From: Nocardioidaceae bacterium | GTDB lineage: Bacteria > Actinomycetota > Actinomycetes > Propionibacteriales > Nocardioidaceae | DNA: 64,000 nt | Direction: 5' to 3' | NCBI GenBank assembly: GCA_030447585.1 | Contig: JAUJOO010000001.1 | Location: forward strand, 154,213-218,212 | Shown here: piece by piece, positions 1-64,000 of the stretch | How the letters are laid out: each line of letters begins with the position of its first letter | Position numbering within the stretch: position 1 is the stretch's first letter | Position numbers and translations under genes: made by a program | The notes under the pieces: generated by a model | Seen by the model: the letters and a program-made list of their open reading frames with translations, nothing else | Told to the model about the DNA's origin: nothing | The model's database searches: none

Positions 1-361
1 TCAGCCGACTCGTCAGCGCGGCAGCGATCGCGCCGGTGCCGCAACCCAGGTCCAGAGCCCGTCGGGTAGTGACCGGTGCCGGTGGAGCCACGGCGGCGAC
101 GGCGGCGTCGACGAGTGCCTCAGCCCGGTGTCGGGGGATGAACGCCGGCGGGCCGACCGCCACCGAGACGCCGGCGAACCGGGCCGATCCGACGACGTAC
201 TCCAGGGGTTCCCCGGCAGCGCGTCCTTCCACGGCTCGAGCGCGGTCCTGGCTGGCGCCGAAGGCCGCGAAGATGACCCCAGCCTCGCGCTCGGCGAAAA
301 CGCAACCTGCGGCGCGCAGCAACCGCGACGCGGCGACGACTTCTCCTGCAGGACTCGTCAC
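1..361 (-). CDS. PrmC/HemK-like protein N5-glutamine methyltransferase, partial (runs off window start)
   Basis: Reading leftwards from GTG at 361, the frame gives a PrmC/HemK-type product of which about 120 residues lie in the window. Visible are the family hallmark EPLEYVVGSARFAG around residue 50, the FIPRHRAEALV substrate-binding stretch, and SAM motif I LDLGCGTGAIAAAL near residue 108. Family members methylate the glutamine of the GGQ motif in release factors, but this is the divergent actinobacterial 'putative N5-glutamine methyltransferase' type, so the substrate is not certain. The catalytic NPPY motif would lie beyond the window. The GTG start overlaps the stop of the upstream marR-like gene by 4 bp (GTGA), which fixes the start and implies translational coupling. 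The ORF track missed it because it is open at the edge. Confidence 0.8.
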   Translation of the reverse strand, partial: MTSPAGEVVAASRLLRAAGCVFAEREAGVIFAAFGASQDRARAVEGRAAGEPLEYVVGSARFAGVSVAVGPPAFIPRHRAEALVDAAVAAVAPPAPVTTRRALDLGCGTGAIAAALTSRL

Positions 362-810
362 TGCTTGACCTGTCGGAGGACATCTCCCAGTCTGACCAGG
401 GCGGGGGCAGCCGTTACGAGACGTTGCTGGTCACGTTGAGAAAGTGACCCAAGCGCTGTGACGATAGCGTCTGCCCTCCTGACGGCGGCGCCTTCCATCA
501 GGGCAGCACCTTCGCTGGTCGACGTGATGAGAACCGATCTCGCGCTGTCGGGATGTGGTGTCCGTACGGCGAGCCCGCGCTGGACGAGACCATCGACAAT
601 GCGCGTCATGGTCGGCCCGGCGACGTCTTCGATTGCTGCAAGTCGTCCCAAGGTGCACGGACCACCGAACACCAGCACGGACAATGCGCTGAGACGTGCC
701 GGAGTGAGGCCGGCGAGCCGGTCGACTCGCCGCATGCCGCGCAGCAAGTGGATCGCACCGGAGTTGAGGAGCCGGGCAGCCGTCTCCAGGCCGCTCTTGT
801 CAGTCGTCAC
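358..810 (-). CDS. MarR family transcriptional regulator
   Basis: A 150-residue protein with the MarR winged-helix layout: N-terminal dimerisation helix, a recognition segment around residues 55-80 (LGRLAAIEDVAGPTMTRIVDGLVQRGL) and a wing carrying the acidic/arginine loop PDSARSVLI. Length fits the family (140-160 aa). GTG start at 810. It lies divergent to a VOC-family gene and directly upstream of, and overlapping by 4 bp, a PrmC-like methyltransferase. A perfect 11-bp inverted repeat just upstream of its start is the likely operator, so autorepression and control of the divergent gene are expected. The inducing ligand cannot be told from sequence. Confidence 0.88.
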   Translation of the reverse strand: MTTDKSGLETAARLLNSGAIHLLRGMRRVDRLAGLTPARLSALSVLVFGGPCTLGRLAAIEDVAGPTMTRIVDGLVQRGLAVRTPHPDSARSVLITSTSEGAALMEGAAVRRADAIVTALGSLSQRDQQRLVTAAPALVRLGDVLRQVKQ

Positions 811-820
811 CAGTTATGTA

Positions 821-850
821 TAGCATCCCTACCAACTGATAGGGATGCTA
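821..850. promoter_or_regulatory. Probable MarR operator (perfect 11-bp inverted repeat)
   Basis: TAGCATCCCTA, 8 bp spacer, TAGGGATGCTA: a perfect inverted repeat in the 58-bp space between the marR-like start (810) and the VOC gene start (869). Position, size and symmetry fit a MarR dimer site overlapping both divergent promoters. That MarR binds here is an inference from position. Confidence 0.75.
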
Positions 851-868
851 CGGAAGGTTGTTAGCCAG

Positions 869-1360
869 ATGATTGCTCAAGTCGCACAGCGCGCGGAGGA
901 TCTCGACCGCGCCACCGGGTTCTACACGGCTATCCTCGGCGTCGAGCCGAGCGCCCGGTTCGATCCACCAGGGCTGGTCTTCTTCAGCCTGGGGCAGACG
1001 CGTCTGCTTCTCGACAGGGCAGTACCGAGCGCCCTGGTCTACCTGGCGGTGGAAGACGTCCGCGTCACCGTCGACCGACTACGCGCCGAGGGGGTAGACG
1101 TCGAGACCGAACCACACGTGATCTTCAGCCATGAGGACGACACGCTCGGGCCAGCCGGCACCGACGAGTGGATGGCGTTCATCAAGGACAGCGAAGGAAA
1201 CACGGTCGGGTTGGTCAGCCACGCCCCGACGCCGGAGCCCGCTGATATCGGTCTCCCGCGCGGGCCGGTTGTGCCGTTCGTGATCTCTGGGCTGTGCTAC
1301 TACCGAGACGGCAACGACAGCGGCGACGCCGGACTAGAACGATCGTTCGATCCGGCGTAA
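869..1360 (+). CDS. VOC family protein (glyoxalase/bleomycin resistance fold) with foreign C-terminal tail
   Basis: ATG at 869 (IAQVAQRAEDLDRATGFYTAILG) begins a typical vicinal-oxygen-chelate domain. One beta-alpha-beta-beta-beta module ends with the conserved FIKDSEGNTVGLVSHAP around residue 115. VOC proteins bind a metal or ligand in a paired-module cleft; the exact reaction is unknown. It is divergent from marR across a palindrome, so it is probably the regulated target. Oddity: the last 35 or so residues are not VOC. A 48-bp stretch is nearly identical (46/48) to part of the alkB gene 430 bp downstream, so the native stop was probably lost and replaced by an alkB fragment. An upstream in-frame codon at 845 lies inside the operator arm and is less likely as start. 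Confidence 0.8.
   Translation: MIAQVAQRAEDLDRATGFYTAILGVEPSARFDPPGLVFFSLGQTRLLLDRAVPSALVYLAVEDVRVTVDRLRAEGVDVETEPHVIFSHEDDTLGPAGTDEWMAFIKDSEGNTVGLVSHAPTPEPADIGLPRGPVVPFVISGLCYYRDGNDSGDAGLERSFDPA
1275..1322 (+). repeat. Short direct repeat shared with alkB (partner at 1702-1749)
   Basis: Forty-eight bases here match 1702-1749 with two mismatches. In alkB the segment encodes GLCYYRDGNDS, the strand leading into the iron-binding H-x-D motif, so the alkB copy is the native one and the copy in the VOC gene is the transplanted one. Both are read in the corresponding frame. Confidence 0.9.
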
Positions 1361-1369
1361 GATTGAGGT

Positions 1370-2007
1370 ATGACGATGACGCACTTCCCGGGGGTCCCTG
1401 CTGGACGCGGCCGAGGGCGAAGCCCGGCTCGGACCGTTGGTTCCAGCGCCCAGGCGCGCGATGCTGAGTCAAGGAGCCTGGGTCGACGTGCTTCCGGGAT
1501 GGGTGAGCGGATCTGACCAGGTCTTCGAGCGGCTCGTCGACGACGTGCCGTGGCGGGCCGAGCGCCGGCAGATGACCGAGCGGCTCGTCGACGTCCCCAG
1601 GCTGGTGTGCTTCTACGGCGAGAGCACCCCGCTGCCGCACCCGCTGCTCGACGAGGCCCGCCGTGTGCTCAGCGACCACTACGCGCACGAGCTCGGCGAG
1701 TCGTTCGTGACCGCTGGGCTGTGCTACTACCGAGACGGCAACGACAGCGTGGCTTGGCACGGGGACACGATCGGTCGCAGCCGGACCGAGGACACCATGG
1801 TTGCGATCGTCTCGTTCGGCAGCCCCCGCAAGCTGCTGCTGCGGCCGCGTCGCGGCGGGGCGTCGCTGAGCTTCGCACTCGGCCACGGCGACCTCATCGT
1901 GATGGGCGGCTCGTGCCAGCGCACCTGGGAGCACGCCATCCCTAAGTCTGCTCGTCGCGGTCGGGCCACGGGTGAGTGTGCAGTTCCGGCCCCAGGGTGT
2001 GCGCTGA
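1370..2007 (+). pseudogene. alkB: AlkB-like 2OG-Fe(II) DNA repair dioxygenase, two frameshifts
   Basis: The product resembles AlkB, the oxidative demethylase of alkylated bases. The iron-binding WHGD motif (H-x-D) lies near residue 120, with the downstream His in TWEHAIPKSAR and the substrate strand GLCYYRDGNDSVAWHGD before it. The ORF track shows only the central 197-aa frame. The natural N-terminus (MTMTHFPG then SLLDAAEGEARLGP) is in another frame, separated by a run of five G at 1390-1394. The natural C-terminus (VGPRVSVQFRPQGVR then TGA at 2005-2007) is split off by another single-base shift near 1955. Restoring both gives an ordinary-length AlkB-like protein of about 212 aa. It converges on the pcm remnant. 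True decay and sequencing indels are both possible. Confidence 0.8.
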
Positions 2008-2013
2008 CGGTCG

Positions 2014-2580
2014 TCACCCCTGCCAGATGAGCGGCACGAAGGAGTAGTGCCCCAGTCGCCGTTCGGTGACCTCGCCTGCTGCGTCTCGGTCCACGACAAC
2101 CATCCGTTCGGCCACCGGGACGACCAGCCGACCGGGCGCCCCTGGCTGCTCCACGAGCGGGTCGGGCAGCCGCCGAGCACCCGCCGACACCAAGATCTTG
2201 TCGAACGGTGCCTGATCCGGCAGGCCAAGGACGCCGTTGGTCGCCGTGTCACGCTGACCCAGTCTTGGCCGAGGACCGACAAGTTGCGCCGAGCGGTCTC
2301 GACAAGCTCTTGGACCAGCTCGACGCCGTACACAGTGCCTCTCTCGCCGACTAGATGTCCCAGCAGCCCCGTCGTCCAGCGACGAGCCTGAGCCGACGTC
2401 CAGGACCCGCTGAGCCGGGTGGACGTCCAGCAGGGTCAGCATCTGACCCACGGTCGTCGGCTGGGAGTTCGTCTGGCCGTGGCCGATCGGCGGCGATCTC
2501 GAGGCGGTCTTCGCGCGCGTCGGGCCGCACGCTCCTCAGCGCGGTCGACGCGTCGAACCAGCCTCGCGCCGACCACGAGT
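2014..2580 (-). pseudogene. pcm: Protein-L-isoaspartate O-methyltransferase-like remnant, multiple frameshifts
   Basis: Three minus-strand frames together give a Pcm-type methyltransferase, the enzyme that repairs isoaspartyl residues with SAM. The pieces are PIGHGQTNSQPTTVGQMLTLLD, then motif I RVLDVGSGS, a shift into RWTTGLLGHLVGERGTVYGVELV, and another shift into FDKILVSAGARRLPDPLV ending WQG at 2014. The order and spacing of these blocks match the family, so this was one gene of about 190 codons. At least two, probably three, indels break it. The N-terminal boundary near 2580 is approximate. It follows the threonine synthase remnant on the same strand. Confidence 0.72.
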
Positions 2581-2586
2581 CACTGC

Positions 2587-3490
2587 TCAGCGCGGCGCGA
2601 GCACCACCTCGTCGACCTCGTCGGAGACCTGGCGACGGCGCCTCATGCTGCGACGACCACGACACAGCCCGAAGTCCGACTTTCACGGTATCTGGGTAGA
2701 TGACACCGCCCAGGTGACCAGCCACACTGTGGCTGTCTCGGCACATGACATCGTCGGGGCTCGCGTCCGCCAGAGCTCGGCGTCGTCGACGTCGCCGAGC
2801 ACCAGGAAGTCTCCGAGCGGCTGGGGCACGTTGGCCGAAGGCGATCGTGGAGGAGTCTTCACCGGCCCCGGCGTTCGCCTGTTCGTGGGACGATGGCCAT
2901 CCGCTCGCCTCGAGCCGCGCTGAGACCCAGCGCGCTCGCCTCGCGGCGCCTTGTGGATGCCGATGAGTCCCACGCCGGCGATCACGTCGGGCATTGCGCC
3001 GCGTGCTCGGCGAGCCGGTGGTCTTCTTGCCCTCGATCCGGTACGGCTCCGTCATCCTCGACGCGTCGAACCAGTCATCGGCCGAGCCGCCGCTCCTGAC
3101 GAGCCGACCGCGCTGAGATGAGGCCGTCCACGAGCCGCAGGTCGGGGCCTGACCACCGTCTCGGCGCGCGCTCCACCGGCATGACGATCGGCCGGGGGCC
3201 GAGACCTCAGGCGGCCCCGGCTCGTGGGGTGGCGATCCGCGCCAGTTCCCTGGCGCGGGAGATCGGGCGCGCGCTTGAGGAGCCGGTGGGCAGGAGGCCG
3301 TCATCCGCCGGCCGCAAGGAGCAGAACAAGCAGGTCATGCGTCATGGCCGGGGGCCGAGACGGGCAATGGTGATCGGGCGCCCGCATCGGTCGTACCGAG
3401 CCAGCAATGGTGCTGGAGCTGGAGCACGTCAGCGGCGTAGTCGCTCTTGCAGCGCGCGCACTCCAGGCGGCTGAGCGCGCTGAAGGCCAT
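2587..3490 (-). pseudogene. Threonine synthase-like PLP enzyme, heavily decayed
   Basis: No frame is open for long, but minus-strand blocks in the right order spell a threonine synthase-like protein: MAFSALSRLECARCKSDYAAD (zinc-ribbon N-terminus, ATG at 3488-3490), PLLARYD, DDGLLPTGS (the PLP-lysine region, where the expected GSFKARG is scrambled), SRARELARIATP, PIVMPVERAP, DLRLVDGLIS, WFDAS-EPYRIEGKKT, PDVI-GVGLIGIHKA, STIAFG, LGDFLVLGDV and QVSDEVDEVVLAP. The family is about 400 aa (1.2 kb); only 0.9 kb remains, so deletions as well as frameshifts have occurred. The active-site lysine segment is destroyed. The start lies 18 bp after the ino1 stop, so it was probably the next gene of that operon. 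Identification comes from motif order, not from one alignment. Confidence 0.68.
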
Positions 3491-3508
3491 GACCTAGGTC
3501 AGCTCGGC

Positions 3509-4588
3509 TCAGCGGTCGACGTCGCCGCGGATGAAGGCCTCCACCGACTCGCGTCCCTCGTCGTCAGGCCGCTGGATCGGCGGTGACTTCATCAGGTACG
3601 ACGAGGCGGACAGCAGGGCGCCCCCGATACCGCGGTCCTTGGCGATCTTCGCCGCCCGCACTGCGTCGATGATTATGCCGGCGGAGTTCGGCGAGTCCCA
3701 CACCTCGAGCTTGTACTCCATGTTGAGCGGGACGTTGCCGAAGGCACGGCCCTCGAGCCGGACGTATGCCCACTTGCGGTCGTCCAGCCACTGCACGTAG
3801 TCCGACGGTCCGATGTGCACGTTCTTCGCCCCGAGGTCATGCTCGATGTTCGAGGTCACCGCCTGGGTTTTCGACACCTTCTTCGACTCGAGACGGTCGC
3901 GCTCGAGCATGTTCTTGAAGTCCATGTTCCCGCCCACGTTGAGCTGGTAGGTGCGGTCGAGCACGACCCCGCGGTCCTGGAACAGCTTCGCCAGCACCCG
4001 GTGGGTGATGGTGGCACCCACTTGCGACTTGATGTCGTCGCCGATGATGGGGACACCGGCGTCTTCGAACTTCTTTGCCCACTCGGGGTCGGAGGCGATG
4101 AAGACCGGGAGTGCGTTGACGAAGGCGACGCCGGCATCGATGGCACACTGCGCGTAGAACTTGTCCGCCACCTCAGAGCCCACGGGCAGGTAGGACACCA
4201 AGACGTCGGTCTCGGTGTCCTTGAGGGTCTGTACGACGTCGACCGGCGCGCTGTCGGACTCGTCGATCGTCTCGCGGTAGTACTTACCGAGGCCGTCGAG
4301 CGTCGGTCCGCGCTGCACAGTGATGCCGGTCGGCGCAACGTCGGCGATCTTGATGGTGTTGTTCTCGCTCGCCGCCGTCGCGTCTGCGAGGTCGAAGCCC
4401 ACCTTCTTGGCATCGACGTCGAACGCTGCGACGAACTCGATGTCCCTCACGTGGTAGTCACCGAACTGCACGTGCATCAAACCAGGAACATCACCCGACG
4501 GGTCGGCATCCCGGTAGTAGTGCACGCCTTGCACAAGTGACGTCGCACAGTTTCCGACCCCGATGATGGCTACCCGAACCGTACCCAT
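3509..4588 (-). CDS. ino1: Inositol-3-phosphate synthase (myo-inositol-1-phosphate synthase)
   Basis: A 359-aa protein converting glucose 6-phosphate to 1L-myo-inositol 1-phosphate with NAD, the entry step for phosphatidylinositol and mycothiol in actinobacteria. Seen: the N-terminal Rossmann motif [18 protein letters not shown], the family block [24 protein letters not shown], the catalytic-domain segment [18 protein letters not shown], and the conserved [11 protein letters not shown]. Length equals the usual actinobacterial form (about 360 aa). ATG at 4588 follows the PadR stop with no gap, so the two are co-transcribed and the regulator probably senses this pathway. Nothing is missing. Confidence 0.97.
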
Positions 4589-5209
4589 TCAGCTTTCCTC
4601 ACTCCCGTTTGTCTGCACACGGCGGGGCTCCGCCGGTGTCGATGGTGCTTGGCCGAACCGCTCGCTGTCGATCAGCTCCGTCAGCCAGCTGACCTCGCGC
4701 TCGGCGGACTCGAGGCCATGGCGCTGGAGCTCCAGCGTGTACGCGTCGACGCGCTCACGGGAGCGCGCCAACGACGCCCGCACGGCCTCAAGCCGCTCCT
4801 CGAGGCGCGTGCGCCGGCCTTCGAGGATCCGGAGCCGGGTCTCGCGGGTCGTCGACCCGAAGAAGGCGAAGCGCACGCCGAAGCTGTCATCCTCCCAAGC
4901 GCTCGGGCCGGCCGCCGACACCAACGAGGCGAAGCGCTCCTTGCCATCAGCGGTCAGCTTGTAGACGATCTTGCCGCGGCGTCCACCACGTGCGCCCGGC
5001 GCGACGGGAGCTTCGAGATGGGCCGTGTCCTCGCTCAGGAGCTGGTCACGAAGCATCTGCTTCAGGCACGGATACAGGGAGCCGTAAGACAGCGCTCGCC
5101 CCCATCCCAACAGTGCGGTCACGCGTTTGCGGAGCTCGTAGCCGTGCATTGGTGCCTCGTGGAGCAGCCCGAGGACCGCCAGCTCGAGGGTGTCGCCGCG
5201 CTTGCCCAC
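4589..5209 (-). CDS. PadR family transcriptional regulator
   Basis: About 206 aa from the GTG at 5209. That start has a strong AGGAGC Shine-Dalgarno 4-8 bp upstream, and translation further upstream (the track start at 5320) would run through a palindrome that is clearly promoter DNA. The N-terminal PadR winged helix is plain (LELAVLGLLHEAPMHGYELRKRV, then LSYGSLYPCLKQMLRD and a basic wing GGRRGKIVYKLT), followed by a C-terminal coiled coil typical of Vir-type PadR proteins (LEGRRTRLEERLEAVRASL). It abuts ino1 directly. The two genes form an operon likely repressed by this protein through the site at 5293-5311. Confidence 0.92.
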   Translation of the reverse strand: MGKRGDTLELAVLGLLHEAPMHGYELRKRVTALLGWGRALSYGSLYPCLKQMLRDQLLSEDTAHLEAPVAPGARGGRRGKIVYKLTADGKERFASLVSAAGPSAWEDDSFGVRFAFFGSTTRETRLRILEGRRTRLEERLEAVRASLARSRERVDAYTLELQRHGLESAEREVSWLTELIDSERFGQAPSTPAEPRRVQTNGSEES

Positions 5210-5292
5210 GTGCTGCTCCTTCCCCGCCTGACCTGGGACGCTGTTGCCGCCGTTGCGCCATGCGCCGTGTCTCGTTTCAATGTATCTCCATA

Positions 5293-5311
5293 ACGTATCG
5301 TATCGATACGT
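5293..5311. promoter_or_regulatory. Probable PadR operator upstream of padR-ino1
   Basis: ACGTATCG-TAT-CGATACGT, a perfect 8-bp inverted repeat about 85 bp upstream of the PadR GTG start and 150 bp upstream of the divergent DUF5318 gene. AT-rich symmetric sites of this kind are usual for PadR dimers. Binding is inferred from position and symmetry. Confidence 0.68.
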
Positions 5312-5461
5312 CAAAGGCACGGCGGGGAGTCACGGGCGACTTAGGGGCAGTCTTCGTCAGCCACTCTTGAGCATCGGGCTGAACTGCGCGGTGGAGCACT
5401 ACCCCGCTCGACCCGGGCATCGCGGGAATCGGCGCATCCCAGCCCGTACGCTCGTCTCATC

Positions 5462-5875
5462 ATGTGGTCCCAGCGCTCGGTCATCGACTACTCGCTTCAG
5501 CGGCGGGCGCGGCTGGCTGCCCTCTTCCGCGGCGGCACCATGACGATGGACGACGTTTGCGACGCCGACCCCTACACCCTGCGCGCGGCCAGGCACCACG
5601 GTGAGCCGGCTCCGTCGCCCTGCCCGGTATGCCGTAAGGCCGATCTCAGCCACCTGTCATACGTGTTCGGTGACGAGCTCGGTCAGTACTCCGGACGCAT
5701 CAAGTCCCGGCGCGAGATCGAGTCGATGGCGCACGAGTTCGGCGAGATCCGGGCCTATGTCACCGAGGTCTGCCGAAGCTGCGGCTGGAACCATCTGGTC
5801 GAGTCCTATGTTGTCGGCGATGGTGTGCCGCGCAAGCCACCGCGGCGTCAACGCACCGTCGAGGACGACGACTAG
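5462..5875 (+). CDS. DUF5318 family protein (zinc-ribbon-like)
   Basis: A 137-aa actinobacterial protein of unknown function (DUF5318). It carries two Cys pairs, CPVCRKADLSHLSYVFGDELG near residue 53 and CRSCGWNHLVESYVVGD near residue 105, which most likely bind one zinc ion. The acidic/basic C-terminal tail (PPRRQRTVEDDD) is typical. ATG at 5462. It sits between the PadR regulator (divergent) and the large PBP gene, an arrangement common in related actinobacteria. No enzymatic motif is visible. Confidence 0.88.
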   Translation: MWSQRSVIDYSLQRRARLAALFRGGTMTMDDVCDADPYTLRAARHHGEPAPSPCPVCRKADLSHLSYVFGDELGQYSGRIKSRREIESMAHEFGEIRAYVTEVCRSCGWNHLVESYVVGDGVPRKPPRRQRTVEDDD

Positions 5876-6035
5876 TGCGCACGTCCGCAGTTCCTCCTCG
5901 TCCTCTCCGGGTGGCTACGGTGAGTGGAGTGTCCTATTCTGCTCACTTGAGGCTGCGGGGAGCGGCCTCGGTCTTATCACGCCAACGGCTGTCCCTGTCG
6001 CGCGTGCCCTGGTCCTCGCCGTCGGAGGTGAAGCT

Positions 6036-8609
6036 GTGAGCAGCACGCAACCACCACCGTCGTACGACGCGGGTCAAAGGACGGCGAGCGCGGGAGCCCC
6101 CGGCTCCAGCTCGCCGCCAGGGAGGCCGGTGGCTCGGCCGCCTGGACAGCCGGGCAGTGGCCGGCGCGGGAACCTCAGGGCGCGCGACCTCAACGGCTGG
6201 TCGAGGGCGCGCCACATAGGGAAGAAGACCGCCAAGTGGGGCGCGATCGTCGGACTTGTCGGTGCCTTCGTGCTGGCGGTCGCGGTGTACGTGACGTACA
6301 AGATGATCGACATCCCCGATCCCAACGAGGACTTCCAGGCCCAGACCACGACCGTCTTCTTCTCCGACGGCAAGCACGTCATCGGGACCTTTGCACTGCA
6401 GAACCGCGAGAGCATCCCCTTGGAGGAGGTGCCGGAGTCGCTCAAGAGCGCGGTCATCTCTGCTGAGGACCGCTCGTTCGAGACGAATTCCGGCCTCGAC
6501 CCCAAGGGCATCGTTCGTGCGGCCTGGAGCAACCTGCAGTCAGACACCGGCACCCAGGGCGCTTCCACCATCACGCAGCAGTACGTCAAGGTGCTCTACC
6601 TGTCGCAGGAGCGCACCTATCAACGAAAGATCAAGGAGGCGTTCCTCGCCGTCAAGGTGCAGAACAGTCTGAGCAAGGACGAGATCCTTGAGGGCTACCT
6701 CAACACGATCTACTTCGGTCGCGGTGCCTATGGTGTGCAGGCGGCGTCGAAGGCCTACTTCGACAAGCCCGCCAAGGACCTCACGGTCCCGGAGAGCGCC
6801 GTCCTGGCGTCCGTGCTCAACTCTCCCGGCACGTTGGACCCCGCCGTTTCGAAGGCGAATCGCAAGCCCCTGTTCGACCGCTACAAGTACGTCCTGGACG
6901 GGATGGCTGAGGTCGGGGCGATCGACGCCGAAACGGCGCTGAAGTACGAGCGGCGACTGCCCCGGTTCCCCGAGATCGACACGGTCAACAAGTACGGCGG
7001 ACAGCGTGGCTATCTGCTGACCCTCGTCCAGTCCAAGCTGATCGGGCTCGAGTTCAGCCAGGACGAGATCAACGGCGGAGGCCTCAAGGTCGTCACAACC
7101 CTCGACTGGCAGGACCATCTGGCCGCGATCAAGGCAGTGAGAGACGTCCGGCCTCCCAACAAGCCGGAGCTCCACATCGCCCTCGCCTCGATCGAGCCGG
7201 GCACCGGCGCCTTGCGGGCCATGATCGGTGGTCGCAACTTCACCGGGCCGGGCCCACAGGACCAGATCAACTTTGCCACCAGCGGTGGCCAGGCGGGTTC
7301 GACGTTCAAACCGTTCGCGCTGGCTGCTGCCCTCAAGGACGGCTTCAGGCTTAACGACAAATTGGACGGCGACTCGCCGTACTTCTTCCCCGACGGCTCG
7401 AAGGTGGAGAACGAGGGCGAAAGCAGCGGCGCCGCGAATGGGTTCTCCTACGGCACCGTCAGCCTCGTCAAAGCCACCGCCGAGTCCATCAACACCGCGT
7501 ACATGGACCTCACAGCGCAGATGGAGGACGGTCCCGAGAAGATCGTAGACGCTGCCGTTGCGGCAGGGATCCCTCGCAGCTCAGGTGACCTGGAGGCATA
7601 CTCGCGGGTCGCGCTCGGCAGTGCCAAGATCGCGCCGGTCGAGATGGCGGAGGCCTACGCCACGTTCGCGGCCGACGGGAAGCAGGCAGACTGGTACATG
7701 ATCGAGGAGGTCAGTGACTCGGGCGGCCTTCGCTACGAGCACCGTGACGAGCCGAACCAAGCGTTCAGCTTCCCCATCGCAAGCAACGTCTCCTATGCGC
7801 TTCAGCAGGTGGTCAAGACGGGCACCGGGCAGAACGCGTTGGCGCTCGGCCGCCCTGCAGCCGGCAAGACCGGCACCGCCACCAACGACAAGGGAGACGT
7901 CTCCTCGTCTTGGTTCGTCGGGTATACCCCCCAGCTCTCGACATCGGTGATGTTCGTGCGGGGGAAGGGCTACGAGGCGTTGAACGGCTACCTCGACACC
8001 TTCTACGGTGCCAACTACCCCACGCAGACGTGGACGGCGTACATGAAGCTAGCGCTCAGCGGAGAGCCGATCATGCCGTTCCCCGAGCCCGGCCAGCTGC
8101 CGAACGCCACTCCCACGTCCTCGGCGCCGCCGTTGATCACGTTCGCTCCGCCGCCGTCGACCACGGCTGCTCCGCCGCCGTCGACCACGTTCGCTCCGCC
8201 GCCGTCGACCACGGCTGCTCCGCCGCCGTCGACCACGTTCGCTCCGCCGCCGTCGACCACGGCTGCTCCGCCGCCGCCGACCACGGCTGCTCCGCCATCG
8301 ACAAGTAGACCGCCACCCGTCACCAGCCGTCTCCCGGTGGTCTGCCAGACGGGCACGACCCCGCCACCATCTTCGTCACCGCCGCCACCTTCGTCGTCGC
8401 CGCCACCTTCGTCGTCGCCGCCATCTTCGTCGTCGCCGCCACCTTCGTCGTCGCCGCCACCTTCGTCGTCGCCGCCACCTTCGTCGTCGCCGCCACCTTC
8501 GTCGTCGTCGCCGCCACCTTCGTCGTCGCCGCCACCGTCGTCGTCGCCCCCTCCCTCGCCCACGGCGACGACTACGACTTCCCGGGGCAACACCCCCACT
8601 CCCCCGTGA
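6036..8609 (+). CDS. Bifunctional class A penicillin-binding protein (transglycosylase/transpeptidase)
   Basis: About 857 aa from GTG 6036, chosen for the GGAGGTG Shine-Dalgarno at 6024; the track start at 5601 runs through the DUF5318 gene and is wrong. Layout: Pro/Ser/Arg-rich cytoplasmic head, one membrane anchor near residues 67-90, GT51 transglycosylase (AEDRSFETNSGLD with catalytic Glu, then GASTITQQYVK), and a transpeptidase domain with the catalytic S-x-x-K in AGSTFKPF (about 421), S-x-N in ESINTAY and KTG in AGKTGTATND (about 610). The enzyme polymerises and cross-links peptidoglycan outside the membrane. The last 170 residues are low-complexity PPPSTTAA/PPPSTTFA repeats followed by PPPSSS repeats, an extreme version of the disordered tails of actinobacterial PBPs. 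Confidence 0.95.
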   Translation: MSSTQPPPSYDAGQRTASAGAPGSSSPPGRPVARPPGQPGSGRRGNLRARDLNGWSRARHIGKKTAKWGAIVGLVGAFVLAVAVYVTYKMIDIPDPNEDFQAQTTTVFFSDGKHVIGTFALQNRESIPLEEVPESLKSAVISAEDRSFETNSGLDPKGIVRAAWSNLQSDTGTQGASTITQQYVKVLYLSQERTYQRKIKEAFLAVKVQNSLSKDEILEGYLNTIYFGRGAYGVQAASKAYFDKPAKDLTVPESAVLASVLNSPGTLDPAVSKANRKPLFDRYKYVLDGMAEVGAIDAETALKYERRLPRFPEIDTVNKYGGQRGYLLTLVQSKLIGLEFSQDEINGGGLKVVTTLDWQDHLAAIKAVRDVRPPNKPELHIALASIEPGTGALRAMIGGRNFTGPGPQDQINFATSGGQAGSTFKPFALAAALKDGFRLNDKLDGDSPYFFPDGSKVENEGESSGAANGFSYGTVSLVKATAESINTAYMDLTAQMEDGPEKIVDAAVAAGIPRSSGDLEAYSRVALGSAKIAPVEMAEAYATFAADGKQADWYMIEEVSDSGGLRYEHRDEPNQAFSFPIASNVSYALQQVVKTGTGQNALALGRPAAGKTGTATNDKGDVSSSWFVGYTPQLSTSVMFVRGKGYEALNGYLDTFYGANYPTQTWTAYMKLALSGEPIMPFPEPGQLPNATPTSSAPPLITFAPPPSTTAAPPPSTTFAPPPSTTAAPPPSTTFAPPPSTTAAPPPPTTAAPPSTSRPPPVTSRLPVVCQTGTTPPPSSSPPPPSSSPPPSSSPPSSSSPPPSSSPPPSSSPPPSSSPPPSSSSPPPSSSPPPSSSPPPSPTATTTTSRGNTPTPP
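8150..8576 (+). repeat. Coding Pro/Ser/Thr repeats in the PBP tail
   Basis: First a 24-nt unit (PPPSTTAA alternating with PPPSTTFA, giving a 48-nt higher-order period) over about 8150-8300. After a short unique spacer containing a single Cys (VVCQTG), a 15-18-nt unit encoding PPPSSS repeats runs to about 8560. Such tracts are prone to slippage and to misassembly, so copy number should be treated as approximate. Confidence 0.9.
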
Positions 8610-8660
8610 CGTGTGGGCGTGGACCGACACGTCCGTAGCCGCGAGAGCTGAAGAGGACCG

Positions 8661-10235
8661 GTGCGCTCCGACCTGAGCAGGACGCAAGGCAATGTCGTGG
8701 CGCCGTCGCGGTCAGATCCGCTTGTGCGATCAGCATCCTCATGGGCTGGAGGTCCGCTCGGTCGACTGGCGTTGACGGGTCATTCCTGGTGGACACCGCT
8801 CAGGGTGATCATCGTGATGGCGACCGTGACGTTCGGACTGGGCGTCGTGCAGAAGAGCCCCTGCGTGGTGGGCGACTGGTCCAAGGCTGCCCCCACTGCC
8901 GTTCAGCCACATGTGCTACTCAGACATTGCCTACTTGTACACGGGGCGTGGCCTCGCCGAAGGTGTCATCCCGTACCAGCCCGTCAAGTCGCTGCCGGCG
9001 GAGAAGCGACCCCTCACCTCCGACCAGGAGCACCAGTTCTCCATCGAGTATCCCGTGCTCACCGGCGCCTGGATGGGGATGACCGGTCTCATCACCCACG
9101 GCATCGGGAAGTCCCCCGATATGTCCGAGGTCTCGCACGACGCCGTGGGGTCGGACAAGCGGGTGCAGTATGACGGCACGTTGTTCTGGGCCGTGAATGC
9201 GGTCGGTTTCTTCGTCGTTCTCCTGATCGCGCTCTCGTTTCTCGTCTACGCGCAGCGGCGTCGACCCTGGGACGCCGCGCTTGTCGCCGCCTCGCCGGCA
9301 CTGGCTCTTACCGGGATGATCAACTGGGACCTGCTGGTGGTTGGGTGTGTGGCTGGATTTGTCTGGGCCTGGTCGACACGAAGACCGGTCTGGGCAGGGA
9401 TCTTCATCGGGCTCGGCACAGCGACCAAGTTGTTCCCGCTGTTCTTCCTCGGACCGTTGCTGGTGCTGTGCCTGCGGCAGCGCAAGTTCGACATCTGGTT
9501 GGCCACCGCGGCGGCTGCCTTGGGTAGCTGGCTGGTCGTCAACCTTCCGGTGTTCTACTGGTCACCAGACGAGTACCTGTGGTTCTGGCGGTTCAACGCG
9601 CAGCGTGGCCCGGACCTGGGTTCGCTGTGGTTGGTCGCTTCCGACTACGGTCATCCCGTCTCGGCCGAGACATTGAACAAGGCCAGTCTCGTCATCTTCG
9701 CTCTCGCCTGCGTAGCGATTGGGCTGCTCGGACTTTTCGCTCGGCGCCGCCCGAGGCTCGTGCAGCTGTTGTTCCTGGTAGTGGCTTCGTTCCTGCTCGT
9801 CAACAAGGTGTACTCACCGCAGTACGTGTTGTGGCTGCTGCCGCTGGCCGCGCTGGCGCGCCCCGGTGGCGTGACATGTTGATCTGGCAGGCATGCGAGA
9901 TCTTCTACTTCTTCGCTGTCTGGATGCACCTGGCGAACTTCTTCGTCACCGCCGGCGACCCCGACTGGGTGTACGCGCTGGCGATCGTCGTACGTGTGAT
10001 GGGACAGCTGTACCTGATGGCCATGGTCGTCCGCGACATCCTGCGACCTTGGCACGACCCGGTACGCCAAGACGGCCTGTCCGACGATCCGCTCGGGGGA
10101 GTCCTGGACGAGGGTGTCGACGCCGAGTCCGGCGTCGACGACGAAGGCGACTCGGCATCGGGCGTGGATGAGCGCAGAGCCGCGGTGGACGCCGAATCTC
10201 AGGACTTGGAGGGTGACCCGCTGTACGCCTCCTGA
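8661..10235 (+). pseudogene. GT87-type (DUF2029) polyprenol-phosphate glycosyltransferase, two frameshifts
   Basis: Three successive frames together encode one GT-C membrane protein of about 524 aa. Frame 1 from GTG 8661 includes the first helix and the segment VVQKSPCVVGDWSK. Frame 2 (8911-9882) starts after a shift near 8900 and holds HMCYSDIAYLYTGRGLAEGVIPY, the family signature, plus repeated hydrophobic helices and PALALTGMINWDLL. Frame 3 begins after a C-run at 9861-9864 and holds RWRDMLIWQACEIFYFFAVWMHLANFF and an acidic tail to 10235. The family uses polyprenyl-phosphate mannose-type donors for lipoglycan or wall polysaccharide assembly. Adding one C at the second site restores the frame exactly, so an error in the consensus is plausible. 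Confidence 0.8.
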
Positions 10236-10271
10236 GCAGAAACACGAGCGCAACGAGGTATCGGCCCCGAT

Positions 10272-10302
10272 CAGGTCATCAAACCCCCGCGTTGATGACC
10301 TG
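10272..10302. terminator. Hairpin between convergent genes
   Basis: CAGGTCATCAA, a 9-nt loop, TTGATGACCTG: a perfect 11-bp stem between the GT87 stop (10235) and the tail of the minus-strand racemase gene. No clear T-run follows on either strand, so termination activity is only suggested by position and stem strength. Confidence 0.5.
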
Positions 10303-10400
10303 CCGAAGCCGATCCGAGTTCCCCGCGCCACGAGTGTGGCACATCTTGCATAGAGAGTCCATGCATGAAAGAAGTGGAACGTGCAACTGTCGGCCACTGC

Positions 10401-10684
10401 CGGCTGGGAGGAAGATCATCGAGGCTTGCAGGTGGCTGACGGTCAGCTGACCGAGACGTGGTCGAAGGTCGTTGTCGTAAAACGCACCTGGACGGCGATC
10501 TCCTCGCCGATGCGGGGGACCGCAGTGCCGGCTGGGAGGAAGATCATCGAGGCTTGCAGGTGGCTGACGGTCAGCTGACCGAGACGTGGTCGAAGGTCGT
10601 TGTCGTAAAACGCACCTGGACGGCGATCTCCTCGCCGATGCGGGGGACCGCAGTGCCGGCTGGGAGGAAGATCATCGAGGCTTG
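10401..10684. repeat. 128-bp tandem duplication at the 3' end of the racemase gene
   Basis: Identical units begin at 10401, 10529 and 10657 (period 128 bp). Two are complete and the third matches for about 28 bp, up to the point where unique coding sequence takes over. The unit holds the last codons and stop of the minus-strand racemase gene, so the distal copy is a spare non-coding gene end. 128 is not a multiple of 3, and the native stop is in the proximal unit, so the protein is unaffected. Confidence 0.93.
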
Positions 10685-11590
10685 CATGTGTGGCGGTTCG
10701 ACGAACCAGCGCTGCCTGCCGGCCACGACGAACGGTGACAGCGCCCTGCCGGCGGCGTCGAGACCGCCCTTCGCGATGGCCACGGCACGCTGCCGTGCGG
10801 TGGCGGCGGAAGTGGGGGCCTCCAGGGCGATGCCGTGCGCAGTCCCCCCGGACACGATCAGGACTGTGCCGGCCCGCAGGACCGTGCGCTGTCGGTAGCC
10901 CAGCCTGTCCCCGCGCCGGACCGAGTGGGCGTCGAGAACAGTGGTGCGTGCCTCCAAGCACGCTCTGTCACCCAGCCAGAGGGCCGTGCCGATGCGAGGG
11001 CGGAGCTCGACGCCGCGGTGCTGCTGCCGAAGGGTCGTGAGCTCTGCGCCAGTCAGGTGCGAGATGAACCAACGGCGAGACGCGGGAGCTGCCCCGAGCC
11101 AACGCTCGACCTCGTGGACATGACCGGTGCCGAGCGGGAGGTGCAGCGCGTGCCCTTCCACGCGCACGCCTGGTGGTGTGGCCGGCAGCCGCCGCATCGC
11201 TTCCGCGGTGAAGCCGTGGCGACGCATCGACGTCAGCCCCTCCAGCACGACCCGCGGTCGGGCGCCGCGCTCAGCCAGCGCCGCGAGATCGTTCTCACGT
11301 CCGACCGTGTGGATGATCCGTGTGTCGTACGAGATGTCGCCGAGGAACGGCCGCCACGGCTCCATCACCAAGATGTCACCGGAGAACCGCTTCCGGACGG
11401 TCTCCGCCTCGCGGTACGTTCCGATAGCGAGGGTGTCCGCTCCCAGCCACTCGGCGCGGCGAGCCAACCGCGGCACCCCGAACCCGTATCCGTTGCCCTT
11501 GGCGACCGGCACGATGCCGGGGTGGGCGGCCGCCGTTGTCGTGAGGTGTAGACGCCAGCGGGGTCCGTCGACATACAAGGTGAGCGGCAT
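10571..11590 (-). CDS. Alanine racemase-like PLP enzyme
   Basis: A 339-aa fold-type III PLP protein. The PLP-binding lysine lies in VPVAKGNGYGFG (canonical VKANAYGHG) near residue 29, and the C-terminal-domain tyrosine expected as the second base is probably that of RRGDRLGYRQ. Alanine racemases interconvert L- and D-alanine for peptidoglycan. It is shorter than canonical Alr (about 370-380 aa) and diverged at the lysine motif, so a related amino-acid racemase is possible. It is followed upstream, 12 bp away, by a FemX-like peptidoglycan ligase on the same strand, which supports a wall precursor role. The last 37 codons fall inside a 128-bp tandem repeat. Confidence 0.8.
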   Translation of the reverse strand: MPLTLYVDGPRWRLHLTTTAAAHPGIVPVAKGNGYGFGVPRLARRAEWLGADTLAIGTYREAETVRKRFSGDILVMEPWRPFLGDISYDTRIIHTVGRENDLAALAERGARPRVVLEGLTSMRRHGFTAEAMRRLPATPPGVRVEGHALHLPLGTGHVHEVERWLGAAPASRRWFISHLTGAELTTLRQQHRGVELRPRIGTALWLGDRACLEARTTVLDAHSVRRGDRLGYRQRTVLRAGTVLIVSGGTAHGIALEAPTSAATARQRAVAIAKGGLDAAGRALSPFVVAGRQRWFVEPPHMQASMIFLPAGTAVPRIGEEIAVQVRFTTTTFDHVSVS

Positions 11591-11602
11591 TTGCGTCCTG
11601 CC

Positions 11603-12718
11603 TCAACTCTGGCGGTGGCTCATGTAGAGGTCGAAGGCCTTGTAGATGAGGCGGTTCAGCGGCAGGTCCCACTCACCGACGTACTCGACGGCCTCACCAC
11701 CGGTCCCGACCTTGAACTGGATGAGACCGATGTGGGGGTCTTGGGAGTCGATGGTGTCAGTGATGCCGCGCAGGTCGTAGACGGCCGCTCCGGCACCGAT
11801 GGCGTCACGGATCATCTGCCACTGGATGGCGTTCGAGCCGCGAACGTCGCGCTTCGCGGTGGAGGACGCGCCGTAGGAGTACCACGCGTGACCGCCGACG
11901 CGGATCCAGATCGTCGACGCCACGAGGTCCCCCTGGTGGTGGGCAAGGTAGAGCCGGAGGCGGTCTTGGTCCTCGCTGCGCAGCGCGTCGTACATGGCCT
12001 GGAAGTACGTCAGGGGTCGGGGGGTGAAGTGGTCTCGGAGCGCAGTCTCGGCGTAGAGGGTGTGGAAGGCCGGAAGGTCGCTCGACGCTCCCTGGCTGAC
12101 CTCGACTCCGGCTTTGGCCGCCTTCTTGATGTTTCGGCGCCACTGCTGGTTCATTCCCTTGAGGATGTCGTCCTCGCTGCGCCCCTCGATGGGCACCTGG
12201 AAGACGTACTGCGGTTGCCCGGCCGAGAAGCCGTTCTCAGCCGACACCGGCCGCCAGCCCTGACTGCGAAGTACGTCCTGCACACCCTCACCGAGGTCGT
12301 GTCGGCGGTCGGGTGGGACATCTGAGAGGCGTCGGTGGACGCCTTCCGCGATTGCCTTCTTGACCGTCTCGGCGTCCCAGGACCGGTTCCGCACGGGCGG
12401 ACCCATCCGGACGGCGAACGCCCCCTGTGCTTTCAGATACGAGGCCATGGACGCCAACAGGGACTCCAGGCCTGCCGCGCCCCAGTCGATGACGGGACCT
12501 TCCGGGAGGTAGGCAAGCGACTTCTTCGCCCTGGGCAGCTGCCGGTACAAGACCAGCGCCACACCGCAAAGACTGCCGTCGCAGAACCATCCGATGGACT
12601 CGGGCCGCCAGTCGCTCTTGACCTGCCCCCACGCCGGCGTCTGCAGGAAGCTTGCCCCCGGTTGGCGTCGAAGGAACGACAGATGTTCGGGTGCACCGAT
12701 ACTGCGTACGTCGATCAT
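11603..12718 (-). CDS. FemX/FemAB-like peptidoglycan bridge aminoacyltransferase
   Basis: About 371 aa from ATG 12718; the longer track ORF begins inside the neighbouring nfo gene and is discarded. Two GNAT-like subdomains are visible, with LQTPAWGQVKSDW near the N-terminus, the FemAB hallmark NQQWRRNIKKAAKAGVEV in the middle and DLRGITDTIDSQDPHIGLIQFKVGTGGEAVEYVGEWDLP near the C-terminus. FemX-type enzymes use aminoacyl-tRNA to add the first bridge residue to lipid II in the cytoplasm. Adjacent to the racemase-like gene and likely co-transcribed. No coiled-coil insertion, as expected for the actinobacterial form. Confidence 0.88.
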   Translation of the reverse strand: MIDVRSIGAPEHLSFLRRQPGASFLQTPAWGQVKSDWRPESIGWFCDGSLCGVALVLYRQLPRAKKSLAYLPEGPVIDWGAAGLESLLASMASYLKAQGAFAVRMGPPVRNRSWDAETVKKAIAEGVHRRLSDVPPDRRHDLGEGVQDVLRSQGWRPVSAENGFSAGQPQYVFQVPIEGRSEDDILKGMNQQWRRNIKKAAKAGVEVSQGASSDLPAFHTLYAETALRDHFTPRPLTYFQAMYDALRSEDQDRLRLYLAHHQGDLVASTIWIRVGGHAWYSYGASSTAKRDVRGSNAIQWQMIRDAIGAGAAVYDLRGITDTIDSQDPHIGLIQFKVGTGGEAVEYVGEWDLPLNRLIYKAFDLYMSHRQS

Positions 12719-12812
12719 CGTCACGCCCCGCAACCTACCCGACCAGGCGTACGGCGTTCGGTGGTCTGCCACCGGGCCGGTTCGGGCGCCGCTCGGCCGC
12801 GGGAGGCAGGGG

Positions 12813-13613
12813 TCAGGTGGCCCGGTCGCGTAACCAGGCGATGTCGGCGCGCTGGCCGTCGGCGCCTCCGGGCGTCTCACACACCACCGGGGCGCCTGCC
12901 GCCCGGACGACGTCGACGAGGTCATCCGCAGCGATGCTGCCGTTACCGAGGTTCGCGTGCCGGTCGGCGCCGGAGCCGAAGGTGTCGCGCGAGTCGTTGG
13001 CGTGCACCAGATCGATCCGCCCGGTGACGGCCTTCACCTTGTCGACGATGTCGGCGAGCTCCTCACCGCCGGCGTGGGCATGGCAGGTGTCGAGGCAGAA
13101 CCCGACCGCGTCGCCGCCAGGCGCAGAGCCGACCGCATCCCACATCCGCGCTATCCGCTCGAGCCGCCGGGCCATGGCGTTGTCGCCGCCCGCGGTGTTC
13201 TCGATCAGCAGCGGCACGGCAAGGTCGAGCCGTTCGATGCACTTGCGCCAGTTGTCGAACCCGACGGCCGGATCATCTGTCTTGGCCACGTGGCCGCCGT
13301 GGACGATGACTGCCTTCGCACCGATCTCGGCCGCCGCGGTCACGGTCTGCTGCAGCAGTTTGCGTGACGGGATACGGATCCGGTTGTTGGTCGTCGCGAC
13401 GTTGAGCACGTAGGGGGCGTGGACGTACAGGTCGACACCGGCAGCATCGGCTGCGGCGCGCAACGCCGGTGCCCCGCCGTCGTACGCCACGACCGGACCC
13501 TTCCAGCCTTGCGGATCGCCTAGGAAGAACTGGGACAGTGACGCCTTGCGGGCCAGAGCTTCGGCGATCGGGTCGGCCTGGTCGACGTGGCCTCCGATGT
13601 GCAGCTCGCTCAT
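12813..13613 (-). CDS. nfo: Deoxyribonuclease IV (AP endonuclease)
   Basis: A 266-aa TIM-barrel AP endonuclease that nicks abasic sites in base excision repair. ATG at 13613 gives [21 protein letters not shown]; the longer track frame has no support. Metal ligands are recognisable in [28 protein letters not shown] (Glu), [13 protein letters not shown] (Asp/His), [24 protein letters not shown] (His-Asp-His) and VCETPG (Glu), in the standard order for the trinuclear zinc site. Length agrees with the shorter actinobacterial Nfo (250-280 aa). Confidence 0.95.
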
Positions 13614-13930
13614 CAACCCACTGTAGAGCGGGCGTCCGACACTGATGGGCCCCGTGCAAGGTCTCTGCTGCGGGGAGGTCGGCCGCTGCGGCCCGTCTGC
13701 TCGGAGACGCACTGGTGGGCGGCGCCGGTCGCTGAGGCGACATGCCTGATTCGCGCCAACTGAGCCGGTTCATCCGCGGCAGTACTCGTCATACCAGGGG
13801 ATCGAGCTCGCAATCAGGGGACCACGTCAGGGGAAACCCGATCGCGTGAAGGCCTCCATCTTGAGTACCTTGAGGGGTGGTCGATCGGGGCCACCGATCG
13901 CCGTCGTCCACACGTGTTCTCGAGGGGTCC
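13614..13930. other. Intergenic region between nfo and the ABC exporter
   Basis: About 317 bp between divergent genes. No open frame with recognisable content; presumably holds both promoters. I see no strong palindrome. Confidence 0.6.
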
Positions 13931-14731
13931 ATGTCTCACCCAACCGTTACTACTTCGCCCGGCGCCTACGCGACGAAGGACGTCGCCGCCCGAGTTGTCG
14001 GGCTTCGTAAGGTCTACGGCGAGGGGGACGCCGCGGTCACTGCGCTCGGCGGCGTGTCTATCGACTTTCTGGCCGGCGAGTTCACCGCGGTGATGGGCCC
14101 TTCGGGGTCCGGCAAGTCGACGCTGATGCACTGCATGGCAGCGCTTGACGAGGCGTCAGGCGGCGACGTGTTCCTCGGCGAGCAGCAGCTGGCGGGTCTC
14201 GGCGATACGCAGCTGACGTTACTGCGCCGAGACAAGATCGGCTTCGTCTTCCAGGCGTACAACCTCGTGCCGACGCTCACCGCTCGCGAGAACATCGAGC
14301 TGCCGCTGTCGATCGCCGGCCGCAAGCCCGACCCCGGATGGTTCGACCAGGTCGTCGACACGGTGGGGCTGCGTGACAGGCTGGAGCACCGTCCGAACGA
14401 GCTGTCGGGTGGTCAGCAACAGCGGGTCGCCTGTGCCCGTGCTCTGATGTCACGACCCGAGATCGTGTTCGCGGACGAGCCGACCGGCAACCTCGACTCG
14501 GCGTCAGGCGCAGAGGTGCTCGGCTTCTTGCGCCGCAGTGTCGACGAGCACAAGCAGACCATCGTGATCGTGACGCACGACCCGGTTGCCGCCGCCTACA
14601 CGGACCGCGTGGTGTTCCTCGCCGACGGTTTGGTGGTCGATGAGCTTCGAGAGCCCACCGCTGAGGCGGTGCTCGAGAAGATGAAGGTCCTCAGCCAGCA
14701 GGCGGTCGCCGGTACCGCTGCGGAGGCCTGA
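13931..14731 (+). CDS. ABC transporter ATP-binding protein (MacB/LolD type)
   Basis: About 266 aa from ATG 13931 (MSHPTVTTSPG). Walker A GPSGSGKST, Q-loop FVFQAYNLVPTLTARENI, signature LSGGQQQRVACARAL, Walker B IVFADEPTGNLDS and H-loop IVTHD are all intact. The AYNLVPTLTA segment is typical of MacB/LolD-class ATPases that drive FtsX-type permeases. The permease gene follows after 5 bp, so the two form one exporter or mechanotransmission unit. Substrate unknown; relatives export peptides or lipids. Confidence 0.95.
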   Translation: MSHPTVTTSPGAYATKDVAARVVGLRKVYGEGDAAVTALGGVSIDFLAGEFTAVMGPSGSGKSTLMHCMAALDEASGGDVFLGEQQLAGLGDTQLTLLRRDKIGFVFQAYNLVPTLTARENIELPLSIAGRKPDPGWFDQVVDTVGLRDRLEHRPNELSGGQQQRVACARALMSRPEIVFADEPTGNLDSASGAEVLGFLRRSVDEHKQTIVIVTHDPVAAAYTDRVVFLADGLVVDELREPTAEAVLEKMKVLSQQAVAGTAAEA

Positions 14732-14736
14732 GCCAG

Positions 14737-17280
14737 ATGCTGAGAGTGACCTGGTGCAACCTCGTCGTGCGCAAGCTTCGGCTCGCCCTCAGCGCCTTCG
14801 CCATCGTCTTGGGCGTGGCGTTCGTGGCCGGCTCATTCATCTTCACCGATGCCATGGGAGGCGCGTTCTCTGGCATCCTGAAGGGGACCACTGCGGATGT
14901 CGAGATCGCGCCGAAGGGAGCGAACGACTTCGACTCCCAGCAGGACAGGCGCACCATCGCCGCCGACGTCGTGGACAAGCTGGAAGAGCTGCCGGAGGCC
15001 GCGTCAGTCCACCCGTACAACCAGCAGCAGGGCGTCTATGTGATAGACGGCGACGGCGACCTGGTCGGCGGCAACGGTCCGCCGGGGTTCGCATTCAACT
15101 ACGGCGACACGGTTGCGATCACGGGCGACCCGATCCTCGAGCTGGCCGAAGGCGACTTGCCGAGCGGGACCGGTGAGGTCGCCCTCGAGCTGTCGACCGC
15201 CGAGAAAGCGGGGTACGAGATCGGCGACGAGGTCGAGCTGGTCACCGCCGGGGAGAACCCGAAGTTGCACGCCACCCTGACAGGACTGATGAGGTTCGGC
15301 TCCTCGGGCGGAGCGGCCGGAGCGACCATCGTCGTCTTCTCACCCGAGGCGATGCAAGACCTGTTCTTCCAGGGAAAGGACGTCTACTCGGGTGTTTCGC
15401 TCACTGCCGCCGAGGGGGTCTCCCAGGAGGAGCTCAGAGATGCTGCCCAGCCGCTCCTCCCCAACGGCGTGGCGGCCCGCACCGGCGACGACATGGTGGA
15501 GGAGAACGAGGCCGGCCTCCAGGAGATCCTCGGTTATCTCAACATGTTTCTGCTCGTGTTCGCCGGAGTCGCGTTGGTCGTCGGGACGTTCCTCATCGTC
15601 AACACGTTCTCGATCCTGGTCGCCCAGCGCAGCCGCGAGCTCGCCCTGCTGCGAGCGATGGGCGCCTCGAAACGGCAGGTGAACCGGTCCGTGTTGGTCG
15701 AGGCGTTCGCCGTCGGGATCTTCGGCTCGACGGTTGGTATCGGGGCCGGCTACCTGCTGGCGCTCGGGCTGCGGGCGCTGTTCGGTCTCTTCGGCCTCGA
15801 CCTCACCGATGCCGAGTTCCCGGTGACCCTACGCACGGTGCTCGTGTCGTACGCCGTCGGTCTGGTCGTGACCATGGTCGCCGCCTATCTCCCCGCCCGG
15901 CGGGGCAGCCGAGTCGCCCCGGTGGCAGCCATGCGCGACGAGGTCGCCCTGTCCGAGGCGTCGCTGCGACGTCGGATGATCGTCGGCGCGGTCATGGTGC
16001 TGGGTGGCGTCGGTCTGATGATGCTGGGTTTCGCGCGTGAAGGAGGAAGCGGTCTGGCCTTGATCGGAGCGGGCATGCTCGCCGTCTTGGTAGGGGTGGC
16101 GCTGATGGCACCGGTCCTGGGTCGTCCGGTCATCGTGGCGCTCGGGGCGGCGTACCGCAGGATGTTCGGCACCGTGGGTGCGCTGGCAACGCAGAACTCG
16201 CTGCGCAACCCGCGTCGGACGGCGGCGACGGCGAGTGCGTTGATGATCGGGTTGACGTTGGTGGCCTTGATGTCGATCCTCGGCACTTCTGCGTCGGCCA
16301 GCACGGATAAGTCGATCCGTGAGGCCCTCACGTCCGAGTACATAGTCTCGAACGTCGTCGGGACACCGTTCAGCCCGCAGATCGCCGAGCGGATTCGTGA
16401 CCTTCCCGAGGTCGAGAGGGTGGTTCAGTTCCGAACCGCAATCGCAAGAGTGGACGGCAACACTGGTTTCGTCGGCGCCGTCGCCCCGGAGGGGCTGGCT
16501 GAGGCGTTCAAGCTCCCAACGCTGGGAGACATCACTTCCACCTTCCGCCCCGGGACCGTCCTGGTCCTGGAGCCGGACGCGAAGCGCAGAGGGCTCGAGG
16601 TAGGTGACACCCTCTCGATGGAGTTCCAGGGCGGCAAGGTCGATCTCGAGATCGCCGGCACCTTCCCCGCAGGGCCATTACCTGCGGAGTACCTGGTGAC
16701 TCCGGATACTTTGCTCAAGGGAGGGCTGGAGCCACAGGACTCGATGTTGTTCATCACCAAGGCGCCGGGGGCAGCCGGCGACGACCTTCGGACGGCGGTC
16801 GACGAGATCACCCGCGAGCTCCCGACCGTCACTTTGAAGGATCCCCAGGAGTTCGCCGAGGAGCGGAAGGCACAGATCAACATCTTCTTGTACCTCGTCT
16901 ACGCACTGCTCGGCCTCGCGATCATCATCGCAGTGCTCGGAATCATCAACACGCTGGCACTGTCGGTGATCGAGCGAACTCGGGAGGTGGGCCTGTTGCG
17001 TGCCGTGGGGATGAGCCGCAAGCAGCTACGACGGATGGTGCGGCTGGAGTCCGCTGCGATCGCCGTGCTCGGAGCGGTGCTGGGTGTAGCGATGGGCGTC
17101 GCGTTTGGTGTCGCGTTGCAGCGCGCCATCGCCGACCAGGGCCTCGAGGTCTTGTCGATCCCGTGGCTGCAACTGGCGATCTTTGTGGTGGTCGCTGCGC
17201 TGGTGGGGGTGTTGGCCGCCGTATTCCCGGCCCGGAGAGCAGCAAGGCTCAACGTGCTGAGGGCAATCACCACCGAGTAG
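14737..17280 (+). CDS. FtsX/MacB-type ABC transporter permease
   Basis: An 847-aa permease with duplicated FtsX architecture. It has an N-terminal helix (LRLALSAFAIVLGVAFVAGSFIF), a first extracytoplasmic domain, and three helices about residues 265-400 with the coupling-region pattern RSRELALLRAMGASKRQV. A further helix, a second extracytoplasmic domain (about 500-705) and a second helix cluster with RTREVGLLRAVGMSRKQL complete it. These paired segments contact the ATPase encoded upstream. Typical length for the family (about 850 aa). The extracytoplasmic domains show no enzyme motif. Confidence 0.95.
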   Translation: MLRVTWCNLVVRKLRLALSAFAIVLGVAFVAGSFIFTDAMGGAFSGILKGTTADVEIAPKGANDFDSQQDRRTIAADVVDKLEELPEAASVHPYNQQQGVYVIDGDGDLVGGNGPPGFAFNYGDTVAITGDPILELAEGDLPSGTGEVALELSTAEKAGYEIGDEVELVTAGENPKLHATLTGLMRFGSSGGAAGATIVVFSPEAMQDLFFQGKDVYSGVSLTAAEGVSQEELRDAAQPLLPNGVAARTGDDMVEENEAGLQEILGYLNMFLLVFAGVALVVGTFLIVNTFSILVAQRSRELALLRAMGASKRQVNRSVLVEAFAVGIFGSTVGIGAGYLLALGLRALFGLFGLDLTDAEFPVTLRTVLVSYAVGLVVTMVAAYLPARRGSRVAPVAAMRDEVALSEASLRRRMIVGAVMVLGGVGLMMLGFAREGGSGLALIGAGMLAVLVGVALMAPVLGRPVIVALGAAYRRMFGTVGALATQNSLRNPRRTAATASALMIGLTLVALMSILGTSASASTDKSIREALTSEYIVSNVVGTPFSPQIAERIRDLPEVERVVQFRTAIARVDGNTGFVGAVAPEGLAEAFKLPTLGDITSTFRPGTVLVLEPDAKRRGLEVGDTLSMEFQGGKVDLEIAGTFPAGPLPAEYLVTPDTLLKGGLEPQDSMLFITKAPGAAGDDLRTAVDEITRELPTVTLKDPQEFAEERKAQINIFLYLVYALLGLAIIIAVLGIINTLALSVIERTREVGLLRAVGMSRKQLRRMVRLESAAIAVLGAVLGVAMGVAFGVALQRAIADQGLEVLSIPWLQLAIFVVVAALVGVLAAVFPARRAARLNVLRAITTE

Positions 17281-17296
17281 CGGCGGGACAAGAAAA

Positions 17297-17323
17297 GGTC
17301 CCCCGCGAAAACCGCGGAGGACC
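17297..17323. terminator. Intrinsic terminator-like hairpin between convergent permease and csp genes
   Basis: GGTCCCCCGCG-AAAAC-CGCGGAGGACC, an 11-bp stem with one mismatch and a 5-nt loop, followed by CTCTCTT on the plus side and preceded by AAAA (so TTTT on the minus side). It lies 16 bp after the permease stop and 20 bp beyond the csp stop, so it could serve both. Confidence 0.75.
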
Positions 17324-17343
17324 TCTCTTGAGTCTGCTACGTG

Positions 17344-17547
17344 TCAGATGACGCGCACGTTCTCAGCCTGCAGGCCCTTGGGACCCTGAGCCGTCTCGAA
17401 CTCGACGCGCTGGTTCTCGTCGAGCGTCTTGTAGCCCTCCGCGGCAATAGCCGAGAAATGGACGAAAACGTCAGGCAGGTCGCCGTCTTGGGAGATGAAG
17501 CCGAAGCCCTTCTCGCCGTTGAACCACTTCACAGTTCCCTGTGCCAT
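17344..17547 (-). CDS. Cold shock protein, CspA family
   Basis: A 67-aa single CSD protein starting [25 protein letters not shown]1 (KGFGFI) and RNP2 (DVFVHFSAI) are both intact, so it binds single-stranded RNA/DNA as an RNA chaperone. ATG 17547 is preceded by AAGGAG at a good distance; the longer track start at 17670 has no support. Convergent with the ABC permease. Confidence 0.96.
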
Positions 17548-18049
17548 GTGATGCTCCTTCGTGTGGGTGTTGCGTTGATGAAAGACCCCGGACATGAGGC
17601 CCCTTTGGCTGCGCTCGTGCTCTTCCCACATTCGGTATGGCTCATGGCGGTACGGCTCATGGATCTCCAAACAACAAGACGCTCACGGCTTTGGGTCCGC
17701 GAGCGTCCAGGAACGTGCGAGTACTCTGTGCAACGTGTGGGCCACGCTACCACTTCCGGCGTCGTTGGCCAACGTCCTGCTGTGGCGAGCAGTGCCGCTG
17801 ACCGATGCCTTGACGCCCTTGAGGCCGACAGCCCCTGTGGACGACGATTTCCGTCGATCCGGTAGCCGCTGATAATCTTGCCTGATTGGCCCGTCTCGAC
17901 GCCGGGCCGCACAACGTCAGCCCCACTGGTCGATGGTGTCGATCTCCCGCCGGATCCGCGAGTGTCGTCGCCGTCGCCCAGGGCGCGGGCGTGACCTCCT
18001 GTCACGGAGAGACCGTGACCGCAGAGTCCACAGGAGGTGGATGCGCAGC
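17548..18049. other. Intergenic region with csp leader and rpsF promoter
   Basis: About 500 bp without a convincing gene. The csp side probably contains a long 5' leader, as in many csp genes. A 15-bp doublet CGGTATGGCTCATGG/CGGTACGGCTCATGG sits near 17634-17663. The rpsF side ends in CAGGAGGTGG before the start codon. Confidence 0.55.
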
Positions 18050-18340
18050 ATGCGTAACTACGAACTCATGGTCATCCTCGACCCGGACCTCGAGGAGCGC
18101 ACGGTTCAGCCGTCCCTCGAGACATACCTGAACCTGGTGACACAAGACGGCGGCAGCGTGGAGTCCGTCGACGTGTGGGGCCGCCGTCGCCTGGCGTACG
18201 AAGTCGACAAGAAGACCGAGGGCATCTATGCCGTGGTGACGTTGTCGGCGGAGCCTGCCACGGTGAAGGAGCTTGACCGCCAGCTCGGGCTCAACGAGTC
18301 CGTGATGCGTACCAAGGTCATGCGACCCGAAGTGCACTGA
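18050..18340 (+). CDS. rpsF: 30S ribosomal protein S6
   Basis: A 96-aa S6 protein, [19 protein letters not shown], with the conserved [21 protein letters not shown]. It binds S18 on the small subunit platform. Start 18050 lies 12 nt after AGGAGG; an in-frame ATG at 18041 is closer (3 nt) but would add MRS, which homologues lack. First gene of the rpsF-ssb-rpsR-rplI operon. Confidence 0.97.
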
Positions 18341-18412
18341 TCCACCAGATCATGCACAGACCGATTCCCCCGGTCGTTCCATCTTCGAACCGACCTACTT
18401 GAGAGGCTGCTC

Positions 18413-18913
18413 ATGGCAGGCGAAACCAATCTCACCGTCATCGGAAACATCACCGACGACCCCGACCTGCGCTTCACCCCGTCGGGTGCGGCGGTGGCCA
18501 ACTTCACCGTGGCGTCCACTCCCCGGATCTTCGACAAGCAGACGAACGAGTGGAAGGACGGCGACGCGCTGTTCCTGCGGTGCTCGATCTGGCGGCAGGC
18601 GGCTGAGAACGTCGCCGAGTCGCTGCAGCGCGGCTCCCGGGTCATCGTTTCGGGGCGGCTCAAGCAGCGCTCCTACGAGACCCGGGAGGGGGAGAAGCGC
18701 ACTGTCGTCGAGCTCGACGTAGAGGAGATCGGCGCGTCGCTCAAGTACGCGACCGCCAAGATCACCAAGACAACTCGCTCAGGCAGCGGCGGTGACGCCG
18801 GCGGCCAGGCAGGCAACGACCCCTGGGCGTCGCCTGCCGGAGCTCAGAGCTCAGGTGGCAACGACCCCTGGGCGTCGCCTGCCGCTGGCAGCACCGATGA
18901 GCCACCGTTCTGA
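18413..18913 (+). CDS. ssb: Single-stranded DNA-binding protein
   Basis: A 166-aa SSB. An N-terminal OB-fold ([67 protein letters not shown]) is followed by a Gly/Pro/Trp-rich disordered linker in which NDPWASPA occurs twice. The acidic tip TDEPPF recruits replication and repair partners. It sits between rpsF and rpsR as usual. Confidence 0.97.
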
Positions 18914-19011
18914 CCGGATCATGACCGCCCACTGCTGACCACCCCCGGCGTGACGTCGGGCTCACGTTGACCATTCCGGCTTCGGTCGGGCTCGAGAAAG
19001 GGAGCACCACA

Positions 19012-19248
19012 ATGGCCAAACCAGTTGTACGCAAGCCGAAGAAGAAGGTGTGCGCGTTCTGCAAGGACAAGGCGACGTACGTCGACTACAAGGACACCAC
19101 GCTGCTTCGCAAGTTCATCTCCGACCGCGGCAAGATCCGCGCGCGTCGGGTGACGGGCAACTGCACCCAGCATCAGCGCGATGTCGCCATGGCGATCAAG
19201 AACGCTCGCGAGATGGCGCTGCTGCCCTACACGTCCACCGCACGCTGA
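19012..19248 (+). CDS. rpsR: 30S ribosomal protein S18
   Basis: A 78-aa S18, [20 protein letters not shown], with the cysteine-containing (zinc-ribbon, 'C+') form: VCAFC plus [11 protein letters not shown] 19012 has GAAAGGGAG upstream; the track start 18967 is spurious. Actinobacteria often hold a second, zinc-free S18; only this one is in the window. Confidence 0.96.
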
Positions 19249-19259
19249 GAGGCCAGGCT

Positions 19260-19706
19260 ATGAAGCTCATTTTGACTCAGGAGGTCTCCGCTCTCGGCGC
19301 TCCGGGGGACGTGGTCGAGGTCAAGGACGGCTACGGTCGCAACTACTTGATGCCTAGAGGTTTTGCGATCCGCTGGACCAAGGGTGCGGAAAAGCAGATC
19401 GCCTCCATCAAGAAGGCCCGCTCCGTCCGCGACGTGCGTGACCTCGGCCACGCCGACGACGTCAAGAGCCAGCTCGAGGCGCTGACCGTGCGGGTGCCGG
19501 CGCAGGCCGGCTCGACCGGCCGCCTCTTCGGCGCCGTCACAGTGGCCGACATCGTCTCCGCTGTAAAGGCGGCGGGTGGACCTGACATCGACAAACGCCG
19601 GATCCAGGTGGCCCAGCCCATCAAGTCCATCGGTACTCACGAGGTGCAGGTCAAGGTTCACGACGACGTCCTGGCGAGGCTCACGCTCGACGTCGTCGCC
19701 TCCTGA
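19260..19706 (+). CDS. rplI: 50S ribosomal protein L9
   Basis: A 148-aa L9 beginning [36 protein letters not shown], the invariant N-terminal domain, then a connecting helix and the C-terminal domain [19 protein letters not shown]. The ATG at 19260 lies 11 bp after the rpsR stop. Confidence 0.97.
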
Positions 19707-19756
19707 GCGCGGCCACCGGTCGCTTCAGCCGAGTAGGTGCCGGGCGGTCTCCGGTA

Positions 19757-20308
19757 TCAGGGCGGCGAATCTTTCCTTGAGGGCGGCTGCGCCCAGACGT
19801 GGTTGGCGCTCATGAGCAGGACGACGGCGTACGCCGCCAACGCGACCGCGGTGAGCACCTGGCTCCAGCCGACCAGGGCGACGGCCAGGGCGTGATCGTT
19901 GGGGTTGACGGCCCAACCGCCCACGAACAGGCAGAGCCCGGCGGCTAGCCCAAGCGCCGCGGCTGCATACGCCCGCGCAACCGGGCGGTCCGAGATCTGG
20001 GCAAGTCCACGCAGACCAGCCGCTCCGAAGACGGCGGCGAGCGCCACGACGACGCCGCGTAGGAAGGCGAGAGCTTCCTCGGTGTCGCCGCTAAGGAGCC
20101 CCGGGGCGAAGTCGGCGAGCGCCAGCACGGCTGCCGCCCCCCCGATCACGGCCGCGGTGCTGAGCAGCCGCGACGACGAATGGAGCCGCCACAGCCCCGC
20201 GGCATACAGCGCAAGCCCGATGGAGTCGGGAACGACATCCACCTCGTTGGAGTGGATTCTCAACAACACGAACACGATGCCGAATGCGCACAGCAGCAGG
20301 GGCGCCAT
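19757..20308 (-). CDS. Hypothetical integral membrane protein
   Basis: A 183-aa protein with about five hydrophobic segments, starting MAPLLLCAFGIVFVLLRIHSNEVDVVPDSIGLALYAAGL. The N-terminal pattern resembles small actinobacterial membrane proteins near rplI/dnaB, but I cannot assign a family. Convergent with rplI and in line with the MATE gene, with 40 bp between. No catalytic residues evident. Confidence 0.7.
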   Translation of the reverse strand: MAPLLLCAFGIVFVLLRIHSNEVDVVPDSIGLALYAAGLWRLHSSSRLLSTAAVIGGAAAVLALADFAPGLLSGDTEEALAFLRGVVVALAAVFGAAGLRGLAQISDRPVARAYAAAALGLAAGLCLFVGGWAVNPNDHALAVALVGWSQVLTAVALAAYAVVLLMSANHVWAQPPSRKDSPP

Positions 20309-20348
20309 AGCCGCAGACCCTAGCCCGCCGTCCAGGTAGGGCTGGAGG

Positions 20349-21821
20349 TCAGCCGGCGTCCTGTCGGCTGGAGGGGGCTGCGCCGAGCACGAGCCACCGG
20401 TCGGTTCGGGCCCGCCAGAGCAGCGTGAGCATTCGGATCACCATGAAACCGGAGAATGCCCACCACAGTGCGGTGAGACTGCCGTCGGTGACCATCACCA
20501 CGACGGCCATCGGGACGAACGCGAGCAGGTTCACCAGACCGGCCCAGGCGAGATAGCGACCGTCACCGGCACCGATGAGGACTCCGTCCAGGACGAACAC
20601 GATCCCAGCGACCGGCTGGTGCACTGCGACGATCAGCAAGACGCCCGCGAGCAGGTCCTGCACCTGCGCGTCGGGGCTGAACAAGGGAACGACCAGAGGC
20701 CGGCTCACCGCGATCAGGCCCCCCAACCCGAAACCGCACACGACCCCCCACCAGATCATCCGCCGGGTGGCAGCGCGGGCGCCGGCGGCGTCGCTGGCGC
20801 CCAGCAGCTTGCCGGTGATGGCCTGCCCCGCGATGGCGATCGCGTCGAGGGCGAAGGCCAGGAACGTCCAGATGGTGAAGGCGACCTGATGGGCGGCGAC
20901 GGCCGGGGTTGAAATCGTTGCCGCCACATAGACCGTCAGCAGCAGCGCGGCCCGCAGCGTCAGCGTCCGGACCATCAGAGGTACGCCGACTCGCCACGCC
21001 GCCACAACGCCGCGCCGGTGCGGCCGAAGTGAGGCGCCCGACTTCCGCGCGGCTCCGACAACGACGTAGACGATGACGGCTGCGGCAGCGCCTTGAGCTA
21101 CGAGTGTCCCCGCTGCGGACCCTCTGATACCCCATCCGAAGCCGTACACGAAGAGCAGGTTGAGAGCGATGTTGACCACGTTCGCAGCGATGGCCACCGC
21201 AAGTGGCGTCTTCGTGTCTTGCAGACCTCGCAAGACGCCAGTTGCTGCAAACATGACCAGGAGGGCAAGGATGCCGAATGCCGCGATGCCCAGGTAGGCG
21301 ATGGCGAAGCGGGTCACCTGAGGGCCGGCATCGAAGGCGGCAACGATCGCCGGGGTAGCGACAACGGTGACCGCTACCAGCGCCACCCCGATCAGCAGCG
21401 CCAACCAGAGGCCGTCGACTCCGAGGCTTAGCGCGTCGCGCCGGTCTCCCGCCCCGATGCTGCGTGCGACGCTCGACGTGGTGCCGTAGGCGAGGAAGAC
21501 GAACAGCCCGACAACCGTCTGGATGACGACGCCGGCGATCCCGAGCGCGGCGAGCTGGGGGGTCCCGAGGTGACCAACGATCGCGGCGTCGGCGAGCAAG
21601 AACACTGGTTCGGAGATCAAGGCGGCGAACGCCGGAACGGCGAGCCGGGCGATCTCGCGGTCCTGCCGCCGATTCCGTGCCCGCGACGACGACGGCGGCG
21701 GCTGGTGGCCCGAACCGTCCGTCAGCTCGGGCGTGTCTCCTAGCGTGGCGGCGATCGTGACCCGGAACCGATGGCGCGACGGCTCCGAATGTGCTAGTTC
21801 AGCCGGTGTCGGATCCGCCAT
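20349..21821 (-). CDS. MATE family efflux transporter (DinF-like)
   Basis: About 490 aa from ATG 21821, preceded by AGGAGG at 4 nt spacing; the track start at 21860 has none. Twelve hydrophobic helices follow a 60-residue hydrophilic head. MATE hallmarks: REIARLAVPAFAALISEPVFLLADAAIVGHLGTPQLAALGIA in the first helices and the equivalent repeat in the second half (LTLRAALLLTVYVAATI, VAAHQVAF, GQAITGKLLGA). Such pumps expel cationic compounds using Na+ or H+ gradients. It lies between rplI and dnaB and is divergent from dnaB. Confidence 0.93.
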   Translation of the reverse strand: MADPTPAELAHSEPSRHRFRVTIAATLGDTPELTDGSGHQPPPSSSRARNRRQDREIARLAVPAFAALISEPVFLLADAAIVGHLGTPQLAALGIAGVVIQTVVGLFVFLAYGTTSSVARSIGAGDRRDALSLGVDGLWLALLIGVALVAVTVVATPAIVAAFDAGPQVTRFAIAYLGIAAFGILALLVMFAATGVLRGLQDTKTPLAVAIAANVVNIALNLLFVYGFGWGIRGSAAGTLVAQGAAAAVIVYVVVGAARKSGASLRPHRRGVVAAWRVGVPLMVRTLTLRAALLLTVYVAATISTPAVAAHQVAFTIWTFLAFALDAIAIAGQAITGKLLGASDAAGARAATRRMIWWGVVCGFGLGGLIAVSRPLVVPLFSPDAQVQDLLAGVLLIVAVHQPVAGIVFVLDGVLIGAGDGRYLAWAGLVNLLAFVPMAVVVMVTDGSLTALWWAFSGFMVIRMLTLLWRARTDRWLVLGAAPSSRQDAG

Positions 21822-22152
21822 GACACCTCCTAGATTTCTCGCAGACTTTCTTTTCTCCACACGCCGGGACGACCGTTTTCCCAGGTCAGTGGCGACCCAC
21901 CTGGGCCGGAAAAATACTTGTCCACCAACCTATCCCCACCCTGTGCACACACTGGCGCGGCGATTTCCACAGCCAAGACCACTTATCCACAAGGGGTGTT
22001 AACCGGCCGCTGTCCAACCGGTGGCGGGCCCCGTAGCGTCCCCGTTGATCCTTCTGCTCCACCTGCGGTGACGTGTCTTGCGCCGCGTTGTCGGTGCGTG
22101 GGCCTAGCGTCTCAGACACGTCATGAGTGACCTGCGTCAGTCGAGGAGTTCC
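21822..22152. promoter_or_regulatory. dnaB upstream region with a cluster of DnaA-box-like 9-mers
   Basis: About 330 bp between divergent MATE and dnaB genes. Within 75 bp are TTGTCCACC (21918), CTATCCCCA (21930), TGTGCACAC near 21943, TTTCCACAG (21964) and a perfect TTATCCACA (21983). The actinobacterial DnaA box is TTGTCCACA and the general one TTATNCACA. The cluster suggests DnaA-dependent regulation of dnaB, or DnaA titration. It lacks an adjoining dnaA or dnaN, so it is not called an origin. Confidence 0.6.
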
Positions 22153-23535
22153 GTGAGCATCGCCGAGTACTACGGCCCACAGTCGGTTCCCGACGACTAT
22201 GGGTCGAGCAGTAGGCAGGCGGGTCGCACCCCTCCACAAGACGAGCACGCCGAACAGTCCGTGTTGGGTGCCATGCTGTTGAGCAAAGACGCGATCGCTG
22301 ATGTGGTCGAGGTGATACGTGGCAGTGACTTCTACCGGCCCGCGCATGAGCTGGTCTTCGACGTCATCCTCGATCTCTACGGCCGTGGTGAGCCAGCTGA
22401 TGCCATCACCGTGTCCGCTGAACTGACCCGAGCCGGGGCGCTCGCCAGGGCCGGCGGAGCGCCGTACCTGCACACGCTGGTCGCTGGTGTGCCCGTCGCC
22501 GCCAACGCCGGGTACTACGCCGGTATCGTCCGGGAGAAGGCTGTCCTTCGCCGGCTCATCGACGCCGGCACGAAGATCGTTCAGATCGGATACGCCGCGG
22601 AAGGCCAGGTCGACGACGTCGTCGACCAGGCGCAGGCGGAGGTGTACGCAGTAACCGACAAGCGAACCTCGGAGGACTACGCGCCGCTGGCAGACATCAT
22701 GGAGCTCACCATCGACGAGCTCGAGGCCATCGGCAACCGGGACGGCGCGATGGCGGGTGTCCCGACTGGTTTCGCAGAACTGGACGAGCTCACCAACGGC
22801 CTGCACGGTGGCCAGATGATCGTGGTCGCGGCAAGGCCGGCCATCGGCAAGTCCACCTTGGCCTTGGATCTGTGTCGGTCTGCCTCGATCAAGCACGGCC
22901 TGTGCAGTGTCATCTTCTCGCTCGAGATGAGCCGCACCGAGATCACCATGCGGCTGTTGTCCGCGGAGGCGAGAGTCCCCCTCTCCACGATGCGCAACGG
23001 CAACATGGGTGACGACGAGTGGGCCAAGCTGGTGCGCAAGATGAGCGACGTGTCAGAGGCCCCGCTTTTCATCGACGACTCCGCAAATCTGACGATGATG
23101 GAGATCCGCGCCAAGGCCCGCAGACTGAAGCAGCGCCATGACCTGCGGCTGATCGTAATCGACTACCTGCAGCTGATGTCGTCGGGCAAGAAGGTCGAAT
23201 CCCGCCAGCTCGAGGTCTCAGAGTTCTCCCGTCAGATCAAGCTGCTGGCCAAGGAGCTCAACGTGCCGGTGATCGCAGTGTCCCAGCTGAACCGTGGTTC
23301 CGAGCAACGCACCTCCAAACGGCCCCTGCTGTCCGACCTGCGAGAGTCCGGCGCCATCGAGCAAGACAGCGACATGGTTATCCTGCTGCACCGCGAAGAC
23401 GCGTACGAGAAGGACTCGGCACGGCGGGGGGAGGCCGACCTCATCGTGGCGAAGCACCGCAACGGACGCACCGACGAGATCGTGCTCGCCTTCCAGGGGC
23501 ACTACTCACGGTTCCAGGACATGGCCCGCGACTGA
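22153..23535 (+). CDS. dnaB: Replicative DNA helicase DnaB
   Basis: About 460 aa from GTG 22153, which has GAGGAG 4 nt upstream and gives the family-typical VSIAEYYG; the track ATG at 22123 is a possible alternative. The N-terminal domain RTPPQDEHAEQSVLGAMLLSKDAIADVVE binds primase. The RecA-like domain has Walker A VVAARPAIGKST, Walker B RLIVIDYLQLM, the DnaB motif LNRGSEQR, and the arginine-finger region LRESGAIEQDSDMVILLHRE. No intein is present, unlike several actinobacterial DnaB proteins. Confidence 0.97.
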   Translation: MSIAEYYGPQSVPDDYGSSSRQAGRTPPQDEHAEQSVLGAMLLSKDAIADVVEVIRGSDFYRPAHELVFDVILDLYGRGEPADAITVSAELTRAGALARAGGAPYLHTLVAGVPVAANAGYYAGIVREKAVLRRLIDAGTKIVQIGYAAEGQVDDVVDQAQAEVYAVTDKRTSEDYAPLADIMELTIDELEAIGNRDGAMAGVPTGFAELDELTNGLHGGQMIVVAARPAIGKSTLALDLCRSASIKHGLCSVIFSLEMSRTEITMRLLSAEARVPLSTMRNGNMGDDEWAKLVRKMSDVSEAPLFIDDSANLTMMEIRAKARRLKQRHDLRLIVIDYLQLMSSGKKVESRQLEVSEFSRQIKLLAKELNVPVIAVSQLNRGSEQRTSKRPLLSDLRESGAIEQDSDMVILLHREDAYEKDSARRGEADLIVAKHRNGRTDEIVLAFQGHYSRFQDMARD

Positions 23536-23545
23536 GAGGACGCAG

Positions 23546-24109
23546 ATGACGGCAGGTCGCAAGCTCTTGGCCGGTTCCGCGGCGGCGGCCGCGGCGACGG
23601 GTGTCTACCTCGGTCTGGTCACCAGCGCCGCGCCGTTCGATCTGGGCGTCGGCCGGCGTACTCGGCCGCTGGGGCCGATCGACGTCGACATCGCCGCGCC
23701 CCCCGAGATCGTCTTCGACGTTCTGATGCTCCCGTACGCCGAACGCCCCAGCAGGGCGATGAAGGAGAACGTCCGGGTGCTGGCACGCGGCAGCGACATG
23801 GTGCTGGCCGCTCACTACACGCCGGTTCGAGGCGGGCTCACCGCCACCACTGTGGAAACCGTGCGGTTCGACCGGCCCGAGCGCATTGACTTCCGGCTGG
23901 TTCGCGGTCCTGTCCCCCACGTGGTCGAGACGTTTCTCCTCGAACCGAAAGAAGGTGGCACCCGGCTCCTCTACACCGGTGAGATGGGCACCGACCTGTG
24001 GACGTTGGGGACGTGGTGGGGGGATGTCGTGGCTAGGCCGTGGGAGCAGACGGTCAGTGCGTCACTGGCGGCAGCGAAAGCAGAAGCCGAACGCCGCCAC
24101 AACGGTTAG
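23546..24109 (+). CDS. SRPBCC family protein (lipid-binding START-like fold)
   Basis: A 187-aa protein starting MTAGRKLLAGSAAAAAATGVYLGLVTSAAPFDLGVGRRTRPLGP, with a hydrophobic N-terminal segment that may be an anchor. It then has a polyketide-cyclase/SRPBCC body (IDVDIAAPPEIVFDVLMLPYAER). Ligand and role unknown. It starts 11 bp after dnaB and is probably co-transcribed. A conventional length for the fold (150-190 aa). Confidence 0.72.
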   Translation: MTAGRKLLAGSAAAAAATGVYLGLVTSAAPFDLGVGRRTRPLGPIDVDIAAPPEIVFDVLMLPYAERPSRAMKENVRVLARGSDMVLAAHYTPVRGGLTATTVETVRFDRPERIDFRLVRGPVPHVVETFLLEPKEGGTRLLYTGEMGTDLWTLGTWWGDVVARPWEQTVSASLAAAKAEAERRHNG

Positions 24110-24650
24110 GACCGGTCCGCCAACCGCCGTCGTCGCCTTCGATGAGTGAGCGGAGACGAGATGTGCGAACGCTCGGGTCAACTGTCATGAGAAACAGGGC
24201 GGAGAACGGGGCGGCCCCGGCGCACGCCAAGGCGGTCGACGCCGGAGCCTCGGCCCTCCATGCATCCCTTTTTCCGCATGGCAACCGTAAACGGTATTCG
24301 TGGCCGTCGAGGCTTCGGATTGGCGGCCACGCAAGGAAGTCCCGTGACGACCAAGGCAGTGGTCCGAACCCGCTCGGGTCGACAGGCGGTTGACTGGCTC
24401 AAGAAGAACAAGGATCCTTTGCGGGTGCCCGAAGGCGCGGCAGCGACCTCTACATCGTTTCCCTTTTGCGCTGCGGAGAGTCGCGGGAAACGGTGATCCT
24501 CCGACGAGAACGGGATCGCCTATTGAGCCTTCGGGCACACCGGGCGGCGGCTCAGCGGGTGTCGACCCATTGACGCTGCGGAGCCGTTCGATGCCTACCA
24601 GCGGGCGCGCGCGGGGTGCAACCGGTGCCCGCTTCTCAAGATCCGCCCTG
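24110..24650. other. 540-bp intergenic region between convergent genes
   Basis: Between the SRPBCC gene (plus) and the NicO gene (minus). A plus-strand frame from about 24278 (MATVNGIRGRRGFGLAATQG, then RTRSGRQAVDWLKKNKDPL) is open to 24496, but I recognise no family and codon use is not persuasive. The right half carries nested inverted repeats (next entry). Confidence 0.5.
24425..24538. repeat. Nested inverted repeat
   Basis: Outer arms GTGCCCGAAGGC (24425-24436) and GCCTTCGGGCAC (24527-24538) are perfect 12-bp complements 90 bp apart. Inside them CGTTTCCC (24458) and GGGAAACG (24485) form a second stem. The arrangement could fold into a long hairpin RNA or mark a small palindromic mobile element. 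No known riboswitch consensus was recognised. Confidence 0.65.
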
Positions 24651-26333
24651 TCACACGAGCGGCGCTGCACTGCGGATCGTCAGGCCGACGCCAACGAGCA
24701 AGACCAGCGCTGCAGTGATGATCGGCGCGGCGGTCGCCAAGCGAGAGATCCAACGGTGTCGGGCAAGGACGCGCAAGCGGCTCAAGCGGCCGGGCAGCTT
24801 GGCGATCAAGTAGCCGATCGTCGTGAGGGTGACGGCCATCCCGATGCCATAACCGACCACAAGGGCGACTCCGAACACGGTGCGGCCCAGCGCGATAGCC
24901 CCCAGCAAGACGATCAATGCAGATGGGCTAGGCACCAATCCACCGGCGAGTCCCATGCCCACCAGAGTCAGCCTGCGGAAACCGCGGTCTTCCGACGGTC
25001 GAGCCGGGTTGTCGCCATGCGCATGGTCGGGGACGTTCGCATGGGCGTGACGGGTGGCTTCGTGCGAGCCGCCGTCGGCCCCGACGGACGAGACGGTTGC
25101 TGGTGCCGCACCGAGGAGGAAATCCTCTCCTGGTCGGGGTCGGTCCTCCGTCTGCGGCACGGTCACCAGCAGGGCGTCGTCGCCATGCTCATGGCCATGC
25201 CCGTGACCATGGCCGTGTCCATGACCGTGCCCGTGGCCGTGACCCCACAGCTCGTCGACGGACCCTTGGTGGCGGCGACGCAACGCACCCCGCACCAGGG
25301 CCAGGCCGATACCCGCCACGAGCAGACCACTGATGACTCCGAGCACGGCCAGAACGGTCTCACCCGCGAACGACACCGAGGCGCTGAACAGCAGCCCGAG
25401 CAGGAGCACACCGACGGTATGGGTCAGCGTCACCGTGGCGGCGATGACCACTGCGTCCTTCGGTGAGCCGCGGGTACCGACCATGTACGCCGCCATCAAC
25501 GTCTTCCCGTGCCCAGGCAGCGCCGCATGCGACACGCCCAGTAGGAGCGACAGCAGCACGGCCAGCACCCCCACCCCGATTGTCAGCTCGGAGCTGCCGA
25601 CGAGGGAGTCCAGCCGCGCCGTCATCGCGCTGAGAAAGGAGGCGACTGGTCCGGCCTTCGGGAGCTCAGGGAGGTCACCGAGATCGGCATTCGTGCCGGG
25701 CCGCGTCTGGAGCTGAATCGAGCGCTGGTCGAGCGGCGAGCTCAACAAGTCGTCGGGATACGCCCGTAGCTCGTTGCTGATGCTCTCCGCGACAACGTCG
25801 CGGTCACCGAGGTCGAGCCCTTCACCGGTGGCCGTGATCTCGCGCCACCCGATCCGGTCCTCGAGGTAGCGGTCGACGAACGACACGGAGGAAGGTTGTC
25901 GCAGGTCGACGACGGCGTTCAGCGAACACTCCAGTCGGCTCACCTTGAGTCCCGCTGCCCCCGGTCGGTAGCCGAAGGACGACGACACCACGGTCCACGG
26001 CACCCGGGACCCGTTGACACGAAGCTCGAGCTGATCGGCGAGCGACGTGCACCGTGAGTCGGCAAAGACGCTTCGCTCGGCAGTAGAGGCTTCTCCGTCA
26101 CCGTCGGCATCGACAGTGTCGAACTCCTGGATGGTAGGCAGCTCCGCCGAGTCGATGACAGCGGTATTGCGCACCCCACCGGTGCTGAGCTCCAGGCCGT
26201 TGTAGTGGTTAATCGTGAAGTTGCCGAGCGGATGCGCGCTGGCGGGAGCGATGGGAAGCGCGAGGAGCACCACGACGAGCCCGACGACGTATGCGGCCCT
26301 TCGCCCGAGGCAGCGACGGCGCGTCGTACTCAC
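24651..26333 (-). CDS. NicO/RcnA-type nickel-cobalt transporter with lumenal N-domain and His-rich loop
   Basis: About 560 aa from GTG 26333, 4 bp after the TPR gene stop; the track start at 26360 is a TTG overlapping that gene. Parts: signal peptide ending PASAHPLGNFTINHYNG; an extracytoplasmic domain with an EF-hand-like loop DADGDGEAS; six or more helices with NicO motifs SHAALPGHGKTLMAAYMVG and ATVTLTHTVGVLLLG; and a long metal-binding loop (eight HG dipeptides in a row, then HEHGDD, and HAHANVPDHAHGD). It closes with GMGLAGGLVPSPSALIVLLGAI. Family members move Ni2+/Co2+ across the membrane, mostly outward for RcnA. Last gene of the DUF4331-sortase-TPR-NicO set. Confidence 0.88.
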   Translation of the reverse strand: MSTTRRRCLGRRAAYVVGLVVVLLALPIAPASAHPLGNFTINHYNGLELSTGGVRNTAVIDSAELPTIQEFDTVDADGDGEASTAERSVFADSRCTSLADQLELRVNGSRVPWTVVSSSFGYRPGAAGLKVSRLECSLNAVVDLRQPSSVSFVDRYLEDRIGWREITATGEGLDLGDRDVVAESISNELRAYPDDLLSSPLDQRSIQLQTRPGTNADLGDLPELPKAGPVASFLSAMTARLDSLVGSSELTIGVGVLAVLLSLLLGVSHAALPGHGKTLMAAYMVGTRGSPKDAVVIAATVTLTHTVGVLLLGLLFSASVSFAGETVLAVLGVISGLLVAGIGLALVRGALRRRHQGSVDELWGHGHGHGHGHGHGHGHGHEHGDDALLVTVPQTEDRPRPGEDFLLGAAPATVSSVGADGGSHEATRHAHANVPDHAHGDNPARPSEDRGFRRLTLVGMGLAGGLVPSPSALIVLLGAIALGRTVFGVALVVGYGIGMAVTLTTIGYLIAKLPGRLSRLRVLARHRWISRLATAAPIITAALVLLVGVGLTIRSAAPLV

Positions 26334-26337
26334 AAGC

Positions 26338-27669
26338 TCAGCCGCTCCGACGAAGCTCAATCAGCGCTTGGCGGGCTTGCGGCGCGAGGAGCGGCGAGAA
26401 ATACGGGTTGATCTCAAGCGCTCGCTCCAGAGATCGGGTGGCTTCGGGCACCATACCCAGCGACTTCTCGATCATGCCGCGGTGGAACGCGAAGAGTGCG
26501 TTGCGCATACCGATCCGCTCCGCGGCGATGGCATGGGTCAGTGCCTTTCGGTCTTTGCCGTTGACGTGCAGAGCCCATGCGTAGGCATCCTCGACGAACA
26601 CGCCCTTGCGCTCTTTCCACGCCGCACGTGTCGCGGTGAGGGCCTCGTACTCACGACCGTTCGATGCGTCGTACACCGCGAGCTCCAAGTCCAGGTTGAC
26701 TCCCGCTGCGCGCTGAAGCTGCACCTGCGCATCGATCAGGTCACGCTGCTCGGCCGCTTCCGCCGGCCGGTCGAGGGACGTGAGGAAGTCGGCGTACTCG
26801 ATGAGGTACTGAGGTTGCGGAAGCCGCTCGATCACCCGCTCGTACCGGGCGACTGCCTTCGCGTCATCGCCACGTGCTGCCGCGGTCTTTGCGAGACCGT
26901 AGAGGTTCGGCACCCACGACGGGGCGAGGGTCAGCCCCTGACGGTACCGCCGTGCCGCCTGCGACAGGTCACCCTGGTTCCAAGCCAGCTCGCCGAGCTG
27001 GAAAAGAGCGAAGGCCTTGTCGTCGGTGGAGTAAGCGACCTTCAAGGCCTGGCGCATTGCATAGTGAGCACCCCGCAGGTCCCCCCGCAGCTCGTAGCTG
27101 TAGGAGACGCGCGAGTACGACGGCACGCCCGGCTTCAGGTCGACCATCCGCTGCAGCTCCCTGAACGCCTCGCCATAGCGGCCGAGCTCGACCAGCGCGT
27201 CCACCATCACACCGAGGCTCACCGAGTCGTACTCGTTGATGCGCTGCGCCTGACGAGCCAGCTGAAGCGAGCGTCCGAACCGGTGCCGGGCTGCGGCCAG
27301 TGCGGCCTGGCCAGTGAGGGCGGGCGCGTTGCTCTCCGGCTGCTCGCGAAGGGAACGGCGGAACGCGCCGGCCGCTTTGCCGTAGTAGGTCGGATCTCCG
27401 CTGACCCGGGCCTGCTGCACGTACGCCAGCCCCAAAGCGGCCCACGACCCGGAGTCCGCGGGAACCCGGCGCAGCCGAGCCTGCAACGATGCGATGGCGT
27501 CGGTCGCATCGCCTGGGCCGCTGACGGCTTCTACGCTGACTGCGCCTCGGCCGGCGGGACTCGGCGGGTTCGAACTGCTTGGCGTGATGACGACCGCCCC
27601 AACCAGCAGTGCTGCCAGAGCCAGGCCGACCGCTGCCGCCGCGAACCGCGCCAACCGGCTCCGGCTCAC
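26338..27669 (-). CDS. Tetratricopeptide repeat protein, membrane-anchored
   Basis: A 443-aa protein with an N-terminal membrane anchor or signal (FAAAAVGLALAALLVGAVVI) then TPR-like helix pairs through the rest: WAALGLAYVQQARVSGD, PALTGQAALAAARHRFGRSLQLARQA, VDALVELGRYGEAFRELQRMVDLKPG, ALFQLGELAWNQGDLSQAARRYRQGL, MIEKSLGMVPEATRSLERALEINPYF. It probably faces outward and scaffolds other surface proteins. Its GTG start overlaps the upstream sortase stop by 4 bp (GTGA), and the NicO start follows 4 bp after its stop, so the three genes are tightly coupled. Confidence 0.85.
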   Translation of the reverse strand: MSRSRLARFAAAAVGLALAALLVGAVVITPSSSNPPSPAGRGAVSVEAVSGPGDATDAIASLQARLRRVPADSGSWAALGLAYVQQARVSGDPTYYGKAAGAFRRSLREQPESNAPALTGQAALAAARHRFGRSLQLARQAQRINEYDSVSLGVMVDALVELGRYGEAFRELQRMVDLKPGVPSYSRVSYSYELRGDLRGAHYAMRQALKVAYSTDDKAFALFQLGELAWNQGDLSQAARRYRQGLTLAPSWVPNLYGLAKTAAARGDDAKAVARYERVIERLPQPQYLIEYADFLTSLDRPAEAAEQRDLIDAQVQLQRAAGVNLDLELAVYDASNGREYEALTATRAAWKERKGVFVEDAYAWALHVNGKDRKALTHAIAAERIGMRNALFAFHRGMIEKSLGMVPEATRSLERALEINPYFSPLLAPQARQALIELRRSG

Positions 27670-28550
27670 TTCTTGGCCTTCGTCACGAGACGTGCTGAGA
27701 CCACCAGGTTCTCGCTGTACTGACCGGTGTCGCGGTCATACGTCCCGCCACAGGTGATGAGGTGCAGCAGCGGGGGACCGTCGTCACGGTAGACGCGGTC
27801 GGAGGGAAAGTCCGTCCGCGAGTAGAGCACGCTGTCGAAGATTTTGAACGTGGCGGCCGTCGAGTCGGCTCGTTCGACCCGGACCAGGTCGCCGACCCGC
27901 AGGGAGGACAACCCGTAGAAGACGGCGGGACCGGTCGGAGAGTCGACATGGCCGACGAACACGGCAGCACCCCGCTCCCCAGGTCGCGGTCCGGTGTGCC
28001 ACCAGCCGACGTCACTCCAGCGCTGCGGCACCTGAAGTGCCCCGCCTACGACATCCAGATTGACCAGCCCCTTCTTCAGACCGATCGCGGGAACCACGAG
28101 ACGGGTTGGAACCGCGACGGCGGCGTCCGACGCCTGCGCGGGTCGAGTCTTGATCGGTTCTGCGAGCGGGGCCCTTCCGCGGTACTTCGGAACGACGAGC
28201 TTCTGTCCCACCTCGATGGAGTTAGGGTCGGCCAGGGAGTTCAGCCGGATGATTCTCGTGACCACGTTTTGGGGGTTCTTGCCCGGGGCGTAGGTAGCCG
28301 CGATCCCCCAGAGGCTCTGACCCGCCTCCACCGTGACCTTTCTGGTCGCCGGCTTTGCTCGCGAGGGCGGCGGCTCCTCTGGCCGATCCTTGAGTCGCTG
28401 CTGCTTGAGTGGCGACGCAGGCAGGCTCGCAGCCGGTTGCGGCTCCGCCTTCGCAGAGGCGCCGCCAGACCCCACGCCCATGAGGTAACCGGACGCGAAC
28501 ACCGACAGGCAGGCGAGGATGCCGGCGACGGCCACTCCGACCTTTTGCAT
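27666..28550 (-). CDS. Sortase with LysM domain (class E/F type)
   Basis: About 294 aa from ATG 28550. N-terminal helix VGVAVAGILACLSVFASGYLMG, a LysM peptidoglycan-binding domain (VEAGQSLWGIAATYAPGKNPQNVVTRIIRLN to GQKLVVP), then a sortase barrel with catalytic His in VFVGHVDSPTG, Cys in LLHLITCGGTYDRDTG and a likely Arg just beyond. Sortases join surface proteins to wall cross-bridges. Start choice: the track GTG at 28610 would translate straight through a strong hairpin at 28563-28592 that looks like a DUF4331 terminator, so ATG 28550 is preferred, though its Shine-Dalgarno is weak. The LysM fusion should hold the enzyme at the wall. Confidence 0.85.
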   Translation of the reverse strand: MQKVGVAVAGILACLSVFASGYLMGVGSGGASAKAEPQPAASLPASPLKQQRLKDRPEEPPPSRAKPATRKVTVEAGQSLWGIAATYAPGKNPQNVVTRIIRLNSLADPNSIEVGQKLVVPKYRGRAPLAEPIKTRPAQASDAAVAVPTRLVVPAIGLKKGLVNLDVVGGALQVPQRWSDVGWWHTGPRPGERGAAVFVGHVDSPTGPAVFYGLSSLRVGDLVRVERADSTAATFKIFDSVLYSRTDFPSDRVYRDDGPPLLHLITCGGTYDRDTGQYSENLVVSARLVTKAKK

Positions 28551-28562
28551 GATGCCGCCAAA

Positions 28563-28592
28563 GTGGCGGGCGGAAGCTTGCCCGCCCGCCAC
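28563..28592 (-). terminator. Hairpin between DUF4331 and LysM-sortase genes
   Basis: GTGGCGGGCGG, an 8-nt spacer, CCGCCCGCCAC: a perfect 11-bp stem 24 bp after the DUF4331 stop; on the minus strand it is followed by TTT only. Probably a weak terminator or attenuator that lowers sortase expression relative to its abundant substrate. Confidence 0.6.
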
Positions 28593-28615
28593 CTCTTTGT
28601 GCTCTGACACCTGGC

Positions 28616-30223
28616 TCAGGCCTCGACCTGACCCCGACGGTTGCGCCGAAGCAGCCAGAAGCCGTACGCGGCGAAGCCGAGTCCGAGTGCTGCGGCAGCG
28701 GACGCGAGAGCAGGAGCTCCGGTGTCGTCCGTGGTCACCGAATCAGCCCTCTGGCCGAGGTCACGCCGGTTGGGTGCGACCGCACCTTGGTCAGCGGTTC
28801 CACCGCCACCCGCCGAGACGCCACCGGACGGCGAGGCAGCTCCCGCGTCAGCCGAACCAGAGTGCGGCAAGGCGACGTACGGGAACGTGGACTCGAACGC
28901 AAGGTCGTTTGCATCGACAGCGTCGCCGGCGGCCAGTGCCTCGACGAGCTTGCCGGTGCGCACAGCGCCTTCGAGGGCCTGGATCTCGATGTCAACGACA
29001 TCATCGACCAGGCGGCGACCATTGGGGAAGCCGCCGGTGTCCCCAGCCAGCACACCAAGCCTGTTGGGCTCAGCGGTGGGCGGGATCGATGTGTTCAGTC
29101 GCAACATCTCAGCTGGCTGCACCTTGCCCTTGGGCTTGTTGAGCCCCTCGACCCCGGTGAGGAACACCGCGAACAAGTCCTCGCGGGGTGTCTTCGGAGC
29201 GGGGATGCCGTAGATGGCTTCGATCAGCTTCGGCACCTCTGGGTCGTTGACCCTGTCGACTGCCGCAGCGACACTCGCGTCGTTTTCCGGCGCAAGCGCG
29301 TTGAAGGCGTCTTTCAGTGCGATGGGGATGACGACCTCGTTGACCAAGGGGTTGCCGAGGCGGGACACCTGCACGAAGTCGCCCTTGTAGGTCTGCGTTC
29401 CATCCGCGTGGTGCACCTTCATGGCGGGGCGGTCGGTCGTGCTCCAGACACCGATGACGGGGTCGTTCTTCCCGCCGGTCAAGTTTTCAATCGGCACCTG
29501 AAACGCGATGGTGTTGACGTTGTAGCCAGACAGCGTGTCCATTCCGGTCTCGCTCAGGTCAGCGCCGTACAGCAGGTCGAACACCCGCAGATCCAGGAAG
29601 AACGGGTCGTCGGCCTGGCCGGCGAAGGTGAGCTCCCCTGGTTCAGATGTCGGCCTGATGGCCTGGTCGCGCAGCGAGGCGTAGTCCGGCATCGAGGCTT
29701 GGCCAACGTTGGACGGAGCCACGGGGACGTTCTCAGCCAGAACTTTGGAGCTGCCGCCCTTGATGCGGGTCAGCGTGTACGTCTGCTTGAAGTTCAAGGT
29801 GGGGTCGTCGAGAGACGTCACCGGACCGGTGTTGTAGAGGAACGTGTCCTTCGTCTCGTAGGAGCTGTCGAAGTCCCACATGTAGGTGATGTCCTCTTTG
29901 GCGTCGCCGTTGTTGTCGATCTTGATGTTGTAGTGAGCCTCGTCGGCGAACGGGTAGAAGTTGGGGCCGCCGGCCGGCTCCTCGAAGGGCAGCCAGTTGG
30001 CGATCAGTGTGACGGTGTCTGGCTTGTCCGGACTTACGAACGCGTACACGTCCGTGTTGTCCGCCTGTGGGTCAGCAAGGAGCTGGGGCGCCTCGCGGTG
30101 GCTTGATGCGGAACCGGTCTCTGGCCCGAGCAGCGCCGCTGCTCCAAGAAAGGCCAGGGCTGAGGATGTTAATGCGGCCGTGGTGGCACGTAAGGGCCGC
30201 CTTGGGTGGGACAACGAAGACAT
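28616..30223 (-). CDS. DUF4331 surface protein with C-terminal anchor
   Basis: About 535 aa from ATG 30223 (AAAGGA upstream; the track start is longer and unsupported). Sec signal peptide (TTAALTSSALAFLGAAALLGPETGSAS), then the DUF4331 body with its opening SSHREAPQLLADPQADNTDVYAFVSPD and the domain's recurring FYPFADEAHYNI, DLRVFDLLYG and NVNTIAFQVPIENL. After a Gly/Ser linker the protein ends VTTDDTGAPALAS, a hydrophobic helix (AAALGLGFAAYGFWLL) and RRNRRGQVEA. That is the layout of a sortase substrate, but with D-D-T-G in place of LPxTG. Function of DUF4331 is unknown. Neighbouring sortase genes on both sides support wall anchoring. Confidence 0.88.
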   Translation of the reverse strand: MSSLSHPRRPLRATTAALTSSALAFLGAAALLGPETGSASSHREAPQLLADPQADNTDVYAFVSPDKPDTVTLIANWLPFEEPAGGPNFYPFADEAHYNIKIDNNGDAKEDITYMWDFDSSYETKDTFLYNTGPVTSLDDPTLNFKQTYTLTRIKGGSSKVLAENVPVAPSNVGQASMPDYASLRDQAIRPTSEPGELTFAGQADDPFFLDLRVFDLLYGADLSETGMDTLSGYNVNTIAFQVPIENLTGGKNDPVIGVWSTTDRPAMKVHHADGTQTYKGDFVQVSRLGNPLVNEVVIPIALKDAFNALAPENDASVAAAVDRVNDPEVPKLIEAIYGIPAPKTPREDLFAVFLTGVEGLNKPKGKVQPAEMLRLNTSIPPTAEPNRLGVLAGDTGGFPNGRRLVDDVVDIEIQALEGAVRTGKLVEALAAGDAVDANDLAFESTFPYVALPHSGSADAGAASPSGGVSAGGGGTADQGAVAPNRRDLGQRADSVTTDDTGAPALASAAAALGLGFAAYGFWLLRRNRRGQVEA

Positions 30224-30676
30224 CGCTTCGTCCTTTCCGTTGACGAAAACGAGACGACTGATGGCCGCCTCCTCAAACCCTAGGGGGATGTCCCAGGGGA
30301 CAGCTGGTGTTGCGTATTGCCTGGTGTTGCGTCTTGCCGCCGTGTTCACCCTGGGGCCAGAGTGAACAACAACACTGTGCACTACTTCGGTCAAATAGGG
30401 AAGAAATTCTTAGCCGGATGAGCGTGCGTATCCAATGAGCCGGATCGCCCCGAGACTCCATGAACGGGAGATCGTTGTGGAAACGTGATGTCTGGACGTG
30501 TACGCATCTGACTACTCCATTCGGGCGGATCAACCCACCCACTACCAAATGACACACAGGGTTCGACGCCGCCTGCGGGTTGGATTGGACCTGCCGGCAA
30601 CTTTTTTCGTCCGGGTCTCCGCGCCCGGCACCGTCATGCCCGCCGCGTGCGAAGGACTCTGCCGGGTTCGCCTCGC
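30224..30676. other. Intergenic region upstream of the DUF4331 gene
   Basis: About 450 bp with no supported gene. It should carry the DUF4331 promoter and the end of the upstream sortase transcript. A small palindrome TGTCCC-AG-GGGACA lies near 30288, about 65 bp upstream of the DUF4331 start, and may be an operator. Confidence 0.5.
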
Positions 30677-31432
30677 TCAGCGAGCGGAGACCAGGTGTGC
30701 GAACGCTACAACGTTACCGAGGTAGCCCGCGTCGTCGTCATAGTTCCCGCCGCAGGTGATGAGGCGGAGCTCGGCTCGGTTGGTGGTGTCCCCGTACACC
30801 TCGTGGGTGGGGAACTCTGCCTTGGCGAACGCCTCGACGCGGTCGATGAGGAAGGTACCGACCGTGCCGTCCGCCCGCGTCACGTGCACCCGGTCGCCGG
30901 GGTCGAGCTCTCCGAGGCGATAGAACACGGCCGGGCCGCGGTCGCTGTCGACATGTCCGGCGATGACCGCAGGCCCGAACTGACCTGGTGACGGCCCGGG
31001 GTAGAACCAGCCTGGTGCGGAGGGGTCCTCAGGGACCTCGATGGCGCCGTCGGCTGCCAGACCAAGGTCCACGATGTTGGTGCTGTGGACGCCAATGTCC
31101 GGAATGTCGAGAGCGACCGGTGCGGAGGCGGGAAGGATCGGGCCGAAGTCGATCGCCTTGTCAGGTCGACCGCTGGGGACACCCTCCTGGGGTTGAGAAC
31201 TTTCCTTGCGTTGCTTGTTCTGCTGCTTTGTGACTGTCGTGGATTGCGGCTCGGGGGAGGGCAGGGGAGCGGCTGAGTCGCTGGCAGCCGCATCGCTCAC
31301 AGGCTGCGGGGGACCGCCCGAGGTGCGCATTCCGACGGCGATGAGTGCCACCCCGATCAGGAGCAGCACAACTGTGGCCGCCGCGGCAGTGTGTATGCCG
31401 CGACGGCCTCCGGGTTGGGTGGGGTTGGTCAT
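30677..31432 (-). CDS. Class E/F-type sortase
   Basis: About 251 aa from ATG 31432, which overlaps the TAA stop of the CHRD gene (TAATG), so coupling is expected; the longer track start is a frame shadow of the CHRD gene. Membrane anchor TAAAATVVLLLIGVALIAVGM, a Ser/Pro/Lys-rich linker, then a sortase domain: LDIPDIGVHSTNIVDLGL, catalytic His in VIAGHVDSDRGPAVFY and Cys in LRLITCGGNYDDDAGY. Arg is not obvious in the usual place after the Cys (GNVVAFAHLVSAR supplies the only candidate). Same general class as the LysM sortase 2 kb downstream but without LysM. Confidence 0.87.
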   Translation of the reverse strand: MTNPTQPGGRRGIHTAAAATVVLLLIGVALIAVGMRTSGGPPQPVSDAAASDSAAPLPSPEPQSTTVTKQQNKQRKESSQPQEGVPSGRPDKAIDFGPILPASAPVALDIPDIGVHSTNIVDLGLAADGAIEVPEDPSAPGWFYPGPSPGQFGPAVIAGHVDSDRGPAVFYRLGELDPGDRVHVTRADGTVGTFLIDRVEAFAKAEFPTHEVYGDTTNRAELRLITCGGNYDDDAGYLGNVVAFAHLVSAR

Positions 31433-32194
31433 TACGCCTGGGTGCGGGTGCGGCGGGCGGCGACGGCTCCGGTGCCGACGGCGATCAGCACGAGGCTGCC
31501 GCCGAGGGCGATCAGGGCGGTGTCGCTGTCTGCTGCGGTGCCACCGTTGCCGGTGTCGGCTCCGCCGGCGGGGGCGGCGAACAAGACGCCACACAGGGCC
31601 GGGTCGGTGGCCTCGGTGGGCAGGCTCGGGTCGAGGTCGGACTTGACTGCGCCGTCGTACTTGCCGCTGTTGTTGTGGTCGACGCCGTGGATGACGACAA
31701 CCGACTCGCCGTTGGCGATGGCGGTGGCGATCTCGGGGCGACGGTGATGCTGCCGCGCTGGTAGGAAAGCTGGCCGCCGGGTGCGGTGTCGAAGCGGTCA
31801 ACGGCCAAGACGCTGTCGGGGCTGGTGTCGCCGGTCTTGGTCAGCGATACCACGACCGGGCCGTAGGCCGGTGCGCCGTCGGTGGTGTTGATCCTGCCGT
31901 CGTTTCCTGCGTCGTCGGCGGCGACCGGGCACTCGTGGCGGGCGTCGGCAGCGAAGTGGATGTGGGCCGCGTGGGGCATGTCGGGCAGCAGGCCGGAGGC
32001 GGCCATGGTGACGTTGATCTGGTTACCGTCGACCTGCACCATGGCGGTGCCGCTGCCGCTGACGCCGTTGAGGGGACCGGCTGCAGGTTGGCGGAGGTGT
32101 CTCCGTCGGCTGCCAGTGCGGTGCCCATGCCCAGGAAGGGCGAGGCGGCCAAGGTGGCGACTGCCAGCCCGGCCAGCTTGTGAGATGTACGCAT
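31432..32194 (-). pseudogene. CHRD-domain surface protein, copy 1 (two frameshifts)
   Basis: Reading from ATG 32194 (MRTSHKLAGLAVATLAASPFLGMGTALAADGD), the frame is lost at 32071-32074, where the sequence has AGGGGACC against AGGGCGACC in copy 2. It is lost again at 31735-31738, a run of four G against five in copy 2. Corrected, it is a 254-residue protein with signal peptide, CHRD domain (SGTAMVQVDGNQINVTMAASGLLPDMPHAAHIHF), and C-terminal ADTG, helix and Arg tail, like copy 2. The intact downstream sortase start overlaps its stop. Whether the indels are genuine decides if this copy is dead. Confidence 0.85.
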
Positions 32195-32483
32195 TCGGTG
32201 ACTCCGATTTCGTTGGGCGGACAACTACCGCCATCGTGGATGTCTCGTAGAAGGTTCGTCACCGACCCGGGACCGGATTGGTGCCGGCCGACATTCCGCA
32301 ACCCCTCCACCAGCTCCAAACGCTCCACCAGCAGGTGCCGCCACGCCCGGGTGCGCGACCCGGTACCCCGCCGCCCTCGGCGCCCAACGTTGCGGTGTGG
32401 GACAGCAATCCCTTTGCGGTGCCGCGCCGAATCACCACTACGTGGACGACCCGGTCCGCAGCCACGCCCAGGAAGACCACCCG
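32195..32483. promoter_or_regulatory. Divergent CHRD/cupredoxin promoter region, copy 1
   Basis: 289 bp between the divergent starts. The 60 bp next to the CHRD start and the 90 bp next to the cupredoxin start are almost identical to copy 2 (43576-43868), while the centre differs. That conservation marks the likely promoter and leader elements. No consensus -35/-10 could be fixed by eye. Confidence 0.6.
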
Positions 32484-32837
32484 ATGACGACCAAGCCAAC
32501 CATCCTCACCGTCGCAGTACTGGCCCTACTTGCCACCGGATGCAGCTCATCGGACCAACAAACCTCCGCAGAAGGCGATACGCAACAAGGCAGCGGCCCG
32601 GTGATCAGCATCCAGGAGTTCGTTTACGACGAGCCTGAGTCGGTGACACCGGGCGCCGAGGTCACGGTCACTAACGAGGACAGTGCGGCCCACACGGTCA
32701 CGGCAGACGATGGCGCCTTCGACGTCACCGTCGACGGTGACGCAACGGCGACGTTCACCGCCCCGTCGAAACCGGGCGAGTACACCTACGTGTGCGACTT
32801 CCACCCCGACATGACCGGCACGTTGGTCGTACAGTGA
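32484..32837 (+). CDS. Cupredoxin (plastocyanin-like) lipoprotein, copy 1
   Basis: 117 aa from ATG 32484 with AGGAAG upstream. Lipobox LLATGC places the mature Cys near residue 20. The cupredoxin domain carries type 1 copper ligands: His in NEDSAAHTVTA, and the Cys, His and Met of YVCDFHPDMTGTLVV. It should be a small electron carrier or copper binder on the outer face of the membrane. Its stop overlaps the next gene start by 4 bp. It is the short partner of the copy at 43869, which has an extra Lys/Ser/Pro linker. Confidence 0.9.
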   Translation: MTTKPTILTVAVLALLATGCSSSDQQTSAEGDTQQGSGPVISIQEFVYDEPESVTPGAEVTVTNEDSAAHTVTADDGAFDVTVDGDATATFTAPSKPGEYTYVCDFHPDMTGTLVVQ

Positions 32838-33295
32838 GCGACCACCCTCGGCCGGCATCGGTGACAATGACGGAGCTGGTCGTCAGGGTGCTCGTGGCGG
32901 CCGGGTTGGGAATCCAGGCCGTCATCCACCTGAAGCTGGCTCCCAACTACCAGCTGGCGTTCCCCGACGGGATCGGCGCAGGCACCCTGTTTCGGATCGA
33001 GGCCGCGGCCGCGATCCTGGCCGGTCTCTACCTGTTGGCCCGCGGGTCCCGACCGGCGTACCTGCTGGCGGCCGCTGTCGCACTCGGTGGCCTCGCCGCC
33101 GTCGTGCTCTATCGCTACGTCGACGTCGGATCCTTCGGGCCGATGCCGGCCATGTACGAACCGATCTGGTTCTTCGAGAAGACTCTGAGCGCCATTGCCG
33201 AGGCGGCTGCGGGCGTGCTGGCGCTGGTGGGAGCCCTCTTGGCCGGGCGGATATCGCGTCACGACACCCCGGCGACTGCTGGCAGTCGCCGCTGA
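32834..33295 (+). CDS. Small integral membrane protein coupled to cupredoxin
   Basis: 153 aa from GTG 32834, overlapping the cupredoxin stop (GTGA). Four hydrophobic segments (VVRVLVAAGLGIQAVIHLKLAP, IEAAAAILAGLYLLA, AYLLAAAVALGGLAAVVLYRYVDVG, AIAEAAAGVLALVGALLAG) with conserved-looking His and acidic residues near helix ends. I cannot name a family. Coupling suggests it works with the copper lipoprotein. Copy 2 of the module lacks it. Confidence 0.75.
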   Translation: MSDHPRPASVTMTELVVRVLVAAGLGIQAVIHLKLAPNYQLAFPDGIGAGTLFRIEAAAAILAGLYLLARGSRPAYLLAAAVALGGLAAVVLYRYVDVGSFGPMPAMYEPIWFFEKTLSAIAEAAAGVLALVGALLAGRISRHDTPATAGSRR

Positions 33296-33371
33296 GCCGC
33301 TGCGCCTACGTCGCGGCACCCCGCGGGGGCAGGCAGCAACTGCTGCCTGCTCTGCCGGTCGTCCCAGTGAG

Positions 33372-34505
33372 CTAATGCGACACACCGGCGCGCGGGAGCT
33401 GAACGAGAAAGCGGCAGCCCTCGTCGACGTTGTCGACCCGCACTGTGCCGTGGTGAGCCTCGGCGATGCCGCGTACGATCGCCAACCCCAGGCCGGACCC
33501 AGCCGACCACTGCGCTGACTCCGGAGTACGGGCGTCGCTGCCCCGCCAGGCGACGTCGAACACCCTGTCCAGGTCCTCCGGCGCAATGCCGCCGCAGGCG
33601 TCCTCGACGGCCACCTCTACCCCGTCTCGACCGGCTCGACCCGTCACTTCCACGCGACCCGCACTCGGGGTATGACGGATGGCGTTCGTGACCAGGTTCG
33701 AGATCATTCTCGACAGCTCTCGCGGGTCCGCCTGGACTGCAACACCGGGCTCGGCGTAACCGCCGAGCTCAACCCCGCGCGCCTGTGCTACCGGACCACT
33801 CACCGCCAGCACCTCGCTGATGGCCTCGTCGAGCGAGACAGCCTCGAGCGTAAGGTCCAAGGCCCCGGCGTGGATGCGGGAGAAGACGAAGAGGTCGTCG
33901 ACCATCTGCGCCATCTTGTCGACGGTCAGCCGCATCTGTACGTGGTAGCGAGCAGGATCCTCGGCGATGCCGTCCTCCAACGCCTCGGCCATCGCTCTCA
34001 GGCCGGCGAGCGGCGTTCTCAGGTCGTGGGACGTCCAACTGATGAGCTCGCGCCGCGACGCCTCGAGGGATCGCTCGCGTTCACGCGACTCGGTCAGCCG
34101 CTGGGAGGTCACCGCGAGCTGGTCCGACACCGCGGCGAGCTCCGCCGGTACGTCGTCTGGGCGTACGAAGGTCCCGCTCTCTCCGAGCATGCGGGTTGCC
34201 TCCAGCACCGCCTGCGAGCCCGACACGGCCCAGCGAGCCACCAGCAAGGAGAAGGCGAGAGCGACCAGACCGGACGCGGCGACGACCTGTAAGACGACGC
34301 CGAAGTCGTGCTCCGAGAGGAACATCTCCTTGGCGGTGGCGATCGCGCCGGCCGCGATGCCGAGGACAGCGCACAGTGCGACCATGGCGAACGCCCAGCG
34401 CACCGAGCGACGCCGCACCAGGTAGGCGAGCACCAGACCGACCACCCCGACCGCCGCTGCCGATCCCGCCGCGAGGCAGATGACTACGACGGTGTCACGG
34501 TTCAC
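33372..34505 (-). CDS. Sensor histidine kinase
   Basis: 377 aa, GTG start. Three to four N-terminal helices (to about residue 95) with almost no external loop, a short linker, then HisKA with the phospho-acceptor in LISWTSHDLRTPLAG. The HATPase_c domain has the N-box NLVTNAIRHTPS, EDACGGIAPEDLDRVFDV and GSGLGLAIVRG. The lack of a sizeable sensor domain suggests an intramembrane signal. The start overlaps the response regulator stop by 11 bp. Directly downstream of its membrane oxidoreductase neighbours in the same strand. Confidence 0.94.
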   Translation of the reverse strand: MNRDTVVVICLAAGSAAAVGVVGLVLAYLVRRRSVRWAFAMVALCAVLGIAAGAIATAKEMFLSEHDFGVVLQVVAASGLVALAFSLLVARWAVSGSQAVLEATRMLGESGTFVRPDDVPAELAAVSDQLAVTSQRLTESRERERSLEASRRELISWTSHDLRTPLAGLRAMAEALEDGIAEDPARYHVQMRLTVDKMAQMVDDLFVFSRIHAGALDLTLEAVSLDEAISEVLAVSGPVAQARGVELGGYAEPGVAVQADPRELSRMISNLVTNAIRHTPSAGRVEVTGRAGRDGVEVAVEDACGGIAPEDLDRVFDVAWRGSDARTPESAQWSAGSGLGLAIVRGIAEAHHGTVRVDNVDEGCRFLVQLPRAGVSH

Positions 34506-35184
34506 GCCCTACCTCCCAGCGGTAGCCGACGCCCCAGACGGTAGCCAGCCGTGTCGGGTTGGTCGGATCGGCATCGATCTTCTCCCGCAGCCGGCGCACG
34601 TGGACGGTCACCGTTGACTGGTCGCCGTACGACCAGCCCCAGACCTTCTCCAAGAGCTCCACGCGGGTAAAGGCGACACCGGGGTGCGCCATGAAGAACC
34701 GAAGGAGGTCGAACTCCCGGAGAGTCAGGGCGAGCGGCGCCCCGTCGAGGCGGACCTGACGACTTGGACCGTCGACGACCAGGGCCCCATCGCGCCAGAC
34801 CCTGCTGTCAAGGCTGGCCTTCTCCCGCGTCCTTCGCAGCACCGAACTGACGCGGAGCACGAGCTCGCGTGGGGAGAACGGTTTCGTGAGGTAGTCGTCG
34901 GCACCGATCTCCAGACCGGTGACGCGGTCGGCCTCACTGCCGAGTGCCGTAAGCATGATGACCGGCAGGTCGTCTCTGAGTCGGAGCCGGCGGCACACCT
35001 CCAGCCCGTCGAGTCCGGGCAACATCACGTCGAGGACGACGAGGTCTGGGCGCTCGTGGCCAACCATCGACAAGGCGGTCTCGCCGTCCGAGGCCTCCGC
35101 CACGTCGTACCGCTCCGCGCGCAGGTAGGAGATCACCACCTCCCGGACGGTCGGGTCGTCGTCGACCACCAGAACGCGGCTCAC
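34495..35184 (-). CDS. OmpR/PhoB-type response regulator
   Basis: 229 aa from GTG 35184, which has AAGG 6 nt upstream; the track start at 35373 would reach into the upstream gene. Receiver domain VSRVLVVDDDPTVREVV with phospho-Asp in DLVVLDVMLPG, Thr/Lys switch residues in VIMLTA and LTKPF, then a winged-helix effector (LTLREFDLLRFFMAHPGVAFTRVELLEKVWGW, VTVHVRRLREKI, TVWGVGYRW). Partner of the overlapping kinase gene. Confidence 0.95.
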   Translation of the reverse strand: MSRVLVVDDDPTVREVVISYLRAERYDVAEASDGETALSMVGHERPDLVVLDVMLPGLDGLEVCRRLRLRDDLPVIMLTALGSEADRVTGLEIGADDYLTKPFSPRELVLRVSSVLRRTREKASLDSRVWRDGALVVDGPSRQVRLDGAPLALTLREFDLLRFFMAHPGVAFTRVELLEKVWGWSYGDQSTVTVHVRRLREKIDADPTNPTRLATVWGVGYRWEVGREP

Positions 35185-35218
35185 GTGCAGCCTTGCGCGG
35201 TTGTCGTGTGCTCGAGTC

Positions 35219-35734
35219 TCATGTGCCCGATTGTCCCTCGGCCGCCGCACGAGCAGCCCGGAAGCCGTTCCCGTCGGCAGCAGGTACGTCGTGTGCGCGG
35301 TCTCCGCCAGGGTTGTCCTCGTCACCACGACTGGCTGACTGCCGCCGCTGCCACCAGGAGCCGACCGCGACACCGAGCGTTGTCAGGAGGGCCAGCACGA
35401 GCCAGCCACCGACGTAGTCGCGGTCGAGGAGTGTCGGGTTGTCCTCGCGTGCCCCGAAGCGTCCGAGCACGGGGAGAGCCATCAGCGTGGCCGAGCCGAG
35501 GACCACGAAGCCGGCGACCACGGGCATCCGTGCCCACACGGGAAGTACCCTCATCACGACCGCTCCGACAAGCACCACCACCGGTGCCAACATTGCATCG
35601 TGGACGACGGCACCACCGACCAGCCACAGCAGCGCATCGCGCAGGTCAGCACCGTCTTGGCCGAGCAGCTTCCACAGGCCGACCGCGGCCAGCCCGACAC
35701 CGGCCAGGCCGAGAATGCTGCGGACCGTCCTCAC
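35219..35734 (-). CDS. Hypothetical membrane protein
   Basis: 171 aa from GTG 35734 (GAGGTGACGGT upstream). Four hydrophobic helices (ILGLAGVGLAAVGLWKLL, MLAPVVVLVGAVVMRVLP, VVAGFVVLGSATLMALPVL, WLVLALLTTLGVAVGSWW) and a polar C-terminal tail. No family recognised. Its start overlaps the frame-corrected stop of the molybdopterin oxidoreductase by 4 bp, so the two proteins are probably made together and may form a membrane complex. Confidence 0.75.
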   Translation of the reverse strand: MRTVRSILGLAGVGLAAVGLWKLLGQDGADLRDALLWLVGGAVVHDAMLAPVVVLVGAVVMRVLPVWARMPVVAGFVVLGSATLMALPVLGRFGAREDNPTLLDRDYVGGWLVLALLTTLGVAVGSWWQRRQSASRGDEDNPGGDRAHDVPAADGNGFRAARAAAEGQSGT

Positions 35735-36956
35735 ACCGTCACCTCGAGGCGGCTGACCCACTTGGTCTGCAGAACGCCCGGACGAGCCGGCGCGATGATC
35801 CGACAGGGAAGCCGTGGTCGATGCTCAGCGTCTCGCCGTTGAGCTCGAGCGCGAGCAGTGTCAGCGGATCACGGGCGAACTGGCGCGGCAGCGAGGTCAC
35901 GGTGAACGGCCCGTCACGCTGGAGCGACTCGACGGTGACGTCTGCCTCGGCGGGTGCGCCCAGCTGGTCGAGCAGATGGCTGACACGAACGCCGGTCCAC
36001 TCACCGGACGCGCTCCAGCCCTCGACGCAAGCGATGGGTAGCGTCGCCGTCGTCTGGGGCATCGACCTGAGGTCGGCGAGGGTGAATGTCGCGGATCGGT
36101 CTTTGTGGGTGACCTCGAGGGTGTACGACGGGGAAGTGGCGGCAGGCACCACCTTCGCCGCGACAGCACTCGTGTTGATGGGCACACCCTGGGGTCCGTC
36201 ACCCGAGCGGACCGCGAAGATGGACACTCGTCGCAGCCAGGGAACAGACGCTCCCGCGGTGCTGAGGACGACGACGCCCGTCGCAAGCCAGGTGGCTCGC
36301 AGCAGCCCCCGACGGCTCAGTCCCGCGGTCACCGGACCGGTGCGGGGTACAGACTCACCGGGGTGCGGGCTGGTGGCCCGCTCCGCGTCGGTGTCGTCCG
36401 AGCGAAGCCCGGCGTCCACGCTGCCGGTCAGAGCGTCTCGGATGACCGGAAGCTTGACGGCGATATGCAGCGCGAGTGACCCGATCGCCACCCAGGCCAC
36501 GGCATAGTGGGCCGAGCGGAAGCTGAACGCCCACGGGTACCACTGGGAGGAGTTCGCCAGCCCGGTGACCAGCTGGAAGATGGCGGCCAGGACGAGCAGC
36601 GTGATCGAGGCGCGCTCGGCCAGCTGGACGCCCAGGCGCCGAACGTGGAGCAGGTCAAGTCGCTCGAAGAGCTTGGGGAACACCGACCACAGCTTGACGA
36701 GCAACAGCGGCACCGCGGCGCTTCCTGCGATCAGATGCACGCCCTGAGTGACGCGGTACAGCCATTCGGGACGCGTCGGTAGCGTGAGCCAGGTCGGGTT
36801 GTCCTGCGCGAAGTGGCTGTACAGACCGGTCACGAAGGCGAGGAAGAAGGTGATCCCCAGCCACAACCCGACCCGCGCCGTCACCTCGGGTCCTCGAAGC
36901 CGCGACGTGAAGTCCTGAGGCCGCGGGATCAGCCGGCGCGGGTCTGGTAGGCGCAT
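35731..36956 (-). CDS. Membrane-anchored molybdopterin-dependent oxidoreductase (sulfite oxidase fold), C-terminal frameshift
   Basis: About 408 aa when corrected. The N-terminal half is a cytochrome b561-like membrane domain with several helices and His residues (GLYSHFAQDNPTW, VTQGVHLIAGSAAVPLLLVKLW, SFRSAHYAVAWVAIGSLALHIAVKLP). The C-terminal half is a sulfite-oxidase-type Mo-cofactor domain including the Mo-ligand Cys in LPIACVEGWSASGEWTGVRV. A run of three G at 35806-35808 (four expected) shifts the last 20 codons: the printed frame ends VGSSRRLVRAF, while the +1 frame gives PCRIIAPARPGVLQTKWVSRLEVTV and stops at 35731, overlapping the next start. Fusion of haem and Mo domains suggests quinone-linked electron transfer. 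Substrate unknown. Confidence 0.85.
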
Positions 36957-36958
36957 GC

Positions 36959-37655
36959 CTAGTCCTTCTTTTCCAGCGCCGCGAACCAGCGACCACCTGA
37001 GTCGACCAGTTCAAGCACTCTCAAGGACGCCTCGAAGGCCAGCCCCTCCAACCGGTCGGCCGGCACCGTCGCCCAGGGGAACGGTCGGGTACGGCGCCCG
37101 GCCACCTCCAACCGCAGCCGGTGGACGCCGATGTGGCCCCCCGGGGGCAGAGACGTCAGCGACGATGCGGCCGCGCGACGCCAAGATGTTGCCAAGTCGA
37201 CGCAGGAGCCGCAGCGGGTCGCCGCCGATTCCGATGTTGCCGTCTGCCAGCAGCGCCGTACTCCAGCGTCCCTCTCCCGGGAGCGTGGCGAACACGTCGC
37301 GGTGCACAGCCATGGCTCCTCGGGACCGGGTGAGCTCGACAGCCTCGGGGACCACGTCGATGCCGAGAGCCAAGACGCCACGTCCGAGCAGTGCCCTGCT
37401 CATTCGGCCGGGGCCGCAGCCGACGTCGACCGTCGCGTGGAGGCAGCGACTGAGGAGCTCGTGGTCAGCGGCATCCGCGTCGGCACGCCACCGATGCGCG
37501 GGGAGCAGGAAGTCACCGCCGCTGGCCCCGGTCACTAGACAAGGCTCGCCACGCAGGGCGGCCGCGAACGCCTCGCCGGCGCTGAGGTCGTCTCTGTTGC
37601 GGCAGCAGGCGGGATGGTTCGGCAGGGCCTCGAGGCCACGAGGCACGGCACTCAT
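36959..37655 (-). pseudogene. Class I SAM-dependent methyltransferase, one frameshift
   Basis: ATG 37655 overlaps the TIGR04282 gene stop (ATGA). SAM motif I in TVDVGCGPGRMSRALLGRG and following GIDVVPEAVELTRSRG. The frame shifts at a run of six C at 37137-37142 (five expected), after which the other frame supplies GGHIGVHRLRLEVAGRRTRPFPWATV and RVLELVDSGGRWFAALEKKD, ending at 36959. Corrected length is about 231 aa. The locus order GT2, TIGR04282, methyltransferase, Mo-oxidoreductase recurs in actinobacteria as I recall, but the substrate is unknown. Confidence 0.8.
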
Positions 37656-38352
37656 CGAGCAGCTCCATGCACGATCTGCCCGAGCAGCTTCGCGAAGCGG
37701 GTGGAAGGCGCCAGGGCAGCCACCCGAAAGGCGTCGTCCATGGTGTCGACATCTGTCAAGGCGTGCAGCCGACTCACCCGTGCACCGGTGGACTCGAGCG
37801 CGGCCTGGGTGAGGTCGCAGGTGTCACTCTGCGACATCGGAACCTGTGTCAAGGCGTCGACGTATCCCGCAGCTCTGGTGGCCAACCCCACCAGCCGCCA
37901 TCGGTGGCAGGGCCGAGAGCAACGTGACCGCTGCGCGAACTCGCAACGTCCACGGCGGCAGCCAGGTCGGCGAGGTCCCGACCAGTGATCTGAGGGGTGT
38001 CGGTCCCGATCTGGACGAGTGGCGCGTCGTCTCCGGGTGTGTCGGCCACGTCATGGTGGGCGTTCACCAGTCTTTCCGCAAACGTCGTACCCCGCTGGGT
38101 AAGGACGCGCCAGTCAGTGAGACGGGCAGCGATCTCGTCGCCGTCCACCGCGGCGCGGAGATCTCCACTGAGGGCGAGGATGCGGGTGTCCGCCGGGGAG
38201 ACACTCTCGACGGCGTCGAGCGAGTCGAGCAACGCGGCGGCAGCGAGCGCAGCCGCTTGCGCATCGCCGACCGCAGTCGCAAGCCTGGTCTTGGACAGGC
38301 CGGCGACCGGGGATTTGGCGACGACAAGGACCCGGGCGGCGAAGCCACTCAC
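37652..38352 (-). pseudogene. TIGR04282-type (DUF2064) glycosyltransferase A family protein, one frameshift
   Basis: GTG 38352 overlaps the GT2 stop (GTGA). Nucleotidyltransferase-like GT-A opening VLVVAKSPVAGLSKTRLATAVG, then the family motif PLVQIGTDTPQITGRDL and LGPATDGGWWG. At a run of four C (37886-37889; five expected) the frame changes. The other frame continues LATRAAGYVDALTQVPMSQSDTCDLTQAALESTG to 37652. The corrected product is about 233 aa, normal for the family. It probably cooperates with the adjacent GT2 enzyme; acceptor unknown. Confidence 0.8.
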
Positions 38353-39008
38353 GGCAACACCCGCGCGAAGTCCCGAGCTGTGCGCAGGGTTCCGCGGACC
38401 GTTCCCGACACCTTTGACTTGGTGCCGGCTGCCCGAGGCCGATACGTGATGTCGTGCTCGCGGAACAGCCAGCCTGCCGCCTGAGCCTTCACGAGCAGCT
38501 CGACCGGATAACCAAAGCGCCTGTCCTGCAGGTCGAGCCCCAGCAGGTCTCGGCGACGGCACACCCGCATCGGTGCTATGTCGTGGACGGGGAGGCCGGT
38601 ACGCCACCGAAGCCAGGCCAACACCGCCGCGTTCCCCAGCCTGGCATGCCATGGCTGTACGCCTGCTGCGCTCGAGCGTCGGCGGCCGACCGCCATGCGG
38701 GCGCGTCCCTCTTCGACGTCGTCGAGCATGGGCAACAGGTCGGCCGGGTCCATTGACCCGTCTGCGTCCATGACTGCGATGAGCTCCGCAGTCGCTGCTC
38801 TGACGCCGGCGTGGACCGCAGCGCCGTACCCCGCAACGCTCTCCAGCACCACGGTCGCCCCGAGAGCCCGGGCGACGTCGGCTGTGTCGTCACAAGAACC
38901 GTTGTCGACGACGATGACGCGAAGGTCAGCGGGCACCTTGGCCAGCAGCGCCGGCAAGGCGGCCGCCTCGTCTCGACACGGAAGCACAAGGTCACAACGG
39001 GCGGGCAC
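38349..39008 (-). CDS. Glycosyltransferase family 2 protein
   Basis: 219 aa from GTG 39008. GT-A fold: CDLVLPCRDEAAALPALLAKVP, VIVVDNGSCDDTADVARALGA, and the metal/nucleotide site VMDADGSMDPADLLPMLDDV, similar to dolichyl-phosphate-mannose synthase-type enzymes. The end GTKSKVSGTVRGTLRTARDFARVLP is characteristic of the short undecaprenyl-phosphate sugar transferases. First gene of the minus-strand set running down to the histidine kinase. Confidence 0.9.
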   Translation of the reverse strand: MPARCDLVLPCRDEAAALPALLAKVPADLRVIVVDNGSCDDTADVARALGATVVLESVAGYGAAVHAGVRAATAELIAVMDADGSMDPADLLPMLDDVEEGRARMAVGRRRSSAAGVQPWHARLGNAAVLAWLRWRTGLPVHDIAPMRVCRRRDLLGLDLQDRRFGYPVELLVKAQAAGWLFREHDITYRPRAAGTKSKVSGTVRGTLRTARDFARVLP

Positions 39009-39140
39009 CCCAAAAGACTAGGTAAGACCGCGAACCGCTGACGCTCACAACACTTACGGAACTGTGACACCGCCCGTTGGTGCTTTGAACGCCGTGCGAC
39101 ATCGGGCCGCAGGTGAACACGCCGCATTAGGCTCGCCGGT

Positions 39141-40522
39141 ATGTCTTCACGGGCGGCGCTCTCGTCTACGCACCGGCTCCTTGCCCCGCTCCGTTTCCGT
39201 AGCAGCACACCGCTGACAGGGCTCACCATCTCGGTGGCGCTGATGGTGGTCGCGATGGCAGTTCCCGCGATCTTCGGCTGGGACGTGCATGTGCGCTACT
39301 TCCCGCCACTGCACGCGGAGTGGGAGCCGCGCTATGGGCCGGGGACGCTGCCCGCCATCGTCGTGGCGGGCGTCTCGCTCGTCTACGCGCGGCGCGTGGC
39401 CGCCACCGCAAGCTGGCGCAACCTGCTGGCCGGTGCTTACGGGCTCGGGGTGGCGTGGATGGTCAGCCTTGCCACGGTGGACGGCTGGGGCGGCATCGGC
39501 GACATCCTTGAGACGGACTACGAGTACCTGCGCACCGCTCGGACGATCACCAGCGTGGCTGACGTTTCGACGATGCTGCACGGGTACGTCGACCGGATCC
39601 TCTCCAGTCATCCCGACAACTGGCCGGTTCACGTGGCCGGGCATCCACCGGGGGCTGTGCTGTTCTTCGTGGCACTCGTGGCCATCGGGCTGGGTGGTGG
39701 TCTGGCTGCCGGCTGGGTCGTGCTGCTGATTGCCGCGACCACACCACTGGCAGTCCTGACGACGCTGCGGGTCCTCGGCGCGGAGGCGCAGGCCCAGGAC
39801 GCGGCGCCATTCCTCGTCGTCGGACCGGCCGCGATCTGGATGGCGGTCTCGGCCGACGCGATGTTCGCGGCGGTCGGAGCTTGGGGGCTTGCGTGCCTCG
39901 CGATCGCCGCAACCCGCGACGCAGCTCGTGCCGCGGTGGGATGGAGTCTGTTGGCGGGTCTCCTGCTCGGCTACTGCGTGATGTTGTCGTACGGTCTGCC
40001 CGCGCTGGGCATCTTGGCTCTCGCCGTCCTGCTGGTTGCGCGTAATGCCCGACCCCTGCCGTGGGCGGCAGTCATGGCGTTCGCCGTCGTGCTCACGTTC
40101 GCGGCTGCCGGGTTCTCTTGGTGGGAGGCGTTCCCGGTCCTTCGCGAGCGGTACTACGACGGCGTGGCCAGTAACCGGCCCATGGTCTACTGGAGCTGGG
40201 GCAGCCTTGCCGCGCTGTCATTTTCGGCTGGACCGGTCGTCGGGTCGGCGGTCGGGCAGGTGCTGGCCCGGGCACGGGGGCCTGGCGCGGTACGAGTGAA
40301 CAACGCCCCGTGGTGATCCTCACGCTGGGCGCGGTCGTGACCGTTGTGCTCGTCGACCTCTCGGGTATGAGCAGGGCAGAGGTCGAAAGGATATGGCTGC
40401 CTTTCGTGCCGTGGCTGCTCGTGGGAACGGCGCTGCTGTCCCCGCAGTGGCGAAAGATCGGGCTGGGCATCCAGGTCGGGCTCGCCCTCGCCGTACAGCA
40501 TCTGCTCTTCACCGGCTGGTAG
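39141..40522 (+). pseudogene. GT-C-type integral membrane protein, one frameshift
   Basis: Starts MSSRAALSSTHRLLAPLRF; about ten helices, with a conserved external motif HVAGHPPGAVLFFVALV reminiscent of GT-C mannosyltransferases. The first frame ends at 40316 just after a run of four C at 40305-40308 (five expected). The other frame continues VILTLGAVVTVVLVDLSGMSRAEVERIWLPFVPWLLVG to 40522, completing the last two helices. The motif AEVERIWLPFVPW is familiar from polyprenol-dependent transferases, so sugar transfer outside the membrane is a fair inference. Divergent from the GT2 gene. Confidence 0.75.
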
Positions 40523-40548
40523 AGCGCGGGCAGCCGGGTACCTTGACG

Positions 40549-41594
40549 TCAGCGCTCACGCAGCGGCGAATGTGCGAACTCGCGCAACCCGTCTCGGGGC
40601 CGGACTTCGGCCCTGAACCCGAGCTCCGTCTCAGCCCGTTTGGGGTCGGCCACGATGTGGCGGACGTCGCCGGACCGGAACTGGCCGGTGGTCTTGGGCA
40701 TCAGGCCGGTAGATGCAGCACCGGAGATCGTTGTCGCCACGTCGGCGATGGCTACGGGCTCTCCGGAACCGATGTTGTAGGCGGCAAACGTATCCGGGGC
40801 GAGGCGGACTACCTGCTCCACGGCCAGCGCGTTGGCGTGGGCGACGTCACGCACGTGCACGAAGTCGCGCATCTGCCCGCCGTCCTCGAAGACCGTCGGC
40901 GCCTGCCCGCGAGCGAGCGCGGAGCGAAACATCGCCGCCACCCCCGCGTACGGCGTGTCGGCGGGCATGTGGGGGCCGTAGACGTTGTGGTAGCGCAGCG
41001 CGATCGCGGCGCCGGGCAGCTGGCGTGTCCAGGCGGAGGTGAAGTGCTCTTGCGCGACCTTGCTGGCTGCGTAGCTGCTCTGCGGGTTGAGGCGGGCATC
41101 TTCGTCGACAAGCTTCCACTGCATCGGCTCGCCACACACAGGACAACCGACCTCAAACCTGCCCTGCCTCAGCGCCTGGAGACTTCTGGCGGTTGCGTCC
41201 TGGTCGCCATGCTGCGGGCACGCGTAGCGGCCGTCGCCGTACACGACCATCGAGGACGCGAGGACGAGCCGGTCCACACCGGCCGCGGCCATGGCGGCGA
41301 GCACGACGGCGGTGCCGAGGTCGTTGTGGCCGGCGTAGAGCGGCAGGTCACGCGGTGTGAGCCCCGCGCCCACCATTGCGGCTTGGTGGCACACCACGCC
41401 CACCCCATCCAGCAGAGCAACCATGGTGTCGTGGTCGCGAACATCTGCCCGGAACAGGCCAGGGTCGACCAGAGCAGCACCGTCGCCGTGCGCCTCGGGG
41501 ATGAACGCGTCGACGCAAACGACGTCGTGGCCCCGCGCGCGCAGGGATGCCCTGTCGCGCTACCGATGAATCCGGCAGCACCCGTCAACAACAC
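40549..41594 (-). pseudogene. NAD-dependent epimerase/dehydratase with Cys-rich insertion, one frameshift
   Basis: Extended SDR. N-terminal VLLTGAAGFIGSATG is in one frame. A run of three C at 41550-41552 (four expected) shifts to RARGHDVVCVDAFIPEAHGDG and the rest: SSMVVYGDGRYACPQHG, GCPVCGEPM, Y-x-x-x-K in SSYAASKVAQEHF, and RYHNVYGPHMPADTPYAGVAAMFRSAL. The CPQHG-CPVCG pair between strands probably binds zinc, as seen in some dTDP-rhamnose/UDP-sugar 4-epimerases. The expected start codon six bases further up reads ATC, with a strong CCTCCT complement behind it; GTG 41594 is the nearest standard start. Confidence 0.78.
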
Positions 41595-41637
41595 CTTGAT
41601 GGCGTCGCTCCCTCCTCGTGACGTTCGAGACTCGTCG

Positions 41638-42498
41638 TCACGGCAGCGTGAACGGCAGGTCCATCCCGTCCAGCGCATGGGCGCAGTCGCATCCCTGCCG
41701 CTTGACCGGGAGTGACTCGATGACCGTCGAAAGCAAGTTGCGGAGGCGGTCGAGGCCGCGACCGAACTCGGCGAAGACTTCTTCCTGACTGACTGACTCG
41801 CCACTAGTCACACCCGCGTCGCGATCGGTGACGAGAGCGACCGCGGCGTAACAGAGGGCCAGCTCTCGAGCGAGCACGGCTTCAGGGTGGCCGGTCATGT
41901 TGACGAGTGACCATCCCTGCGCGGCGTACCACTGCGACTCGGCACGGGTACTGAACCGTGGACCCTCGATCACAACCATGGTGGCGGGGCTTGCGATCGT
42001 CTCGTCGGCTGCCCGCAGTGACTCCCGCAGAGCTGGGCAGTAAGGGTCGGCGAACGCGACATGGGCTGCTCCCTCGTCCATGTACGTCTGCACCCGTCCG
42101 CTCGTCCGGTCGACGAGCTGGTCCGGCACGGCGAGGTCGCCCGGACCCAGCCCATCCTGGAGGCTGCCCACCGCGCAAGGAGCGAGCACGCGGCGCACCC
42201 CGAGTGAACGAAGCGCCCAGAGATTGGCCCGGTAGTTGACGCGATGGGGTGGGAACTCATGCCGACGACCGTGACGGGGCAGGAAGGCAACCTGGCGCCC
42301 GGCTACTTTTCCGACCGCGATCGGTGCCGAGGGGTGGCCATACGGCGTCGCGATGTCGACATCTTGAGCATCAGCCAGGAACTCGTAGAAACCCGAGCCT
42401 CCGATCACCGCGATCTCGGGCTCGGAGCCGGCGGGCCGTGCCTCCTTGGCGCGCCCTGGCGTCGGCTGGACAGTCATCCCGGTGGCGATCACCCGCAC
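41638..42498 (-). CDS. mtnP: S-methyl-5'-thioadenosine phosphorylase
   Basis: A 286-aa purine nucleoside phosphorylase-family trimer subunit: EIAVIGGSGFYEFLADAQ, phosphate-binding LPRHGRRHEFPPHRVNYRANLWALRSLGV, VVIEGPRFSTRAES and purine-site NMTGHPEAVLARELALCYAAVALVTDRDAG. It cleaves methylthioadenosine from polyamine synthesis to adenine and methylthioribose 1-phosphate. GTG 42498 has GAGG 4 nt upstream; ATG 42477 is the alternative. Intact, in contrast to its downstream neighbour. Single-copy standalone gene here. Confidence 0.9.
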   Translation of the reverse strand: MRVIATGMTVQPTPGRAKEARPAGSEPEIAVIGGSGFYEFLADAQDVDIATPYGHPSAPIAVGKVAGRQVAFLPRHGRRHEFPPHRVNYRANLWALRSLGVRRVLAPCAVGSLQDGLGPGDLAVPDQLVDRTSGRVQTYMDEGAAHVAFADPYCPALRESLRAADETIASPATMVVIEGPRFSTRAESQWYAAQGWSLVNMTGHPEAVLARELALCYAAVALVTDRDAGVTSGESVSQEEVFAEFGRGLDRLRNLLSTVIESLPVKRQGCDCAHALDGMDLPFTLP

Positions 42499-42715
42499 GT
42501 CGCCTCAGCGGGCGGGGTCTGGGAAGTGGTCAGAGACGGCCCCCGTCGATGCCGTGATGCTGTGGGCGGTCGATGTCATGACGGACCCGGTACCCCTGCC
42601 CCGGTTGACTAAACCGTGCTCGTCGCCATGCTGAGACGGCATTGGGAACTGCGGACTCATGCACAACCTGGCCAAGGAGCAAGACGGTCGACACAGAGTG
42701 ACGGGGCGGCTCCGG

Positions 42716-42811
42716 TCAGGCTCGGCGTCGGGCTTCGCTGACCAAAATGGCGGTGGCCGCCGCGGCAGTGTGTATGCCGCGACGGCCACCGGGTTGGGTG
42801 GGGTTGGTCAT
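42716..42811 (-). pseudogene. Severed 5' end of the sortase gene
   Basis: Downstream of the copy-2 CHRD gene and overlapping its stop (TAATG), the first 20 codons of the 31432 sortase are preserved (MTNPTQPGGRRGIHTAAAAT). The repeat then ends, and the frame runs into unrelated AILVSEARRRA and stops. It shows that the duplication was copied from the sortase-linked locus and cut inside the sortase. Confidence 0.9.
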
Positions 42812-43575
42812 TACGCCTGGGTGCGGGTGCGGCGGGCGGCGACGGCTCCGGCGCCGACGGCGATCAGCACGAGGCTGCCGCCGAGGGCGATCAGGGCGGT
42901 GTCGCTGTCTGCTGCGGTGCCACCGTTGCCGGTGTCGGCTCCGCCGGCGGGGGCGGCGAACAAGACGCCACACAGGGCCGGGTCGGTGGCCTCGGTGGGC
43001 AGGCTCGGGTCCAGGTCGGACATGGGCTTGCCGTCGTACTTGCCGCTGTTGTTGTGGTCGACGCCGTGGATGACGACAACCGACTCGCCGTTGGCGATGG
43101 CGGTGGCGATCTCGGGGGCGACGGTGATGCTGCCGCGCTGGTAGGAAAGCTGGCCGCCGGGTGCGGTGTCGAAGCGGTCAACGGCCAAGACGCTGTCGGG
43201 GCTGGTGTCGCCGGTCTTGGTCAGCGATACCACGACCGGGCCGTAGGCCGGTGCGCCGTCGGTGGTGTTGATCCTGCCGTCGTTTCCTGCGTCGTCGGCG
43301 GCGGTGGGGCACTCGTGGCGGGCGTCGGCAGCGAAGTGGATGTGGGCCGCGTGGGGCATGTCGGGCAGCAGGCCGGAGGCGGCCATGGTGACGTTGATCT
43401 GGTTACCGTCGACCTGCACCATGGCGGTGCCGCTGCCGGCGACGCCGTTGAGGGCGACCGGCTGCAGGTTGGCGGAGGTGTCTCCGTCGGCTGCCAGCGC
43501 GGTGCTCATGCCCAGGAAGGGCGAGGCGGCCAAGGTGGCGACTGCCAGCCCGGCCAGCTTGTGAGAGGTACGCAT
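42811..43575 (-). CDS. CHRD-domain surface protein, copy 2 (intact)
   Basis: 254 aa from ATG 43575, with GGAG 7 nt upstream (the track start at 43605 is a TTG). Signal peptide MRTSHKLAGLAVATLAASPFLGMSTALAADG, then a CHRD fold: GSGTAMVQVDGNQINVTMAASG, HAAHIHFAADARHECP and two Asp-rich stretches. It ends PAGGADTGNGG, a short linker, a hydrophobic helix (LIALGGSLVLIAVGAGAVAA) and RRTRTQA. CHRD proteins are secreted and mostly of unknown role. The C-terminus resembles that of DUF4331 (xDTG plus helix plus Arg), so anchoring by the local sortases is likely. Confidence 0.88.
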   Translation of the reverse strand: MRTSHKLAGLAVATLAASPFLGMSTALAADGDTSANLQPVALNGVAGSGTAMVQVDGNQINVTMAASGLLPDMPHAAHIHFAADARHECPTAADDAGNDGRINTTDGAPAYGPVVVSLTKTGDTSPDSVLAVDRFDTAPGGQLSYQRGSITVAPEIATAIANGESVVVIHGVDHNNSGKYDGKPMSDLDPSLPTEATDPALCGVLFAAPAGGADTGNGGTAADSDTALIALGGSLVLIAVGAGAVAARRTRTQA

Positions 43576-43868
43576 TCGGTGACTCCGATTTCGTTGGGCG
43601 GACAACTACCGCCATCGTGGATGTCTCGTCGTACAAGGTTCGTCACCGACCCGGGATCGGATTGGTGCCGGCCGCCATTCCTCGACGCTCCAGCAGCTTC
43701 AAACGCTCCACCAGCAGATGACGCCCGGATGCGCGCCCACCGCGCCCACCGCGCCCACCGCCGCGCCCAACGCCGCGCCGGTGTGGGCAGCAATCCCTTC
43801 GCGGTGCCGCGACGAATCACCACTACGTGGACGACCCGGTCCGCAGCCACGCCCAGGAGGACCACCCG
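43576..43868. promoter_or_regulatory. Divergent CHRD/cupredoxin promoter region, copy 2
   Basis: Same arrangement as 32195-32483. The centre contains a short tandem array, CGCGCCCAC repeated three times near 43735-43758, that copy 1 lacks. Flanks are nearly identical between copies, marking the conserved promoter or leader blocks. Confidence 0.6.
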
Positions 43869-44357
43869 ATGTCGACGAAGCCAACCATCCTCACCGTCGC
43901 AGTACTGGCACTACTCGCCACCGGATGCAGCTCCTCCGACCAACAAACCTCCGCAGAAGGCGACACGCCGCGAACCAGTAAGTCCTCCGTCCCGGCGTCC
44001 TCCAAGCCGTCCGCGGAGCCCAAGAAGAGCCCCAAGAAGAGCCCCAAGAAGAGCCCCAAGAAGAGCCCGAAGAATAGCCCGAAGAATAGCCCCTCGAAGC
44101 CTGCCGACGACTCTGTCGAGCTGACCATTCAGGACTTCATGTACGAGGTCCTCGACTCGGTTGCGCCGGGGACCGAGATCACGGTCACGAACGAGGACAG
44201 TGCGGCCCACACGGTCACCGCGGCTGACGGCGCCTTCGACGTCACGGTCGACGGCCGCGGCGGTACGACGACGTTCAAGGCTCCGTCGAAGCCAGGAGAG
44301 TATCCGTTCGTTTGCAACTTCCACGGCGGGATGACCGCGACTCTGGTCGTGAGCTGA
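43869..44357 (+). CDS. Cupredoxin lipoprotein, copy 2, with Lys/Ser/Pro repeat linker
   Basis: 162 aa from ATG 43869. The signal and lipobox (LLATGC) and first 30 residues match copy 1. Then an extra 45-residue linker of KSPK-type repeats (KKSPKKSPKKSP, KNSPKNSP) leads to the cupredoxin domain. Copper ligands are intact: AAHTVTA, and FVCNFHGGMTATLVV. The basic linker could span the wall or bind anionic polymers. Unlike copy 1, no membrane gene is coupled behind it. Confidence 0.9.
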   Translation: MSTKPTILTVAVLALLATGCSSSDQQTSAEGDTPRTSKSSVPASSKPSAEPKKSPKKSPKKSPKKSPKNSPKNSPSKPADDSVELTIQDFMYEVLDSVAPGTEITVTNEDSAAHTVTAADGAFDVTVDGRGGTTTFKAPSKPGEYPFVCNFHGGMTATLVVS

Positions 44358-44465
44358 CCGAACCTCGGCGGGTGCAAGGTGGCGTAGCCGTTCACCTACC
44401 AGTTGCGATCATCGCCAAACGACGCTGAGCTCCCAGCCGGGAGCCGGGAAGCCCTGGCCAGCCGC

Positions 44466-44960
44466 CTACTCGGTCGCCAGCAGCTTGCCCAGGTGCAGCG
44501 AGCCCTCGGCGTCGGCGTAGTGGCCGAAACGTGGGATCTCCACGTAGCCACAGGCGCGGTAGAGACCCACCGCATCGACCTGCACGAAGCCGGTCTCGAG
44601 CATCATGGCGTCCGCGCCGGCGAGATGGGCGGAGTCCTCCAGCGTTCGCAGCAGCTTCCGCGCGAACCCCCGGCCGCGGTATGCAGGATGCACGAACATC
44701 CTGCGGATCTCGGCGGGACTTTGCGGTGCCCAGCCCTCCAACGGCGGGTGTGACCGCCAGCCGCCCATGACGACCGGATCCATGGCGGCATATCCCAGGA
44801 AGAAGGCGCCGCGCGGCGGGGTGAAGTCGGAGGTTTCCAGCGGCGACGTGTCGGGTCCCCCGTAGATCTTGCGGTAATGGTCCTGCGCATGCTTGGTCAG
44901 CACTGCAGCGTGCTCATGCGAGTAGGCCACTTGCCGCAGCTCGAGAGAATCGTCTCCCAT
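44466..44960 (-). CDS. GNAT family N-acetyltransferase
   Basis: 164 aa. Acetyl-CoA binding motif A is RRMFVHPAYRGRGFARKLLRTLEDSA, with the following AMMLETGFVQVDAVGLYRACGYVEIPRFGHYA, the usual GNAT ending. Substrate cannot be deduced. Lies 17 bp downstream of the tmsB-like gene on the same strand. Confidence 0.9.
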   Translation of the reverse strand: MGDDSLELRQVAYSHEHAAVLTKHAQDHYRKIYGGPDTSPLETSDFTPPRGAFFLGYAAMDPVVMGGWRSHPPLEGWAPQSPAEIRRMFVHPAYRGRGFARKLLRTLEDSAHLAGADAMMLETGFVQVDAVGLYRACGYVEIPRFGHYADAEGSLHLGKLLATE

Positions 44961-44977
44961 AACAACGCCGATGAGTC

Positions 44978-46243
44978 TCAGCTGAGCCAGGTCGGGCGCA
45001 GGGGGAAGCCGGAGGAGCCGTCCGGTCTCACCCTGACTGCCAGCACCTGGTGGAGCTGGACATCGTTTGTCTCGAAGCCGAGCCTTGAACCGGCCATGTA
45101 AAGTCCCCAGACCCGCGCCGTTGCCTCATCGACGTCGGCGACGCAGGCGTCCCAGTTGGCGACAAGGTTCGCGCACCACCTGGCCAGGGTGAGGGCGTAG
45201 TGCTCGCGCAGGTTCTCTTCGTGCCTGACCTCGAGTCTGGCGTCCTGGGCGGTCGAGATGATCTTGCCTGAGCCAGTGAGCTCGCCGTCCGGGAACACGT
45301 AACGGTCGATGAAGGCGCCCGTCGTGGCGCGCGTGTCGTTCCGTGCTCGGGTGATGCAGTGGTTCAGCAGTCGCCCACCCGGTCGAAGCTTGTTGCGCAC
45401 GAACGAGAAGTACGCCGGATAGTTGTGGACCCCGACGTGCTCCAGAAGCCCGATGGAGCTGACGGCGTCATACGCCGTACCGGGGGCGTCTCGGTAGTCA
45501 CCATGGATGACCTCGGCCTGACCGCTCAACCCGTCGCGTTGGATCGCCAGGGTGCCCCACTTCGCCTGCTCGGCGCTCAACGTGATCCCGACCGCGGCGA
45601 CTCCGTAGTTCTTGGCGGCGTGACGCACCATCCCGCCCCAACCGCAGCCGAGGTCGAGCAGGCGCATTCCCGGTTGCAGGTCCAGCTTCCTCGCGACCAG
45701 GTCGAACTTCTCGTACTGGGCCTCCTCGAGGGTCGCGTCCGCACGTGGGAAGACAGCACACGTGTAGGCCATTGAGGGCCCGAGCACCATCTCGTAGAAC
45801 GAGTTCGAGACGTCGTAGTGGTGCTGAATCGACTCGGCGTCGCGTGGCCGTGAATGCCGCAGCCCCTCAGCGGCTCGGCGCCATCGTGGAACGGCCTCCT
45901 GCGGCGGCGGCTCGGGCGGCACCATGCGGCGCGGGCCGAGCTCACGCACCAGCAACGCAAGCTCTGCCGGCGTCGGCCGACGAAACCGCCAGCCACCCAT
46001 GAGCCGAAGGGCGTTGTAAGGGTCGCCGGGATGCGTGCCTTCGAGATCCAGGTCGCCGCACACGTAGGCTCGCGCCATTCCGAGGTCGCCCGGGGCGGTA
46101 GCGAGGTAGCGAAGGCCACGCTCGTTCTTCAACCGCATGGTTATCCCGGTGTCGGTAGGTCCGAAGCCGCTGCCGTCATACGCCTGGAACCGCACCGGCG
46201 GCTCACCGGCAGTGAGCTGGGCCACCATCGAAGCGATCGTCAT
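44978..46243 (-). CDS. tmsB: Cyclopropane-synthase-family methyltransferase for 10-methylene/10-methyl fatty acids
   Basis: 421 aa. CFA-synthase-type SAM methyltransferase: IQHHYDVSNSFYEMVLGPSMAYTCAVF, SAM motif RLLDLGCGWGGMVRHAA, and SSIGLLEHVGVHNYPAYF. In mycobacteria and relatives the TmsB/BfaB enzyme adds a methylene at C10 of oleoyl chains and the partner oxidoreductase reduces it to the 10-methyl form (tuberculostearic acid in C18). The assignment rests on the partner gene immediately upstream, with an ATGA overlap. Without it, an ordinary CFA synthase would be equally likely. Confidence 0.85.
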   Translation of the reverse strand: MTIASMVAQLTAGEPPVRFQAYDGSGFGPTDTGITMRLKNERGLRYLATAPGDLGMARAYVCGDLDLEGTHPGDPYNALRLMGGWRFRRPTPAELALLVRELGPRRMVPPEPPPQEAVPRWRRAAEGLRHSRPRDAESIQHHYDVSNSFYEMVLGPSMAYTCAVFPRADATLEEAQYEKFDLVARKLDLQPGMRLLDLGCGWGGMVRHAAKNYGVAAVGITLSAEQAKWGTLAIQRDGLSGQAEVIHGDYRDAPGTAYDAVSSIGLLEHVGVHNYPAYFSFVRNKLRPGGRLLNHCITRARNDTRATTGAFIDRYVFPDGELTGSGKIISTAQDARLEVRHEENLREHYALTLARWCANLVANWDACVADVDEATARVWGLYMAGSRLGFETNDVQLHQVLAVRVRPDGSSGFPLRPTWLS

Positions 46244-47649
46244 CGTCGCCCCACCGCTTTGTCGTACAGCCCAGTCAACCGGTTGTGTGGGTCGTAGCGT
46301 CTTTTCACCTCGTGGTAGGTGTCTCCTCCGTAGATCGCGTAGAAGCGATCCGCGTCGTAGTAGGCGTCTGAGTACAACGACTTGTGGCCGTCGTGCTGGG
46401 CGACGGCTCGCTCGATCATCATGTTCACGTCACCGTCCGCCCTGTCGGGGCCGATGGGGACAGTCCCCCAGAACCCGACGTTCACATACACCTGCCGCGG
46501 CTGCAGCGGATACAGCGGCCAGGTCCTGGCTGACCCCACGCCCGCGGCCTCCCTCAACATGAGCGGACACAGCCAAACGGGGCGCATCCCTACCTGCTCG
46601 TCGAACCAGCGAAGGAAGCCGGCTGCGCGCTCCACCGGGATCTCGACGTCCTGGACAACGCGCTCGCGCGGTGGACGACCGCACCACCGGTCGACGCATG
46701 CCATCACCCGGTACCGGTTCTCCCACCCGACGATGCGGTGGTAGACGTCGCTGCGCCGATACCGTGCCGGCCACAGGAGCCGACCGACCCGGTTTTGGAC
46801 GCCGAAGGCCTGCGAACACCAGAACCAGTCGGTGTCCCAACGCCAGAGGTAGTCGCTGGTCGTCAACACGTCATTCGACCGCTCTCGGATGGAGCGGTAG
46901 TAGATCTGCGTACCGGTGTAGTTGCTGGTCGACAGCAGCCCGGAGCTCGGGAGGTCGTCGACGAACCTGCCGAGCGTCAAGTATGCCTCGTCGGGACCGA
47001 ACACCACCCCGTCCAGGAACTCGACAGGGTCGCCGCCCCACTCGTGCGTTGCGCAGATCGCGATGACCGCTGCGGTGAGTGCGCCGAGGTCGTCGAAGCG
47101 GACATGCCGCACAGCGACGTAGGGAGCCACCGCCTGTAGGGAGATGCGGAGCCGGACGGCGTACCCCAGGCTGCCGTAGGAGTTCGGAAAGGCGAAGAAG
47201 AGGTCGGAGTGGTCGCCTGCCGGCGTTGCGGTGACGACGTCACCGTCACCGGCCAGAATGTCCATCTCGAGCACCGACTCGTGCGGCAGCCCGTGCCGAA
47301 AGGAGGTCGACTCGATTCCCAGGCCGGCCACGGCGCCGCCGAGCGTGATCGTCTTGAGCTGCGGCACGACCAGGGGCATGAGCCCCTCGCCGAGGGTGGC
47401 CGCGACGAGCCGCTCGTAGGTGCACGTCCCTTGTACGTCGGCGGTCCGCGTCTCGGCGTCGATGCTGATGACGCCTGTCAGGCCGGCGACATCGAGGCCG
47501 GTGCTCACCGAGTCGGCGCGCGGACGGAAGAGGTTCGATGTCGGCTTGGCGAGGCGGACCGGTTGATCGGCAGGGAGCTTGCGATACGACGCCTGCAGTG
47601 CCTCGACAGCCGCGTCGTGTCGCGTAGCGTGTCCTCCTTGCACCGGCAC
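46240..47649 (-). CDS. tmsA: FAD-linked oxidoreductase partner of 10-methyl fatty acid synthesis
   Basis: 469 aa, DHCR24/FAD_binding_4-like: TGVISIDAETRTADVQGTCTYERLVAATL, the FAD-site block KTITLGGAVAGLGIESTSFRHGL and FFAFPNSYGSLGYAVRLRI. This family includes TmsA/BfaA, which reduces 10-methylene to 10-methyl chains, and the 4-bp overlap with the CFA-type gene supports that role. Start: GTG 47649 is used. A very good Shine-Dalgarno (AAGGAGGA) lies inside the predicted protein, 5-7 nt before an ACG codon (RHDAAVEALQ), so translation may really begin at an ACG that was once ATG. Confidence 0.85.
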   Translation of the reverse strand: MPVQGGHATRHDAAVEALQASYRKLPADQPVRLAKPTSNLFRPRADSVSTGLDVAGLTGVISIDAETRTADVQGTCTYERLVAATLGEGLMPLVVPQLKTITLGGAVAGLGIESTSFRHGLPHESVLEMDILAGDGDVVTATPAGDHSDLFFAFPNSYGSLGYAVRLRISLQAVAPYVAVRHVRFDDLGALTAAVIAICATHEWGGDPVEFLDGVVFGPDEAYLTLGRFVDDLPSSGLLSTSNYTGTQIYYRSIRERSNDVLTTSDYLWRWDTDWFWCSQAFGVQNRVGRLLWPARYRRSDVYHRIVGWENRYRVMACVDRWCGRPPRERVVQDVEIPVERAAGFLRWFDEQVGMRPVWLCPLMLREAAGVGSARTWPLYPLQPRQVYVNVGFWGTVPIGPDRADGDVNMMIERAVAQHDGHKSLYSDAYYDADRFYAIYGGDTYHEVKRRYDPHNRLTGLYDKAVGRR

Positions 47650-47743
47650 CTTCTCACCCTATCGAGGGTCTGACCTCCGCTGCCGTGCGTCCAGGACGAG
47701 CTAATGTGAGGCGAGCCGTTCCCCACGCCGAGGAGCTTCCCCG

Positions 47744-48322
47744 ATGTCGACGTCTTCCGGAGGGCTCCCGGCCGATGCCTCAGTCGCCACCGGTGAGAGG
47801 GGGGGCCTGGCCGCGGAGATATATGCCGTCGCCCACCTGACCGGAGACTTCCGGCTCAGGTCGGGGGCCGCCGCCACGGAGTATTTCGACAAGTACCAGT
47901 TCGAGTCGAGCCCAGCCCTTCTGAAGAAGGTTGCCGCCGCCATGGTCGACCTCATACCCCGTGATACCGAGGTCCTTGCAGGGCTGGAACTGGGCGGGGT
48001 GCCGGTGGCCACAGCACTGTCTCTGCGGACGGGTCTGCCGCTGGCGTTCGTCCGCAAGAAGGCAAAGACCTACGGCACCTGCCGCATCGCCGAGGGCGTC
48101 GACGTCGACGGACGTCGCGTGACGGTGGTGGAAGACGTCGTCACCTCCGGTGGGCAGATCGTCTTGTCGGTCCAGGACCTGCGCCAAGCGGGAGCTCAGG
48201 TGAAGCATGCGCTGTGTGTCATCGACCGAGAGGCCGGCGGTATCGACGCCCTTGCGCAGGTAGGCATCTCGTTGCGGCCGCTGTTCCGTGCCGATGACCT
48301 GCGCTCAGCGGTCGGCGCCTGA
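47744..48322 (+). CDS. pyrE: Orotate phosphoribosyltransferase-like protein
   Basis: 192 aa. Type I PRTase with the PRPP loop VTVVEDVVTSGGQ, FDKYQFESSPALLKKVAAAM and LELGGVPVATALSLRTGLPLAFVRKKAKTYG, the orotate-site pattern. It makes OMP for pyrimidine synthesis. Actinobacteria sometimes hold a pyrE at a distance from the pyr operon, so this may be the main or an extra copy. Intact and followed directly by a peptidase remnant. Confidence 0.87.
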   Translation: MSTSSGGLPADASVATGERGGLAAEIYAVAHLTGDFRLRSGAAATEYFDKYQFESSPALLKKVAAAMVDLIPRDTEVLAGLELGGVPVATALSLRTGLPLAFVRKKAKTYGTCRIAEGVDVDGRRVTVVEDVVTSGGQIVLSVQDLRQAGAQVKHALCVIDREAGGIDALAQVGISLRPLFRADDLRSAVGA

Positions 48323-48329
48323 GGGCGTT

Positions 48330-49059
48330 TCGTCACGTGGGTCACCTATGTCGACGTACAGGCCGAGCGGTCGACGCTGCCCGACGAGACAACGGTGGTG
48401 TCGGCGTACGGGCCCGAGCCGGGCGTGCCCCACGAGAGGCGAAGCTGCCCAGGATCATCCAGGTACTGTCCGAAAGCTGGGGGCCCTACCCCGCTCCGCA
48501 GGCCGGCGGGATCTTTGTGAACGGCGAGGTGCCATTCTCGCTCGAGACCTTCACCCGGCCCATCTACACCGAGGGCGCTGACGTTCCCACGATCGTGCAC
48601 GAGAACGGCCACCAATGGTGGGGCGAGAACGTCTCAATCAAACGCTGGCGAGACATCTGTCTCACCGAGTGCTTCGCGTCGTACTCGGTGTGGCTGTGGG
48701 ACGAGTCTCGTCGGGCCGACCTAGACGACCGGTATCGGTCCGGCGTCGACCCTGACGGCGAGGACTTCTTCAATGCACCTCTGTACGACATGGGGCCGGG
48801 CAACGAGTTCGAGTTCGAAGGTGTCTATCTCAAGGGCACCTACTTCCTGCACGCGCTTCGCGCCAAGCTCGGCGACGATGCCTTCTTCTCTGCCATGCGC
48901 CAGATCCAGCGCGAGTACGCCGGCGGCAACATGTCAATGTTGGAGCTGCGAGAAGGGCTCGAGGCAAAGACCGGCACGGATCTCACCAGCTTCTGGCAAG
49001 AGTGGGTGCTCGACACGGGTCGCCCGTCGGACGCCAACCTCTTCCCGGGCGACCTCTGA
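48330..49059 (+). pseudogene. M1 family metallopeptidase, C-terminal fragment with frameshift
   Basis: A short frame at about 48330-48435 gives YVDVQAERSTLPDETTVVSAYGPEPGVPHER. After a one-base shift near 48436 the second frame (AKLPRIIQVLSESWGPYP to the stop at 49059) holds the M1 zinc site TIVHENGHQWWG with the downstream Glu in DICLTECFASYSVWLW. About 45-50% of a typical secreted M1 peptidase from its middle to the C-terminus is present. The signal peptide and N-terminal domain are missing, because the fragment abuts the pyrE stop. It is therefore a truncated relic. Confidence 0.85.
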
Positions 49060-49086
49060 CGGCATGCGTTGGCCTGGGGCCGGTGT

Positions 49087-49118
49087 CGCGCGTCAAGGCG
49101 CGCACTTCTTGACGCGCG
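49087..49118. promoter_or_regulatory. Inverted repeat upstream of the sigma factor/purine operon
   Basis: CGCGCGTCAAG, 10-bp spacer, CTTGACGCGCG: perfect 11-bp arms ending 50 bp before the sigma factor start. The right arm contains TTGACG, which could be a -35 element, so a repressor here would block the operon promoter. It could also terminate the upstream relic transcript, but there is no T-run. Confidence 0.6.
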
Positions 49119-49168
49119 CGGTTGGGTACGGTGCTGGGAAGTGGCTCGGACAGGTCAGGAGTGAGCCG

Positions 49169-50170
49169 ATGACAACCACATCCACAGTTCTCGACCCCGA
49201 GTCTGAGCTGCTGGCATACCGTCGTGAGCTGCTGGGCTTTTGCTACCGGATGCTTGGATCGGCATTCGACGCCGACGACGCCGTGCAGGAGTCGATGACT
49301 CGCGCCTGGCGCAGCCTCGAGCACTTCGAGGGGCGTGCTGCCCTGCGATCCTGGCTCTACCGCATCGCGACGAACGTCTGCCTGGACATGCTGAGCAGCC
49401 GTAGTCGGCGCGCGCGTCCCATGGATCTCTCGTCTTCGGCGTGGGAGCCGGTGGAGGCGTCGTTGTCGGCGCGCAGACCGGAGAACACCTGGCTGGAGCC
49501 CATCCTCGACACCCAGGTGCTCGGGTCGCCGAGCGACCCAGCCGACGTGACAGTGGGTCGGGAGTCGGTGCGGCTCGCCTTCGTCGCAGCACTGCAGCAC
49601 TTGCCACCGCGTCAGCGCGCGGTGTTGATCCTTCGCGACGTCCTGCGGTGGAAGGCCGAGGAGGTCGCGGAGCTACTCGAGTCGTCCGTCGCCTCGGTCA
49701 ACAGCGCACTCCAGCGCGCGCGGGCGACGGTCGAGTCGCGAGGGGTGAGCGAGGGGCAGAGATATGACCCACTCGACGCCGAGCAGCAGGAGCTCCTCGC
49801 CCAGTACGTCGAGGCCTTCGAGAGCTACAACATCGACCGGTTCGTTGAGCTGTTACGCGAAGATGCCACCCAGAACATGCCGCCGTACGAGATGTGGCTG
49901 CAAGGACGGCGCGACATCGGCGCCTGGATGCTCGGTCCAGGGCAGCATTGCATCGGTTCGCGGTTGCTGCCGGTCGTCGCGAACGGTGCGCCCGCCTTCG
50001 CCCAGTACCGCGCCAGCGGTCCAGGCGGTGAACACCAACCGTGGGCACTGCATGTGCTCGAGGTGTCGGGCGGCCAGGTCGCCGCCATCACGTCGTTCCT
50101 CGACACTCGGTTGTTCCCCCTGCTCGGGCTTCCGGCGCACGGCGAAGGAGACATTGGTGCGGCTCGCTGA
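49169..50170 (+). CDS. ECF-type RNA polymerase sigma factor with SnoaL-like C-terminal extension (SigG/SigJ-like)
   Basis: 333 aa from ATG 49169, with AGGAG upstream; the track start 48773 lies in the peptidase relic. Region 2 is LGFCYRMLGSAFDADDAVQESMTRAWRSLEHFEGRAALRSWLYRIATNVCLDML. Region 4 is ALQHLPPRQRAVLILRDVLRWKAEEVAELLESSVASVNSALQRARA. A 120-residue SnoaL-like domain (LLAQYVEAFESYNIDRFVELLREDATQNMPP) follows, which in this group acts in cis as a regulator instead of a separate anti-sigma factor. Its end overlaps the OHCU decarboxylase gene by 14 bp, so it heads the purine operon and probably drives it or is drawn along with it. Confidence 0.92.
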   Translation: MTTTSTVLDPESELLAYRRELLGFCYRMLGSAFDADDAVQESMTRAWRSLEHFEGRAALRSWLYRIATNVCLDMLSSRSRRARPMDLSSSAWEPVEASLSARRPENTWLEPILDTQVLGSPSDPADVTVGRESVRLAFVAALQHLPPRQRAVLILRDVLRWKAEEVAELLESSVASVNSALQRARATVESRGVSEGQRYDPLDAEQQELLAQYVEAFESYNIDRFVELLREDATQNMPPYEMWLQGRRDIGAWMLGPGQHCIGSRLLPVVANGAPAFAQYRASGPGGEHQPWALHVLEVSGGQVAAITSFLDTRLFPLLGLPAHGEGDIGAAR

Positions 50171-50654
50171 GTTCAACGCGCTTGGCGGGGACGAGGCGCG
50201 CGCCGCGATAGCCGCGTGCCTCGGCGTACGACGCTGGGCCGACGAGGTAGTGACCGCTCGTCCCTACGACGACCTGGCCGACCTGCTTGAAAAGGCACGT
50301 GCCAGCGCGGAGAACCTCGACGATCAGGAGCTGGCCGCTGCGCTGAGCAGCCATCCCAGAATCGGTGATCCCCAGGCACCAACGGGCGGCGAGTCCGCGA
50401 TGTCTGCAGCGGAGCAGTCCGGCGTAGACAACTTGGACACTGAAGCAGCAGACCGCATCCGCAGCGGAAACCGGGCCTACGAGAACCGGTTCGACCGCGT
50501 CTTCTTGATCCGCGCCTCGGGTCGGTCCGGCGAGGAGATCGCAGCGGAGCTGGAGCGAAGGCTCGACAACGACGACGAGACCGAGCGCCGCGAGACGGTG
50601 TCCGAGCTCCGGCAAATCGCGCTGCTGCGTCTCGAACAGGTGGTGACTGCATGA
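50157..50654 (+). CDS. 2-oxo-4-hydroxy-4-carboxy-5-ureidoimidazoline (OHCU) decarboxylase
   Basis: 165 aa from GTG 50157, supported by GGAG at 50147; the track shows it only inside a longer frame. Motifs of the all-helical family: EFNALGGDEARAAIAACLG, ALSSHPRIGDPQA with the catalytic His, and NRAYENRFDRVFLIRASGRSGEEIAAELERRL. It decarboxylates OHCU to (S)-allantoin, the third step of urate breakdown. It overlaps the sigma gene and is overlapped by the HIU hydrolase start. Confidence 0.93.
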   Translation: MRLAEFNALGGDEARAAIAACLGVRRWADEVVTARPYDDLADLLEKARASAENLDDQELAAALSSHPRIGDPQAPTGGESAMSAAEQSGVDNLDTEAADRIRSGNRAYENRFDRVFLIRASGRSGEEIAAELERRLDNDDETERRETVSELRQIALLRLEQVVTA

Positions 50655-50980
50655 GCCAGGTCACGACGCACGTCCTCGACACCGCACGCGGTTGCCCCGC
50701 CGCCGGTGTGGTCGTCGTTTTGGAGCAGGCGGTCGGCGACCCACCGATCCTCGCCACGGCGACAACCGACGAGATGGGTCGCGTCTTCGACCTGGGAGCG
50801 GACCGGTTGGAGCCCGGCGTCTACCGGCTGAGGTTCAACACGGGCGGCTACTTCGCAGACCAGGCCATGCCTGGCTTCTTTCCTGAGGTCCTGGTCAGCA
50901 TCGAGGTCGGCAGCGCGGACCACTACCACGTGCCGCTTCTGCTGAGCCCCTTCGGCTACTCGACGTACCGGGGCAGCTGA
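50651..50980 (+). CDS. 5-hydroxyisourate hydrolase (transthyretin-like)
   Basis: 109 aa. Transthyretin fold with the HIUase signatures VTTHVLDTARGCPAAGVVV at the N-terminus, the middle RLRFNTGGYF, and the C-terminal tetrapeptide YRGS that replaces the hormone-carrier ending. It opens the HIU ring made by uricase. ATG overlaps the preceding stop (ATGA). Confidence 0.96.
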   Translation: MSQVTTHVLDTARGCPAAGVVVVLEQAVGDPPILATATTDEMGRVFDLGADRLEPGVYRLRFNTGGYFADQAMPGFFPEVLVSIEVGSADHYHVPLLLSPFGYSTYRGS

Positions 50981-51019
50981 GCGTGGCGACGCTGACCGGC
51001 AGCTCCGGCGGGACCTGAC

Positions 51020-51925
51020 ATGGGGATCGTGCTCGGCCATCACCAGTACGGCAAGGCCGAGAACCGGGTCGTGCGCATCTACCGCGACACGCCGCGCCAC
51101 GAGATTCACGACCTCAACGTTTCAACGGCGCTGCGCGGCGACTTCGCGGGCGCCCACATCGACGGCGACCAGGCGCAGGTGCTTCCGACCGACACCCAGA
51201 AGAACACCGTCTTCGCATTCGCCAAGGCGCACGGCGTCGACCAGATCGAGGACTTCGGCTTGGCGCTGGGCCGCCACTTCGTCGACGACGTCGAACCGGT
51301 CACGGGGTCCCGCATCGAGATCGAGGAGTACTCGTGGGACCGCATCCCGGTCGATGATGTCGGTCATGACCACAGCTTCGTGCGTCGGGGCCACGACGTG
51401 CGCACGACTGCCGTGACGGTCGACGGTGAGGGGTCCGACCAGCAGACATGGGTCGTCTCGGGTCTGCGTGACCTCGTGGTGCTCAAGTCGACCGGCTCCG
51501 AGTTCGCCGGCTTCCTTCGAGACGAGTTCACGACGCTCGCAGAGACGCACGACCGCGTGATGTCCACGTCGCTGGCGGTGCGCTGGCGGTACAGCAGCAG
51601 CGAGGTCGACTGGCGTACGGCGTACGACACCATCCGGGCAACCCTGCTCGAGAAGTACGCCACGGTCCACAGCCTGGCCCTGCAGCAGTCCCTGTACGAG
51701 ATGGGCGAGGCGGTGCTGGAGCGACGCGCCGAGGTCGCCGAGATCAGGCTCTCCGCACCGAACATCCACCACTTCGTGGTCGACCTGGCGCCGTTCGGGA
51801 TGCAGAACGACGGCGAGGTCCTCTACGCCGCCGACCGGCCCTACGGACTCATCCAGGTGGCGGTCCAGCGCGACGACGCGCCCGCCCCCGGCCGGGCCTG
51901 GGACACCGTTCCCGGCTTCTGCTGA
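51020..51925 (+). CDS. Urate oxidase (uricase)
   Basis: 301 aa cofactor-free uricase: LGHHQYGKAENRVVRIYRD at the N-terminus with the catalytic Lys, GDQAQVLPTDTQKNTVFAFAK with the active-site Thr, and FAGFLRDEFTTLAETHDRVM. T-fold repeats span two halves, and the C-terminal NIHHFVVDLAPFGMQNDGEVLYAADRPYG contains the conserved Gln/Asn region. It converts urate plus O2 to 5-hydroxyisourate with H2O2. Third gene in the chain, 39 bp after HIU hydrolase. Confidence 0.96.
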   Translation: MGIVLGHHQYGKAENRVVRIYRDTPRHEIHDLNVSTALRGDFAGAHIDGDQAQVLPTDTQKNTVFAFAKAHGVDQIEDFGLALGRHFVDDVEPVTGSRIEIEEYSWDRIPVDDVGHDHSFVRRGHDVRTTAVTVDGEGSDQQTWVVSGLRDLVVLKSTGSEFAGFLRDEFTTLAETHDRVMSTSLAVRWRYSSSEVDWRTAYDTIRATLLEKYATVHSLALQQSLYEMGEAVLERRAEVAEIRLSAPNIHHFVVDLAPFGMQNDGEVLYAADRPYGLIQVAVQRDDAPAPGRAWDTVPGFC

Positions 51926-51985
51926 CAGGGTGGACGAGTGTCGCGACGAGGACGACCATGAAGCCAAGGCGCGGAAGGGGTGACG

Positions 51986-52858
51986 ATGGAGTTCCTGGCT
52001 GCCACGACGCTGTCTGATGCACTGGCGGCAAAGCGGGAGCAGCCCGAGGCCGTGCCGCTCATGGGGGGCACGGACGTGATGGTCGAGCTGAACTTCGACC
52101 GTCGCCGCCCGCCCGCGCTGCTGGATCTGACCGGCGTCCGCGAGCTGGACGAGTGGTCGATGGACGGCGACGTCGTGCGGCTGGGAGCCGGCGTCACCTA
52201 CACCCGCGTGATCGAAGAGCTGGGTCAAGCTCTGCCAGGGCTCGCCATGGCTTCGCGCACGGTCGGGTCACCGCAGATCCGCAACCGCGGCACGGTCGGA
52301 GGCAACCTCGGCGCGGCCTCCCCTGCCGGTGACTCCCACCCGCCGCTGCTCGCTGCCGGGGCCAAGATCGAGCTAGCGAGCGTCACCGGCACCCGCACCG
52401 TCTCGATCGACGACTTCTACACCGGCGTCAAGTCGCACGCAGGTCGCCCCGACGAGCTGATCACGGCCGTCTTGGTCAGGTCCGCGCGTGGGCCACAACA
52501 GTTCAGCAAGATAGGGACCAGGAACGCCATGGTGATCGCGGTCTCTTCTTTCGGGCTCGCCCTGCACCCCGACGTGAAGCGGGTCCGGACCGGCATCGGC
52601 TCAGCCGCTCCGACGCCACGGCGGGCCGTCGAGGCAGAGTCCTTCCTGTCGTCGGCTCTCGAGGAGCACGACCTGTGGGAGACTCGCGCCGCACTCGCCG
52701 ACAGTCTCGTGCGCGAGTTCGGAGAGCGGGTGAAGGCGGCAGCCAGACCGATCGACGACGTCCGCGGCACGGCGGCGTACCGGCTGCACTCGCTTGCGGT
52801 GATGGCCCGCCGTACCCTCGGGTGGGCCTGGGCCGACTATGCAGGAGGAACTGCCTGA
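51986..52858 (+). CDS. Xanthine dehydrogenase, FAD-binding subunit
   Basis: 290 aa from ATG 51986 with GGAAGGGG upstream. CO-dehydrogenase-flavoprotein-type FAD domain: PLMGGTDVMVELNFDRRRP and the FAD loop GSPQIRNRGTVGGNLGAASPAGDSHPPLLA. Middle subunit of the three-part enzyme that hydroxylates hypoxanthine and xanthine to urate, passing electrons to NAD. Its stop overlaps the next ATG (TGATG). Confidence 0.94.
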   Translation: MEFLAATTLSDALAAKREQPEAVPLMGGTDVMVELNFDRRRPPALLDLTGVRELDEWSMDGDVVRLGAGVTYTRVIEELGQALPGLAMASRTVGSPQIRNRGTVGGNLGAASPAGDSHPPLLAAGAKIELASVTGTRTVSIDDFYTGVKSHAGRPDELITAVLVRSARGPQQFSKIGTRNAMVIAVSSFGLALHPDVKRVRTGIGSAAPTPRRAVEAESFLSSALEEHDLWETRAALADSLVREFGERVKAAARPIDDVRGTAAYRLHSLAVMARRTLGWAWADYAGGTA

Positions 52859-53358
52859 TGCGTGTCACCACCACGGTCAACGGCGAGCGGTACGACGTCG
52901 ACGACGTGTGGGAGGGCGAGAGCCTTCTCTACATGCTGCGTGAGCGGATGGGTTTACCGGGGTCCAAGAACGCTTGTGAGCAAGGCGAGTGCGGCTCGTG
53001 CACCGTCTATCTCGACGGACTTCCGGTGTGCGCTTGTCTGGTTGCCGCCGGACAGGCCGGTGGGCGCCAGGTCACCACGGTGGAGGGCCTCGGCAGTGCT
53101 GAGGACCTGCACCCTGTCCAGCAGGCGTTCATAGCGGCAGGAGCGGTCCAGTGTGGTTTCTGTACGCCCGGGCTGATCGTCCAGACCCACGACCTCCTGC
53201 GGCGCGACCCGCACCCCGACGACGCCGAGATCAGGGAGGCGCTCGCGGGTAACCTCTGCCGGTGCACGGGCTACGAGAAGATCCTCGACGCGGTACGCCT
53301 CGCCGCCGAGACCATGAGCGCCGCTCCGGTTGACGACCCCTCCGGGGCAGCGTCGTGA
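52858..53358 (+). CDS. Xanthine dehydrogenase, [2Fe-2S] subunit
   Basis: 166 aa. A plant-ferredoxin-type cluster site (CEQGECGSCTVYLDGLPVCAC) and a second cluster site (CGFCTPGLIVQTHDLL and NLCRCTGYEKIL) give all eight Cys ligands. It relays electrons from the Mo-cofactor to FAD. Overlaps the FAD-subunit stop and, at its end, the deaminase start (GTGA). Confidence 0.96.
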   Translation: MRVTTTVNGERYDVDDVWEGESLLYMLRERMGLPGSKNACEQGECGSCTVYLDGLPVCACLVAAGQAGGRQVTTVEGLGSAEDLHPVQQAFIAAGAVQCGFCTPGLIVQTHDLLRRDPHPDDAEIREALAGNLCRCTGYEKILDAVRLAAETMSAAPVDDPSGAAS

Positions 53359-54719
53359 CGCTGGTGCTGGACGGCTGCTCGGTCGTCACGATGGACCCGG
53401 CGCGCAGCGAGCACACACCGGGCCATGTCGTCGTCGAAGGCGCCCGGATCGCCTCGGTCGGCCCTGGGGCGGCGCCGCGGGGGCTTCCCGATGCAGCCTA
53501 CGTTGACGCGCGCGGCTGCCTTGCCACCCCGGGCCTGGTCAACACCCACCATCATCTGTACCAGTGGCTCACGCGAGGGTTCGCTGTCGACTCTCGGCTG
53601 TTCGACTGGCTGACGGCGCTCTACCCCATCTGGGCTTGCCTGGATGACGAAACCGTGCACACCGCCGCGCTGGGAGGACTGAGCTGGATCGCCCGGACCG
53701 GCTGCACCACGTCGATGGACCACCACTACGTCTTCCCAGCCGGAGGTGGCGACCTGCTCGCCGCTGAGATTCAGGCGGCCGAGACCGTGGGCCTAAGGTT
53801 CCTGCCGACCCGCGGCTCCATGGACCTCGGCCGAAGCAGGGGCGGGCTTCCACCCGACGACGTCGTCGAGACCCTCGACCAGATCCTCGAGGCAACGGCG
53901 AGCGCGATCGACGAGCACCACGACGCCGGTCCGGACTCGATGCTGCGCGTCGGCGTCTCACCGTGCTCGCCGTTCTCCGTCACCGGCGAGCTGCTCAAGC
54001 AGGCGGCCGCGCTTGCCCGTGACAAGGGAGTGCGGCTCCACACCCACCTCGCCGAGACCCTGGACGAGGAGGCCTTCTGCCGGGAGCGCTTCGGCTGCTC
54101 GCCGGTGGAGTACGTCGAGTCGCTCGGCTGGCTCGGTGCCGACGTCTGGTTCGCTCACGGCATCCACTTCGACGATGTCGCGCTGGCCACGCTTGGTGAG
54201 ACCTCGACTGGTATCGGTCACTGTCCCTCTTCGAACGCCCGGCTCGGCGCGGGCGTCTGTCGCAGTCGTGACCTGCGAGATGCCGGTGTGCCTGTCGGGC
54301 TGGGGGTGGACGGCGCCGCCTCCAACGAGGCGTCGTCGCTGATCGAGGAGACTCGACATGCGGTGCTGTTCGCCCGCGCCATCGGCGGACCCGACGCCCT
54401 CACGGTCCGCGACGGGCTCGAGATGGCCACCCTGGGCGGCGCGAAGGTGCTCGGCTGGGACGACCACATCGGTTCTCTCGAGCCCGGCAAGCTGGCCGAC
54501 ATCGCGTTGTGGCGGCTCGACACCTTGGCGCACATCGACATCGTCGACCCCGTGGCCGCCCTGGTCCTCGGCACGCCGCCGCCGCTCGACCTGTTGCTGG
54601 TCCAGGGCGCAGCCGTCGTACGGCGCGGGGAGCTGGTCGGGGTGGACCAGATCGACGTCGCACAAGCCGTGCGCTCGGCACGTACGACGCTGTTGAGAAG
54701 AGCAGGGGTGATCTCGTGA
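53355..54719 (+). CDS. 8-oxoguanine deaminase-like amidohydrolase
   Basis: 454 aa, amidohydrolase superfamily (COG0402): metal-binding N-T-H-H-H-L in LVNTHHHLYQWLTRG, LHTHLAETLDEEAFCRERFG with His, AHGIHFDDVALATL, GHCPSSNARLGAGVC, and the Asp in GLGVDGAASNEASSL. The Cys-Pro-Ser-Ser-Asn form and the YQWLTRGF segment match 8-oxoguanine deaminases (product urate); guanine deaminase or another aminopurine substrate is possible. Sitting between the iron-sulfur and molybdenum subunit genes of xanthine dehydrogenase, it supplies urate or xanthine directly to the same pathway. Confidence 0.87.
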   Translation: MTLVLDGCSVVTMDPARSEHTPGHVVVEGARIASVGPGAAPRGLPDAAYVDARGCLATPGLVNTHHHLYQWLTRGFAVDSRLFDWLTALYPIWACLDDETVHTAALGGLSWIARTGCTTSMDHHYVFPAGGGDLLAAEIQAAETVGLRFLPTRGSMDLGRSRGGLPPDDVVETLDQILEATASAIDEHHDAGPDSMLRVGVSPCSPFSVTGELLKQAAALARDKGVRLHTHLAETLDEEAFCRERFGCSPVEYVESLGWLGADVWFAHGIHFDDVALATLGETSTGIGHCPSSNARLGAGVCRSRDLRDAGVPVGLGVDGAASNEASSLIEETRHAVLFARAIGGPDALTVRDGLEMATLGGAKVLGWDDHIGSLEPGKLADIALWRLDTLAHIDIVDPVAALVLGTPPPLDLLLVQGAAVVRRGELVGVDQIDVAQAVRSARTTLLRRAGVIS

Positions 54720-57271
54720 CATGCAGCGGCACCGCGTCGCGGGCGTGGTGGAGTTCGAGGTTCGGGGAAGTACGAGTGGCCCAGGACGCGTTGGGAGTTC
54801 CCCGAACCTCGCCCGGCCCGCCAGCAGCCCACTCTGCGACGGAGGCGCCGGTCGTGCCGCCCGCCACGCCGACGGAGGCACCGCCCGAGCCCGCCGCCCC
54901 GGCGGACGCACCTGATGCGACTCGCGGGGACGTGGCCGGCGGTGTCGGGCACAGCGCCGGGCGGCCCGACTCGACCTTGAAGGTGACGGGCGAGTTCGCC
55001 TATGGCAGCGACCTGTGGATGGACAACATGCTGTGGGGCGTCACGGTGCGCAGCCCGCACCCCTACGCGCGGATCCGCAGCATCGACATCGCCGAGGCCC
55101 TGGCCACGGCAGGCGTGTTCGCCGTGCTGACCCACGAGGACGTGCCGGGTGAGAAGACCTACGGCCTCGAGGTCGCCGACCAACCGGTGTTGGCGTTCGA
55201 CGTGGTGCGCTACCAGGGAGAACCGGTGGCCCTGGTCGCGGCCGACCATCCCGAGATCGCCCGCCAGGCGGCGAAGAAGGTGAGGGTCGACTACGAGGTG
55301 CTCGAGCCAGTCACCGACGCGCGTGCGGCGCTCGGGCACGCGACCCCTGACCTGCATGGTGACCAGGCCGGCCAGGTGACCGAGCTCAGCCGAGCGGCGC
55401 CGTACCTGCATCCCGAGGGCAACCTGGTCAGGCACCTGAAGATCCGGGTCGGTGACCCCGACCCGGTGGCAGACGTCGTGGTCGTCGGAGAGTACGACGT
55501 CGGCATGCAGGACCAGGCGTTCCTCGGACCGGAGGCGGGGCTCGCCGTGCCCGACGGTGTCGGCGGGGTCGACCTGTATGTCGCCACCCAGTGGTTGCAT
55601 GTCGACCAGCGCCAGATCTGTGCGGCACTGGGGCTGCGGGCGGAACAGGTACGGCTGTCGCTTGCCGGCGTCGGTGGTGCGTTCGGCGGCCGCGAGGACC
55701 TCTCGATGCACGTGCACGGGTGCCTGCTGGCGCTGCACACGGGCAAGCCGGTGAAGATGGTCTACAACCGCGAGGAGTCCTTCTTCGGCCATGTGCACCG
55801 TCATCCCGCGAAGATGCGCTACGAGCACGGCGCGGACCGAGACGGGCGGCTCGTCTACGTCAAGGCCGAGATCTATCTCGACGGCGGTGCCTATGCGTCG
55901 TCGACACCTGCTGTCGTCGGCAACGCGGGCACCATGGGCCTCGGCCCCTACGTCGTACCGAACATCCACGTCGACTGTTACGGCGCCTACACCAACAACC
56001 CGCCTTGCGGCGCGATGCGCGGCTTCGGGTCGGTGCAGACGGCGTTCGCCTACGAGGCGCAGATGGACAAGCTTGCTGCCCAGCTGGGCATGGACCCGGT
56101 GGAGTTGCGGGTCCGCAACGCGATGGCGGAGGGATCGCCCATTCCCACCGGACAGGTGATCGACAGCGCAGCCCCGGTCGCGGAGCTGTTGCAGCGGTTG
56201 CGGGCGATGCCGTTGCCATCCGATCTGGACGGCGCAGACCTTCGCCACCTGCCGGGCGGTGTCTCGAACACGACGCACGGTGAGGGCGTCCGCCGCGGGG
56301 TGGGGTACGCGGTGGCGTACAAGAACGTGGCCTTCTCCGAGGGGTTCGACGACTACTCGACGGCCAGGGTGCGCCTCGAGGCGGTGGCCGGGGCTCCGCA
56401 GGTCACGGTGCACACCGCCGCCGCGGAGGTCGGGCAGGGCCTGGTGACGGTCGAGCAGCAGATCTGCCGTACCGAGCTGGGTGTCGACACGGTGGTGGTC
56501 CATCCCAAGGACACCCAGGTCGGCTCCGGCGGGTCGACGTCGGCGTCGCGGCAGACGTACGTCACCGGAGGCGCGGTGAGGGCGGCCTGTCACCGCGTGC
56601 GGGACCGCGTCTTCGCGCTGGCCGCGGCCTATCTCGGGGAGACGCTGGACGACCTGCGGCTCGAGGGCGGCAACATCGTCTCGCAGACGCGAGGGGCGGT
56701 GGGCTCGGTCGCCGACGTGCTCGGGACCGAGGTGGTGGAGGAGACCACACAGTGGCGCCACCGCAGGACCGAGCCCATCGATCCCGAGACCGGACAGGGC
56801 TTCGCTCACGTGCAGTTCGCCTTCGCGGCCCACCGTGCCGTCGTCGACGTGGACGTCGAGCTCGGGCTCGTGAAAGTGGTCGAGCTCGCCTGCACCCAAG
56901 ACGTCGGAAAGGCGATCAACCCCGACGCTGTGGTGGGCCAGATCCAAGGTGGCAGTACGCAGGGCATGGGCCTCGCGCTCATGGAGGAGATCCAGATCAG
57001 CGAGGGCAAGATCCGCAACCCGTCGTTCACCGACTACCTGATCCCAACCATCCTCGACACGCCGCCGATGCCGATCGAGGTGCTGGAGTACGCGGACCCG
57101 CACGCGCCGTACGGGCTGCGCGGAGTCGGCGAGGCGCCGACGATCTCGTCAGGCCCCGCGGTGATGGCGGCGATCCGCGATGCCTGCGGCCTCGAGCTGA
57201 CCAAGGTCCCCGTCCGACCCGAGCACATCGTCGATGGTGGAGCTGATCGAGAGGTCAGCGGGACTGACTGA
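54716..57271 (+). CDS. Xanthine dehydrogenase, molybdenum-binding subunit
   Basis: About 851 aa from GTG 54716, which overlaps the deaminase stop; the track start 54509 is inside that gene. Mo-pterin motifs: [50 protein letters not shown] and, near the end, [18 protein letters not shown]. About 75 N-terminal residues precede the conserved [20 protein letters not shown]. They are unusually rich in Pro and Ala ([19 protein letters not shown]) and have no counterpart in typical homologues, which often have Cys- or Asp-rich starts here. The rest is full length. Confidence 0.92.
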
Positions 57272-57365
57272 CCTGCCGCCTCCCGCGAGTCGCCCGAGGG
57301 TGAATGAATGGCAGGCTTGTCGAGACAACCGGGCCTTTCGTAGATGCGGTATGGAGGAGCAGACA

Positions 57366-58970
57366 GTGAACGATCTGAGTGGGGTCGAGGTCCGCGCGCC
57401 CGGGAACGAGCCGCGCCAGGACGAGATCCTGACGCCGGAGGCGCTGGGATTCGTGGCCGAGCTGCAGCGGACCTTCGGTGGCCGACGCGACGAGCTGCTC
57501 GCGGCACGCGCCGAGCGGCGTCGGCGCATCAGCCAGACCGGCACCCTCGACTTCCTCGACGAGACGCGCGACGTCCGTGAGAGCGACTGGCAGGTGGCGC
57601 CGGCACCGGTGCCGCTGCAGGACCGCCGAGTCGAGATCACCGGCCCGACGGATGCAAAGATGGCGATCAACGCCCTCAACTCGGGTGCCCGGGTCTGGCT
57701 CGCCGACCTCGAGGACGCCAACACGCCGCACTGGCGCAACGTCATCGAGGGCCAGGTGTCGCTCTACGACGCCCACCGTCAAGCCCTGACCTTCACGTCT
57801 GATCAGGGGAAGGCGTACACGCTCAACGCGGGAGACCTAGCGGTCCCAGTCGTACGCCCTCGTGGTTGGCACCTTCCTGAGAAGCATGTCCTGGTCGACG
57901 GCTCTGCGATGGTCGGGGCGCTGTTCGACTTCGGTCTGCACTTCTTCCACAACGCGAACGAGCTTCTCGAGCGGGGACTCGGGCCCTACTACTACTTGCC
58001 CAAGCTGGAGAGCCACCTCGAGGCGCGGTTGTGGAACGACGTCTTCACCCATGCCCAGGACGTGCTCGGTGTGCCGTACGGCAGCGTGCGGGCCACGGTG
58101 CTGATCGAGACGATCACCGCAGCCTTCGAGATGGACGAGATCCTCTTCGAGCTGCAGGAGCATGCGTCTGGACTGAACGCGGGGCGCTGGGACTACTTGT
58201 TCAGCGTGATCAAGAACTTCCGTGACGCCGGCGGCTCGTTCGTGCTGCCGGACCGGTCCGCGGTGACCATGACGGCGCCGTTCATGCGCGCCTACAGCGA
58301 CCTGCTGGTCTCGACGTGCCACCGACGGGGCGCCTTCGCGATGGGTGGCATGGCGGCGTTCATCCCGAGCCGCCGCGACCCGGAAGTCAACGCTGCCGCG
58401 CTCGACAAGGTTCGGGCGGACAAAGAGCGTGAGGCGGCCGCCGGATACGACGGGTCGTGGGTGGCGCACCCCGACCTGGTGCCGATCTGCGCAGCGGCGT
58501 TCGATGCTGTGCTCGGCAGCAAGCACAACCAGCTTGACCAGAAGCGCGATGCCTCCATCGGCGCGGCGGAGCTGCTCGACGTCTCATCGACGTCTGGCCT
58601 GGTCACCGATGACGGGGTGAGAGGCAACGTGTCGGTGGCGTTGCGCTACCTCGTGTCGTGGCTCCTCGGGACCGGCGCCGCGGCGATCGACAACCTGATG
58701 GAGGACGCGGCCACCGCCGAGATCTCCCGCAGCCAGCTGTGGCAGTGGACGCACGCCGGTACCGCCACCGACGACGGGCAACCTGTTACGGCCGAGCGCG
58801 TGCGGACGGTTGTCGAGGAGGTGTACGCCGAGCTGAGTATCGCCTGGGCCGACCAACCAGACACGATCGAGGCCCTCGACAATGCACGCGCTCTCTTCGA
58901 ACGCGTCGCCCTCGACGACGACTTCGTGGAGTTCTTGACGTTGCCGGCCTATGAGGAGTACGTCGAGTGA
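57366..58970 (+). CDS. aceB: Malate synthase A
   Basis: About 534 aa from GTG 57366, which has GGAGGAGCAGACA upstream (the ATG at 57351 lies inside that ribosome site). AceB-type TIM barrel with [61 protein letters not shown] and [20 protein letters not shown], and the catalytic-Asp C-terminal region [29 protein letters not shown]. It condenses glyoxylate with acetyl-CoA. Placement in a purine operon means it serves ureide carbon; the usual glyoxylate-shunt partner, isocitrate lyase, is absent. Confidence 0.95.
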
Positions 58971-60286
58971 GCTCCTCGCGTCCTGCTCGAGACCCCCAGC
59001 CGCGGCTCAGCGACGAGGACCTCGGAGCACTCGACGCGATCGTCGGACCCGCCGACGACCGGATAGCCGGCCTCTACCCGGGCGATGACGGGTCGAGACA
59101 GCCGGTGCACACCGTGTATGTGCCGGCCGACCGGGTCACGGCTGACCTGACGCAGCGGTGGGGCGCCGAGGCGCGCCGAGCACTCGACGAGCATGCGCCC
59201 ACACCACAGGCATTCGGCGAGGTGCTGGGCCTGAGTCAGGATGAGTTGTCCACGCTTGACTGCGACGGTGTCTGGTCGGCGATCCTGCGCAAGCTGGAGA
59301 CCGAGCCGGTCGAGGACCTGCGCATCGACCTCGAGGACGGCTACGGCACCCGCGACGACGCCACCGAGGACCGCGATGCCGTCGCAGCGGCCCGGGCAAT
59401 GACCGAGGCACGTGCCCTGGGGACGGCGCCGCCGTACTGCGGCATCCGGTTCAAGTCGTTCGAGGCCGCTACCCGCCGACGCGGGCTGCGCACCCTCGAC
59501 CTCGTCCTCGGCACACTCCTCGAGGCGGGCGACCTGCCCGAGGGCTGGGTCGTCACGCTCCCGAAGGTCACGTCGATCGAGCAGGTGCACGCGATGGCAG
59601 AGGCATGTCGGCGGCTCGAAACGGCATACGGGCTGCCGGAGCGGCGACTGCGCTTCGAGGTCCAGATCGAGACGGCGCAGTCGATCCTGGCGTATGACGG
59701 GACGGCGCTGGTGGCCCGGCTGGTCCATGAGAGCGACGGCCGCTGTGCCGGACTGCACTTCGGCACATACGACTACACCGCAGCGCTCGGAATCGGCCCC
59801 AACGACCAGGCGATGGACCACCCGGCCGCCGACCACGCGAAGCACGTGATGGCGCTGGCTGCGGCAGGCACCGGCGTCCGTCTCTGCGACGGGTCGAGCA
59901 ACGTGCTGCCGGTCGGTGAGCAGCGGGGTGTCCACCAGGCGTGGGCTCTGCACGCCCGCTTGGTGCGCCGGTCGCTGGAGCGCGGCATCTACCAGGGCTG
60001 GGACCTGCACCCCGCCCAGCTGCCGACCCGGTTCGCCGCAACCTACTTGTTCTTCCGCGGGGGTCTCCACCGGGCAAGTAGGAGGTTGGCGGCATTTCTG
60101 GCGGCGGGTGCGGCTGATGCCGCTGGTGCTCCTGGTGTGCTCGACGAGCCGGCGACGGCGCAGGCGCTCGCCCAGTTCCTGCGTAGAGGGATCCACTGTG
60201 GTGCGCTGAGCGTCGATGAGACGGGGCAGCTGACCGGCGTGGATATCGCAGTTCTGGACCGGCTCGCCTCGCGGCGGACGGGCTGA
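58967..60286 (+). CDS. DUF6986 protein, HpcH/HpaI citrate-lyase-like fold
   Basis: 439 aa starting at GTG 58967, overlapping the malate synthase stop by 4 bp. A TIM-barrel lyase-like layout: [23 protein letters not shown] (the Asp/Glu metal site), [57 protein letters not shown] and [15 protein letters not shown]. Members of this uncharacterised family usually sit beside aceB in ureide clusters, as I recall. Because the gene set lacks a recognisable ureidoglycolate lyase, this protein is a plausible candidate for that step or for another glyoxylate C-C lyase or aldolase reaction. Confidence 0.85.
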
Positions 60287-60441
60287 GCGCGTCGGATGAC
60301 GGATGCTGCGCGAGCAGCACTGGAGCTCTCTGCGGAGGCTGTGGGCCTCCTTGCCGAAAGCAGATCTGACAGCTCTTGTCTGCGATAGCCCAAGCGGAGT
60401 CAGCATGGCCACGGTTCCGGTGACGGGCTACCGTGCGCTGT

Positions 60442-61869
60442 ATGACGGCGGACGCGGACGTGCTGTTCCTCGGCCGGGCCGTCATCGAGGGGGAGGTCGT
60501 GCCCGCCGGCGTCGCGGTGCGCGACGGCCTTGTCGCGTGGGTCTTGACCGACCCCGAAGGCGAACGGTTCGAGAGGCAGCCGGCGCAGCCCGATGGGCCG
60601 CCTGGACCGGCCGCCTTCTCCAGGGACGGGCGGCAAACCCACCTCGTCGAGCTGGCCGAGGACGAGGTACTGATGCCCGGCCTGGTCGACACCCATGTCC
60701 ACGTCAACGAGCCGGGACGCACCGACTGGGAGGGGTTCTCGTCGGCGACGAGAGCTGCTGCCGCCGGCGGTGTGACCACGATCGTCGACATGCCGCTCAA
60801 CTCCATCCCGCCGACCGTGACGACCGAGGCCCTCGCCGCGAAGGAGCGCGCGGCCAAGGGGCAGCTCTTCGTCGACGTCGGCTTCTGGGGAGGCGCGGTG
60901 CCGTCAAGCGTCGGTCAGCTGAGACCGCTCCACGACGCAGGGGTCTTCGGCTTCAAGTGCTTCCTGGTGCCGAGCGGGGTAGCGGAGTTCCCTCCACTCG
61001 ACTCTGCCGGCCTCGGTGCGGCGATGAAGGAGATCGCGGCGTTCGACGGCCTGCTCCTGGTCCATGCCGAAGACGCCGCCACCATCTCCGGCGCACCTGC
61101 ACCTCACGGGACTGGTTACCTCGACTTCCTCAGCTCCCGCCCGGCCGAGGCGGAGGACCGCGCCATCGCGGAGGTGCTCGAGCACGCCGCCACTCATGAC
61201 ACCCGAGTCCACGTCCTCCACCTCTCGAACGCCGATTCGCTCCCGCGGCTGGCCGAAGCCCGCGCTGACGGCGTACGTGTCACCGTTGAGACATGCCCCC
61301 ACTACCTGACGTTGGAGGCTGAGGACGTCGGTGTCGGTCAGACCCAGTACAAGTGCTGCCCACCGATCCGGGAGAGCGAGAACCGTGAGCTGCTGTGGGA
61401 GGGGCTCGCTGACGGTGTCATCGACATCGTGGTGTCCGACCACTCCCCTTCGACGCCGGAGCTGAAACGTCTGGACAGCGGTGACTTCGCCGCTGCGTGG
61501 GGCGGGATCTCGTCCCTCCAGCTCGGCCTCCCGCTGGTCTGGAGCGAGGCGAGCCGTCGCGGCTTTGGTCTCCCTGCGGTGGGCGACTGGATGGCAGAGG
61601 GGCCGGCGCGCATCGCTGGGGTTCTGGCCAAGGGGCAGATCTCGGTAGGATCCGCCGCCGACCTGGTCGTCTTCGCTCCCGATGCGAGGTTCACCGTCGA
61701 CGCGGCACGGCTCCACCACAAACATCCGGTCACCCCGTACGCCGGTCGTGAGCTTGCCGGCGTCGTACGGCAGACCTGGCTCCGTGGTCGGCAGGTGGCC
61801 GAGCGTGACACCGTGGTCGGCATGCCGACCGGTCGAATGCTGACCCGAGAAGGACCAATGGATGCCTGA
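60442..61869 (+). CDS. allB: Allantoinase
   Basis: 475 aa from ATG 60442 (GTG 60433 is an alternative; neither has a strong Shine-Dalgarno, but there is 155 bp of spacer for a separate promoter). Cyclic amidohydrolase: metal site [18 protein letters not shown], carbamylated Lys region [68 protein letters not shown] and [14 protein letters not shown] with catalytic Asp. It hydrolyses allantoin to allantoate. Its last 8 bp overlap the allantoicase start. Confidence 0.95.
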
Positions 61870-62881
61870 GTCTGTTTCGCCGGGCTTCGCCGGGCTGCCC
61901 GACCTCGCGTCACGCACCCTTGGAGGCAGCGTCGTCGCCGCCAACGACGAGCTGTTCGCGCAACGGGAGAACCTGATCAAGCCGGAGCCTCCGGTCTTCG
62001 CGGCTGCCGAGTTCGGCCACAAGGGGAAGGTGTACGACGGTTGGGAGACACGGCGGCGTCGCGAGCCGGGACATGACTGGGCCGTCGTCCGGCTGGGCGC
62101 CCCAGGGGTCGTGCGTGGTGTGGTGGTCGACACGTCCTGGTTCACCGGCAACTATCCACCGTTCATCTCGGTGGAGGGAGCCCGTGTCGAGGGGTATCCC
62201 GCCCCGGCCGATCTCGAGCACGCAGGGTGGCACTGCCTGGTGGAAAGGTCGCCGGCCCGCGGGGACAGCGTCAACACCTATGACGTGGGAAACGACCGGG
62301 TTTGGACGCACGTCAGGTTATCGATCTATCCCGACGGCGGGGTGGCGCGTCTGCGCGTGCATGGGACCGTGGTGCCAGATGCTCGGTTCCTGACCGGCAC
62401 CATCGACCTGGCGGCGCTGGAGAACGGCGGCGACCTGGTCGCCTGTTCGGATGCGTTCTACTCCTCTGCAAGGAACGTGATCATGCCCGGCCGGGCTCGG
62501 ATCATGGCCGACGGCTGGGAGAACGCGCGGCGCCGCGATGGCGGCAACGACTTCGCCACGTTCCGGCTCGCCGGTGAGGGCACGGTGGAGCACGTCGAGA
62601 TCGACACGTCGTACTTTGTGGGCAACGCGCCCGGATGGGTCAGGCTCAGCGGCTGCGCGACCGGTGACGACGTGCCCGGTGCGGAGACGGACTGGCGAGA
62701 GCTCGTAGGCAGAACACGGTCACAACCGGACACCCGCCATCGCTTCCTGGTCGATGACCCCGAACCCGTCACCCACATCCGGCTGGACGTCTACCCAGAC
62801 GGTGGGCTGGCGAGGCTTCGGGTCTGGGGACGTCTCACCGACGCGGCAAGGCAAAGGCTGGACCAGCGGTGGGCCGGCTGA
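61862..62881 (+). CDS. alc: Allantoicase
   Basis: 339 aa with two jelly-roll repeats, each containing the family block: [42 protein letters not shown] and, 180 residues later, [43 protein letters not shown]; each repeat also ends RL-YPDGG-ARLRV-G. Allantoicase cuts allantoate into ureidoglycolate and urea. No urease or ureidoglycolate lyase follows in this window. Confidence 0.95.
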
Positions 62882-62908
62882 CCGGCAGGTGACAGGTAAT
62901 GTCGGGTC

Positions 62909-63118
62909 ATGGCTGAACCGGCCCCCGCGCGCGGGATGCACACCTTCCCATCTACTGCGCGAACCCTGCTCACGGCAGGCGGCCCCTTACTTGCCGGGGC
63001 GGCGGAGACCGGTGGACGGGTCACCTTGATCCAATCCACCATCCCAGCGGGGGACGAGACGCCTCTACACCGCGACGCCGCGATGGATGAGTCGGGCCGG
63101 ACGGCGGCCAGATGCTGA
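62909..63118 (+). pseudogene. Cupin-domain protein, truncated after the first metal-binding strand
   Basis: MAEPAPARGMHTFPSTARTLL gives way to the cupin opening GRVTLIQSTIPAGDETPLHRDAAMDES, then abruptly stops 8 codons later. A complete small cupin would continue about 60 residues with the second motif. The break coincides with the start of DUF222-type sequence, so an insertion or recombination event removed the rest. It sits 27 bp after the allantoicase gene and may have been a pathway member (cupins often follow ureide genes). Confidence 0.7.
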
Positions 63119-63128
63119 TCCTCGCCAC

Positions 63129-64000
63129 ATGTCGATCAGCTGCCCCGAACCACCGACTCCGGACCGGCCGGTGCCGGCCGACGCTGTCGGGGCTTGCCTG
63201 GTCGAGCTTCGCCAGGTCCTGACCCGGGCCGCGGACGCCCCGGTATGGTCGCTTGACGACCACCGCCTGCAGACCCGTCTAGGCCAGGCACTGGCGGGCA
63301 AGGCCAGCCTGGACGAGCTCATCGCCCGCCTGGTCGGCCAGGTCGACCAACGCGACCTTGGCCGCCGTCGCCGGGGCGTCGTCGACCAGGGCACACCTGG
63401 TCACCAGCTGGCGGATGTCGCCGGGTGCCGCGGCCGGGCTGGTGGCCCAGGCCCGGGCGATCACCGAGCGGATCCAGCTGACGCACAACGCCTGGGCGGT
63501 CAGGTATCGGCCGAGCAGGCGGTCGTGATCGGCGCCGCCATCGACAAACTGTCGCCCGAGGTGGAACCCGACGTCGACGACGCCCAGGCCGACCTGATCA
63601 GCCACGCCCAGACCCTCACCCACACCCAGCTACAGATCCTCGCCAACCACCTGGTCGAGGTCGTCGACCCCGACACCGCAGACGAGGCCTTGGCCGCCCA
63701 GTTGCAGGCCGACGAGGCCGGGCCCTGCAGCAGGCCACCTTCCGTGGCCGTAAAGGCTTCGACGGCATCGCCAGGTTCTCCGGCCGGCTGCCCAACCTGC
63801 ACTACGACATGCTCAGCACCGCCCTACAAGCCCTCGCCTCACCTAGGCGCAGCACCGGCACCGACACCGCCGGCACCGACCCGGCCGGTCCCGGCCTGCC
63901 GCCAGCCGGCCTGGCGCCGGCCGACGAGCCGGCGGTCGGCGCGACCGCCGAGACCGACCCGACCCAGCTGAGCTACGGCCAACGGATGGGCCGGGCACTG
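63129..64000 (+). pseudogene. DUF222 (13E12 repeat-type) protein, frameshifted and cut by window end
   Basis: Three frames are used in turn: MSISCPEPPTPDRP to VDQRDL; then after 63356 LAAVAGASSTRAHLVTSWRMSPGAAAGLVAQARAITERIQL; then after about 63500 QVSAEQAVVIGAAIDKLSPEVEPDVDDAQADLISHAQTLTHTQLQIL; then after about 63720 ALQQATFRGRKGFDGIARFSGRLPNLHYDMLSTALQAL running off the window. The blocks RVSAEQA and RLPN-YDMLSTAL are hallmarks of DUF222 proteins, which often end in an HNH nuclease domain and occur in many copies in actinobacteria, behaving like mobile genes. Confidence 0.8.

Follow-up and report, generated by a model that had tools for sequence, protein, structure and literature searches.

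A DUF4331–TPR–NicO operon with a class-F-type sortase in a Nocardioidaceae bacterium: a candidate module for metal handling at the cell surface

In Isd/class B sortase systems, wall-anchored receptors feed a membrane transporter. A different arrangement is found in the anglerases, which bind Cu (Kd about 62-74 nM) via an N-terminal His, with Ang-1 binding Ni as well (220 nM). Anglerases have been proposed to hand their metal to a permease, and the outer N-terminal-His capture domain has been proposed to serve uptake; the text of that paper does not mention NicO permeases (Franco Cairo et al. 2025, PMC12537917). In actinobacterial class F sortases, the catalytic Arg is replaced by Asn (PMC6998099). 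Deletion of four class F sortases gave no phenotype, and the proteins beside srtF1 and srtF4 have no recognisable motif (PMC13251363, 2026); in the literature that we found, substrates of class F sortases are otherwise uncharacterised. Our text searches found no paper naming DUF4331 or PF14224 and none on a GVDTG-type sorting signal.

Here, we describe an operon that invites comparison with these systems, in a window of 64,000 nucleotides from a Nocardioidaceae bacterium (Table 1). The operon lies on the minus strand and is tightly packed, in the order DUF4331, LysM/class-F-type sortase, TPR and NicO. Pfam confirms each of the four genes and their tight linkage holds as originally predicted, with a 5-bp gap between DUF4331 and sortase, a 4-bp overlap between sortase and TPR, and either a 4-bp gap (GTG start at 26333) or a 23-bp overlap (TTG start at 26360) between TPR and NicO. 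A sigma-70 promoter scan, ill-suited to this host genome, found nothing. The reading that we consider somewhat probable is a conserved module for the handling of transition metals at the cell surface, composed of DUF4331, TPR and a permease with an N-terminal His domain, to which a class-F-type sortase was added in this lineage.

Table 1. Features of the operon and of the neighboring sortase and CHRD genes (window coordinates)
Feature	Coordinates	Strand	Evidence
DUF4331 surface protein	28616..30223	-	Pfam PF14224, 541.6 bits (cut-off 27), profile 1-421
Candidate sorting signal PSGGVSAGGGGTA, DUF4331 residues 465-477	28793..28831	-	Tail comparison, weak NF058571 match
LysM + class-F-type sortase	27666..28610	-	Pfam LysM 39.1 bits, Sortase 70.9 bits
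LysM domain of the operon sortase, lineage-specific addition	28188..28334	-	Pfam
TPR protein, membrane-anchored or secreted	26338..27669	-	Pfam TPR_2 and others; conserved neighbor
NicO permease with anglerase-like outer domain	24651..26333 (or 26360)	-	Pfam NicO 35.6 bits (cut-off 27.7)
NicO extracellular N-terminal domain, from the predicted mature N-terminal His (HPLGNF)	25695..26234	-	60 homologues; PDB fold match 9gce
EF-hand-like DADGDGEASTAE loop of the NicO outer domain	about 26076..26111	-	Variable among NicO homologues
NicO membrane motif HAALPGHGK	25503..25529	-	H and PGHGK invariant (60 homologues)
NicO His-rich loop between membrane halves	about 25185..25241	-	Homologue alignment, AlphaFold model
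Second class F sortase, in an upstream unit of its own	30677..31429	-	NF033748 188.8 bits, over cut-off
CHRD-domain protein, GVDTG-type tail GGADTGNGG at 31541-31566	31430..32193	-	
Intact CHRD paralogue, same sorting tail at 42920-42945	42811..43605	-	NF058571 39.8 bits

Gene neighborhoods were surveyed with profiles of the window proteins against all open frames, at 80 loci of close relatives and at a further 40 sampled across the phylum; 66 and 36 of these, respectively, have at least 4.5 kb downstream of the DUF4331 gene and are counted here. A TPR gene is near DUF4331 at 63/66 and 29/36 loci and NicO at 63/66 and 20/36 (it is absent from 16 of the 36 phylum-sample loci), while a class-F-type sortase is found at 16/66 and 2/36. 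The linkage of DUF4331, TPR and NicO is thus beyond chance and not local to the window. Based on these counts, the core consists of DUF4331 and TPR, in most cases accompanied by NicO; the sortase is an optional insertion. Such a survey had been set in advance as the refutation test for the original prediction, which expected DUF4331 near NicO or sortases; the link to NicO came through it, whereas sortases accompany DUF4331 in a minority of cases.

The operon recurs in Actinomycetota, Pseudomonadota and Cyanobacteriota, and the pair DUF4331-TPR extends to Bacteroidota (Adhaeribacter). In Nostoc, DUF4331-TPR-NicO is followed by a gene annotated as PEP-CTERM. Plasmid loci of Comamonadaceae, Burkholderiaceae, Acetobacteraceae, Marinobacter and Pseudoalteromonas mostly have the order DUF4331, (small gene), TPR and HupE/UreJ-2, the slot of NicO being taken in these beta-, gamma- and acetobacterial plasmids by a HupE/UreJ-2 permease with N-terminal His. 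Five Rhodobacterales plasmids carry type II secretion genes beside DUF4331, and TPR and permease are absent from view. The host genome has one DUF4331 gene.

The DUF4331 protein has a signal peptide, a mature start at about ASSHREAP and the DUF4331 domain at residues 40-453, followed by a Gly-rich linker, a membrane segment and a basic tail. SSHREAP and FPNGRR-DD are strongly conserved in DUF4331; one His and a number of acidic residues aside, no conserved metal cluster was found in it. PDB searches with the model (pLDDT 84.7, pTM 0.87) and with the sequence gave no significant match (best fold E 9e-3, probability 0.35), so the fold was dropped as a clue to function. The weak fold matches are beta-sandwich proteins, one of them a family 9 carbohydrate-binding module. 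Matches of this kind would suit an alternative in which DUF4331 is a secreted structural or ligand-binding envelope protein, with TPR and permease serving its export or maturation and metal being a mere cofactor. The Rhodobacterales loci, with secretion genes and no permease beside DUF4331, point the same way, as does the greater constancy of TPR compared to NicO (29 vs 20 of 36). However, Ni-type transporters from two different Pfam families repeatedly fill the permease slot, and we regard this alternative as somewhat unlikely.

Cleavage of the NicO signal peptide behind AxA is predicted to leave His-Pro at the mature N-terminus (AxA|HPLGNF), and this His is present in 60/60 homologues. Within the outer domain Asp30, Ala32 and Glu33 (A2 numbering) are invariant in the 60 homologues. 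A nearly invariant Cys pair, HxxxPGHGK and HT of the membrane part, and the His-rich loop are shared across the same set. The AlphaFold model has a mean pLDDT of 77, with mostly 90 or more in the outer domain, for which the top PDB fold match is 9gce (E 1.2e-3, probability 1.00, TM 0.47 on target). This structure is the Cu-bound Ang-1 ("anglerase") domain of a HupE/UreJ-2 protein. Given the invariant N-terminal His and this fold match, NicO is a likely metal-fishing permease whose outer domain, as modeled, likely captures metal. The HupE proteins that occupy this operon slot in Gram-negative bacteria likewise start with His in their mature form and, like NicO, have a Cys pair and an EF-hand-like loop. 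A profile-profile comparison of NicO and HupE outer domains by hhalign is weak (probability 6%) and does not on its own establish homology. NicO belongs to PF03824 and lacks the C-terminal HupE_UreJ_2 permease of anglerases; we describe its outer domain as anglerase-like rather than as an anglerase.

Two loops of NicO had drawn attention in the original prediction. The external EF-hand-like stretch is present, but it is unconserved among NicO homologues and has no Pfam EF-hand match at E<=10, and an EF-hand Ca/metal site was discarded as a key feature. The His-rich loop has fared better, being present and conserved; it separates the two membrane-domain halves and, by analogy with RcnA, is presumably cytoplasmic.

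This analogy also feeds an alternative in which the system confers metal tolerance: NicO would be an RcnA-type exporter of Ni/Co (or Cu), its outer His domain would sense or receive exported metal and wall-bound DUF4331 would buffer it outside. NicO relatives such as RcnA are metal exporters with the His-rich loop in the same place, and the closest subfamily model is that of the Ni/Co efflux family PRK10019/RcnA (NF007454), which NicO matches with 112.3 bits, yet below the cut-off of 195. Regulation by envelope stress would fit as well, since ECF sigma genes are found at 43/120 DUF4331 loci vs 6/60 control loci and RskA-type anti-sigma genes, with which they form pairs typical of such control, at 34/120 vs 0/60, the controls carrying less DNA (0.48 vs 2.05 Mb). 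In Pseudoalteromonas such a pair precedes DUF4331; none was found near the operon in the window. On the other side, an N-terminal-His capture domain has been proposed for uptake (PMC12537917) and the cobalt uptake gene CbiM is near 7/120 DUF4331 loci. The host genome encodes a Ni-SOD and a NiFe-hydrogenase-family large subunit, indicating that a need for nickel exists, together with a single NicO; a search for urease gave no match in it. We consider tolerance unlikely, and uptake for Ni enzymes is slightly favored over efflux. The wall-anchored metal capture or tolerance system originally envisaged thus gains support as to metal handling, from the NicO/HupE families, the anglerase-like His domain and the host Ni enzymes; this support is common to capture and tolerance.

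The operon sortase has an N-terminal signal anchor, the His and TC active-site motifs and an Asn where class F enzymes usually have it; we call it class-F-type, as it scores 155.1 bits against the class F model NF033748, below the cut-off of 166. In an alignment of class-F-type sortases, His and TC are found in 123/123 and Asn in 99%, and both window sortases conform. The LysM domain of the operon sortase, part of the linkage as first described, was ruled out as a module feature: it is lineage-specific, with LysM in just 2/20 other DUF4331-linked sortases. The link between sortase and DUF4331, by contrast, is real. Sortase-linked DUF4331 tails share P-x-G-G-V-x-[TA]-G-x-G-G-[TLA]-[AS], followed by a membrane segment and basic residues, and among 123 genes the combination of PxGGVx[TA]GxGG, membrane segment and basic end occurs in 25/25 sortase-linked vs 0/98 sortase-free DUF4331 proteins. 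No LPxTG/LAxTG motif was found in DUF4331. Motif and sortase change together nine times on the tree, and 7/7 independent pairs agree (sign test p = 0.016, the motif p-values being optimistic because the motif pattern was loosened after inspection of both sets). A check free of this loosening is given by the Pro at -4, which lies outside the pattern and is present in 19/19 and 29/36. At three loci with two DUF4331 paralogues each (L047, L054, L057), only the sortase-linked copy has the motif. Five sortase-free DUF4331 proteins gave pattern matches in the membrane segment or the domain body; these disappear with the Pro-anchored motif.

The same signal extends to other proteins. In frames other than DUF4331 with a membrane-plus-basic tail, the motif is found in 36/50 near a class-F-type sortase vs 2/120 far away. 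Shuffling of the linkers gave mean motif counts of 2.2 vs 22 observed and of 2.5 vs 36 observed. Counted as bare DNA across the whole genome the motif is not enriched (37 matches vs 47 for the reversed pattern), and it is therefore meaningful in a C-terminal context only. Independently of our pattern, the NCBIfam model GVDTG_CTERM (NF058571) matches 10/10 tested class F neighbors at E<=1e-4, two of them above cut-off. The type of signal is thus familiar to NCBI curators, ruling out a wholly new motif, while the DUF4331 version remains below cut-off (15.0 bits, cut-off 29).

It could be argued that the sortase adjoins DUF4331 by chance and that DUF4331 is just membrane-anchored. Most DUF4331 loci have no sortase, DUF4331 carries no LPxTG-type motif and a long spacer separates motif and membrane segment in the window protein. 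The co-occurrence of motif and sortase, their joint switches and the confinement of the motif to the sortase-linked paralogue at the three loci with two copies make chance adjacency highly improbable. The pairing of sortase and DUF4331 is strongly supported, and the wall anchoring foreseen at the outset draws support from it: DUF4331 in the window bacterium is probably fixed to the wall by a dedicated sortase.

A second sortase and CHRD-domain proteins complete the picture of the window. Its two CHRD proteins are the only above-cut-off GVDTG_CTERM matches in the host genome, which has no full class F sortase besides the two that also lie in the window; all of them fall within 16 kb of window sequence. 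The CHRD gene next to the second sortase has two 1-bp frame breaks in the present assembly, a metagenome-assembled genome (3.1 Mb, 55 contigs, 88.6% complete).

Returning to the surface metal module, we infer that it handles a Ni/Cu-type metal at the cell surface, wall-anchored in this bacterium; the metal, the direction of transport and the biochemistry of DUF4331 belong to this inference. Judged from its sequence, DUF4331 would be exported and stay membrane-bound through its C-terminal segment, after which the adjacent sortase would cleave the GVxAG/GVxTG-type signal and attach the protein to the wall, as the strong covariation suggests. From its position, the TPR protein may scaffold DUF4331 at the membrane. 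The outer domain of NicO may use its mature N-terminal His to bind Cu or Ni, forming a mono-histidine brace like that of anglerases, and, in line with fold, invariance and the anglerase precedent, would deliver the ion to the 6-TM channel of NicO. The His-rich loop, as suggested by RcnA, may buffer or gate metal in the cytoplasm. On the wall side, the partner would be DUF4331, which may bind a metal or a ligand. More tentatively, and with somewhat less than even confidence, DUF4331-TPR-anglerase-NicO (or anglerase-HupE) may represent one undescribed metal acquisition machine of several phyla, with DUF4331 as the extracellular receptor, whose delivery route would differ between lineages: type II secretion, a membrane tail, or a GVx[TA]G signal paired with a class F sortase.

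The link with N-terminal-His permeases gives the orphan family DUF4331 a testable metal hypothesis, and under the NicO model the anglerase idea would cover NicO permeases in addition to HupE. PxGGVx[TA]GxGG provides a concrete candidate for a class F substrate signal, together with a natural enzyme-substrate pair; if the reading as a metal machine is true, class F sortases gain a physiological role.

Compared to known systems, the operon shares with Isd/class B sortase systems the idea of a wall-anchored receptor combined with a membrane transporter, but has no class B sortase, NEAT domain or ABC transporter. Its sortase resembles actinobacterial class F sortases in the His, TC and YxxN pattern and in the small surface protein that adjoins it, but lies 11 bits under the NF033748 cut-off, bears LysM and sits in a metal-type operon. 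The DUF4331 tail shares with GVDTG_CTERM (NF058571) a Gly-rich GVxTG core as well as the membrane segment and the basic tail, yet in a sub-cut-off version, GVx[A/T]GxGG[T/L], that annotation has missed. Similar to NicO/RcnA Ni/Co transporters, the permease scores over the PF03824 cut-off and has the HxxxPGHGK and HT motifs and the His-rich loop; it differs by an extra secreted N-terminal domain, a sub-cut-off PRK10019 score and the DUF4331-TPR operon setting. With the Ang-1/Ang-2-HupE/UreJ-2 proteins (PMC12537917; PDB 9GCE) it has in common the signal peptide, the predicted mature N-terminal His, a putative beta-sandwich outer domain and a Ni-type permease, and HupE/UreJ-2 fills the slot of NicO in Gram-negative relatives; the permease here is NicO (PF03824) instead of HupE_UreJ_2, and the sequence similarity of its outer domain to anglerases is not significant. 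The operon is a new combination of known kinds of parts.

CHRD proteins are recurrent partners of class F sortases, since the pairing found in the window, with a second class F sortase apart from that of the DUF4331 operon, is repeated in two loci from other genomes (L178 and L195). The two CHRD genes of the window are almost the same in sequence. Judged against the intact copy, the copy beside the sortase contains two frame breaks of 1 bp each, reflecting either a recent duplication with decay or an error in the MAG sequence. The cupredoxin-like lipoprotein makes a copper link possible.

Second class F sortase and neighboring features in the window
Feature	Position	Strand	Remark
Second class F sortase	30677-31429	-	immediately after CHRD gene
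CHRD gene with GVDTG-type tail	31430-32193	-	copy beside second class F sortase
Cupredoxin-like lipoprotein (amicyanin-like)	32397-32837	+	near second class F sortase
CHRD gene with GVDTG-type tail	42811-43605	-	intact copy

Elsewhere (L163, L173, L199, L200), the tails adjoining class F sortases are variants (GGVPAGGGP, GAVAAGGGP, AVNTG), whose sequences suggest sub-types of the sorting signal.

An ECF sigma factor and an RskA-type anti-sigma factor adjoin the DUF4331 module in L243, L269, L206, L287 and about 40 further loci; such neighbors are seen in Actinobacteria and also in Pseudoalteromonas. DUF4331 proteins of Micromonosporaceae without a sortase (Actinoplanes relatives; e.g., L060, L078, L090) share a conserved C-terminal D-P-[DT]-x-[TR]-[LF] stretch, which is cytoplasmic and follows the membrane segment. 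On Rhodobacterales plasmids (L208, L282, L283, L284, L285), DUF4331 adjoins genes for type II secretion, together with one for an A24 prepilin peptidase, as though a secretion system were dedicated to it.
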